In this document: positions 1 through 34,655 of the stretch, piece by piece | Layout of the letters: every line of letters starts with the position of its first letter | Numbering within the stretch: position 1 is the first letter of the stretch | IMG/VR virus record: IMGVR_UViG_3300009414_003211 | Location: 1-34,655 of that record | Source: a virus | Direction: 5' to 3' (one strand) | Length of the DNA: 34,655 nucleotides | Position numbers and translations under genes: made by a program | The notes under the pieces: generated by a model | Told to the model about the DNA's origin: nothing | Database searches by the model: none | Seen by the model: the letters and a program-made list of their open reading frames with translations, nothing else

Positions 1-155
1 AATTTTTCCTGTGCTTAGCGTTAGAATCGCGTTAGATTCTGTGTTAAACTCCGCTCGCTGTGTACACGGCGGCGGAGCCTCGGCTTTGCGACAGGTACTG
101 TCTGTCAAAGAGTGGTAATATAATGCTCCAACATTTTATTACCGCTCCGTTTTCT
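1..155. other. Non-coding stretch downstream of the tail fibre gene; no gene supported
   Basis: I see no convincing gene here. The stretch holds two near-identical direct repeats, GCGTTAGAATC and GCGTTAGATTC (about 18-39), whose AGAATC/GATTCT parts (23-28, 35-40) can also pair. In Mu the region after the tail fibres carries a fibre chaperone, invertase and modification genes; none is visible. It may be the right phage end or already host DNA. No terminal TG/CA with transposase-binding repeats could be recognised, so the boundary is undetermined. Confidence 0.5.
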
Positions 156-866
156 TTATTCAATCCGTTCCCAGCAATCAAGTGTCTTAGATGGTTGCAT
201 GTTATTGTGAGCCTGACCACCACCAGTATTACTTGTAACGACATTAGCTTCCATACCGCTCGTATTCTGTGTACCAGCACGTATATTGCCGTCGATATTG
301 CCCGAATGAATATCAGCGGTATGACCATGACTTGGCATTTCTTCTACAGTCAAAATATGCTCATGCTCGCCGTACTCTTTACCATGTGTCCTAAAATCTA
401 TATGATCCTCAGGATCATCTGAAAAACCAACCGCCACACGGCCCTGTAGTGCTCGCTCCCATGTGCCATAGCCTTTATATATAGCAACCTGATCGGCAGT
501 CTCAAAGTGCTCTGTCGTCCAAAACAGCTCCCCTACTTGTGTGTCCTCGTATGTGCGTAACTCAAGATCTTCTAAACGCCTACGATCCGCCTTAATCATT
601 TCTTTATACTCATTAATAGCATCTTGGAGCACTTTCTTTTCGCCAAAATTCTGTACTAGCGCTTTAAGTAACTGACCGTTATCTGATTTATCAAGCGTCA
701 ACCCCAAACCCTCAATGACTCCTGCGACCTCCTCCTGAAGCGCATTAGACCATTCAGGTGTGAAATAAGTCGCGTCCTGATTGGGCAGATCGCTATTATC
801 ACTGAAGCCCGTTTTACCCTCGCCGTTGGCGTCAGCGCGGGCGGTAGCCGAATCTATACGATGCAT
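156..866 (-). CDS. Tail fibre / tail-collar protein (Mu S-like position)
   Basis: This is a 236-aa protein at the end of the tail operon, where Mu encodes its tail fibre. It probably forms the distal receptor-binding part of the tail. The N-terminal ~70 residues (TARADANGEGKTGF, then FTPEWSNALQEEV) look like a tail-fibre attachment region. Residues ~75-105 are charged and helical. Residues 167-183 carry a His-rich stretch (GEHEHILTVEEMPSHGHT) and the C-terminus has GGGQAHNNMQP, both typical of phage tail-collar or short-fibre tips. The start is supported by AAGGACACACT just before the ATG, the same leader as the major head gene. It is short for a complete Mu S-type fibre, and no fibre-assembly chaperone follows in the window. 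Confidence 0.8.
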   Translation of the reverse strand: MHRIDSATARADANGEGKTGFSDNSDLPNQDATYFTPEWSNALQEEVAGVIEGLGLTLDKSDNGQLLKALVQNFGEKKVLQDAINEYKEMIKADRRRLEDLELRTYEDTQVGELFWTTEHFETADQVAIYKGYGTWERALQGRVAVGFSDDPEDHIDFRTHGKEYGEHEHILTVEEMPSHGHTADIHSGNIDGNIRAGTQNTSGMEANVVTSNTGGGQAHNNMQPSKTLDCWERIE

Positions 867-875
867 AGTGTGTCC

Positions 876-1400
876 TTATTTTATATCAAGCCGGAGCGAT
901 GCCGGTAGGTAGTTTTTAGATAAGCAGTCCATATCAGCTTTGATAGGTTTGGCAAGGGTGAGCGTCACGCGAAAGCGCAATCGCGCCGTATTAAGCGGAT
1001 CGACACACGACCCTAAACATTGCATAGGCACGTAAGTTTGCACTGCAAGCACGGTCTGATTGTAGCGAGCAAACAGCTTGTAGAGACCCGCTAAATTAAG
1101 CAGTACGTGCCCTTCACGTTTGACACGCTCAATCTCGGCGCGTCGATCATCGATTGTATTGCCGACATCACTTTGACCACACAATAATGGCAATCCGTAC
1201 TCACGCTCAAACTCATCAATCAGCTCATCTGGTATGCCATTTAATACCGCAAAAATACGCGCAGCTGACACCTTGACCAACTCTAACGCTTTGCTATGTG
1301 CTACTATATCTTTATATATAACTGTCTTATGGCTATGGTCATATGCCCCATATGGTAGGTGTTGCATGAGCGCATCTGCTATTTTGTTTGTCTCACTCAT
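876..1400 (-). CDS. Baseplate protein, DUF2313 family (Mu gp48-like)
   Basis: A 174-aa protein of the DUF2313/YmfQ-like family, placed between the J-like baseplate protein and the tail fibre as in Mu. Family members sit in the baseplate and are thought to link it to the fibres. The N-terminal part (ADALMQHLPYGAYDHS) matches the family opening, which is an LLP-G-A pattern. The middle has the usual helical region with DRRAEIERVKREGH. The gene overlaps the end of the upstream baseplate gene by four bases (ATGA), which argues for translational coupling. The call rests on recognised motifs plus synteny. Confidence 0.82.
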   Translation of the reverse strand: MSETNKIADALMQHLPYGAYDHSHKTVIYKDIVAHSKALELVKVSAARIFAVLNGIPDELIDEFEREYGLPLLCGQSDVGNTIDDRRAEIERVKREGHVLLNLAGLYKLFARYNQTVLAVQTYVPMQCLGSCVDPLNTARLRFRVTLTLAKPIKADMDCLSKNYLPASLRLDIK

Positions 1401-2443
1401 GAGGTCACCATGACATTGGCAGGGCGTATCCAGCCTACTTGCTCCATACTGACGGTGGGGTTGACATTGACATTTGGCGTTAACTGCACATCAATCATGC
1501 CTTCTACAGCCATAATAAGACTATACAGCACCGCTGCTTTGTAGCTCTCAGCGGGTATCATTGCTTTTAGATAGTCATTGATGATTGCGCTAATCTCACC
1601 CGTATTAACATTAACGCCTGTGATTTTGGCGGTCACATCAAACGCAATAATGGTAGGTTTAAATGTACGGACGTCTTCCCAAAATGCGGTAGTGTCTTTT
1701 AAAACTTGCTCAGATTGAGCCAGTAAGCTGTCGCTTGGTAAAGTTGCCCCATCCGCACCTTGTGCGGTGATGGCGACATCAACGCTACCAGCGCCGCGAC
1801 GTAAGGGATAAACGTAAGCATTAGCGACACCAGACACACCCAATACTGCCTGACGTAAGTCTTCAGTGCGTGACAAACTTTTACCCAGCTTTTTCTTGTT
1901 CCAGAGCCTTGAGCGCCATCGCTCAAGGCTTTCTCCGTCTGATCCACCGCTGATTATATCTACACCTGCTATACTTTGTAGTCCCGCGACTGGTGATACC
2001 CATCTCAACGTGCCAGTGACATTAAAGGCCGCGCCGTTATTGCTTGCTTGCACTGGTACAGCCACCTGTTTTTTAGCAGACAAAGTGGCATTTGTAGTGG
2101 TCTGCCAATAGCGCCCAAAACCATCTGTCAATTTGCTACCAACGGGCAAGATGATCCCATCAGTGTTACCTGAAGCCCATACCTGACCCGTTGCTGTCGA
2201 GCCACCAAGACGGGGCAAATCCAGCTCATCGGCGTGTATATAGAGGTAAGGCTCATCTGCCGTCTGAATAAAAAGCTGTTTTAAAATATACTCTTGATGA
2301 CTGTATAAGCCCTCAGCAACTGCCGCTGTGGCTGATGCGCGCACGTCTGCATCGGAATCACGCTGGGGCAGTATGCCAGTTTGATTGACATACTCTTGCA
2401 TGATGACGGCTTTGATATTGCTATATTTAGGGGTTTGATACAT
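1397..2443 (-). CDS. Baseplate J-like protein (Mu gp47-like)
   Basis: A 348-aa baseplate wedge protein of the J-like family (Mu gp47, P2 J). Such proteins join the gp25-like wedge to the periphery of the contractile baseplate. It contains the family's long middle region with GGSDGESLERWRSRLWNKKK (about residues 165-185), the stretch used to recognise J-like proteins, then VSGVANAYVYPLRRGAGSV. The length matches Mu gp47. Its start shares one base with the stop of the gp46-like gene, and its end overlaps gp48-like by four bases, so the baseplate genes form one tightly coupled unit. Confidence 0.9.
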   Translation of the reverse strand: MYQTPKYSNIKAVIMQEYVNQTGILPQRDSDADVRASATAAVAEGLYSHQEYILKQLFIQTADEPYLYIHADELDLPRLGGSTATGQVWASGNTDGIILPVGSKLTDGFGRYWQTTTNATLSAKKQVAVPVQASNNGAAFNVTGTLRWVSPVAGLQSIAGVDIISGGSDGESLERWRSRLWNKKKLGKSLSRTEDLRQAVLGVSGVANAYVYPLRRGAGSVDVAITAQGADGATLPSDSLLAQSEQVLKDTTAFWEDVRTFKPTIIAFDVTAKITGVNVNTGEISAIINDYLKAMIPAESYKAAVLYSLIMAVEGMIDVQLTPNVNVNPTVSMEQVGWIRPANVMVTS

Positions 2444-2814
2444 TATCCAGCTACCTGTACGTTAATAGATGTATTAGTGGCACTACCGTCCGCTTGTACC
2501 AATTCAGCTTTTATTAATAAATGGCCTGACTCAACATTGCCCGCAGTCACAATAATATTGTTTAGATAGTAAGGCGCTCGTAATGGTTCTAACGCTTGTT
2601 TTGCCCATGCTAGTGCTTGCCTACGCATACGTGGTATATCTTTGCTACGCCTAAGCTTGTGCAATTCACTACCTAGCGTACTATCACCAAAATACGACCC
2701 TTTTGGCGTTAATAAGCGCAAATAGGCCGCTTCTGCTAGTGCTTGAGTACCTGTAAATGGTGGCGCGTTAATACCATCCAGTGTGTAGTCATTAGTGATT
2801 TGGTCAAATCGCAT
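2443..2814 (-). CDS. Baseplate wedge protein, gp25/W-like (Mu gp46)
   Basis: A 123-aa protein in the slot of Mu gp46, a homologue of the T4 gp25/P2 W wedge component that contacts the sheath and baseplate hub. It carries the short gp25-like core: an N-terminal strand region, TGTQALAEAAYLRLLTPKGS, then a helix with RRQALAWAKQALEPL. It overlaps the spike gene upstream by 11 bases and abuts the J-like gene downstream. An intact gp25-like gene shows that the baseplate is of the contractile type, which matters given the broken sheath gene elsewhere in the window. Confidence 0.82.
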   Translation of the reverse strand: MRFDQITNDYTLDGINAPPFTGTQALAEAAYLRLLTPKGSYFGDSTLGSELHKLRRSKDIPRMRRQALAWAKQALEPLRAPYYLNNIIVTAGNVESGHLLIKAELVQADGSATNTSINVQVAG

Positions 2815-3283
2815 CAGCAGCTCCCATTAGTACAGTTGGCGGTGATGTGCCTTCAGCTGTATGACCGTGTATATTGTATGCCCCGCGCATGATTTGCATA
2901 GAGCCAGCTTTGTCTGATACATCGCCTGTGGCTTTGATATCGCCATCAACTTCTAGGCTGACATTACTTTTTATTTTGTCTTTAAGCAGTCTTAGTTCCA
3001 CGCCGTGCTGGTTATAGACTACTGTTTCGCCATCATTCAGCTCAATCGCCACAGCATCATTGCCAGCAACAATCACAAAATTACGCGCGCGACCTTGCAT
3101 TGGTAGCATGACCACCTCAGCATCTTCAGGTAGCCAACTGGCAAACCCTACCTGCTGATACAGCGGTACATCATCGACCAGTTCACCGCTCAAGCCAAGC
3201 ACCTGCAACGCTTTATTACCAGTACGCTTGATCGTACCAATAATTGCCTGACGGACGATTGGTGCTTGTTTAAATGGGTTCAT
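2804..3283 (-). CDS. Baseplate central spike (Mu gp45/V-like)
   Basis: A 159-aa membrane-piercing spike protein of the Mu gp45 family. An N-terminal OB-like part (to about residue 95) is followed by a beta-rich part and the apex motif YNIHGHT with H139 and H141. The H-x-H pair in Mu and P2 spikes coordinates iron at the tip. Residues PPTVLM after the His pair also fit the family end. The start has TGAG six bases upstream. It is the last piece of the trimeric spike expected in a contractile baseplate and is apparently intact. Confidence 0.88.
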   Translation of the reverse strand: MNPFKQAPIVRQAIIGTIKRTGNKALQVLGLSGELVDDVPLYQQVGFASWLPEDAEVVMLPMQGRARNFVIVAGNDAVAIELNDGETVVYNQHGVELRLLKDKIKSNVSLEVDGDIKATGDVSDKAGSMQIMRGAYNIHGHTAEGTSPPTVLMGAADAI

Positions 3284-3290
3284 GCCTTAC

Positions 3291-4352
3291 TCACTTTTTA
3301 ATCAGATCAGCGTACTTGACTGGTTGCATCCAGTCATCCGTGCGTTTGAGCCGCAGCTCAGTAGTTTTGCCATTGGCGCGTGACAACTGTAATGTACGCC
3401 CATAAATTACCCAGTCGCCAACAGCGCGCGTCAGAACATTACTATCAAAGCTTACTTCCCACCCTGTTTGCCACGGCTGACCGTTGTGCGTCCAACCTGA
3501 TACTGGTAGCGTTAAGTCCGTCGCATCCAGCCAAGCATCAGCCATTGCTTTAGCAGCGAATTTCTCCGCTTCGGCTTGTGTGTCTGAGCGACTATCGTTA
3601 ATGATGCGGTGGCGTTTGAGCGCCATGCGGTCACTTGTCACTTTTGCTTTAAAGTTTTTGCCCTTGTCATTTTGACCTACGATCTCAATTGTGCTGAATG
3701 CGTTTGAGATGTCATATTGATAGTCAGCATCGAGTACGTTGTTTTGCTCGTATCTATCGTCGTTGTACAGATAAAATTTAGGCTTAACGGCTGGCTGTGG
3801 CACATCAAATGGATTGCCGATCATCAACTGACCATCAGCTGATAGCCAAACATACTGACCACTTGCTTGTGCCGCCGCTGTTAGCACGTCCCATACAGAC
3901 TCGCCAATATCCACACCTGTTTTACCTTTGAGCCAGTCCTGTTGCACCTTGCCAATAGTGATAGGCAAATTTGCCAAATCACCGCCTGTCACATAGCGTT
4001 TTATTAGCTCTGACAGACTAAGATTAGCAGCGGCATCGATGGGTGCGTGACAATCAATCAGCTGTCCTGCTAGGTCACGCCCTGATAGATTTGTGCTAAG
4101 TCCATTACGACCAATACGCTGACCAATTCGGTCTAAGATGCCTGTTAATACCGTTTCACCGTTACAGCTCACCGTGCAGTTAGACCCACCTTTGACATAG
4201 TCAGGTAGTACGTCTTGCTCAGCATCAAACCAACTAAAACTAAACGCATCAGCAGGCACACCAATATCACTATCGACACTTAGATCGTCCCATGTCGAAC
4301 ACACCACGCCGTCGATATGTAGTGCCATTTTTTCTGTGTCGTTATCGGGCAT
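3291..4352 (-). CDS. P: Tail/baseplate hub protein P (Mu gp44-like)
   Basis: A 353-aa baseplate hub protein of the Mu P (gpD/gp27-like) family. I place the start at the ATG at 4352 (MPDNDTEKMAL), which has AGGTG nine bases upstream and overlaps the end of N by 11 bases; the reading frame stays open further upstream inside N. The body shows the hub-protein pattern: SFSWFDAEQDVLPDY near the N-terminus, a GRDLAGQLIDCHAP stretch, and WEVSFDSNVLTRAVGDWVIY near the C-terminus. It lies directly before the spike gene, as in Mu, so it probably forms the hub on which the spike sits. Confidence 0.88.
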   Translation of the reverse strand: MPDNDTEKMALHIDGVVCSTWDDLSVDSDIGVPADAFSFSWFDAEQDVLPDYVKGGSNCTVSCNGETVLTGILDRIGQRIGRNGLSTNLSGRDLAGQLIDCHAPIDAAANLSLSELIKRYVTGGDLANLPITIGKVQQDWLKGKTGVDIGESVWDVLTAAAQASGQYVWLSADGQLMIGNPFDVPQPAVKPKFYLYNDDRYEQNNVLDADYQYDISNAFSTIEIVGQNDKGKNFKAKVTSDRMALKRHRIINDSRSDTQAEAEKFAAKAMADAWLDATDLTLPVSGWTHNGQPWQTGWEVSFDSNVLTRAVGDWVIYGRTLQLSRANGKTTELRLKRTDDWMQPVKYADLIKK

Positions 4353-5553
4353 AGCATGACACCTGTATGCCTGCGTCAATGACAGATGCATCAACCAGTC
4401 CACGATTGAGCCGCGACAGCTCATCCGCGCGCGTATGGTCAGCGTATAGTAGATGAGCCAATAGACGCCAAGTACACGGCACTGTGACTGTGTGCTTAGT
4501 TAGTGGCGGACGACTATTAATCGTAGCGTCAGTCAATGCTTGCAGTTGGGCGGCTGCTTTTTTTAAGTCACGAATGATAGGTGTAATATCTTTATTAACG
4601 ACAGGCAACGATTGGTCATTTTGTGTACTATCATCAGCGCGCACCTGATCGATTGCCTCTTGTATCTGTTGGCGCGCCTCATCATTGATTGCAATCAAAT
4701 CACTTGGCGTTAGGGTAGGGTTGCGCTGTTCTTCCTTTAGTATTTCAATGACACCGCGACTAGTCATTGCAGCTGGTAGTACTTGCCCTGTTCTGCGTAG
4801 CGGTGGCACATCACTGTCACCAAACACATCGCCAATAGCTTTGATACGGTTAAACAGACGACGCCAGTTATTCATTGGATCATAGTCCAGCGGTAACATC
4901 TTAACGATACCGTCCACATCACCTACGATACCGCCTAGCCATACTGGCGGATTAAGTAAATCATCTACACGTACCAGATTTGTGCCAAGATTCGTCCGTA
5001 CCTCACGCAGTTTGCTACGTATGGTTTCAGGGATACTACGAGATTGCGCAATAGCCGCCTCAGTGCCAATAGCATCAAGCTGCTCTTGATAAATAGCCAG
5101 CTCCTCCGCTGGCGCTGACAAGATAATACTGTCCGCTGCTTGGCTAGGGGCGGGCATTGGTTCAGGGGTGAAGTGCTGAATATTCCGTTTTGAGCCACTT
5201 ACAATAAACTGTAGCTCAATCGTACAGCCGTCTACGATGTCACTATCGTGCTTGACTCTATAACTTGCGCAAATAGCCTCTTGTGCGCCAAATACTGGAT
5301 GTATTAGTTCACCGTTGCCTTTGGCATCCAGCGCGTTGAGTAAGTTTTCTAACGCTTGCTCATAGTCCGTGCCGTCTATGATGGCAGTCATACTTACGTT
5401 TTTAGGGTTATTACCCATATCAAAAATATCGGCATCATTGGCATACGGTGCTTGATGAGTCGCCAGCGCCTTATCTTGGCTGTCATCAACGCCAAAATAT
5501 TCAAACTCGACACCGCGAAAGGATGCGTCATATAAATTTTCTTGCCATGCCAT
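4342..5553 (-). CDS. N: DNA circularisation / tail protein N (Mu gp43-like)
   Basis: A 403-aa protein of the Mu N family (annotated as DNA circularisation protein; a tail/baseplate component in Mu). The N-terminus MAWQENLYDASFRGVEF with LATHQAPYANDADIFDMG is the typical family opening. Sequence after residue ~130 is long and helical, with low conservation. It is the first gene of the third late operon, with a shared late-promoter element about 35-80 bases upstream. The ribosome-binding site is weak (GAGC). In Mu the corresponding promoter lies near P; here it lies before N. Confidence 0.87.
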   Translation of the reverse strand: MAWQENLYDASFRGVEFEYFGVDDSQDKALATHQAPYANDADIFDMGNNPKNVSMTAIIDGTDYEQALENLLNALDAKGNGELIHPVFGAQEAICASYRVKHDSDIVDGCTIELQFIVSGSKRNIQHFTPEPMPAPSQAADSIILSAPAEELAIYQEQLDAIGTEAAIAQSRSIPETIRSKLREVRTNLGTNLVRVDDLLNPPVWLGGIVGDVDGIVKMLPLDYDPMNNWRRLFNRIKAIGDVFGDSDVPPLRRTGQVLPAAMTSRGVIEILKEEQRNPTLTPSDLIAINDEARQQIQEAIDQVRADDSTQNDQSLPVVNKDITPIIRDLKKAAAQLQALTDATINSRPPLTKHTVTVPCTWRLLAHLLYADHTRADELSRLNRGLVDASVIDAGIQVSCYAR

Positions 5554-5588
5554 TTATGCGCTCGCAATACTTGTCAGAAAGTAAGTTT

Positions 5589-5635
5589 ATTATGGAACAA
5601 CGGAGCAGGGGCTTATAGGTGACAAAGTTCCGAGA
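5589..5635 (-). promoter_or_regulatory. Late promoter 3 (activator-dependent), upstream of N
   Basis: On the minus strand TCTCGGAACT (5635 to 5626) is followed by TTGTCACC, and a CATAAT -10 hexamer sits at 5594 to 5589. The first base of the motif and the first base of the hexamer are 41 nt apart, exactly as at the two other late promoters at 16.7 and 24.7 kb. No -35 box is seen, as expected for Mor/C-type activation. Confidence 0.7.
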
Positions 5636-5709
5636 AACCTAGTTTTTTGTTTTATAGTTTGGGGTTGATGCGGTAGGATAAACAATTATCTGTTAAAGAG
5701 AGCGTAAAT

Positions 5710-6063
5710 ATGTCAATTGAACAATACGATCATCAAGAAGTAGTAAGACAGACTGTAGCTAAATTATCTTTGCGCTTAGCGAAGGGCGCTGATAGAGCTG
5801 GTTTGAGTCATCCCTTAGACGAAGCTAGCGCCAAAGGTTTACTAAAAGCTATGGTAGAGCGAGGCGTGATTTATTCAGCTGATGAAGTGTCTTATATTGC
5901 CCAGTATGAATTTCAATGGAATAAGAAACACGCTGATAAACTTGGCAATTTTGCAGAAAAAATTAGCAATGGTGGTAGAGTCCAAGGTGCTGATACTGAG
6001 TTAGGAAAGAGCATGGCAGCTCAAATTTTTCAAAAGCTAGATGATTTATCAGCACCTAAATAG
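5710..6063 (+). CDS. Hypothetical soluble protein, accessory insert gene 1
   Basis: A 120-codon-class gene (117 aa) on the strand opposite to the phage structural genes. I do not recognise the family. The protein is soluble, charged and mostly helical, with no signal peptide or membrane segment. Features include LSLRLAKGADRAGLSHPLDE and a C-terminal FQKLDDLSAPK. A GAGAG ribosome-binding site precedes the ATG. It is followed after eight bases by a membrane protein gene, so the two are probably one transcript. Strand and position between late operons suggest a lysogenic accessory gene (moron), possibly expressed from the prophage. AT-richer than its neighbours, which supports separate acquisition. 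Confidence 0.65.
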   Translation: MSIEQYDHQEVVRQTVAKLSLRLAKGADRAGLSHPLDEASAKGLLKAMVERGVIYSADEVSYIAQYEFQWNKKHADKLGNFAEKISNGGRVQGADTELGKSMAAQIFQKLDDLSAPK

Positions 6064-6071
6064 GATTAAAG

Positions 6072-6677
6072 ATGAACATATATGTACTTTTAGGAATTTG
6101 GTTGGTACTTTGGATCGGTGGATGGTGGATAGCAAAAAATAAAATTAAGGCTAAACAGCCGATAGGTATGGGTTGGTTAATCAGTTTGCCTTTTCTGATA
6201 GTTTGGATGTTAGTTGCAGGATATTTTCAAACAGAACAAACGTTACCAGTAGAGCCAGTTAGCGCAGCAGTCGTAGAGTCTGTGGCGAAAGAACCTGCGC
6301 CCGCTACAATCCCCACCATCCATACAGACCCAAAAATGGCACTCAATTATGCAAATAATCGTTTAGTTAGTTTGAAGAGTGATTACGCCAAAAATGCAGC
6401 GCTTTATCAAGATAAAGACGCTCAAGGCTTACTTAGTATTCGCGGTGAGTTAATAGACGCTATGAATGCCAATGAATATGAATACCCTTCTGAGATGCGC
6501 TATTTTATGGGTTGTGACCAAGCTTACCAGTCTTTAGTTTCTCTAAATCATTACTACCGAGGCGAATCTATACATCAAGACGGTCATAATTTAGAGACGA
6601 TAGCAAACCATGAAAAAGACTATGAATACTGGTTAGGCTTGTGTGAAGATAACATCCAATCCAGCTCAGAGCTTTAA
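6072..6677 (+). CDS. Hypothetical inner-membrane protein, accessory insert gene 2
   Basis: A 201-aa protein with two predicted membrane segments near the N-terminus (about residues 4-21 and 33-52). A Pro/Ala-rich linker follows (EPAPATIPTIHTDP), then a mostly helical domain of about 120 residues, likely periplasmic, with two cysteines (in YFMGCDQAY and WLGLCEDN). The family is not recognised. AGGATTAAAG precedes the start. Its stop codon overlaps the stop of the convergent tape measure gene by three bases. Membrane topology and lysogen-side orientation are compatible with superinfection exclusion or other lysogenic conversion, but that is inference only. Confidence 0.65.
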   Translation: MNIYVLLGIWLVLWIGGWWIAKNKIKAKQPIGMGWLISLPFLIVWMLVAGYFQTEQTLPVEPVSAAVVESVAKEPAPATIPTIHTDPKMALNYANNRLVSLKSDYAKNAALYQDKDAQGLLSIRGELIDAMNANEYEYPSEMRYFMGCDQAYQSLVSLNHYYRGESIHQDGHNLETIANHEKDYEYWLGLCEDNIQSSSEL

Positions 6678-8713
6678 CGATAAGGTCCAAACTTACCGCG
6701 CTTGGTTTGCTTACCAATCTCATCCATCATATTCATGGCGGTGCTGTGCCCACCAATAGTGATCGTTGGGTTAAAGGTCGGTACAGGTTTAGCGGCGATG
6801 TTAGATAAATGAGCAGTCATAATTCCTAGCTGCGTAGACATTTGCGATTGTATTTGCTTAGTTTGTGCTTGCTCATTGACCATTTGCTCTTGCTTTTGTT
6901 TTGTCTGCTGCTGCTCAGCGATCATCTGATCGTATTTAGCATTGGCATCAATAGCCGCCTGTGCCTCGTTATTACCAGCTGCTGCTAATACATGAGCGAT
7001 AGCCGCTCCTATTTTATCAGCGACGACAGTGCCCTCAATGAATGTCTCATTGATACCCGTGCCAGCCGCATAACCCACAGCCCCAGCGGCAGCAACAGCT
7101 CCGCCGACTTTTGCAAATTTAGCCGCTCCAGCAAGGCCACCAGCCACGCCACCACCGCCTGCCATTCCCAATGCACCGCCTACCGTACCAGCAGCCCCAA
7201 TCGCCGCTAGTGCAAGACCTGCACCATAGGCGGCTGTCGCTAGTCCTTCATGCTTTTCCATAAAGCCGCCAAGCAATTGGTTAAAACCGCTTAGCTGCTC
7301 ATTGACCTGTTTATATAAACCATAGTTGATATTAAGCTGCTCTTGCTGGCGATCCATTGCCGTTGCCCACTCATCACCTTTAAACAGTTCATGAAGCCCA
7401 TCAACTGTACCACCTGCGTTATCTAAGCCAGACTTAATACGTTCATTCTCTGAGCCGTTAGTACTGATCGCAAGCGCTGCCATTAGTGCCTGTCTATCAG
7501 CGATGACCTCACCTAAATTTGAGCCTTCCAGCATTGTGCTCATCTGTTCATAGAGCGCTTTAGCTTCTTGCCCTTTTGCATTACCCGCTTGCTTCTTAAG
7601 CGCTTGATATTGCGAGTCGCCAGCCAGTTGGCGTTCAAGTAAGCTGACAAACGCATCAATCTGGTCCACACCTTGTAATTTTTGCTGGCGTGCGTACGCC
7701 GACCAGTCGAGTCCTCCGCCTTGTGATTTTGGTAGTTGTGGGTCACCAGCCTGTGGTTCAATTTGCTTATTTATTTGCTTACTAAATTCACGCGAGCTTA
7801 TTTTCTGCAATAGATTAACGACATTGTTACCTGCCTCATCTTGATTACCAGCCGTATTGATAGCAACCTGATTAAGCGCTACAATCTTTTTTAGACCATC
7901 AACTCCCCCATAACCCGCAGCCTTAGCAAGCGGTAATTGGCGGCTGAGGTACTGCGCCATAGTGTCATACTCAAACCCACCCAATTGTCCACCAGCCACA
8001 GCGATATCTTGTCCAAGCGATATCTGATTAGGGTCTAATCCAAAGTTTTTGAGCTGTAAAGTCACAGCGGCAGCGTCTGGCGCGGTCGCACCCGATACAA
8101 ACGACGCACGTTGTGTGACACCCAGCACTTGTTTGACTGATGCCAAATCATACGCACCGCTTGCGATAAGCGTATCTGCCGCCTCAAGTGCGCCCTCACG
8201 TGTACCACCACCGCTGCGTACGGCGGACATCACGGTTTTGTCCAGCTCAACCTTGACCAGCTTGCGATCTGCCACCGTCATACCTTTGCCATAGGTAGCA
8301 GTACCTGAGGTACGTGCAAGCTGCTCATCATACGTGCGTGCAGGCTTAATTTGACTATTAACGATAGCGCCCGCCGCGACAGCACCGCCGACCACCGCGC
8401 CTGCTGTCTGCATCTTACCCATCAATGTCGATGACGTGCGCAGCTCACCATTAAGCCTGCGCACTTCCTCGCGCATCCGTTGGTGTGCTCGGCGAATGTC
8501 ATTAGCTGATGCTGTGCCCGACGTGCGCAAGCGCCGATAAGCGCGCTCTTGATTGCGTATCTCATCGCGTATTTGTTGCTGTGTACGCAATCCCATGCGC
8601 TGCATATCATTAATCGTGCGCGTGTCACGGCGCTGCTGCGCGGCAATACGCCCCAGCTCACCCGCCGCATTACCAGTCAGCAATAATCGTAAACTAACGG
8701 TTTGAGTAGACAT
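6674..8713 (-). CDS. Tail tape measure protein (Mu gp42-like)
   Basis: A 679-aa tape measure protein, the length ruler of the tail. The N-terminal ~110 residues are strongly helical and Arg/Gln-rich (LRTQQQIRDEIRNQERAYRR), typical of tape measures. The centre has the conserved TYDEQLARTSGTATYG region. Residues ~495-565 form a Gly/Ala-rich hydrophobic stretch (GTVGGALGMAGGGGVAGGL) consistent with membrane-active segments. The C-terminal third is Gln-rich coiled coil. It follows the frameshifting chaperone pair, as in nearly all long-tailed phages. It is shorter than many, implying a rather short tail by the usual length relation. It ends against the accessory insert on the other strand. Confidence 0.92.
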   Translation of the reverse strand: MSTQTVSLRLLLTGNAAGELGRIAAQQRRDTRTINDMQRMGLRTQQQIRDEIRNQERAYRRLRTSGTASANDIRRAHQRMREEVRRLNGELRTSSTLMGKMQTAGAVVGGAVAAGAIVNSQIKPARTYDEQLARTSGTATYGKGMTVADRKLVKVELDKTVMSAVRSGGGTREGALEAADTLIASGAYDLASVKQVLGVTQRASFVSGATAPDAAAVTLQLKNFGLDPNQISLGQDIAVAGGQLGGFEYDTMAQYLSRQLPLAKAAGYGGVDGLKKIVALNQVAINTAGNQDEAGNNVVNLLQKISSREFSKQINKQIEPQAGDPQLPKSQGGGLDWSAYARQQKLQGVDQIDAFVSLLERQLAGDSQYQALKKQAGNAKGQEAKALYEQMSTMLEGSNLGEVIADRQALMAALAISTNGSENERIKSGLDNAGGTVDGLHELFKGDEWATAMDRQQEQLNINYGLYKQVNEQLSGFNQLLGGFMEKHEGLATAAYGAGLALAAIGAAGTVGGALGMAGGGGVAGGLAGAAKFAKVGGAVAAAGAVGYAAGTGINETFIEGTVVADKIGAAIAHVLAAAGNNEAQAAIDANAKYDQMIAEQQQTKQKQEQMVNEQAQTKQIQSQMSTQLGIMTAHLSNIAAKPVPTFNPTITIGGHSTAMNMMDEIGKQTKRGKFGPYR

Positions 8714-8722
8714 AAAAACGCC

Positions 8723-8974
8723 CTATGTAGTGGTTTTTGATTTACGACGAGCAGCAACCAATTTACGTGGTGCGGCATTGGATGCAGGAGGCGGTGGTGG
8801 TGTGGACACAGGATTCGCTAGATTGTTTGCTGGTTGTTTAGACTTAGTGACATTAGGCGATAATCCGAGCATATCTAACGCCATATCGACGGGCATACCC
8901 CACGCTTGATCGTAGGGCACGCCCATTTTGACCAGTAGCCCGACTAGGCGGACTTGGTTGCTTGCTCGCGCTCT
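8723..8974 (-). CDS. Tail assembly chaperone, -1 frameshift extension
   Basis: This frame continues the upstream chaperone after a -1 ribosomal shift at an A8 run (8974-8981), giving a fused product of about 183 residues (100 from the first frame, 83 from this one). The frame is open from the A-run through MGVPYDQAWGMPVDMALDML to a Pro-rich, basic tail (PVSTPPPPPASN, then KSKTTT). It lies immediately before the tape measure gene, where lambda GT-type products are encoded. An ATG at 8926 could also give a separate 67-aa protein, but no good ribosome-binding site precedes it and frameshifting is the usual solution in this family. Confidence 0.75.
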   Translation of the reverse strand, partial: RARASNQVRLVGLLVKMGVPYDQAWGMPVDMALDMLGLSPNVTKSKQPANNLANPVSTPPPPPASNAAPRKLVAARRKSKTTT

Positions 8975-9273
8975 TTTTTTTCCAGTGCTATGCGCGCAAT
9001 TTCCAATCGCTGTCCGTCTTGACGGCTGGCGCTATCCAGCTCATCATATGTGAGCGCACGACCCAGCGCAGGTACGTGTGTCATTGTGGCGAGATCGACC
9101 AGCACTTGTAAGTCTGTCTCACGAGCATTCATAGACGCCGCATAGCTTTGTCCGACGGTGATAGGTGTTAGCTCAATATCGTGATAACGCTTGCCATCGA
9201 CTAGGATGCCGACAGGCAGTTTGACAAACTCACACAAAGTGGTCGCGGACTGAGTTTCTTTTTCTGCTGACAT
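8944..9273 (-). CDS. Tail assembly chaperone, zero-frame product (Mu gp41-like)
   Basis: A 109-aa tail assembly chaperone. Family members bind the tape measure protein while tube subunits are added and are not in the virion. The core is a beta-strand opening (KLPVGILVDGKRYHDIELTPITVG) followed by helices ending in RLEIARIALEKKEREQ. The gene lies between tail tube and tape measure genes. Near the 3' end, GAA AAA AAA GAG supplies an A8 slippery run. Ribosomes that do not shift stop at 8944, and those that slip enter the downstream frame. The start is preceded by an AAGGAT-type ribosome-binding site. Confidence 0.85.
   Translation of the reverse strand: MSAEKETQSATTLCEFVKLPVGILVDGKRYHDIELTPITVGQSYAASMNARETDLQVLVDLATMTHVPALGRALTYDELDSASRQDGQRLEIARIALEKKEREQATKSA
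8974..8981 (-). promoter_or_regulatory. Slippery site A8 for programmed -1 frameshift in the chaperone gene
   Basis: On the minus strand the zero frame reads GAA AAA AAA GAG across eight consecutive A residues (A AAA AAA heptamer). A -1 slip joins exactly to the open downstream frame. The location near the end of the first chaperone frame matches the conserved arrangement in long-tailed phages. Confidence 0.75.
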
Positions 9274-9310
9274 GATTTATCCTTGATTTTATTAACGTTT
9301 AGACCAGCGC

Positions 9311-9691
9311 TTACGCCGCGCCCTCAGTGATTTTATCCATCGCGAACATCTCAATTGAGCGCATTGCTTCACCGTCAAGCTTATAACTCTCTGATACGTC
9401 CGTTGCCTCACAGCCTGTGTAAGTCGTGCGGTGACCACCGTCCAGCGACTCAATCGTGATACGACCGTCTTCAATATTTGCCCAATTGATATCACCTGAT
9501 TCGGGGATGATGACTTCTACTGATAGCGTGATAGAGCTTGTCGTTTTGGTTTTTTTGCGGGTGCGGCCTTGACGGTTCATTGTTGCGACAGGCTTCTTAC
9601 CCGTCACAAACTTAGGGCTGACACTCGCACAGTCAAACTCTCTACCGTCGACTGTGAGCACGATTGTGCCGACTACATCTGCTTCACTCAT
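9311..9691 (-). CDS. M: Tail tube protein (Mu M-like)
   Basis: A 126-aa tail tube subunit of the Mu M type. It opens with GTIVLTVDGREFDCASVSPKF and continues with KPVATMNRQGR and a run of beta strands (SSITLSVEVIIPESGDINW), the compact tube fold. The length is close to Mu M. AAGGAT precedes the ATG. It normally follows directly after the sheath gene. Here the interval to the sheath C-terminal piece contains a relic of a second sheath 3' end and two hairpins. The tube gene itself looks intact. Confidence 0.9.
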   Translation of the reverse strand: MSEADVVGTIVLTVDGREFDCASVSPKFVTGKKPVATMNRQGRTRKKTKTTSSITLSVEVIIPESGDINWANIEDGRITIESLDGGHRTTYTGCEATDVSESYKLDGEAMRSIEMFAMDKITEGAA

Positions 9692-9705
9692 GGGTTATCC
9701 TTAAA

Positions 9706-9750
9706 TTAATAAACGTCTAGCGTAGTGTTAATAACGTGCATACCGCGTAC
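9706..9750 (-). pseudogene. Relic of a second tail sheath 3' end (last 14 codons and stop)
   Basis: Read on the minus strand this stretch encodes VRGMHVINTTLDVY and a stop. It is identical in protein sequence to the end of the sheath C-terminal gene at 9831-9872. Six of the 15 codons differ, all silently (for example GTG/GTA, ACG/ACT, TTG/CTA, TAC/TAT). Upstream of the Val codon the similarity ends. It is a leftover of a diverged sheath gene, not a fresh tandem duplication. It has the normal spacing to the tube gene, so it probably marks the original sheath end. Confidence 0.85.
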
Positions 9751-9754
9751 CTGA

Positions 9755-9789
9755 GGAGCGTTTAAAAAAAGCATTGCTTTTTTAGCTCC
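9755..9789. repeat. GC-capped A/T-rich hairpin, copy 1
   Basis: An inverted repeat with GGAGC/GCTCC ends enclosing GTTTAAAAAAAGCA and TTGCTTTTTTA arms. A second copy of the same design lies at 16630-16663; both are preceded by CTGAGG or CTGAG. It could act as a bidirectional terminator or be a dispersed palindromic repeat. It lies in the DNA between the sheath gene and the sheath relic. Confidence 0.6.
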
Positions 9790-9794
9790 GCAAG

Positions 9795-9818
9795 GGAAAT
9801 CCTTTAAATAGGATTTCC
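9795..9818. repeat. Perfect 9-bp inverted repeat between sheath gene and relic
   Basis: GGAAATCCT and AGGATTTCC pair perfectly around a six-base loop. There is no T-run on either side, so it is not a typical terminator. It belongs to the inserted segment bounded by the sheath gene and the sheath relic. Confidence 0.55.
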
Positions 9819-9830
9819 AAGCGCGTGAAT

Positions 9831-10631
9831 TTAGTACACGTCCAATGTCGTGTTAATAACGTGCATACCGCGCACCCAATGCGACGGAATACGAGCATCT
9901 ACCGCTGTTTTATCAGTAGTGCTTTGCATAACAGTCAGCTCATTTTTGGTAGCGGCCACGTGCTCAAGTATTTCAGCATCATCCATCTTTAGACAACGGT
10001 CAAGAAATAGGCTGCGTAAATCCCGACGAGACGCATCAGTATTTTTGCGGCGTGGATTTGCTGCTACTGCTGCACGTAGGTCACGGCGTACGTAGCGCAG
10101 CACCAACGCACCATTAATATCCAGCAGGAGATCATCCGCTTGACCAGTCACTGGATTGGTGCGGTACGTACTGATTAATCGCACAATCTCAGGCTTGCTG
10201 TCATGACCGACGTTGACCATCGCCACACCGTCATTTAAAGCTTGCTCGATGCGCGTTTTGGTTAAACGTAGACTGCCATCGACCACAGGCAGCGCGGGCA
10301 GTTTGCAGCCGTTAAAGGGGAGGGCGGGATCAGCCTCGCTTGCGATAGTCGCAGCGATACTGGCTGCCAGCTCAGGCTCAAAGCCAATCGCACCGTGATA
10401 GCAGACTGCAATGATGCGGTAGCAGCTCGCAACCGCAGGATAAGCCGCAAAAGCGGTGGCCGCGTCTACATCATCAAACGGCACGATAAGAATGGCATCG
10501 TTTTGCTCAGTTTTTGATGATACAAAATCTAAGTGTTCAACCCATGCATTTGCTGTCGCTTCGTCTATGATTGGGCTATCTAACGCAATGATTGAGTGCC
10601 CGTGTGGGGCTAGGTTTTCTATTGCAGCCAT
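9831..10631 (-). CDS. Tail sheath protein, C-terminal part of a split gene (Mu L-like)
   Basis: A 266-aa protein matching the C-terminal half of contractile tail sheath proteins. Recognisable parts are LAPHGHSIIALDSPIIDEA (sheath core), then FNGCKLPALPVV, ALNDGVAMVNVGHD, and YRTNPVTGQADDLLLDINGA. The last is the conserved sequence after which sheaths have LRYVRRDLRAAV. Complete Mu-type sheaths are roughly 400-500 aa, so the N-terminal region and a middle segment are missing. A 79-codon N-terminal piece lies 2 kb upstream. This piece has its own ribosome-binding site (AAGGGA) and ATG, with stop codons before it, so it can be translated alone. Whether it makes a working sheath is unknown. Confidence 0.85.
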   Translation of the reverse strand: MAAIENLAPHGHSIIALDSPIIDEATANAWVEHLDFVSSKTEQNDAILIVPFDDVDAATAFAAYPAVASCYRIIAVCYHGAIGFEPELAASIAATIASEADPALPFNGCKLPALPVVDGSLRLTKTRIEQALNDGVAMVNVGHDSKPEIVRLISTYRTNPVTGQADDLLLDINGALVLRYVRRDLRAAVAANPRRKNTDASRRDLRSLFLDRCLKMDDAEILEHVAATKNELTVMQSTTDKTAVDARIPSHWVRGMHVINTTLDVY

Positions 10632-10643
10632 AATTTTCCCTTA

Positions 10644-11228
10644 TTAATTGGTTAGGAATAAAAATCGATTTGCAGTGCTCATACCGATTACGTTCAGCTT
10701 TAAAGGTTCATCATCTGACTTTGTTGTGTCAGTTAAAAGTACATGCTCAGCACCATAACGCTCGCGCTGTAAGCGGTAGCACAGACGATTGTGATCAGTC
10801 ACATAAGCAAAAATAATGTCGCTGTTACCGATATTAAATTTACGCTTATCATCAAGCGACAAGCGCGGATTGGTGATATTCGGGTATAGTGTCAGCACGT
10901 TTTTAGCAGCGCTTGCGTCGTACCAATACAGCTTAGCTACGCCATTTTCGACGTATGCAATCGTTGGACGCATGTTCTGATCAAAGCTAAAGCTCATCTC
11001 AGTGACATCACCTGCAAACGCTAAGACTGCGACTGGCTCAGCACCGCTACGCTGTAGATAGATACCTTTGCCTTTGACATAGCCATACCAGTAGTACTGC
11101 ATAGGTTCACTGGTATCAGATAGTGCGATACCGCCAAGCTCCCAACACTTTGTCGCTGTCTGTGACTTATTGCGAGGTGGCAAAAACGAGGCACTATCAA
11201 GCTCAGTCAGTGTGTTGTCGGGCAACAT
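10644..11228 (-). CDS. Phage structural-type protein, inserted cassette gene 3
   Basis: A 194-aa protein. Motifs TELDSASFLPPRN, CWELGGIAL, FDQNMRPTIAYVENG and AKLYWYDA resemble, from memory, virion or tail proteins of other tailed phages in which a predicted beta-propeller-like region reads sampled values along a virion. I cannot name the family with certainty. Its start overlaps the upstream cassette gene by one base (TAATG), so the two are coupled. It ends 12 bases before the sheath C-terminal piece. No counterpart is expected between sheath halves in Mu. Confidence 0.6.
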   Translation of the reverse strand: MLPDNTLTELDSASFLPPRNKSQTATKCWELGGIALSDTSEPMQYYWYGYVKGKGIYLQRSGAEPVAVLAFAGDVTEMSFSFDQNMRPTIAYVENGVAKLYWYDASAAKNVLTLYPNITNPRLSLDDKRKFNIGNSDIIFAYVTDHNRLCYRLQRERYGAEHVLLTDTTKSDDEPLKLNVIGMSTANRFLFLTN

Positions 11229-12205
11229 TACAATTCGCCCTCGTAACGACCCCAGCTAACTTCAAATACCAACTCAGCAACTTGAGTGTTGTTTTTTGAA
11301 ATTCCCGAATTATCTGAGACTTTACTGTATTCAATTTGGAAGAATCCCATGCTGGTTAACAGTAGAAACGTCTTTATAATCCCGTTTGCGGCATCAAGAG
11401 GTAAGGCGCAACGTATAACGGCCTTATAACTGCCTTGTACATAGTTATCTATTGGCAGCGTTCGTGAGTCGCCTGCATACCAAATACTTGACCCATTAGG
11501 TCCAGCTGTGAAATCACCTAATGACCCGTTGTATATTGCATGTCCAGCATTGCCTGCATTGGTACGCATGACTTGACCAACATCATTTTTATATGAATTA
11601 CTACCACCTAAGCTGGTGCCACCAACACCTGCCATCCTAACTGTATAGTTGTACTCAGTAGAAACCCCGTCCCCATCGGTGAGATTGATTTTTCCAGTTT
11701 TATCAATAAGAGAAAACACTCGCCATATTTTATATTGGACTTGTAAAGTTTCACCTTCATTTATTGATATGGTAGTCGGTGCGCCATTTGCATCTTTTAT
11801 CAAAGCTCTTGTGCATAGATAATATTCAGTAGCACTGCCATATTGACTAGCAAGACCAATCTCTGAGATATTTACACTTTCTAAATTCAAAAATTGATAA
11901 GTGTAAGTAGAGCTGTTTTTATATAAGTCACCATCTCTATCGGCATCGTAGTCGTGAGAGTTAGTAACAGCCAATATACTATTGTTTGCAGCAATGAAAT
12001 CATCCAAAGAGGTTTGAGTTGGTGCAGGGATACTATTCCCAGAACCCAATAAACAATGAGCACGCATATCAGTGCCATTTCCACCCCCAAAGTAATCTAA
12101 TCCTTGGTTGAGTATTAAGTTTTTTTGAAAACCTGTGTCTAACTTTGTAGTCCCATCAGCGTTTTTAACAATGCAGCGAAACTCACCTGCCATTTGAGCT
12201 AACAT
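11228..12205 (-). CDS. Phage structural-type protein, inserted cassette gene 2
   Basis: A 325-aa predicted virion protein. The opening MAGEFRCIVKNADGTTKLDTGFQKNLILNQGLD has the pattern, in my recollection, of minor tail proteins in other phages (an N-terminal strand with a TGF-NLILNQGLD motif). The rest is beta-rich with many Ser/Thr/Asn/Gly residues (AGVGGTSLGGSNSYKND) and ends in VAELVFEVSWGRYEGEL. It has no signal peptide or membrane segment. It is more AT-rich than the surrounding tail genes, which fits acquisition from another phage. A first Met at residue 5 is possible. It lies in the sheath-splitting cassette. Confidence 0.6.
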   Translation of the reverse strand: MLAQMAGEFRCIVKNADGTTKLDTGFQKNLILNQGLDYFGGGNGTDMRAHCLLGSGNSIPAPTQTSLDDFIAANNSILAVTNSHDYDADRDGDLYKNSSTYTYQFLNLESVNISEIGLASQYGSATEYYLCTRALIKDANGAPTTISINEGETLQVQYKIWRVFSLIDKTGKINLTDGDGVSTEYNYTVRMAGVGGTSLGGSNSYKNDVGQVMRTNAGNAGHAIYNGSLGDFTAGPNGSSIWYAGDSRTLPIDNYVQGSYKAVIRCALPLDAANGIIKTFLLLTSMGFFQIEYSKVSDNSGISKNNTQVAELVFEVSWGRYEGEL

Positions 12206-12215
12206 TTATAACTCC

Positions 12216-12587
12216 TTAATTTAATTTAATGCTTAGAGGTTTAGCTTCAGTTGTATAAACGGTATCTTTTTCAGTGCTGTAACTGATTAAAGTTTTTTTG
12301 ATATTAATCGTTAAAGGTTTAACAATGGCTTCGTAGGTGCTGTTATCTTCTATAATAAGGCTTCTTAACAATGACTTCATTTCTACGCTTAAAGGCTTTG
12401 CATTACTTATATAAGATTCTTTACCGTCAAAAAATTTACTCTGCAACAGTGCTCTAAAGGTAATATCTAATGGCTTGACGGTTGATTCATACGCATCACT
12501 GCCAATCGTTGTGTCTTTTAATATCCGTCTAATCGAGATGTTTAACGGCTTAACTGTGGGCTGATAAGCATCTTCTTTTTCAACCAA
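12216..12587 (-). CDS. Five-repeat KPL protein, inserted cassette gene 1; may be fused to the sheath N-terminus by frameshift
   Basis: A 123-aa frame built from five tandem copies of a ~26-residue unit with core Y-x4-KPL-x-I (KPL at residues 13, 38, 64, 90, 116), each followed by a helical R/K-L-L segment. The only start codon is a TTG at 12587 without a good ribosome-binding site. The frame is open upstream for 13 more protein-like codons (VTRRLWASKPYPA) back to a GGGAAAG heptamer at the end of the sheath N-terminal piece. Translation therefore probably occurs either as a -1 frameshift fusion (about 215 aa) or not at all. The family is not recognised by name; the arrangement with the two following genes suggests a structural cassette. 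Confidence 0.55.
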   Translation of the reverse strand: MVEKEDAYQPTVKPLNISIRRILKDTTIGSDAYESTVKPLDITFRALLQSKFFDGKESYISNAKPLSVEMKSLLRSLIIEDNSTYEAIVKPLTINIKKTLISYSTEKDTVYTTEAKPLSIKLN

Positions 12588-12622
12588 AGCTGGGTATGGC
12601 TTACTTGCCCATAGCCGCCGTG

Positions 12623-12862
12623 TTACTTTCCCACCGTCTCAACACGCACCCCCTGCGATATACTCAAAGCAGCCGCCATCATACGACCCGCTTTAGAGTC
12701 AGCACCGCTCACAATATCCGCTGATGCTGTATCGTAAATAGGTGTGGGATTTGAAGGCGCAGCAGTGTCGCCAGTGACAAAAACAATGCGATGATCTTGC
12801 GTTGGCAGACCCGTCCGCTGCGTCTGCGTATTGATGTCGGTATAGATACCAGGCGTTTTCAT
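12623..12862 (-). CDS. Tail sheath protein, N-terminal part of a split gene
   Basis: A 79-aa product starting MKTPGIYTDINTQTQRTGL, the opening typical of contractile sheath proteins (PG-Y-x-D-INT). It continues with HRIVFVTGDTAAPSN and the ADSKAGRMMAAALSI helix, then stops after VETVGK. The following sheath core is absent here, and a sheath C-terminal half lies at 9831-10631. AAGGAATAACT precedes the ATG, the same leader as other late genes. The stop is directly preceded by GGGAAAG in slippery register. Either the gene is a broken remnant, or the N-terminus now leads a hybrid protein. Confidence 0.75.
   Translation of the reverse strand: MKTPGIYTDINTQTQRTGLPTQDHRIVFVTGDTAAPSNPTPIYDTASADIVSGADSKAGRMMAAALSISQGVRVETVGK
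12626..12632 (-). promoter_or_regulatory. Candidate -1 frameshift heptamer GGGAAAG before the sheath N-terminal stop
   Basis: The zero frame reads G GGA AAG TAA, so the heptamer is in X XXY YYZ register and directly abuts the stop. The same heptamer drives the lambda G/GT shift. A -1 slip continues as GTA ACA CGG CGG into the KPL-repeat protein frame. No downstream pseudoknot was established by eye. Confidence 0.45.
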
Positions 12863-12871
12863 AGTTATTCC

Positions 12872-13507
12872 TTAAGCTCTTAAATTTAAAGGGGTTAAAT
12901 CAATTTGGTCAGACGCTAGTACACGAGGGTCATCAGCTGCATTGCCGTTCTTATCAAAATAAATGTAGTCCATATTGATCGTTTCTATGTATGGCACATC
13001 GGCATCACGGTCTGGGTCTGAGACGGTGGTGCTCGTATGCCAGTCATACGCCAAGACACTAACCACTTGATTACTGGTCTTAGCATTAAACAGTGACGTA
13101 ATTTCGCCACCATCCAGCGGATCAATAGCCAGCCCCATACGGTTGCCCAGCAGCGCATTTTCGACCAGCTCAATAAGTTGATAGCTGCCAATATTAAGCA
13201 TTGTCCCATCAGCCTTAAATGCGCCCTGACGACTCGTTTCCTCACGTCGTCCAGAATTAGCAGCGACAAGCACCGTAAAGACATAATCACGCTCTCGCTT
13301 TTTTGCGCCCAGCTTTTTAGGTTTGGATGAGGATTTGAACGTTACCCAGATCGCAGGGAACGAGGCAACGACTTGCGCAAACTCATCAGGTGACTCAGCA
13401 TCAAAATCGCCCGCGTAGCTCTTAATACCACGCACAAACCCACCGCCATGCGCCTTGTTATAGGCGTGTAGCGTGTCTTTGATCGCCTGTTCTATTTGAG
13501 ACAGCAT
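12872..13507 (-). CDS. Neck/tail terminator-type protein, DUF1834 (Mu gp37-like)
   Basis: A 211-aa protein of the DUF1834 family, found in Mu-like phages between the DUF1320 protein and the sheath. It probably acts at the head-tail joint or tail terminus. Family features are the N-terminal helix (LSQIEQAIKDTLHAYN), the strand with FPAIWVTFKSSSKPK, and a DYVFTVLVAANSGRREE segment. An AAGGAAAATT ribosome-binding site precedes the ATG. It ends ten bases before the sheath N-terminal piece. Confidence 0.85.
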   Translation of the reverse strand: MLSQIEQAIKDTLHAYNKAHGGGFVRGIKSYAGDFDAESPDEFAQVVASFPAIWVTFKSSSKPKKLGAKKRERDYVFTVLVAANSGRREETSRQGAFKADGTMLNIGSYQLIELVENALLGNRMGLAIDPLDGGEITSLFNAKTSNQVVSVLAYDWHTSTTVSDPDRDADVPYIETINMDYIYFDKNGNAADDPRVLASDQIDLTPLNLRA

Positions 13508-13515
13508 AATTTTCC

Positions 13516-13947
13516 TTAGTACAGACCATTACCAAACACACTTGGACGTCCGCTGGTCATCTGTGCAAGATTAATACTCGGTGCTGCGTTGACCTCGTTT
13601 GTGCTAGCGCCAATACCAATCTTGCCGTCGTTGACGGCTTTTAGGTTTTTTACCGCCAAGTCATAACGCTTTTCATCGCGCTCGCTGACCCGTGCATTAC
13701 CTAGTGCCACGTGATAGCGCGCGACATCGCACGCCATCATTTGGACAAAGGGTGAGCCTAGCACCGTAGGTACGTTCATTTGCTTAGCAAGGTAGGCATC
13801 TACTTCTGAATTGGCAGAGACAATGGCCGCTTGTAGCTTTGACTCATTGATTTCGCCCGTGTAGGGCACTTCGGTATCGGTAATCTCTACCAAGTCCTCA
13901 CGCCCAAAGCGCGTAACCATCGCGTCTATCGTTGCATAACTGCCCAT
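13516..13947 (-). CDS. Head completion/neck protein, DUF1320 (Mu gp36-like)
   Basis: A 143-aa protein of the DUF1320 family (Mu gp36). It opens with YATIDAMVTRFGREDLVEITD, the family signature, followed by SANSEVDAYLAKQMNVP and the hydrophobic-aromatic MACDVARYHVAL helix. Such proteins complete the portal end of the head before tail joining. AGGTGATGTA precedes the start. It lies directly downstream of the major head protein in transcription order, with a hairpin between them. Confidence 0.9.
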   Translation of the reverse strand: MGSYATIDAMVTRFGREDLVEITDTEVPYTGEINESKLQAAIVSANSEVDAYLAKQMNVPTVLGSPFVQMMACDVARYHVALGNARVSERDEKRYDLAVKNLKAVNDGKIGIGASTNEVNAAPSINLAQMTSGRPSVFGNGLY

Positions 13948-13978
13948 TACATCACCTGTTATTAGATTAATACCGATG

Positions 13979-14015
13979 TCTAACGCCAGCCCTTGTATAG
14001 CGGCGTTAGATTTTT
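13979..14015 (+). terminator. Hairpin with T-run between head and neck genes
   Basis: TCTAACGCC and GGCGTTAGA (13979-13987, 14002-14010) pair perfectly over nine bases and are followed on the plus strand by ATTTTTA. On the plus strand this is a terminator. For the minus-strand late message it is a strong hairpin without a T-run, which might instead protect or attenuate the major-head mRNA. Confidence 0.55.
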
Positions 14016-14026
14016 ACATTCGGCGT

Positions 14027-14935
14027 TTACGCGTAGCCTTTTAACATCAGCTGCCAAAAACCATAACCCGCGCCGTAGCGAGCCTCAGCCCCAAACTTAT
14101 AGACAGCACGCGAAAATACATCAGGCGCGTTCAAATCAGTTTGAGAAACAAATACAGGCTTCTTACGCTCTTGAATAATCAGAGCCTTGACGGGCATAGA
14201 AGTGTCTTCTAAATACCAAGTACCAGCTTTTAAATCATCAATGACCAGCAATTCAGCCGTGTTTTTGTAGATATTTTGATCACCGTTTTCTAATTTATCG
14301 GCAGTGAGCAAGGTGCGCGCAGTATCTTCAAGGTCAGGTCCGACAATCAGCAGGTTTGGTTTAACCTTTAAATTGCGGCCTTCATAATCTGTAAGCGAAC
14401 GCATCTTAGTACGACCAATACCATAGCTGGCTTTTGCAGCAGCAGCAGACTCAGCAGACAGCGCTTTGTTATGTACGTTACTCATGGTTTTTTCTTGACC
14501 GTTTACAGTGACAGGATGAGCACTCGAAAAGAACGGCTTGCCGTCATAACATAGACTGGTTTGACCTTGATTGATTAACTCAGAGGTTAGCTCATCAGGC
14601 AACTGCTTGGCAGACCAGCCTGCTTGCTGGCTCATATTGTTATACTGACCAATATTGTCGTCTTCGATATCATTACGTTTGACTTCGACTGTTACTTCAA
14701 AGTCATCATTGACGATGCTATAGCCTTGCTTGGACAATTTATTGATGACTTTGTCGCCGACCCATTTACGCATACGCGGCATATTTTGTAGCCACGCATA
14801 GGTCTCTTGTGAGTTAGAGCTTGGCACGACCATTGCCACTTTCTTGTGAAAGCTCTCAGTCTTATTAAACGTATCGTTATAGACTTTCTTAAGCCCAGCC
14901 GCGATAGCATTTAGCGTTTGTGCATTGACGTTCAT
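14027..14935 (-). CDS. T: Major head (capsid) protein, Mu gpT-like
   Basis: A 302-aa major capsid subunit, about the length of Mu T. Diagnostic motifs are the N-terminal LNAIAAGLKKVYNDTF, then SNSQETYAWLQNMPRMRKW, KQGYSIVNDDFEVTVEV and the FSSAHPVTVNG region. AAGGACACACT gives a good ribosome-binding site. Placed after the protease/scaffold and decoration-type genes in the same operon, it assembles on the scaffold into the prohead. Confidence 0.95.
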   Translation of the reverse strand: MNVNAQTLNAIAAGLKKVYNDTFNKTESFHKKVAMVVPSSNSQETYAWLQNMPRMRKWVGDKVINKLSKQGYSIVNDDFEVTVEVKRNDIEDDNIGQYNNMSQQAGWSAKQLPDELTSELINQGQTSLCYDGKPFFSSAHPVTVNGQEKTMSNVHNKALSAESAAAAKASYGIGRTKMRSLTDYEGRNLKVKPNLLIVGPDLEDTARTLLTADKLENGDQNIYKNTAELLVIDDLKAGTWYLEDTSMPVKALIIQERKKPVFVSQTDLNAPDVFSRAVYKFGAEARYGAGYGFWQLMLKGYA

Positions 14936-14987
14936 AGTGTGTCCTTGATGTTAGTATTAATTTGATTCATTCGTATCGCGGTGTGGA

Positions 14988-15410
14988 TTAAGCGCCGAGT
15001 ATACCCACAGGCGCACCGCCAATCTCGACCCACGCCTTACCGCTATAATCGACACCCATCAGCGTACCGACACCCAATGCCGCAGGATCACCATCAGTAA
15101 ATTTGCCAACGGTATTTTTTGCGGTCAGCACCACAGTAGTACCGATATCAGCGGCAGTGACTGGATTTGTCGCATCGTTACTTAGTAAAAACTGACGATT
15201 ACGCGTGATCACGATTGTATTATTGGACGCTGGTGCTTCAGGGCTAGCAGTCGTTTCAGATCGACCCATCAAGTATTTGGCATCTGCATCAGTCGCAGGC
15301 ACTGCCTCTCCCGTACTATTAACCGCTACCAGCTCACCCTCAGTGATAGTGGTGATAGCAGCAATCATTAAGGGCAATGAGATACCATCGCGGTATGGTG
15401 TATTTAGCAT
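14988..15410 (-). CDS. Small head protein, DUF2190/capsid decoration-like
   Basis: A 140-aa protein between protease/scaffold and major capsid genes, the usual place for a decoration or cement protein. It is beta-rich and contains ATDADAKYLMGRSE, AADIGTTVVLTAKNTVG, and ALGVGTLMGVDYSGKAWVEIGG, a pattern like DUF2190 cement proteins. AAAAGGACAAATC supplies the ribosome-binding site. Family assignment is moderate; location strongly supports a head role. Confidence 0.7.
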   Translation of the reverse strand: MLNTPYRDGISLPLMIAAITTITEGELVAVNSTGEAVPATDADAKYLMGRSETTASPEAPASNNTIVITRNRQFLLSNDATNPVTAADIGTTVVLTAKNTVGKFTDGDPAALGVGTLMGVDYSGKAWVEIGGAPVGILGA

Positions 15411-15455
15411 GATTTGTCCTTTTAATAAATTAAGTTAGCAATTTGGAATAACTAC

Positions 15456-16016
15456 TTAAGCGTTAAGCTCCGCAATCATATCGGCGTGCGAGATACCCAT
15501 ACCGTTTGCAACTTCGATTTGCTCAGCGGATAGTGCCGTGATCTTGCCACCCGCGACAGGATCAGGTTTGCCAGTTGTTTGCTTTTGATTAAGTGCAGCG
15601 ATGACAGGCGCGTTATCTAAAAACGCTTTAAAGCCAGCAGGATCAGATGCGGCATATGACTGTGCCCATTTTTCTTGTGCAGGCAATAAACGCCCATCAG
15701 ACAGCGCAGCGGTCAATAGCTCAGCAGTAGGGTCAACTTGATTACCTTGCAGCTCGGTAATTTGTGCATTGAGCGCTGCGACGGTTTCAGTCATCGTCTT
15801 AACTGGCACATACTTAGCTGGGTCAGGCTCAGCAACGTTAGTAAACACACTAGACAATGCCGCGAGTGGCTTGTCCGCATCGATGGTGACTTTGGCATCA
15901 GTCGCTTTATTTTTAAAGTCGTCGACTTGCGCGGATAGGGCAGTCACGGCTTCATCTTCAGTCGTTGACTCTTTGAGTCCAAGCGCAGCAATAACATAAG
16001 CAAGTAAAGGGTTCAT
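15456..16016 (-). CDS. Z: Scaffold protein from internal start within I (Mu Z-like)
   Basis: Inside the protease gene, ATG at 16016 (MNPLLAYVIAALGLKES) is preceded by AGGA eight bases upstream (AGGACAAACCT), a ribosome-binding site as good as those of neighbouring genes. It would yield a 186-aa in-frame product with the scaffold region only. In Mu, I and Z share their C-terminal part in this way. Independent translation is inferred from the internal site, not shown. Confidence 0.65.
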   Translation of the reverse strand: MNPLLAYVIAALGLKESTTEDEAVTALSAQVDDFKNKATDAKVTIDADKPLAALSSVFTNVAEPDPAKYVPVKTMTETVAALNAQITELQGNQVDPTAELLTAALSDGRLLPAQEKWAQSYAASDPAGFKAFLDNAPVIAALNQKQTTGKPDPVAGGKITALSAEQIEVANGMGISHADMIAELNA

Positions 16017-16553
16017 AGGTTTGTCCTGATCTTGTTTTGGGGTAAATTTGGCAGACAGTGCAGTCAGCTCATCGAGTGTTAACAGTGCGGGTTGATTGGT
16101 GATAGCGACGTTCATTACGTTTGTGACATTACCGTCCGTATCGTAAGCAATGACTGGTGATTTATAGCGGTACTCACGACCAGCGATCGCTTGTGTCGCT
16201 CTGGTCGTCCAATTTGGTGCGCGGTTGCACAGTCCAACGCCATCCACATATTCAAACTGTCCCGCAGCCAACCACCCAGCAGCAGGTGCTGGCTGACCAT
16301 TTTTTTCGGTGTATAACGTCTGATGCTCATAGTCGATGACCATATCAGTCGGGCGCGCGTTTAGCATCTGTGCCAAAACGCGACCAGACGTGCTGTTCAA
16401 TTTCCAGCTATCACACTCGTGTGGTCGCCCGCTGCCATCGCCGCTTCTCGTCTCCCCTTCAGGGAATACTAAAAAGTAACCATCAGGCGTACCAGTAGCG
16501 CTGGCAATAGTCAGTGATAGTGCGGCGATATATGGCGGGGCTGTTTTTGACAT
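15456..16553 (-). CDS. I: Prohead protease/scaffold, Mu protein I-like
   Basis: A 365-aa protein of the Mu I type. The N-terminal ~165 residues are the protease part, with GYFLVFPEGETRSGDG, TDMVIDYEHQTLY and AGREYRYKSPVIAYD, the stretches characteristic of Mu I proteases. The C-terminal ~180 residues are acidic, Ala-rich and helical, as in a scaffold. In Mu the scaffold Z is made from an internal start in I, and an internal start with a good ribosome-binding site is seen here at residue 180. It is the first gene of the second late operon. Confidence 0.9.
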   Translation of the reverse strand: MSKTAPPYIAALSLTIASATGTPDGYFLVFPEGETRSGDGSGRPHECDSWKLNSTSGRVLAQMLNARPTDMVIDYEHQTLYTEKNGQPAPAAGWLAAGQFEYVDGVGLCNRAPNWTTRATQAIAGREYRYKSPVIAYDTDGNVTNVMNVAITNQPALLTLDELTALSAKFTPKQDQDKPMNPLLAYVIAALGLKESTTEDEAVTALSAQVDDFKNKATDAKVTIDADKPLAALSSVFTNVAEPDPAKYVPVKTMTETVAALNAQITELQGNQVDPTAELLTAALSDGRLLPAQEKWAQSYAASDPAGFKAFLDNAPVIAALNQKQTTGKPDPVAGGKITALSAEQIEVANGMGISHADMIAELNA

Positions 16554-16629
16554 AGTGTTCCATTCTTTGTTTGTCTTAATTAATCTCAGTCGTTTTTAGA
16601 TGATGACGGCACTACATAACGCCTCCTGA

Positions 16630-16663
16630 GGCGCGTTTAAAAAAGTACTACTTTTTTAGCGCC
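16630..16663. repeat. GC-capped A/T-rich hairpin, copy 2
   Basis: GGCGC/GCGCC ends enclose TAAAAAAGTA and TACTTTTTTA arms. It is the same design as 9755-9789 and is likewise preceded by CTGAG. It lies in the leader of the second late operon, between its promoter and gene I, so on the transcript it would form a stable 5' hairpin. Confidence 0.6.
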
Positions 16664-16679
16664 GTTGTCTTAAAGTCTT

Positions 16680-16726
16680 ATCATCGCAAATTAATATCTG
16701 ATTTCTCAGGGGATACAGTTCCGAGT
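16680..16726 (-). promoter_or_regulatory. Late promoter 2 (activator-dependent), upstream of I
   Basis: On the minus strand ACTCGGAACT (16726 to 16717) is followed by GTATCCCC, and GATGAT (16685 to 16680) lies at the same fixed distance as in the other two late promoters. It lies directly after the terminator of the preceding operon, as promoter 1 does. Confidence 0.72.
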
Positions 16727-16738
16727 TTTTGAGTGGGC

Positions 16739-16765
16739 ACAAAAAAACGCCCTCTTAGGAGCGTT
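16739..16765 (-). terminator. Terminator of the lysis-head operon
   Basis: Minus-strand hairpin AACGCTC/GGGCGTT (with one wobble) and a six-base loop, followed by a seven-T run. It ends the first late operon after G, just before the late promoter 2 motif. Confidence 0.75.
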
Positions 16766-16866
16766 CAATTTATAAGTAGAGCAATCACCGCGTTTTATCC
16801 TTTGCGCCTGACAGTCGTAAATCTAACGACCCTCTAACGCTATTCAATTGCTATATGTTTGATGCA

Positions 16867-17349
16867 CTATCTGAAACTACGACGTAAATGTGCCATCAGC
16901 ACCTGATTGACGCCCGTTTCTGCTTCAGGCTGCAAGTAGCCATTGATATCAATCGGTATGTAAGGACGTGCTGGTATCTTAACTTTGCGGCCACGGCCTG
17001 CCATGCCACCCCATTGCTGTATAGCAGCATACGCGCCTGATTGGTTACCACCGCCCGCACTGATCGTCGCGCTCGTTGCATCGCTAAAAGTCTGTATGCT
17101 GTTGTATAGCGAATCAGAGCGCCTAAGTAGTCCCGCTGTACTAATACCCAAGCGCTCATAGTTTTTAATTGTTACCTGAGATAGGGCAGGCCACTTTGGT
17201 CGCCCTTGCATCCGAAAGTTTTGCTGCGTCTGACTGAGCATTTGCGCGCGTATAGTCCGCATCAGCGGTGCAGTATTGCTGGTTTGCCGAGCTGCTTGGT
17301 TGAGTACCCGTTGTAGCTCATCTGTAATTAATATCGTTGATATTGTCAT
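16867..17349 (-). CDS. G: Virion morphogenesis protein, Mu gpG-like
   Basis: A 160-aa protein of the Mu G (phage virion morphogenesis) family, involved in head-tail joining. The body shows APLMRTIRAQMLSQTQQNF, GRPKWPALSQVTIKNYERLG and the LRRSDSLYNSIQ motif, all typical. The C-terminal IPARPYIPID stretch is also characteristic. I chose the ATG at 17349 (MTISTILITDEL), since the family begins with such a strand. A longer frame from 17415 would run into the tRNA-like element. The ribosome-binding site (AGAG) is weak. It is the last gene of the first late operon. Confidence 0.85.
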   Translation of the reverse strand: MTISTILITDELQRVLNQAARQTSNTAPLMRTIRAQMLSQTQQNFRMQGRPKWPALSQVTIKNYERLGISTAGLLRRSDSLYNSIQTFSDATSATISAGGGNQSGAYAAIQQWGGMAGRGRKVKIPARPYIPIDINGYLQPEAETGVNQVLMAHLRRSFR

Positions 17350-17401
17350 ATATCGCTCTAAGTTGTTGATATTGACAGCGATTGACGTTACGCTAGCAAT
17401 A

Positions 17402-17497
17402 GCATTGGTACTCATAATGGTACGAGGACGGTTGCATTAGTGATTATCAGCATAATCACCAAGCCGTGTGTAGTGGGTTCAATTCCCACCCAATGCC
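17402..17497 (+). tRNA. tRNA-like element with abnormal 30-nt anticodon loop (probable non-canonical or degenerate tRNA)
   Basis: On the plus strand, opposite to F and G, a 96-nt stretch folds like a tRNA. The acceptor GCATTGG (17402-17408) pairs perfectly with CCAATGC (17490-17496). The D arm CTC/GAG encloses a loop with GG. The T stem GTGGG/CCCAC is perfect with T loop TTCAATT (17478-17484), and the variable loop GTGTA is five bases. The anticodon stem ACGGT/GCCGT has one G-T pair, but its loop is 30 nt and contains an 8-bp hairpin GTGATTAT/ATAATCAC (17440-17459). The 3' end reads CCCT rather than NCCA. There is no U33 in normal context, so decoding seems unlikely. It fills the F-G interval almost exactly. 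Confidence 0.55.
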
Positions 17498-17498
17498 C

Positions 17499-18854
17499 CT
17501 AATCATTTAGTACAGTGTCTAATAGCTTTGTATAGTTATTGCCATTATTGAGGTTATTGGCTGTATCTACAGTGATTGTGCGTATGACATTGCCCACAAA
17601 GTTTTGCTTAGCATCAATCACGTCGCGCCCTTTAATGCGCTCATTCAAATGTACAATCAACTTGTACTTGTCCAGCGCGACATCAAAGACCAGTACAGGC
17701 GATTGCTTGTTATTGTCCCAATAGAGGCTATGCGGCGCGTTTAAGTGCTGCACAATATTAGCAACCCAGCTGGGATCATGCCGTTTATGTGCCCGATCCA
17801 AATGCTGCAACGTAATACGATCATGCAGAGTAATAACCGCGTTTTCTAGCGCCAATCCTTTATCAAATGCCAGTTTTTGTACAAACTCAGGACGTACTAC
17901 GCCAACGTGTCGAAACTCACCCTTTGGTCTAGTCGGGTCAACACTATCGACCCATGTTTTTACATCGTCATTAAATCGGCTAAGCACTGACGCGCGTCCA
18001 AGTACAGCTTGCATACTGTTAGCGCCCAGCAAAGCAGGTACTTGACCTGCTTTATCGAGCATTGGCTGCATCGGTAGCGCATCACCTGTATGTACCCAGC
18101 CCGCGTCTGTGCGGTATACAGGCATATTAGGCAAGCGCATGACATTGACAGGGGCAGTGTAAGCCCCATAAGTACCCTGTACGATGACAGATTCAGTGGT
18201 CACATACTGGCTGATATCGTCGTATATCGTATAGCCGTCAAGCGCACCGTACTGCGCGGCTTGCTCAGCAGTCAGTAATATCTCATCACAGCGGCAGCCG
18301 TAAGCACAGCGCGGACGAATAGACTGATAGTAAGGGTCATCGCGGCGAAATATTTGCCCATTGAGTGATTGATGACTTGGACGCACGCGGTTATCGCCAC
18401 GTGATACCCACATCGCATAGGGGTATATATCGTAGTCACCATCGTGGCGGCGTGCTTTGTGATACGCTTGATTGATATTGGTTTCATAAATACGCTTTAG
18501 ACGGTAGTCACTACCCAGCTGTACAGGTTTGACACTACCATCAGGTAGCGTCATATCTTTTTTACCCCACCAGCCTTTTTCCTTAAGCATCGGCTCGATA
18601 GATGCTTGCCATTGCTTAAATGACATATCACCTTCCATGGCTTCGACCAGTGACTGCTGCACTTGCTTTAGCATATCCATGTCAGTCATCTTAGCAACGA
18701 CAAAGGCGTGATCGTGCGCACGCCCCTGTACTTCTAGATAATCAATACTGGCACGAGGCTTTTTGTCTTGTAGATACTGGATAGCATCATCAGGACGGCG
18801 ATTAAACAGGCTTTGCAGATTAATATTATTAGAGGCAGCGTTAGAATCAGGCAT
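17499..18854 (-). CDS. F: MuF-type minor head protein with C-terminal PBECR-like nuclease domain
   Basis: A 451-aa protein. Residues ~1-235 are the MuF/SPP1 gp7 head morphogenesis domain, with RLKRIYETNINQAYHKARR, MWVSRGDNRVRPSHQSLNG and the closing CAYGCRCDEI (C183, C187, C189). Residues ~295-445 are an extra domain. It has HDRITLQHLDRAHKRH (H344, H351, H356, H359), LNAPHSLYWDN, VLVFDVALDKYKLIVHL and IDAKQNF. That layout resembles PBECR-type (Barnase/EndoU/colicin E5-D/RelE-like) nuclease domains fused to MuF proteins. Such fusions are known as MuF polymorphic toxins. The domain call is by pattern only. Its start abuts the portal stop. Confidence 0.82.
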   Translation of the reverse strand: MPDSNAASNNINLQSLFNRRPDDAIQYLQDKKPRASIDYLEVQGRAHDHAFVVAKMTDMDMLKQVQQSLVEAMEGDMSFKQWQASIEPMLKEKGWWGKKDMTLPDGSVKPVQLGSDYRLKRIYETNINQAYHKARRHDGDYDIYPYAMWVSRGDNRVRPSHQSLNGQIFRRDDPYYQSIRPRCAYGCRCDEILLTAEQAAQYGALDGYTIYDDISQYVTTESVIVQGTYGAYTAPVNVMRLPNMPVYRTDAGWVHTGDALPMQPMLDKAGQVPALLGANSMQAVLGRASVLSRFNDDVKTWVDSVDPTRPKGEFRHVGVVRPEFVQKLAFDKGLALENAVITLHDRITLQHLDRAHKRHDPSWVANIVQHLNAPHSLYWDNNKQSPVLVFDVALDKYKLIVHLNERIKGRDVIDAKQNFVGNVIRTITVDTANNLNNGNNYTKLLDTVLND

Positions 18855-20495
18855 TTATACATCCCCAGCGGGCAATTCTAACGGCTGCGCGTGCAACTTA
18901 CCCCAGAGACCAGCGGCACATAGGTATTGTTCAAGATTGGCTGCCAACTCATCGACCGCCTGATTTGGCTCAGCATTGGACAGTAGCGCCAGCGCTTCGT
19001 CATAACTTGTTGCAGCCGATAGTTTATCGACCATCGCTTGTCCCAGCTTGGCACTCATATCAGCAATATTATTGTCCCAGTCGTCACCCGTAGTGGCCTT
19101 ATCGATCCCGCGCTCTGCTGTATCAATATTTGCGTGCTCACGTTTGACAGGGTCAGCTTGCGCAGCTAGTACAGCTCGATGCGCAGCTAGTGCAGCAGTA
19201 AGGGCGGTAGGGGTGGCATTACTACCCACGCTTAAGATCGCCTCATCATCACCAGCCATCGGGATACTTAGCTTAGTGTGCAGCCATTCAGCACCAATCC
19301 GCATACCGTTAATACCAGCCAGTTTAGGGATTGCTTCACTGAATGTTGTGATATCTTCAGGCTCAGATAGATCAAACGCAAACTTAGGGTAGCGGCGTGG
19401 ATGGACGCTCGGATAATTTAACCGCATCATTGATGCTACGATATCGCGGCTGATAGACGCTGCGAGCTGCTTAGCATCACTATCTCGTATTTCAATTCGC
19501 GCCACTTCGTGAATATTGCCAAGTGCATTGGTGCTAGATTTACCATCGCTTTGAGTGGTCAGCGTACCGCCCAGGATCGCTTTAGACTGTGACAGCTCAC
19601 ACCACTTAATCATTGACTCAAACGGATCACTATTGCCTTTCGCGGCTTCTTTAAAGTCGATCTTCATACCTTCTGGCACGATACCTGCCGCGCGGTGTCC
19701 GATCTCCATTACTGCGCGTAACAAGGTAAACTTCTCAGATTCGGTAGCGCCAGCAGGATACGTTCCCAGACGCATTGGCAGTCCGTAAATTTCTAAAAAT
19801 TCAGCCAAATCACGCACTGAGTAATTTTTAAATACATATGGCCACGCAAGTATTCGATGCAGTCCACCACGTACCAGATAACCGCTCTTAGCTTTGTGCG
19901 TGTGCATCAAAAACGCATGATCCCACAGCGGCTCAGGGTCATTGATACCGTTACCGAGCATGATGGTTTTTTGATCTGCACCGATGACAAACTTTTGCGG
20001 GATTACAAAGTCCAAGGACTCGGCGTACCATGTTGACCCATCACGCACCCAATTGATCTCTTGACCGGAGAAACCCTTACCGATAGCGTCAAGTGCATCT
20101 TTAATCACATCATCAAAATTATCAATGGCACTCATAAGCGTCTGAATAGTCGCCGCTTGCTCTTTTTCCGCTGTCGTTGCACCTTCAGGCGGTTTGATGT
20201 ACCAATCAAGCGACAGGAGGCTACGCTTACGCTTATCCAACTCAGCAAAGATATGAGCGTCACGCTCTTCCATATCTTCAAACAGCGCCAACATATCATT
20301 CATATTGCCTGACTCTGCACCAGTCAATAGTTGATGCAACTTAGCAGGCGTTAGTCCCACCGCTGGGTGCGTCAACTCTGGACGCTCCCATACATGGGCG
20401 CGGTCGTCAGCTGCTTGCACTTGTGAGCCGAGCAGCCGCTTGATCTGCTTTTGGGCGATGGGCGCGGCTTGTTTTAGTGCTGAATAAAATGACAT
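18855..20495 (-). CDS. Portal protein, DUF935 (Mu gp29-like)
   Basis: A 546-aa portal protein of the DUF935 family, the dodecameric ring through which DNA enters and leaves the head. Signatures are LTPAKLHQLLTGAESGNMND, the ALFEDMEERDAHIFAELDKR region, GFSGQEINWV, VLAWPYVFKNYSVRDLAEFLE-type sequence (in ILAWPYVFKNYS) and YGLPMRLGTYP. The length matches Mu gp29. AAGGACTTTTA provides a good start. It is coupled directly to F. Confidence 0.95.
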   Translation of the reverse strand: MSFYSALKQAAPIAQKQIKRLLGSQVQAADDRAHVWERPELTHPAVGLTPAKLHQLLTGAESGNMNDMLALFEDMEERDAHIFAELDKRKRSLLSLDWYIKPPEGATTAEKEQAATIQTLMSAIDNFDDVIKDALDAIGKGFSGQEINWVRDGSTWYAESLDFVIPQKFVIGADQKTIMLGNGINDPEPLWDHAFLMHTHKAKSGYLVRGGLHRILAWPYVFKNYSVRDLAEFLEIYGLPMRLGTYPAGATESEKFTLLRAVMEIGHRAAGIVPEGMKIDFKEAAKGNSDPFESMIKWCELSQSKAILGGTLTTQSDGKSSTNALGNIHEVARIEIRDSDAKQLAASISRDIVASMMRLNYPSVHPRRYPKFAFDLSEPEDITTFSEAIPKLAGINGMRIGAEWLHTKLSIPMAGDDEAILSVGSNATPTALTAALAAHRAVLAAQADPVKREHANIDTAERGIDKATTGDDWDNNIADMSAKLGQAMVDKLSAATSYDEALALLSNAEPNQAVDELAANLEQYLCAAGLWGKLHAQPLELPAGDV

Positions 20496-20529
20496 TAAAA
20501 GTCCTTAAAATAATATTGTTAACCAAAAC

Positions 20530-22107
20530 CTACCAGCCACCAGCACTTAAAAACCCACTAAGCGATGCAAGCTTGTCAAACACGTCACGCATTCCGCGTG
20601 GCATATCTGATTTATCAATTGGCACTGGTGTCCAATCCAGCTCAGGCGTAGGAAATTTACTGGCATAGTCACAGAGTAAATGAGCAATACCACTATCACC
20701 GTGGCGCTTACTGCCTGTACTACTGGTAGTACGCTCCGCTGGTATCCGTGCCACGCCTTTGATTTTCTTAAACAATAAATGATCGTCACGGATATCACGA
20801 TCAGCGGGCATATCCTCAATCGTCCCATCCGTTAAGCACTTACCGAAATGCGGCGTATGCTCGGCGTACCAACCTTCAGACATATTGACAGCATCAATAC
20901 GATGCGCCCCAAATTTGATTTGTAGCTGTTCAGCTAAGAAGCCACCGTTACCCGTCGCATCATTAGCGCCCTTGCTAAATCGCGGCGTGCGCTCAATCAC
21001 ATGGATGCAGATGCGTTTTTGTTGATTGTATGGCGTCTTTTCCATCTCAAGTACGTACGGACAGTAGCGGCTCATATTCAAGCGCTCCGCCTGCCACCAC
21101 ATCGAGCTGGCATCGCGTTTACGCGCAAAATCAAGTCCATAGTAATGCGGGTGTGTCTTATCAAGCGTTAGCAATACAGGGTCGGCAACTTCTTCTAACC
21201 ACTTATCTACATGGGTGTTGCGGGCGTCCTCAGTCCACAGCTCAAAGCCTTTAGGCGCGATAAAGCGGATGACCTTACTGTCTTTATTTTGTAGCTTCTC
21301 AAGCTGTCCCATGGTTAGCCAACGACCTGAGCCTTGCGCTGGGATAACGTCCAGCTCTTCCTCGGCATCGTCGCCATAGAATTTATAGACCTCGCTTACC
21401 CACGCGGCTTCCTCAGCAGCATCATACTCACGACCCAAGCGCAGACACACGCGCTTATACAGCCCTTGCTCGACCGCCTCCGCAAACGTGGTCTTATGCA
21501 CCGTACCGCTACGTTTGAGCGCACGTACTTCTTGGATTAGATCATTAAAAGCATTCTCATCACCGTTATGTGTTGAGATAATGCGAACCTTACCGCCCCA
21601 GATGAGTAGTGCCAGTGCCGCTTTGATGAGTCCTGCCAAGTCTTCATGGAATGCTGCCTCATCGATGACAACCACGCCTTGCTTACCACGTAAGTTAGAT
21701 GGGCGAGAGGATAGGGCAGTGATGCGGTTTTTGGCTTTTGGGAATCGGATCGTATAAGTTTTGATTTCTTTATCGCCATCTTCATCGACAAAGATACCTT
21801 CCTCAATTTCGCTTGCAGCATAGTTAAACGAGCGCGCCCACATCGCACAGGCTTCGACAAACTCCATCGTCATGTCTTGGTTATAGCCGACATAGTAGAC
21901 ATTTTGCCCACCAGACTTTTTATCAGATGCCGCAACCAAAGCACAGTCCGCAGCCTCTGCCCACGTAAGGCCAATACGCCGTGATTTCTCAGCGATCTTA
22001 AGTTGTGACTCGTCTGCTATCCATTTTTGCTGATACGGTAGCAGTACTGCTGGTGCTTCCAGATCAGTATTGGCATCAAGTAATGGCGGCGTCTCTTTTT
22101 TGGTCAT
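20530..22107 (-). CDS. Terminase large subunit (Mu gp28-like)
   Basis: A 525-aa packaging motor. The N-terminal ATPase has an atypical Walker A region at KSRRIGLTWAEAAD (residues 41-54), as in Mu-type terminases, and Walker B VVVIDEAAFHED (residues 145-156, D149/E150). The STHNGDENAFND stretch (from residue 179) is the ATP-coupling motif. The C-terminal nuclease has YYGLDFARKRDASS (D326) and later acidic residues in HGDSGIAHLLCDYA. It starts one base into the stop of the small-subunit gene (TGATG), so the two are coupled. The product packages phage DNA headful-wise from a host-flanked pac end. Confidence 0.95.
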   Translation of the reverse strand: MTKKETPPLLDANTDLEAPAVLLPYQQKWIADESQLKIAEKSRRIGLTWAEAADCALVAASDKKSGGQNVYYVGYNQDMTMEFVEACAMWARSFNYAASEIEEGIFVDEDGDKEIKTYTIRFPKAKNRITALSSRPSNLRGKQGVVVIDEAAFHEDLAGLIKAALALLIWGGKVRIISTHNGDENAFNDLIQEVRALKRSGTVHKTTFAEAVEQGLYKRVCLRLGREYDAAEEAAWVSEVYKFYGDDAEEELDVIPAQGSGRWLTMGQLEKLQNKDSKVIRFIAPKGFELWTEDARNTHVDKWLEEVADPVLLTLDKTHPHYYGLDFARKRDASSMWWQAERLNMSRYCPYVLEMEKTPYNQQKRICIHVIERTPRFSKGANDATGNGGFLAEQLQIKFGAHRIDAVNMSEGWYAEHTPHFGKCLTDGTIEDMPADRDIRDDHLLFKKIKGVARIPAERTTSSTGSKRHGDSGIAHLLCDYASKFPTPELDWTPVPIDKSDMPRGMRDVFDKLASLSGFLSAGGW

Positions 22108-22652
22108 CAGTCTGCAATCCCTAGTATCGCTTTACGTATTTCTTGTACCGCCTTGCCACTCAGACCACCTTTACTTGCTAGCTGCTCAACCTTGTCAGCA
22201 GCAGCATTGGCTTTGTCACGTACTTCAATCTGATGCTTTTTTTGATTGACCGTTGCTTTGGACAGCTCAGCGACACCTTTACTAATTTTAGACAACATAC
22301 CCATGCGCACCATCGGGTCAGTATCGGTATCATCTAAACTTTGCAGTTGTACCAATGCGTTAAAAAACTCTGACTGCATCATGGTAATAACGGTAGACGA
22401 TAGCGCTCCCGCATCATCAGGATTGCGCTCAGCCATATAGATGGCGGCTTGCGTAGACAGTGACACGGCTTGCATCTTTTGCTCATGCTTTTTGCCAAAG
22501 CGGTGCACAGACGATTTGCTGATCTGATAGCCAAGCTCTGTCAGCCAGTCTGTTAGCTGCTGATAGTCTTGAAATCCTGAATCCTCAAGGCGTACTTTTA
22601 ATAGTTCCAAATGCTCAGGACTTAGCTGATCTACTGCGCTTTCACGTGCCAT
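22107..22652 (-). CDS. Terminase small subunit-like, DUF3486 (Mu gp27-like)
   Basis: A 181-aa protein of the DUF3486 family, the presumed small terminase subunit. The N-terminal ~55 residues form the DNA-binding helix-turn-helix (FQDYQQLTDWLTELGYQIS, KSSVHRFGKKHEQKM). The rest is helical with AELSKATVNQKKHQIEVRDK, suited to oligomerisation. It starts three bases after the gp26-like gene and shares a base with the large subunit gene. Confidence 0.9.
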   Translation of the reverse strand: MARESAVDQLSPEHLELLKVRLEDSGFQDYQQLTDWLTELGYQISKSSVHRFGKKHEQKMQAVSLSTQAAIYMAERNPDDAGALSSTVITMMQSEFFNALVQLQSLDDTDTDPMVRMGMLSKISKGVAELSKATVNQKKHQIEVRDKANAAADKVEQLASKGGLSGKAVQEIRKAILGIAD

Positions 22653-22655
22653 AGC

Positions 22656-22967
22656 TTAGCTCCAGTATTTAGTAGGGCGAGCGATACCAGCGCGGCATTC
22701 CACGGTATAGTCAACGATATCGATACCAAGTGCTGTACAGCGCCCGTGCCAATGCCCATCAGGTTTTTTAGTAATTTCTACCATCTTGCGCTTTTCTAAA
22801 TAGCTAAGCTGCTGGTGTAGCTCGCTTGGTGTTACCTCACCATAGATATCATCCATGATGGTCTTTAGCATCGCATCAGCACAGCCGAGCGGTTCAGCAC
22901 GGTTCATAGCAACCAACAGATACCAGCGCATACCTTCGCGGCGGCTCTTTTCAATATCAATAGGCAT
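22656..22967 (-). CDS. Winged-helix protein, Mu gp26-like (VpaChn25_0724 family)
   Basis: A 103-aa protein with a winged-helix layout: SRREGMRWYLLVAMNRAEP, a recognition helix in VTPSELHQQLSYLEKRKMVE and a wing, followed by the family end LGIDIVDYTVECRAGIARP. In Mu-like phages this gene lies between the DUF2730 protein and the small terminase; its role is unknown. AAGGAATAACA precedes the ATG. It resembles no host regulator more than the phage family, so a packaging-related role is inferred from position. Confidence 0.75.
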   Translation of the reverse strand: MPIDIEKSRREGMRWYLLVAMNRAEPLGCADAMLKTIMDDIYGEVTPSELHQQLSYLEKRKMVEITKKPDGHWHGRCTALGIDIVDYTVECRAGIARPTKYWS

Positions 22968-22976
22968 TGTTATTCC

Positions 22977-23300
22977 TTATTTTTGCTGATTGTTCAGCGC
23001 GTATAGTCGATCAAGCTTGGCATCGATAACCGTAAAGGTACGGTTAAAATCCATGCGGGTCAGATACTTTTCAGGCAGCTCCGCTTTTAACATCAAAAAG
23101 TCTCTTTCAATCTGCCGCACTTCATTGGTTTGTTGCTGCACCTGTTTTGCCACATTACTGATTGATAATTCTAACGAGTCATCACGCTCACGTAAGGCCG
23201 CATCAAAACGGGCAAAAAACGCCTTTCCCGCGCCCCAAATTGACCCTACCACCGTTAGCAATAGCCCAATCGCTTGATAAGCTTCTAGTTCGATTATCAT
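22977..23300 (-). CDS. Membrane-anchored coiled-coil protein, DUF2730 (Mu gp25-like)
   Basis: A 107-aa protein with an N-terminal membrane segment (about residues 8-28, IGLLLTVVGSIWGAGKAF) and a long coiled coil rich in Gln/Glu (VAKQVQQQTNEVRQIERDF). It belongs to the DUF2730 group at the Mu gp25 position. The topology also resembles an inner-membrane spanin, but no outer spanin partner was found, so a lysis role is open. It overlaps the zinc-finger gene by four bases. Confidence 0.78.
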   Translation of the reverse strand: MIIELEAYQAIGLLLTVVGSIWGAGKAFFARFDAALRERDDSLELSISNVAKQVQQQTNEVRQIERDFLMLKAELPEKYLTRMDFNRTFTVIDAKLDRLYALNNQQK

Positions 23301-23500
23301 CTTTTGTCCTTATCATAGTAGCCTTGGCACTCAGCGCAGCGCATAGCGTACGGCGCAGCCTTTTTACGCACGGCGCCGATAGCATCGCCGCAGTCGATAC
23401 AGACCGTAATGCTATTAGCCGCTTTAGTCTTAATATGCGATAGCGCCGCGTTCAGATGCACCGCCGCCGCTTTGTTGGCATGGTCTATGATATCGCCCAC
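23297..23500 (-). CDS. TraR/DksA-type C4 zinc-finger protein
   Basis: A 67-aa protein with C34-x2-C37-x17-C55-x2-C58 (CIDCG and CAECQ), the zinc finger of phage and plasmid TraR-like proteins. Such proteins bind in the secondary channel of RNA polymerase and mimic DksA/ppGpp effects. The N-terminal helix (ADHANKAAAVHLNAALSHI-like) has few of the acidic tip residues of DksA. Its stop lies next to the holin-like gene's stop codon boundary, and it is co-transcribed with the lysis genes, as is common in Mu-like phages. Confidence 0.88.
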   Translation of the reverse strand: MGDIIDHANKAAAVHLNAALSHIKTKAANSITVCIDCGDAIGAVRKKAAPYAMRCAECQGYYDKDKR

Positions 23501-23872
23501 TTACACACCGCCTGACTTAATAGGCTGCCCAGTGACTAGCCTTAGCACCGCATTGATAAAAGCGACAAACGTAGCAATCACGCCGTACATCTCAGCACTC
23601 ATATACTGTTCAAGCGCAGGCGTTGCCGAGGTTGCTAGCCCCACCGCGATGACAATGGCGTTAAACCAAATGACCTTTGATTCGTACCAGTGCTTTTCTG
23701 GCGGGGTCGAGCCGTAATCCGAATCTGACAAAAACTTAGTCATATCAAAAGACTTGTAGCCATTATCATGCTTAGGCAGATCATCGATAGTTAATACATG
23801 GCTCTCATCTGCGCCGCTTGCCTCATCTGTCCCAAAGTGGCGCGGCGGATACTGCTCGTAGTTATCAATCAT
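23501..23872 (-). CDS. Holin-like membrane protein
   Basis: A 123-aa protein with a soluble N-terminus of ~60 residues and two membrane segments (about 66-84, VIWFNAIVIAVGLATS; and 94-113, YGVIATFVAFINAVLR), ending in RLVTGQPIKSG. The KVIWFN...INAVLRLVT layout is shared by phage holin-like proteins placed near endolysins. It is the best holin candidate here and would permeabilise the membrane to let the lysozyme out. It overlaps the small 32-codon frame upstream by four bases (ATGA). Confidence 0.72.
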   Translation of the reverse strand: MIDNYEQYPPRHFGTDEASGADESHVLTIDDLPKHDNGYKSFDMTKFLSDSDYGSTPPEKHWYESKVIWFNAIVIAVGLATSATPALEQYMSAEMYGVIATFVAFINAVLRLVTGQPIKSGGV

Positions 23873-23967
23873 GATTTATCTCTATTTAGTTTGACCAAAC
23901 GCACCAGCAGCTTGATAAACCACTTAATCACCGCCAGCACATTTTTAAGTTTCTTAAAACAGCTCAT
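23869..23967 (-). CDS. Small hydrophobic/basic peptide in the lysis cluster
   Basis: A 32-aa frame, MSCFKKLKNVLAVIKWFIKL and onward, in the gap between lysozyme and holin-like genes. It is hydrophobic with regularly spaced Lys/Arg and could form an amphipathic or transmembrane helix. It begins four bases after the lysozyme stop and overlaps the holin-like start as ATGA, the same coupling as neighbours. There is no strong ribosome-binding site. Its existence rests on fit to the gap and coupling. Confidence 0.4.
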   Translation of the reverse strand: MSCFKKLKNVLAVIKWFIKLLVRLVKLNRDKS

Positions 23968-23971
23968 AGTA

Positions 23972-24622
23972 TTACGCCAAAAACCGCGCCCGCTCTTTAT
24001 GACGACGGGCATGCAGTCCGGGGATATATTCCAACTTGCCATTGATACGACCTTTGTTATACAAGAGGAAGCTATCAGCCGCCGCCTCAAATCGACCCGC
24101 TTTGATATTGCGATAGATGCTTGAGGCTTTTAGTCCCATCACCCCGATGTTATAGACCAGTGAGATAAGCGCATCGAACATATTTTGCGTGATTTCCCCG
24201 CGCTCAATCTCATCAGCAAACATCATATTCACCGCCGGGCTAAAGTCTTGGTTAAGTACCGCCTGCTTGATACGTGCAGCCTCTTTACGAGTCACAGGCT
24301 TATCACTCATGCGCACAGGCGTACCATCGGGGTAATAAGTCGTGCCCCAACCGATAGTTGGTTTACCGACAGAGTCGCGGTACGGCTTAGACCGAAAACC
24401 CTCAAACTCATTGAGCAGCGCCATACCTGCCTCAGATAGCTGCATCTCTTTGCCATCTGACCAGCCATTAACTTTGATTAGCACCGCTTTTAACTCATCA
24501 GGTTCGATCAGTGCGAGCAACTCATTAGCACCATTAACTTCGGTTTGACTCAAGCGCCCATCATCTTGTTGCGAGCGCATCCAATCAAAGAACGCTTTTT
24601 CGGTTAGTCTAGTCTCAGTCAT
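23972..24622 (-). CDS. Endolysin, glycoside hydrolase family 24-type lysozyme
   Basis: A 216-aa lysozyme. The catalytic domain covers residues ~62-216, with NEFEGFRSKPYRDSVGKPTI containing the E-8x-D-5x-T triad (E74, D83, T89) and GWGTTYYPDG. It continues with FDALISLVYNIG and IPGLHARRHKERARFL, typical of phage lysozymes. The N-terminal ~57 residues are an extra helical region (LSQTEVNGANELLALI) not needed for catalysis. There is no signal peptide, so it depends on the holin. It is the first gene of the first late operon. Confidence 0.93.
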   Translation of the reverse strand: MTETRLTEKAFFDWMRSQQDDGRLSQTEVNGANELLALIEPDELKAVLIKVNGWSDGKEMQLSEAGMALLNEFEGFRSKPYRDSVGKPTIGWGTTYYPDGTPVRMSDKPVTRKEAARIKQAVLNQDFSPAVNMMFADEIERGEITQNMFDALISLVYNIGVMGLKASSIYRNIKAGRFEAAADSFLLYNKGRINGKLEYIPGLHARRHKERARFLA

Positions 24623-24668
24623 AGTCAGCTCATCAGATTAATAATAGATAAAGTTATGCAATATCCCT

Positions 24669-24715
24669 ATCATCTCAAAGCCAGTGCCCAAAACACGGGG
24701 GTAATAGTTCCGAGT
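24669..24715 (-). promoter_or_regulatory. Late promoter 1 (activator-dependent), upstream of lysozyme
   Basis: On the minus strand ACTCGGAACT (24715 to 24706), then ATTACCCC, and GATGAT (24674 to 24669) 41 nt after the motif's first base. The hexamer is followed by AGGGAT. It matches promoters 2 and 3 in sequence and spacing. There is no -35 hexamer. Confidence 0.72.
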
Positions 24716-24736
24716 TTTTTAATTATTTGCAGACAC

Positions 24737-24775
24737 AAAAAAGCCGTTAGATACGCCAATATCTAACGGCTTTTT
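24737..24775. terminator. Bidirectional terminator after mor
   Basis: A perfect 12-bp stem AGCCGTTAGATA/TATCTAACGGCT with a six-base loop and A/T runs on both sides. On the minus strand it ends the gemA-mor transcript just before late promoter 1. The 160 bases between it and mor hold nothing I could assign. Confidence 0.88.
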
Positions 24776-24936
24776 CTAAGCGTCTCGTGCTCTACTCGGT
24801 CATCTCACGTGATGGAGATCAGCTTGGAAGCTTGTCACGCAACGACTGCCAGTGTTTTTTATATGCAGCGCACCGCTGGTCTGACGCTGTCCGTCTTCTC
24901 TGCATAGCAGCCCTAACGGCAGGGTAGTAACTTATA

Positions 24937-25347
24937 TTAGCAATCAAACAGCTTGTACTGCCTACGGGCATACGCTTCTTTAGCTTGCGCATCATTATGC
25001 TGTTGCACAATCTTACGTACATGACGACTTGTAATAGAATACCTTGCCGCCAACTGATTACTAGTTGCTCCTGCTTTATACTTCTCTACAATGCTTGCAT
25101 TGCGCTGCTTAATTTTTTTCGTTAGCTGCATCGGTAGCGTTAAAGTAGTGTTACCCCAGTAATGGCATAAGCGGCGAGCAACATCATCACCTAGCAGCAG
25201 CACTAACCTATGATTATTTGTTAGTTTTTTTATGGGAGGAATATGCAACTCTTGACCACGGTACGCTGTCACCAGTTGATCAGCAGTCTCTTGGCCGAGC
25301 AGCATTGCTAGTTCCTGATAAGTTTTAGTATGATGACGATCAGGCAT
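24937..25347 (-). CDS. mor: Mor-family transcriptional activator
   Basis: A 136-aa activator of the Mor/C family. Residues ~10-72 are the dimerisation part, with LAMLLGQETADQLVTAYRG, LHIPP and LLGDDVARRLCHYWG, the typical two-fold repeat with beta-strand. Residues ~82-118 are the helix-turn-helix, with RNASIVEKYKAGATSNQLAA and SRHVRKIVQ. In Mu, Mor activates the middle promoter and its relative C activates late promoters. Here only this one member is found, so it probably activates all three late promoters directly. It overlaps the gemA stop by eight bases. Confidence 0.92.
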   Translation of the reverse strand: MPDRHHTKTYQELAMLLGQETADQLVTAYRGQELHIPPIKKLTNNHRLVLLLGDDVARRLCHYWGNTTLTLPMQLTKKIKQRNASIVEKYKAGATSNQLAARYSITSRHVRKIVQQHNDAQAKEAYARRQYKLFDC

Positions 25348-25780
25348 CAGCTTGCACCTCCGTAAGCTTAGCCATTTTTTGATTGTGCTTGGTCAAAGCC
25401 GTGATGATACCGCGCAGCTGACGGGGTGTACAAAACGTCAGCGCATCAACTTTGTACATATGTTTTGCCATTGACTCAGCATATTCCCACGGTTTAGCGC
25501 CATCTGTCAGTAACGCTTCAATCTTATCTACCAATGCTTTTTTGGCAGCTGCTGCGTCTGGCTTTTTGGCCTGATGTTTTTTGGCGGGTGTCACGGTAAA
25601 GCCGTGCTGCTCCATGTGATCAACGACCTTACGTAGCGCCGCTGCTGTGCAGTCTTTGCTTGAATTTTTACCTGTCACTTGATACAGCATCTCGCGATAT
25701 GTGCCGTCATCCAGCCCCAGCTTATTTTTACCGATATGCACGAGCTGCATCATCTTCTTTTTTTGGGGAGAGTATGCCAT
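25340..25780 (-). CDS. gemA: GemA-family regulatory protein (DUF1018)
   Basis: A 146-aa protein of the GemA/DUF1018 family. The family core MMQLVHIGKNKLGLDDGTYR, MLYQVTGKNSSKDCTAA and the C-terminal TPRQLRGIITALTKHNQ are recognisable. In Mu, GemA affects host gene expression and supercoiling-related processes. I chose the ATG at 25780 with GAGGT five bases upstream over a GTG four codons earlier. It is the first gene after the accessory island and is co-transcribed with mor. Confidence 0.9.
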   Translation of the reverse strand: MAYSPQKKKMMQLVHIGKNKLGLDDGTYREMLYQVTGKNSSKDCTAAALRKVVDHMEQHGFTVTPAKKHQAKKPDAAAAKKALVDKIEALLTDGAKPWEYAESMAKHMYKVDALTFCTPRQLRGIITALTKHNQKMAKLTEVQADA

Positions 25781-25821
25781 CGCAGACCTCACATAAGCAC
25801 ATGATTTATTAGATATTTGTC

Positions 25822-25887
25822 ATTATATCCAAAAGGGCGTGTTTAGAGTTATGAGGCAAAATTATTTTAAACATTAGTTCTAAACAC
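25822..25887 (-). promoter_or_regulatory. Candidate gemA-mor promoter with flanking inverted repeat
   Basis: On the minus strand a perfect TATAAT (25827 to 25822) lies 42 nt before gemA, with no good -35 box (AACTCT at the expected place). A perfect 9-bp inverted repeat GTGTTTAGA/TCTAAACAC (25839-25847, 25879-25887) covers the upstream region and could bind a regulator. It does not contain the late-promoter motif. Confidence 0.5.
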
Positions 25888-25918
25888 AAAAAAACCGCTA
25901 TCAGGTGCGTGATAGCGG
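25888..25918 (-). terminator. Terminator between the accessory island and gemA-mor
   Basis: A perfect 9-bp stem CCGCTATCA/TGATAGCGG with six-base loop; on the minus strand it is followed by a seven-T run. It stops minus-strand transcription from the membrane protein gene before gemA. It is not followed by a T-run on the plus strand. Confidence 0.85.
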
Positions 25919-25953
25919 GTGCTTATGTTTATGTAGTAGGCGTAAGTTAAGTC

Positions 25954-25982
25954 TTTACATTCAGTAGCTTATAACCTAAATT
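25954..25982 (+). promoter_or_regulatory. Candidate promoter for the two small paralogous genes
   Basis: TTTACA (25954-25959), a 17-base spacer and TAAATT (25977-25982) lie 57 bases before the first small gene on the plus strand. It looks like a constitutive sigma-70 promoter, which would allow expression in the lysogen. Confidence 0.5.
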
Positions 25983-26039
25983 AAGTATGAAGTGTCTCGC
26001 ATGGCTAACATTTAATTTTATTGACCAATAGGACTTACT

Positions 26040-26174
26040 ATGAGTGATGAAAACAAAAATAACCCAAATCGTGAGATTAGATCTGACAAAGGTTCGTGGC
26101 CATTAAGCAATAAGGGACAGCAACCACCGCCTCCTTCTAGTGAAATGCCAAAACTTAAAAAACCTAAAAAATAG
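26040..26174 (+). CDS. Small Pro/Lys-rich protein, paralogue 1 (44 aa)
   Basis: A 44-aa protein with NREIRSDKGSWP, a Pro-rich middle (QQPPPPSS) and a basic end MPKLKKPKK. An AGGA site six to seven bases before the ATG supports translation. The next plus-strand gene encodes a clear paralogue with the same R-x-I-R/K-S-D-K/R-G start and LKKPKK end. It is probably disordered and could bind nucleic acid or membrane through its tail. No family is recognised. It is one of a tandem pair on the lysogen-side strand, in an island bounded by terminators. Confidence 0.65.
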   Translation: MSDENKNNPNREIRSDKGSWPLSNKGQQPPPPSSEMPKLKKPKK

Positions 26175-26242
26175 GGTACTTACATTACTAGTAGTAAACT
26201 TAGCTATTATTATAAACTCATTAAAACTAATAGGACAAAACT

Positions 26243-26398
26243 ATGGGCAATTCAAGTAATAATAGTTCTGATTCAGACCGCAAAATAAAATCTGATCGAG
26301 GAGGTTCTATTGGCAGACCTTTAGGGGATGCGGCGATTGGACAAAGACCAGCCCCGCCAACCAGCGCGCTACCACCCCTTAAAAAACCAAAAAAATAA
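26243..26398 (+). CDS. Small Pro/Lys-rich protein, paralogue 2 (51 aa)
   Basis: A 51-aa protein with DRKIKSDRGGSIGRP, a Pro-rich section (RPAPPTSALPP) and the end LKKPKK, clearly related to the 44-aa protein just upstream. TAGGACAAAACT before the ATG matches the leader of the first gene (TAGGACTTACT), so the duplication includes the ribosome-binding site. It ends five bases before the convergent membrane protein gene. Function is unknown. Retention of the ends while the middle diverged argues for selected protein, not random open frames. Confidence 0.65.
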   Translation: MGNSSNNSSDSDRKIKSDRGGSIGRPLGDAAIGQRPAPPTSALPPLKKPKK

Positions 26399-26403
26399 TA
26401 CTT

Positions 26404-27000
26404 TTAAGCTGTTTTAACATAGCGCATTTCTAAGAGTTTGATGTCCTCTCTAGGGAAGTAAGTAACCATACTACCAAGATCATCTGCTAGCTTGACATCA
26501 TCCTCTTCTACCCAATCTTCATCTTTTTTTGCAATATGCGTTACATAAAAGGCAATTCCATCGTCATCCATAGTAAAGGGTGCAAATGGCTCACCTGAAA
26601 AATCAACTGTGTTGTTACAGGCATAACAAGTGCCATCTTTATGGTATAGCTTGATTTGTAGAGCCCCTACTTTTTTATGTGAAGATAGCGTTTTCCATAC
26701 GTCTCCTAAACTTAGAGTGTTACTCAAATTTCTTTTATATAAAAAATCTCTCCACTTTTCTTCACCCCATGTCAGCCATAAGTATGCAATCAACAGCCCT
26801 GAAGGTATGACAAAATAAGCGTATGGTGAATCCCATAGCTGAATTGTTAGAGCAGTTGGCAGACCCAGTACTAGTATAAGCATCCACACATCGACTAGCT
26901 TTTCAGTTTTCCTATGGTCGCGCCTAAGTAAGGCATAGCCTATATAACCAGCAACAAGCGTGGCTTGTACTTGTAGTGGTAACTGTAGTAACTCTTGCAT
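26404..27000 (-). CDS. Hypothetical membrane protein in the accessory island
   Basis: A 198-aa protein with three likely membrane segments in the first ~80 residues (about 10-25, 38-54, 60-78). A cytosolic-type C-terminal domain contains LQIKLYHKDGTCYACNNTVDFSG and IKLLEMRYVKTA. The start at 27000 is favoured by AGGGG six bases upstream over the ATG two codons earlier. It is single-gene, bounded by terminators on both sides, and more AT-rich than phage core genes. Such isolated membrane proteins in prophages often mediate superinfection exclusion, but here this is inference. No confident family call. Confidence 0.65.
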   Translation of the reverse strand: MQELLQLPLQVQATLVAGYIGYALLRRDHRKTEKLVDVWMLILVLGLPTALTIQLWDSPYAYFVIPSGLLIAYLWLTWGEEKWRDFLYKRNLSNTLSLGDVWKTLSSHKKVGALQIKLYHKDGTCYACNNTVDFSGEPFAPFTMDDDGIAFYVTHIAKKDEDWVEEDDVKLADDLGSMVTYFPREDIKLLEMRYVKTA

Positions 27001-27070
27001 AAGCATCCCCTAATAGTTGACTAGTATTATTGCACATACTGAGAACACAGTTTAAACAATGAGACGCAAT

Positions 27071-27106
27071 AAAAAACCCGCTAATAGTCATCTATTAGCG
27101 GGTTTT
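27071..27106 (-). terminator. Terminator at the end of the early operon
   Basis: A perfect 12-bp stem ACCCGCTAATAG/CTATTAGCGGGT with a four-base loop, followed on the minus strand by six T. It closes the early operon after the 27127-27489 gene and insulates the accessory island. Confidence 0.88.
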
Positions 27107-27126
27107 AATACATTGGGCTAAGTGCT

Positions 27127-27489
27127 CTAGTCTTCTTCAACTATACTCACATTGTCACAGACTTTGTTTAGATGACGCAGTGCTTGACCGATACTAGCAA
27201 AGTCAGGTCTACGCATACCTAGATCGACTTTCTCTTTCTTCTTACTGCGTGGACTTTTTTTCACGTATCGAACAAAAGGCATATAAAACTTACTTTCAGG
27301 GTGTACATCTGGCTCAATAAGCCATTCCCCCTTAAGCCATCCATTAACCGACAGTTCTGTTCTAACTCTCCGTTTGTATATTCCGTCTCGCAAAGTGATG
27401 ATGTAGCCATCGCATTTAAGCTTGAGACAACCTAATACAAACTCCTTATTACTCAACGTCTTAATCTGCTCTTTATTTAACTTACCCAT
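27127..27489 (-). CDS. Hypothetical early phage protein
   Basis: A 120-aa protein; the ATG at 27489 (MGKLNKEQIKTLSN) is chosen because AGGAGG lies nine bases upstream. It is basic, with FVLGCLKLKCDGYIITLRDG, a strand-rich middle (LSVNGWLKGEWLIEPD) and a Lys/Arg cluster KKSPRSKKKEKVD. No family recognised. It ends in VCDNVSIVEED just before the early terminator and is the last gene of the early operon. Confidence 0.7.
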   Translation of the reverse strand: MGKLNKEQIKTLSNKEFVLGCLKLKCDGYIITLRDGIYKRRVRTELSVNGWLKGEWLIEPDVHPESKFYMPFVRYVKKSPRSKKKEKVDLGMRRPDFASIGQALRHLNKVCDNVSIVEED

Positions 27490-27502
27490 AATCTTTGCCC
27501 TC

Positions 27503-28138
27503 CTAGACATTACTAAAATCAAGCGAGATTTGATGATAAGCGCCTTTTTCATCACGCTCATAAAAGCGGATATACTCTTTGGTGTCCGTCACTTGAATAG
27601 CGTCACTGATGGCATCCATCGCACGATCCCATTTCGCATCGTTGATATCTAGACTACGCAGAGCAAGCACGCGGCCAGTCGAAACCTTACCTTCTTTATC
27701 GACCTGAAACGCTTGATTAATCAGCGCTTTGATGTTGGCGTTGCTATCTTGTGTCCAATCTGTGAGACATTCATCAATCAGCTTTTTGGCTACTTGTAGA
27801 CGCTCATCAAACACAATATTTTCAGAGACGGCGACTTGTACTTTATATTTGCCGTCGTAGCTCATCAAAGTCGTATTACCTTTTTTTCCGCCCAGCTGCA
27901 CGTCATACTCTTGAGCAGACAGTGCGACAAAATCATTAAAGCTATCAAATAGCTTATTTTTAGCCGTACGCATGACAGCACGGACATCGCAAGCAGTAGC
28001 GATCATGTCTTTGACAACTTCGTCACGCAATTTATCGACGGGTTTAACTTTGTCGATGGGGATTAGATGACCTTTCGCGTTTTGGACATAGCCTTCAGGT
28101 ACGGTACAATCGGTAATGGTTTGGGTTTGATTACTCAT
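27503..28138 (-). CDS. DUF3164 family early protein
   Basis: A 211-aa member of the DUF3164 family common in the early region of Mu-like phages. Diagnostic parts are VPEGYVQNAKGHLIPIDKVKP at the N-terminus, then DEVVKDMIATACDVRA, and LMSYDGKYKVQVAVSENIVFDERL, followed by AKKLIDECLTDWTQDSNANI. Function is unknown; occasional annotation as a transporter is unsupported. It is co-transcribed with the genes on both sides. Confidence 0.88.
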   Translation of the reverse strand: MSNQTQTITDCTVPEGYVQNAKGHLIPIDKVKPVDKLRDEVVKDMIATACDVRAVMRTAKNKLFDSFNDFVALSAQEYDVQLGGKKGNTTLMSYDGKYKVQVAVSENIVFDERLQVAKKLIDECLTDWTQDSNANIKALINQAFQVDKEGKVSTGRVLALRSLDINDAKWDRAMDAISDAIQVTDTKEYIRFYERDEKGAYHQISLDFSNV

Positions 28139-28170
28139 AATTAGATTCCTTTTGATTATTTGTCTTGTAT

Positions 28171-28458
28171 TTAGTGAACAGTCGGAGCGTTTGATTGCAT
28201 GTGCTTAATAGCATCGAGCACATAGCTCTCCACATCTTCTATTTGTCGTCTCTTACCTATAGTGATGTTTGATTGTCTAAGTAGTAGCTGATGTCGAGCG
28301 CGCATGACACGCTCTTTGGCATCAGGTACATCAGCAAGCGCAATTGCCATCATGTTTGACGCTAGCGCAAAAATCATGGCCTCGTCTGGCGATATTTGAT
28401 CTGCACTGCGCCCACCCATGACAGCGCCTAAAGTCTTACTATTTTTATTTTTTGTCAT
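28171..28458 (-). CDS. Hypothetical early phage protein (helical)
   Basis: A 95-aa protein; the start at 28458 (MTKNKNSK) has AGGA nine bases upstream, better than an ATG two codons earlier that is only three bases from it. It is helical, with ISPDEAMIFALASNMMAIAL and a basic RARHQLLLRQSNITIGKRRQ region, ending DAIKHMQSNAPTVH. No membrane segment is certain, and no family is recognised. It belongs to the early operon. Confidence 0.68.
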   Translation of the reverse strand: MTKNKNSKTLGAVMGGRSADQISPDEAMIFALASNMMAIALADVPDAKERVMRARHQLLLRQSNITIGKRRQIEDVESYVLDAIKHMQSNAPTVH

Positions 28459-28478
28459 AACCATTAGTCCTTTTTTAA

Positions 28479-28748
28479 TCAGTTTGTTTGAGTAATTGTT
28501 AGCATCACTATCAGACCTAACACCAGCCACACCATCACCTTATTCATATCAGAAAGACGGCTGACCTCGTGTTTTAGCTCAGCAATATCAGACGCCGTTT
28601 GCGCTTCAAAGTCTGGATAGCGCTCAAGCATATTTTTCTGATATTGCTGTTTTAGGGTGTCATCTGGTGGCACATCATTTGAGCTATCAACACTCAAATC
28701 TATTTCGCGTAGCTCTTTTGCGATTGCCTCAGTATTAGCTGACTTCAC
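28479..28748 (-). CDS. Small tail-anchored membrane protein, early region
   Basis: An 89-aa protein with an acidic N-terminal half (TEAIAKELREIDLSVDSSND), a short coiled coil (DIAELKHEVSRLSDMNK) and a C-terminal membrane segment (about 68-86, VMVWLVLGLIVMLTITQ). Its start overlaps the stop of the upstream gene by four bases (ATGA). The layout parallels the 82-aa protein two genes upstream in the operon, so the early block has two C-terminally anchored proteins. Function unknown. Confidence 0.7.
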   Translation of the reverse strand: MKSANTEAIAKELREIDLSVDSSNDVPPDDTLKQQYQKNMLERYPDFEAQTASDIAELKHEVSRLSDMNKVMVWLVLGLIVMLTITQTN

Positions 28749-29158
28749 GGCTGTCCTCCTTTCTCACTATCAGGCTTATACGCGCAGCCTTGACAAGCGC
28801 GCCAGTGGCGCAGAGCCGCAGGGTTATGCGTCGGGGCATCAGCAAGAGCGTGCTCCGTGCAGTACTGGCGGCTGACTGTCTCAGCGGCATAAGGACACGC
28901 GACCTGCTTGCGGTACGTGACATACGCATCAGCGATAGTCTTTGTATTACCCGTATAGTTGCCCGAGAGTGCCAGTGACAGGCTAGGGCGCGCGTATTTG
29001 ATACGCCTTGCAATTTCAGCGTACGAGATACCGAGCTTTTCTTTTTCCTCGTGACAGGCATCGATCCAGTTAGCAGCCGTCACTGGATAATGTTTCCAGT
29101 CTTGCGGATTTTGAGCGTCAGCAGCGGTATCAATGGTTGTAGTCTTTATAGTAGACAT
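28745..29158 (-). CDS. Helix-turn-helix protein with Cys-rich C-terminus, early region
   Basis: A 137-aa protein. Residues ~33-70 form a helix-turn-helix (LGISYAEIARRIKYARPSL, with SLALSGNYTGNT). The C-terminal half has four Cys (88, 100, 122, 125) in CPYAAETVSRQYC and CQGCAY, likely a metal site. Similar proteins occur in the early regions of Mu-like phages. It probably binds DNA and may regulate early transcription or replication. It overlaps both neighbours (13 and 4 bases). Confidence 0.75.
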   Translation of the reverse strand: MSTIKTTTIDTAADAQNPQDWKHYPVTAANWIDACHEEKEKLGISYAEIARRIKYARPSLSLALSGNYTGNTKTIADAYVTYRKQVACPYAAETVSRQYCTEHALADAPTHNPAALRHWRACQGCAYKPDSEKGGQP

Positions 29159-29394
29159 AGCGCACCTCCTAGTACTGCGATAGCGAGTAGGATTACCATG
29201 ACAAGCAATATAAGGCGGTGTAAGCTACCAACTGCTTTACGCAACTGCTCTATGTCATCAGTAGTCGTTTTCTCAAAAGTCGGCAAACGAGTCAGAGCAG
29301 CGCGTTGACGTGCTTGCGTCAGATAGTGAGCAGCGGTTTTGTCTGCCGCGACGGCATCGGCTTTGACGGTATCAAACAGTGATTGATTAGACAT
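29146..29394 (-). CDS. Small tail-anchored membrane protein, early region
   Basis: An 82-aa protein starting MSNQSLFDTVKADAVAADKT at 29394, with GGGAG eight bases upstream. A longer open frame extends into the previous gene but lacks support. A helical N-terminal part ends in TTTDDIEQLRKAVGSLHR, followed by a membrane segment (about 58-80, LILLVMVILLAIAVLGGALC). It overlaps the upstream stop by eight bases. Function unknown. Confidence 0.7.
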   Translation of the reverse strand: MSNQSLFDTVKADAVAADKTAAHYLTQARQRAALTRLPTFEKTTTDDIEQLRKAVGSLHRLILLVMVILLAIAVLGGALCLL

Positions 29395-30154
29395 GACTCG
29401 CTCCCTTTTTAGCGTGTTTAGAGTTATTTTTTTCGGCTTCATGTGAGGGCGGTAATGGCTTGGCGGGGTCGTATACGACCAACCCCAAATTACCGTCATA
29501 GACTTTTTTGCCACGTTGTATTTCAGGCGCTTTTGGTCCCGTATTATGTATGAGCTGATAAATAGCCAGTTGCTTGGCTTGTCCCGCTTGGCGTACTTGT
29601 AAATACCCCGCGCTATGCAGATGACGCAGGTACTGGCGCACACTGGCGACATTCAGTACCAGCTCAGGTGTTGAACCACTAGCAATGATTTGATTAGCAT
29701 TAAATGTTCTTAGGATGCGGATGGTACGCCAGATGGCCTCATTGACAGAGGGTGGCTTTGGTGCGCCTTTACTGTCAATACGTGGTGGCTTTTGACCGAT
29801 ATCACGTATTAGCTGATAGCGGTAGGTTGGTAGATTGCGCGTGAGGCTAATTTGCTCACGTGAGACATAGCCTGCGCTGTTTAACGCACCAAGCCATGCC
29901 TTAGCTTTACCATAATTGATACTAGGTATCGTGCGTGGCACATCACGGATGGTCACACCATCAGTGGATGCGCGCAGCATGTCCCATAGTTGTTCATAAT
30001 CGCTGCGCACGATAGGACGCGGATTTGAGACAGAGAGTAGTGGGTTTGAATGGATAGTCATACCGTTTTGACAGTTACTTTTTTTAGAGTGGCTGTTTTG
30101 ACACGTATGGTTTTGACAGTTACTTTCGAGTGAGTTTTGACAACGACAACACAT
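29387..30154 (-). CDS. Tandem winged-helix protein with CQN repeats at the N-terminus
   Basis: A 255-aa protein. I chose the ATG at 30154, which has AGGAG eight bases upstream and lies ten bases after the B stop; the frame open upstream overlaps B. Residues 5-30 contain four CQN triplets. Residues ~52-126 and ~138-212 are two related winged-helix-like domains, each ending in a similar strand and Pro-turn (YRYQLIRDIGQKPP; AIYQLIHNTGPKAP), so the gene arose by internal duplication. The tail is KKVYDGNLGLVVYDPAKPL. It probably binds DNA and may act in replication or regulation. Family unknown. Confidence 0.72.
   Translation of the reverse strand: MCCRCQNSLESNCQNHTCQNSHSKKSNCQNGMTIHSNPLLSVSNPRPIVRSDYEQLWDMLRASTDGVTIRDVPRTIPSINYGKAKAWLGALNSAGYVSREQISLTRNLPTYRYQLIRDIGQKPPRIDSKGAPKPPSVNEAIWRTIRILRTFNANQIIASGSTPELVLNVASVRQYLRHLHSAGYLQVRQAGQAKQLAIYQLIHNTGPKAPEIQRGKKVYDGNLGLVVYDPAKPLPPSHEAEKNNSKHAKKGASHV
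30065..30142 (-). repeat. Four TGTCAAAAC repeats within the start of the winged-helix gene
   Basis: TGTCAAAAC occurs at 30134-30142, 30110-30118, 30095-30103 and 30065-30073, minus-strand orientation. The spacings (24, 15, 30) keep frame, so each encodes Cys-Gln-Asn with the same codons. A flanking AGTAAC is shared by two copies. They could be iteron-like binding sites as well as coding. Confidence 0.7.
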
Positions 30155-30164
30155 AAAATATCTC

Positions 30165-30926
30165 CTAAAATGAACGTGGTTTGGGTGATTGACCAGTGAT
30201 AAAGCCATTAGGTAGTAGCTGCTCGAGATCATCCATCGTCACAGAGCGCATACCGCATTCCAGAGCGCGCTGTCCTAGCATCTCAATGTTTGTGCAAGTA
30301 CGGCGTGTTGAGCCACGTACTGCACCGACCAACTGCTTAAGTACTTGATCCTCAATAGTGATTTTTGGCGCATAGACTTTTGCCAGTAGTGCTGCATCAT
30401 TCGCCGTCGCAGGCTGCGCGGGCACCCAGCTATGTACCCGACCATGAAAACGCTCCCAGCGTTCAAGTTTTTTGGGTAGCATCTCCTCGCCGATGATCAG
30501 TATCGTCCCTTGTGATGACTCGTAGATATCCCGTATCATCTCGATTTTGTTCCCTTTTACCAGATGATCTGCTTCATCAACGATTAACGGGCGGCCACTT
30601 TTTGCCAGCTCCTCCGCGATTTGACCGAGCATCTCAGCAGCCGTTTTGTAAGCTGGGATGGTCATCTCACGTAGCACCGACTCAAGGAAGCTCTTTTTCG
30701 TCGCAATACTAGTCGCCTGCACGTAATAGGCATTGAGTCTGTTAGCGATATAGCTGGCAGCCGAGGACTTACCATCGCCGCTTCGACCATAAAAAACCCC
30801 GATTCCTGGCAAGCTTGGATGGCGGCTCTGTATGCGTTCTATTGCCTCAAAGCACACCGCCACGTTCGTGACTTGCGCCACTCCCACCGCCGTAGGCGTA
30901 TTGACATTGTTCATTACTTCACGCAT
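30165..30926 (-). CDS. B: Transposition target-selection ATPase, MuB-like
   Basis: A 253-aa AAA+ ATPase like Mu B. Walker A is GRSGDGKSS (residues 47-55) and Walker B is RPLIVDEADH (residues 112-121, D117/E118). B-type proteins bind target DNA, attract the transposase complex and confer target immunity. The family N-terminal region VAVCFEAIERIQSR precedes the ATPase. AGGAG lies eight bases before the ATG. It is shorter than Mu B (312 aa), as in many Mu relatives. It is separated from A by about 90 bases with a hairpin. Confidence 0.93.
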   Translation of the reverse strand: MREVMNNVNTPTAVGVAQVTNVAVCFEAIERIQSRHPSLPGIGVFYGRSGDGKSSAASYIANRLNAYYVQATSIATKKSFLESVLREMTIPAYKTAAEMLGQIAEELAKSGRPLIVDEADHLVKGNKIEMIRDIYESSQGTILIIGEEMLPKKLERWERFHGRVHSWVPAQPATANDAALLAKVYAPKITIEDQVLKQLVGAVRGSTRRTCTNIEMLGQRALECGMRSVTMDDLEQLLPNGFITGQSPKPRSF

Positions 30927-30964
30927 GATTTAATCTCCTATGATTGAGTATGCGTACTTGATCA

Positions 30965-30992
30965 GGCGGTAGTCATCGCAGTGACTACCGCC
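30965..30992. repeat. Perfect 11-bp hairpin between A and B
   Basis: GGCGGTAGTCA/TGACTACCGCC with a six-base loop. On the plus strand ACCTTTTT follows, like a terminator for antisense transcription. On the minus-strand A-B message there is no T-run, so it may stabilise or partly attenuate the mRNA. Confidence 0.65.
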
Positions 30993-31016
30993 ACCTTTTT
31001 AGGGCTACCTAAGTAG

Positions 31017-33317
31017 CTAACCCCACTTAAAAAATACTTTAGTACCGTGCTGCTCCTCATGAGCGGCTTGATACGCCTTCATTTTTATTCCAAATATTTT
31101 CGACTCTGGGTACAGCTCATAAAAATCTTGGTCGCCAGCGTCCAGCTCATTGCCAGCTTTGACTTGCTCATACAGACCCAGCCATCGCTCAAACTTCTCA
31201 TCTTGTGTCATATCCGTATTGCTTTTAGGCTGTGGGATGACGACCGCTTGCGGCGATGCGAAAGTCCTTAGTTCTTTATTGTCATTATTTATGCTATTTA
31301 GCTTGTCAAACGTGGCTTGCATAGCAGTCATATCAGTCGCTTGACTCTCCACTGTGACTGCATCTTTAGCCAACCGCTCATTGAGTAAGTTTTGCGCCCG
31401 CTTAATATCAGCACTTGGCATCATCTGATCTTGCACATGCTCTAGTACGCGGTGCGGTCTCATATTTTCAAGCGCCGCATCAACATGCACTTTCGCCCGT
31501 TTCACTTGACCTTGAGCACGTTTTTCTCTCGCATCGCCCAGCGCAGATTGAGCAAAGTAGCCTTTCTTATTCGCCTCAAACTCAGCGATACAGATCAGTC
31601 GATGGGTGAGGTCACGTACCCAGACCTTAGAGCCGTCATGGATGTCATAACCGACCAGCATGGTCTCGCCGTGATATTGTGTTAAGTCCGTACTAAAGTA
31701 CTTATTACTAAACAAATTGATCTCACCGCGCAGACATTTACGCTGTACATAAGGTCGATACAAGTCGTCGCGCTCAGCATCTGATACCACAACCAACCCA
31801 GTGCCAGCTTTGGTCATAGCGTCAACTTGCTCATCCCACATTTTTTGTGGCGTCAGGTGCTCACGGCGTCCTGTGGTTTGGTTGTAGCGGCGGGGCAGAC
31901 CAGTGTGCGGCTCATTGTTATAAGCCATGACTGCATCACTTGCGATTTGCAAAAACTCATTCCAGCCGATTAAGGCTTTTGACTCACCAAACGTCTTAAT
32001 ATCTTTGCGTGTTTTCTTAAACACCGCTTGCTTAGCTTGGCTGTCCATATCGTCACCTATATAAGTAGGCAGTTTTTTGGCAAGCCGTATCCAAATTGTT
32101 TGATGCACACGCTCGATAGTCCCGCGTGCTTGTGAGTTATAGGCGATAGAGTGTTTAACCTCGACACCCATACGTGTCATCAGACCCGTTGACTCATCTT
32201 TCATCATCGTATTTTTATAGCCTGATCCGTTGTCCACATAGAATATGGCAGGTATACCGTAATCACTTGCTGCGCTGGATATCGCGTCCAGTACGGCAAG
32301 GCCAGATTCTGCCAAATCAATGCTATAGCCCACCACCATACGAGTATGTACATCCAATACAGTGGTGATCTCAGGGCGAAACGGCTTGCCAGTATCAGGG
32401 TGTGCCACCTCAGCATCGAACGTATGGCCATCAGCGGTATACACATCGGTGGGCAGCAACACACTGGCGTCACGGCGCACAAACGGCTTGATATTCTTAA
32501 TCTCACGACTACCCATACGCCCGCGCTCACGCTCGACATTACCGATATGTGTTTCTAAAAAGTATCGTGCCTGATGATAGCTTGGCATCTCGACATCACT
32601 ATCAGCGTAAGCCGTTTCAATACGGCGCATGACTTCGGCAAGCTCAGGCTTAGCAGGGTCGCTCCACAGTTTTAGCAGTATCCCAGCCCACGGCGGTATT
32701 TCAGTCGTGCGGGCTTTTGGCGCTAGTAATGCGACAGCGCTGGCATTGGCATCCGCCTCGCTAGTCTCAAACGCTTTTACCCAATCAAACAAGGTACGAC
32801 GACTCACATTACCGCGACCCTCTTTAACGCCGCTTTTAGCCCCACTTTTAGAATTGGCACGTTTAATAGTGGCGATAAGCGTCTCGTCTAAACGCTTCTC
32901 TTTACTGGCTTTTGCAAACGCCTCTATGGCTTTGGTTTTACCCGTCAGCTCAGCGGCTTTTAGTACATAGCGCACCACAGCGATACGGGCAATAGCACAA
33001 TCCCGTTGCCAGTCGGCAAGCACTGCCGCGCTAGCAACGACGTTATTATTAGTGGTCGCCAATTCAGTAGATGAGGTTTGAGCCACATCGCTAATATCCG
33101 CATCGTGAGCTAGTGTCGCCAACGCTTGTAGTTTCACATCTTCAAATAAAGCCTCAGGTAAAACATACTCACGGCGTACACCGCCACGACCTGAGCTAGG
33201 AACTTCTACGTACTGCCAACCATTCCTTGCCACATACATCTCAATAGCACGGCGCGATTTAGGAAGTCCTTCTATAGATAGCTTCGTAATTTCCGAAATT
33301 GCGAATTGATTTTTCAT
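31017..33317 (-). CDS. A: Transposase, MuA-like DDE recombinase
   Basis: A 766-aa DDE transposase. Residues ~1-60 match the Mu-type winged N-terminal domain that binds the enhancer (KSRRAIEMYVARNGWQY, GGVRREYVLPE). The catalytic core has DVYTADGHTFDAEV (D296), YVDNGSGYKN (D362) and SQARGTIERVHQTIW (E402). A beta-barrel and B-contact C-terminal part follows (to WG at the end). It cuts the phage ends and joins them to target DNA at lysogeny and during replicative transposition. It is longer than Mu A (663 aa). It overlaps the Ner stop by four bases (ATGA). Confidence 0.97.
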   Translation of the reverse strand: MKNQFAISEITKLSIEGLPKSRRAIEMYVARNGWQYVEVPSSGRGGVRREYVLPEALFEDVKLQALATLAHDADISDVAQTSSTELATTNNNVVASAAVLADWQRDCAIARIAVVRYVLKAAELTGKTKAIEAFAKASKEKRLDETLIATIKRANSKSGAKSGVKEGRGNVSRRTLFDWVKAFETSEADANASAVALLAPKARTTEIPPWAGILLKLWSDPAKPELAEVMRRIETAYADSDVEMPSYHQARYFLETHIGNVERERGRMGSREIKNIKPFVRRDASVLLPTDVYTADGHTFDAEVAHPDTGKPFRPEITTVLDVHTRMVVGYSIDLAESGLAVLDAISSAASDYGIPAIFYVDNGSGYKNTMMKDESTGLMTRMGVEVKHSIAYNSQARGTIERVHQTIWIRLAKKLPTYIGDDMDSQAKQAVFKKTRKDIKTFGESKALIGWNEFLQIASDAVMAYNNEPHTGLPRRYNQTTGRREHLTPQKMWDEQVDAMTKAGTGLVVVSDAERDDLYRPYVQRKCLRGEINLFSNKYFSTDLTQYHGETMLVGYDIHDGSKVWVRDLTHRLICIAEFEANKKGYFAQSALGDAREKRAQGQVKRAKVHVDAALENMRPHRVLEHVQDQMMPSADIKRAQNLLNERLAKDAVTVESQATDMTAMQATFDKLNSINNDNKELRTFASPQAVVIPQPKSNTDMTQDEKFERWLGLYEQVKAGNELDAGDQDFYELYPESKIFGIKMKAYQAAHEEQHGTKVFFKWG

Positions 33318-33631
33318 GACAATAGCTCCGCAACCGTGGTATATTTAGCGGCATACCGTGGTCTAACGCGCTTTTTGTCCACCGTCCAGCGGGTAGGGAA
33401 TAGTAGCTGCACAGGTACATCAAGATATTGAGCAATAGCCAGCTCCCCTTGCGTAAATGGCTCAGCTAAGGCTTTACTAGCAGAACTTTTTGGCACACCC
33501 ATCTGCGTGCATAGCTCGGCCAACGTCACACCGCGCTTACGGATAACAGACTTGATATCTTCGGTGTGCCAGCTACCATCAGGCAGACGCTCAAGCTGAC
33601 GAAACAGCGGATAATGCTCAAAGCTCAACAT
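33314..33631 (-). CDS. ner: Ner-like negative regulator
   Basis: A 105-aa protein of the Ner/Nlp family. The helix-turn-helix lies at residues ~24-66: WHTEDIKSVIRKRGVTLAEL, GVPKSSASKALAEPF, QGELAIAQYLDVP, then FPTRW. Ner represses early transcription, including its own promoter, and the repressor gene. It carries a ~20-residue N-terminal extension (MLSFEHYPLFRQLERLPDG) and ~25 extra C-terminal residues, longer than Mu Ner (75 aa). GGAG nine bases upstream supports the start. First gene of the early operon. Confidence 0.9.
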   Translation of the reverse strand: MLSFEHYPLFRQLERLPDGSWHTEDIKSVIRKRGVTLAELCTQMGVPKSSASKALAEPFTQGELAIAQYLDVPVQLLFPTRWTVDKKRVRPRYAAKYTTVAELLS

Positions 33632-33676
33632 AGTAGTAACTCCAATCAGCCCTGCTGGTTTATTTTTAATCGTTTA

Positions 33677-33764
33677 AGTTTAGACTTCGTAAACTTGATT
33701 TGTAAACATCATAATTCGTAATTTACGAGTTGTAAAGGCTTCGCAATAAAAATTGCGCAATAAA
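33677..33764. promoter_or_regulatory. Early operator/promoter region between ner and the repressor
   Basis: Repeats of a TTCGTAAAC-type box lie at 33686-33694, 33699-33707 and 33730-33737. A perfect 13-base palindrome TCGTAATTTACGA is at 33716-33728. A second set of CGCAAT boxes follows (33742-33747, inverted ATTGCG 33752-33757, and 33812-33817). A minus-strand early promoter TTTACA / 18 bases / TAAACT (33706 to 33677) overlaps the first set. The two box types suggest separate sites for the repressor and Ner. Confidence 0.6.
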
Positions 33765-33834
33765 ACTGAAGTATTTTATTTTATTCATAAATATCAACAA
33801 CTTATAAATTACGCAATTTAAAGGAGGTTCTGGC

Positions 33835-34335
33835 ATGACTGCGCAATCAACCAAAAATAATATGGCAGTGGATACGCCACTTAAAAAACGACTCTCACAA
33901 TTAATGACCGATGAAGAAAAAGAACAACCATTCTCATTTGCCACTCGCGCTGGGATAAGTAGCTCGACTTTCCACGGCATATGGACAAAAGGCAGTACTA
34001 GCATTCACCGAAGTACAGCCAAAAAAATAGCCGACGCCACAGGAGTAGACGTCGACTGGTTACATAAAGGGATTGGTGAGCCGTACAGTGTCGCAGAGCA
34101 GCAGGTAAGTACAGAGAAGGAGAGAGAGCAGATTAAAGAAACAGCAGACGCTGCCAATATTGATATGGCAATAATGATAGAAGCCCTGACCATCGTAGAT
34201 AGCTATCTGGCAGAGCATAACAAGCGTATGGACAGCGACAAAAAGGCCGAATTAGTCGTCAGTATTTACGATTTACTGTGTAAAAGCCCAGAGGCAGGTA
34301 GTACCATTACCGCCATGCTAAAGCTTGCTGTATAG
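33835..34335 (+). CDS. c: Phage repressor (c-like), helix-turn-helix
   Basis: A 166-aa repressor-type protein divergent from Ner and A, the place of Mu c. Helix-turn-helix residues ~35-75: FSFATRAGISSSTFHGIW, then SIHRSTAKKIADATGVDVDW, ending LHKGIGEPY, a common end of phage repressor DNA-binding domains. The C-terminal half is helical (EREQIKETADAANIDMAIMI) without a peptidase S24 domain, so it is probably not cleaved on SOS. AGGAGG lies eight bases before the ATG. A weak promoter (TTATTC, 16 bases, TATAAA at 33803-33808) precedes it. It maintains lysogeny by shutting off the early promoter. Confidence 0.88.
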   Translation: MTAQSTKNNMAVDTPLKKRLSQLMTDEEKEQPFSFATRAGISSSTFHGIWTKGSTSIHRSTAKKIADATGVDVDWLHKGIGEPYSVAEQQVSTEKEREQIKETADAANIDMAIMIEALTIVDSYLAEHNKRMDSDKKAELVVSIYDLLCKSPEAGSTITAMLKLAV

Positions 34336-34336
34336 C

Positions 34337-34362
34337 GCGACATATATTGTCGCTTTGGTTTT
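34337..34362 (+). terminator. Terminator after the repressor gene
   Basis: GCGACA/TGTCGC stem with a five-base loop, followed by TTTGGTTTT, starting right after the repressor stop. Confidence 0.65.
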
Positions 34363-34371
34363 AAAATACTA

Positions 34372-34400
34372 TTGTCGATAGTCATGCTAGCGCGTAAGAT
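34372..34400 (+). promoter_or_regulatory. Candidate promoter of the terminal small gene
   Basis: TTGTCG (34372-34377), a 17-base spacer and TAAGAT (34395-34400) lie about 34 bases before the start of the last gene, after the repressor terminator. The gene is thus expressed separately, possibly in the lysogen. Confidence 0.5.
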
Positions 34401-34433
34401 AGCCCTGCCATCAACGATAAGGAGCAGGAATAT

Positions 34434-34655
34434 ATGAAGACTTTAGCATTCCCAAAGCCAAGCCAGCAGGGTGATACAAGGGATCTACAGGCACAAAAAA
34501 AGGACATAGCCGCGTTATTAAGCAACCATGTCCATCCCAACCCATCTACCAGTGTTACCTTGACTGATGCGACGGGTAAAACGGTGAGTATAAACTGCAA
34601 TACTGCCAATGCCGCTGAACTGTTAGACCTCGCCATAGCCTTCTTAAATAGATAA
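34434..34655 (+). CDS. Small hypothetical protein at the left phage end
   Basis: A 73-aa protein, complete to its TAA at the window end. AAGGAG precedes the ATG by ten bases. Sequence: MKTLAFPKPSQQGDTRDLQA, then a segment with NHVHPNPSTSVTLTDATGKT, ending NAAELLDLAIAFLNR. Soluble, no recognised domain. It lies beyond the repressor, between it and the expected left end, where Mu has no gene in this orientation. It could be a lysogeny-expressed accessory gene or the first host gene; the former is favoured by its closeness to the repressor. Confidence 0.6.
   Translation: MKTLAFPKPSQQGDTRDLQAQKKDIAALLSNHVHPNPSTSVTLTDATGKTVSINCNTANAAELLDLAIAFLNR

Follow-up and report, generated by a model that had tools for sequence, protein, structure and literature searches.

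A tRNA-like antisense RNA between genes F and G of Mu-like phages as a candidate antidote to a predicted MuF-linked ribonuclease

Between the late genes F and G of a Mu-like phage, on the opposite strand, lies an element that has most of the parts of a tRNA and a greatly enlarged loop in place of the anticodon loop. What kind of RNA this is, and what it might do at this particular site, are the questions considered here. The window, that is, the whole stretch of 34,655 nucleotides that was analysed, is the record of a Mu-like phage in which transposase, Mor, GemA, MuF, G, protease and major head genes are present. Its late genes are on the minus strand, and its closest relatives are Psychrobacter prophages. 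The features used in the following sections are:

17402-17497, plus strand: tRNA-like RNA with acceptor, D arm, modified anticodon arm, 5-nt variable region and T arm
17428-17467, plus strand: anticodon arm, a 5-bp stem with the loop replaced by a hairpin (17437-17447/17452-17462)
17499-18854, minus strand: gene F, MuF minor head protein (Pfam Phage_Mu_F, 4e-16; PHROG 220) with a predicted BECR-type ribonuclease domain at its C-terminus
17499-18014, minus strand: C-terminal nuclease-like domain of F (aa 281-451), from an AlphaFold2 model and alignment with MuF_C/PBECR proteins
16867-17349, minus strand: gene G, tail completion or virion morphogenesis (Phage_tail_S, 2.6e-19)
17366-17394, plus strand: candidate weak sigma70 promoter TTGATA-17-TACGCT, found by direct reading

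Structure and position of the element

The cloverleaf body of the element is 95 nt long (17402-17496), and 17497 is a discriminator-like base. A preliminary description, made from the sequence without database searches, had recognised most of its parts, and these were found as described. All seven positions of the acceptor stem are paired (17402-17408 with 17490-17496, by direct reading and a script check), as are all five of the T stem (17473-17477 with 17485-17489), whose loop is TTCAATT; the D arm CTC...GAG (17411-17413/17424-17426) has GG in its loop, the variable region consists of the five bases GTGTA, and CCA is not encoded, since CCCT comes next. The acceptor, D and T arms of a cloverleaf are all present, and in place of a 7-nt anticodon loop with U33 the anticodon stem ACGGT/GCCGT (17428-17432/17463-17467) closes a loop of 30 nt with an internal hairpin. 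This hairpin had been given as 8 bp; it exists, but the 8 bp are the inner part of a helix of 11 positions with one A-C mismatch and the loop CAGC.

The element was rightly placed antisense to the late genes, as it is on the plus strand between F and G, both of which are on the minus strand. The statement that it fills the F-G gap almost exactly needs correction, however. Gene G most likely starts at 17349 and not at 17415, because its homologues start there and the HMM-based F-G gap is 149 nt; the gap therefore holds about 50 nt more, upstream of the RNA, in the region where relatives have promoters.

That such an arrangement is far from chance, as had been argued, agrees with several calculations. 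When both strands of the window are scanned for a T arm combined with an acceptor stem, the element is the only match; its fold is more stable than those of shuffled sequences (z -2.75); and it obtains the top score with a covariance model of its relatives (see below). The opposite strand folds slightly better than the plus strand (-34.2 vs -30.6 kcal/mol). ARAGORN calls no tRNA, and the Rfam tRNA model gives the element a score of 19.7, below its threshold of 29; therefore, we call the element tRNA-like and not a standard tRNA.

Two other features of the window are recorded here. At 24844-24925 on the minus strand, directly downstream of the Mor gene (24937-25347), there is a match to Rfam RF03044, Proteo-phage-1 RNA (42.6 bits, threshold 42), which is unrelated to the tRNA-like RNA. 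At 5710-6677 two plus-strand ORFs, possibly a moron, stand amid the minus-strand late genes; the first gives a match to DUF1889 (4e-8) and the second gives none.

Relatives of the element and conservation of its fold

A blastn search against phages gives only short chance matches, and the F genes of relatives were taken from IMG/VR, GTDB genomes and GenBank phages. Near copies of the RNA are present in the Psychrobacter-type relatives L003, L009 and L297, and unlike sequences of similar shape occupy the same locus in L002 and L010 (Psychrobacter pygoscelis), L030 (Alishewanella) and L017 (Catenovulum). Elements of the same shape also stand behind F in Acinetobacter prophages, Campylobacter CAM-P21, a Helicobacter prophage and others. 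In every case the tRNA-like element is antisense, and its 3' end is at -8 to +9 nt relative to the stop codon of F. Mu-like prophages of E. coli, including those of O157:H7, carry the element at the corresponding site; many of these copies are labelled 'tRNA-OTHER' by NCBI, and the distal part of their anticodon arm is variable while the core is kept. In total, an antisense structured RNA at the F-G site was found in phages of several phyla, among them Haemophilus SuMu, where the RNA has a T-arm-like end as judged by eye.

Some loci depart from the single-copy arrangement. Three tandem elements stand behind F in L017 (4354-4660) and L157 (3846-4154), which recalls the repeat arrays of type III antitoxins. 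In E. coli JNEC-KY179 (L290, 1996-2195), two tandem copies, annotated as tRNA-Tyr and tRNA-OTHER, adjoin the Mor-family gene of a Mu-like remnant instead of F, and are possibly orphan antidotes.

A covariance model (R1) was built from 13 relatives with the window left out. R1 gives the window element 26.6 bits (E 5.3e-5), the best match in the 34.7 kb; the next best has 12 bits, 14.6 bits lower. Among the same 13 relatives, the acceptor, D and T stems contain 44 cells changed on both sides, compared with 17.6 in shuffles, and shifting the pairing register abolishes this signal. The near copies add a closer comparison: the core RNA of L297 is identical to that of the window at 73 of 74 positions and differs only in the T loop, where A57 has become G, whereas the F and G coding DNA beside it is only 70.6% and 72.6% identical. 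The sequence of the insert hairpin differs in L003, L009 and L297, one of which has an extra base, and the pairing is retained; in the four sequences, four of the seven outer pairs are changed on both sides. A coding role of the insert was rejected because its length differs by one base with the pairing retained. As judged by these sequence comparisons, the fold of the RNA is under selection.

The preliminary description had proposed a search of related prophages for the same element and for compensatory changes in its stems, and had named a lack of stem conservation, or an ordinary tRNA in relatives, as evidence against its view. The search found the element, with its stems kept by compensatory changes, and at the F-G site no relative has an ordinary tRNA, one whose anticodon loop is of the usual 7 nt. 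These observations also bear on the idea that the element is a real tRNA, either decayed or exotic, such as a selfish tRNA gene, a suppressor or an intron-bearing tRNA. The NCBI labels of the E. coli homologues (tRNA-OTHER or tRNA-Tyr) favour this idea, as do a Catenovulum copy that passes the Rfam tRNA model and another copy that is called tRNA-Lys by ARAGORN. However, a normal anticodon loop and CCA are both missing, and the acceptor stem is lengthened in many relatives, often to 8-10 bp; the modified anticodon arm and the often longer acceptor argue against a working tRNA. Decay was rejected because the core is conserved and because relatives have no ordinary tRNA at the site. We regard a real tRNA as the least probable of the explanations weighed in this work.

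The predicted nuclease domain of F and its coupling to the RNA

The neighbouring gene suggests where a function should be sought. F of the window contains both a MuF domain and a C-terminal effector domain. In the AlphaFold2 model of the latter (pLDDT 74.8), a helix with His356 is followed by five strands, with Thr426 after strand 4. His356 (codon 17787-17789), the predicted catalytic residue, lies in the N-terminal helix, and every RNA-positive relative keeps an intact residue in the same alignment column. The window domain aligns with MuF_C/PBECR proteins, and Pfam identifies PBECR2 in the F C-termini of relatives (1e-25 in L074, 1e-16 in L068) and, weakly, MuF_C and PBECR3. For the window protein itself, Pfam does not call the nuclease domain and a fold search against PDB gives no match (E above 0.3), so that its membership in the BECR class rests on the aligned relatives and on the topology of the model, from which we infer a BECR fold.

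Iyer et al. (PMC5512222) place MuF-C in the BECR class and predict it to be an RNase that needs no metal and has a His in its first helix; they regard it as inactive in Mu but likely an RNase in orthologues, and the target is not given there. Colicin D and E5, which are BECR enzymes, have tRNAs as their substrates (PMC3482391), which fits a tRNA-shaped antidote.

The coupling between the RNA and this domain was evaluated on 59 MuF_C-type F proteins that remained after deduplication at 80% identity. The size of the F-G gap, which is bimodal in long F proteins (at most 26 nt or at least 80 nt), was used as a proxy for the presence of the RNA, and the catalytic residue was scored by alignment column; an earlier motif regular expression, which missed subfamilies, had given P 2e-4. 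All 42 proteins with an intact His or Lys in the catalytic helix have an RNA-sized gap, compared with none of the 17 in which the residue is lost (P 3.6e-15, uncorrected). These 17, which lack both the residue and the long gap, include DMS3, PM105, phiSHP3 and a Mu-like homologue; by inspection, Mu itself, which lacks both and whose F and G overlap by 4 nt, and JBD5 also conform to this pattern. On a tree of the MuF N-terminal domain, both traits change 12 times, in step, and there is agreement in all nine independent pairs that are well supported (p 0.004). In addition, an R1 search of the tested relatives without the catalytic residue finds nothing at E 0.1, and 18 of 25 short F proteins without the C-domain have a gap of at most 8 nt.

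A simple physical cause of this association has to be considered, since the C-terminus of F and the gap are neighbours and may be swapped as one cassette, which would itself link them. The nearest RNA-less relative, L004, is informative in this respect. Its F is 66% identical to that of the window overall and 80% over the N-terminal region from which the tree was made; the helix segment bearing the His is lost and the following strands are kept, and therefore a single deletion cannot account for both losses.

About one third of the RNA-positive loci, mainly those with Lys instead of His, have RNAs in which no tRNA shape is obvious (for example, L037, L255 and L257), although the RNA of the Lys-type L301 does have a T arm. 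Decoying of tRNA is therefore not the whole story of the family, and the loci whose RNAs are not tRNA-shaped possibly have other targets. Downstream of F in the Lys-type loci L028, L037, L239, L255 and L257, the antisense RNA is longer, has a motif like ATGAGGG...GCGCCCCTCC and shows no obvious tRNA shape. Behind PBECR3-like F genes (L019, L029, L071, L080, L088 and L096), the antisense RNAs have a GGTGATANTCTC-type motif and represent a different RNA class.

Strict coupling is equally predicted if the F nuclease uses the RNA as its substrate or cofactor, cutting or carrying it as, for example, a processing or assembly signal or an RNA packed in the head. However, phages without both partners (Mu and DMS3) are viable, and the antisense promoters described below suggest expression independent of the late operon; we know of no precedent. 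We consider this explanation unlikely.

Transcription signals were compared between the strands of 40 RNA-positive loci. A sigma70-like promoter with at least 9 of 12 matches is present on the antisense strand of 27 loci and on the sense strand of 5; the motif TATA[AC]T is seen in 22 loci antisense and 2 sense, where 4.1 are expected, and the T-arm consensus in 9 antisense and none sense, where 0.17 are expected. With other C-domain types of F and a gap of 60-260 nt, antisense promoters are found in 13 of 32 cases, compared with none on the sense strand. In the window, the predicted +1 of the candidate promoter falls at 17401-17402, the latter being the first base of the acceptor stem. A generic promoter scan does not call this TTGATA-17-TACGCT; L009 keeps its hexamers (TTGATA/TAAGCT) although the spacer differs.

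These counts help to decide whether the functional product could be the reverse complement within the late mRNA, for example, a processing site. In favour of this, the minus strand folds better, and the mismatches of the insert, A-C on the plus strand, are G-U on the minus strand, so that covariation by itself does not settle the strand. But the T-arm consensus and TATA[AC]T are both strongly biased to the antisense strand, and one pair of L009 is a wobble on the plus strand only; a structure of the late mRNA therefore appears highly improbable to us. An antisense RNA could also regulate F-G transcription or translation in cis, with a fold that merely provides stability, given that the RNA gene and F converge, that the RNA is antisense to the mRNA of F and G and that its promoters face the late genes. 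However, it covers neither the F start nor the G start; the T loop, the GG of the D loop and the acceptor helix are conserved across unrelated sequences, and regulation would not track a nuclease residue. We consider regulation of this kind very unlikely.

A proposed decoy-tRNA antidote and its relation to known systems

An RNA that is present if and only if the nuclease is catalytically intact, that has the shape of the substrate on which the best-known enzymes of the class act and that has its own promoter is most simply explained as an antidote occupying the substrate site. On comparative grounds we hold it fairly probable that the RNA is a decoy-tRNA antidote to a virion-borne MuF/PBECR ribonuclease, providing a type III-like immunity. 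The preliminary description had offered a tRNA mimic or decoy among its readings, and this one gains support, since belonging with the nuclease-bearing C-terminus of F gives the decoy a target; the other, a tRNA with an insertion in the anticodon loop, is a description only.

In the proposed model, a small RNA gene would be transcribed from its own sigma70-type promoter against the late operon. The RNA, an uncleavable decoy in the shape of a tRNA, would bind the C-terminal ribonuclease domain of the adjacent F and silence it; that it inhibits the RNase directly is suggested by the joint loss of the two. The acceptor, D and T arms would serve recognition, and the rebuilt anticodon arm would be either the part that the enzyme cannot cut or a determinant of specificity. 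The F head protein would be packed in the virion and ejected along with the DNA. As its place on a MuF protein suggests an enzyme that is carried inside the virion (PMC5512222 and PMC5576092), the RNA would shield the producing cell and the lysogen, whereas infected cells that lack the RNA would have no shield against an enzyme that is presumably toxic and whose target would be a tRNA. In E. coli (L291-L294), the distal anticodon arm differs between prophages and other parts of the RNA are nearly fixed; the last residues of F are also variable, and a specificity pairing is possible. As to which tRNA is imitated, the top genuine tRNA of R1 is tRNA-His in 6 of 8 typed genomes, but tRNA-His was rejected as the target; this preference probably arises because the 8-bp acceptor is common to tRNA-His, while the acceptor of the window has 7 bp.

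One close parallel is type III toxin-antitoxin systems (ToxIN, CptIN and TenpIN), in which a structured RNA neutralises an endoribonuclease; this is proven there and proposed here. The layout is different, as type III RNA repeats lie upstream on the same strand, whereas the phage RNA is antisense and downstream, and, apart from the triplets in L017 and L157, mostly single-copy and tRNA-shaped, unlike type III antitoxins. The enzymes also differ: the F nuclease is part of a virion protein and is predicted to fold differently, and Pfam gives no match of the ToxN, CptN or TenpN type for F but MuF and MuF_C/PBECR instead. A second parallel is provided by the tRNases colicin D and E5, which share the BECR fold as far as the predicted fold of F allows the comparison. 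Both cut tRNA anticodon loops, colicin D by a His-based mechanism, and the immunity partner occupies the tRNA site. That partner is a protein, whereas in the proposed phage immunity its role would fall to an RNA that mimics the substrate. Viral tRNA-like structures such as the tymovirus TLS (Rfam RF00233) are likewise tRNA-shaped RNAs that are not tRNAs; they form the 3' ends of plant RNA virus genomes, however, whereas the window element is a separate gene of a DNA phage, and its Rfam score is far below threshold.

The window F itself belongs with the MuF polymorphic toxins (PMC5576092) and MuF-C/PBECR proteins (PMC5512222), which have the same combination of an N-terminal MuF carrier and a C-terminal effector. 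The accessible text of these two papers discusses protein immunity or none and describes no RNA partner, and in the open-access literature we found no description of an RNA partner for MuF/PBECR or of a tRNA-mimic antisense RNA in Mu-like prophages. The element may be the first case in which a polymorphic toxin system has an RNA as its immunity factor.

For the biology of these phages, an RNA that is tRNA-shaped and strictly coupled to the nuclease points to tRNA as the target of MuF-C, which is also relevant to the model phage Mu. The coupling explains why Mu and DMS3, which have lost the catalytic residue, have no such RNA, and the model offers a reason for the odd 'tRNA-OTHER' annotations in Mu-like prophages. 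More tentatively, and with somewhat less than even confidence, we suggest that immunity by RNA to virion-delivered toxins forms a general class, in which MuF-linked RNases are accompanied by co-evolving antisense RNA antidotes shaped like their RNA targets. If this is true, tRNA would be mimicked in many lineages and other RNAs elsewhere, and the shape of the antidote would reveal the target of the toxin.
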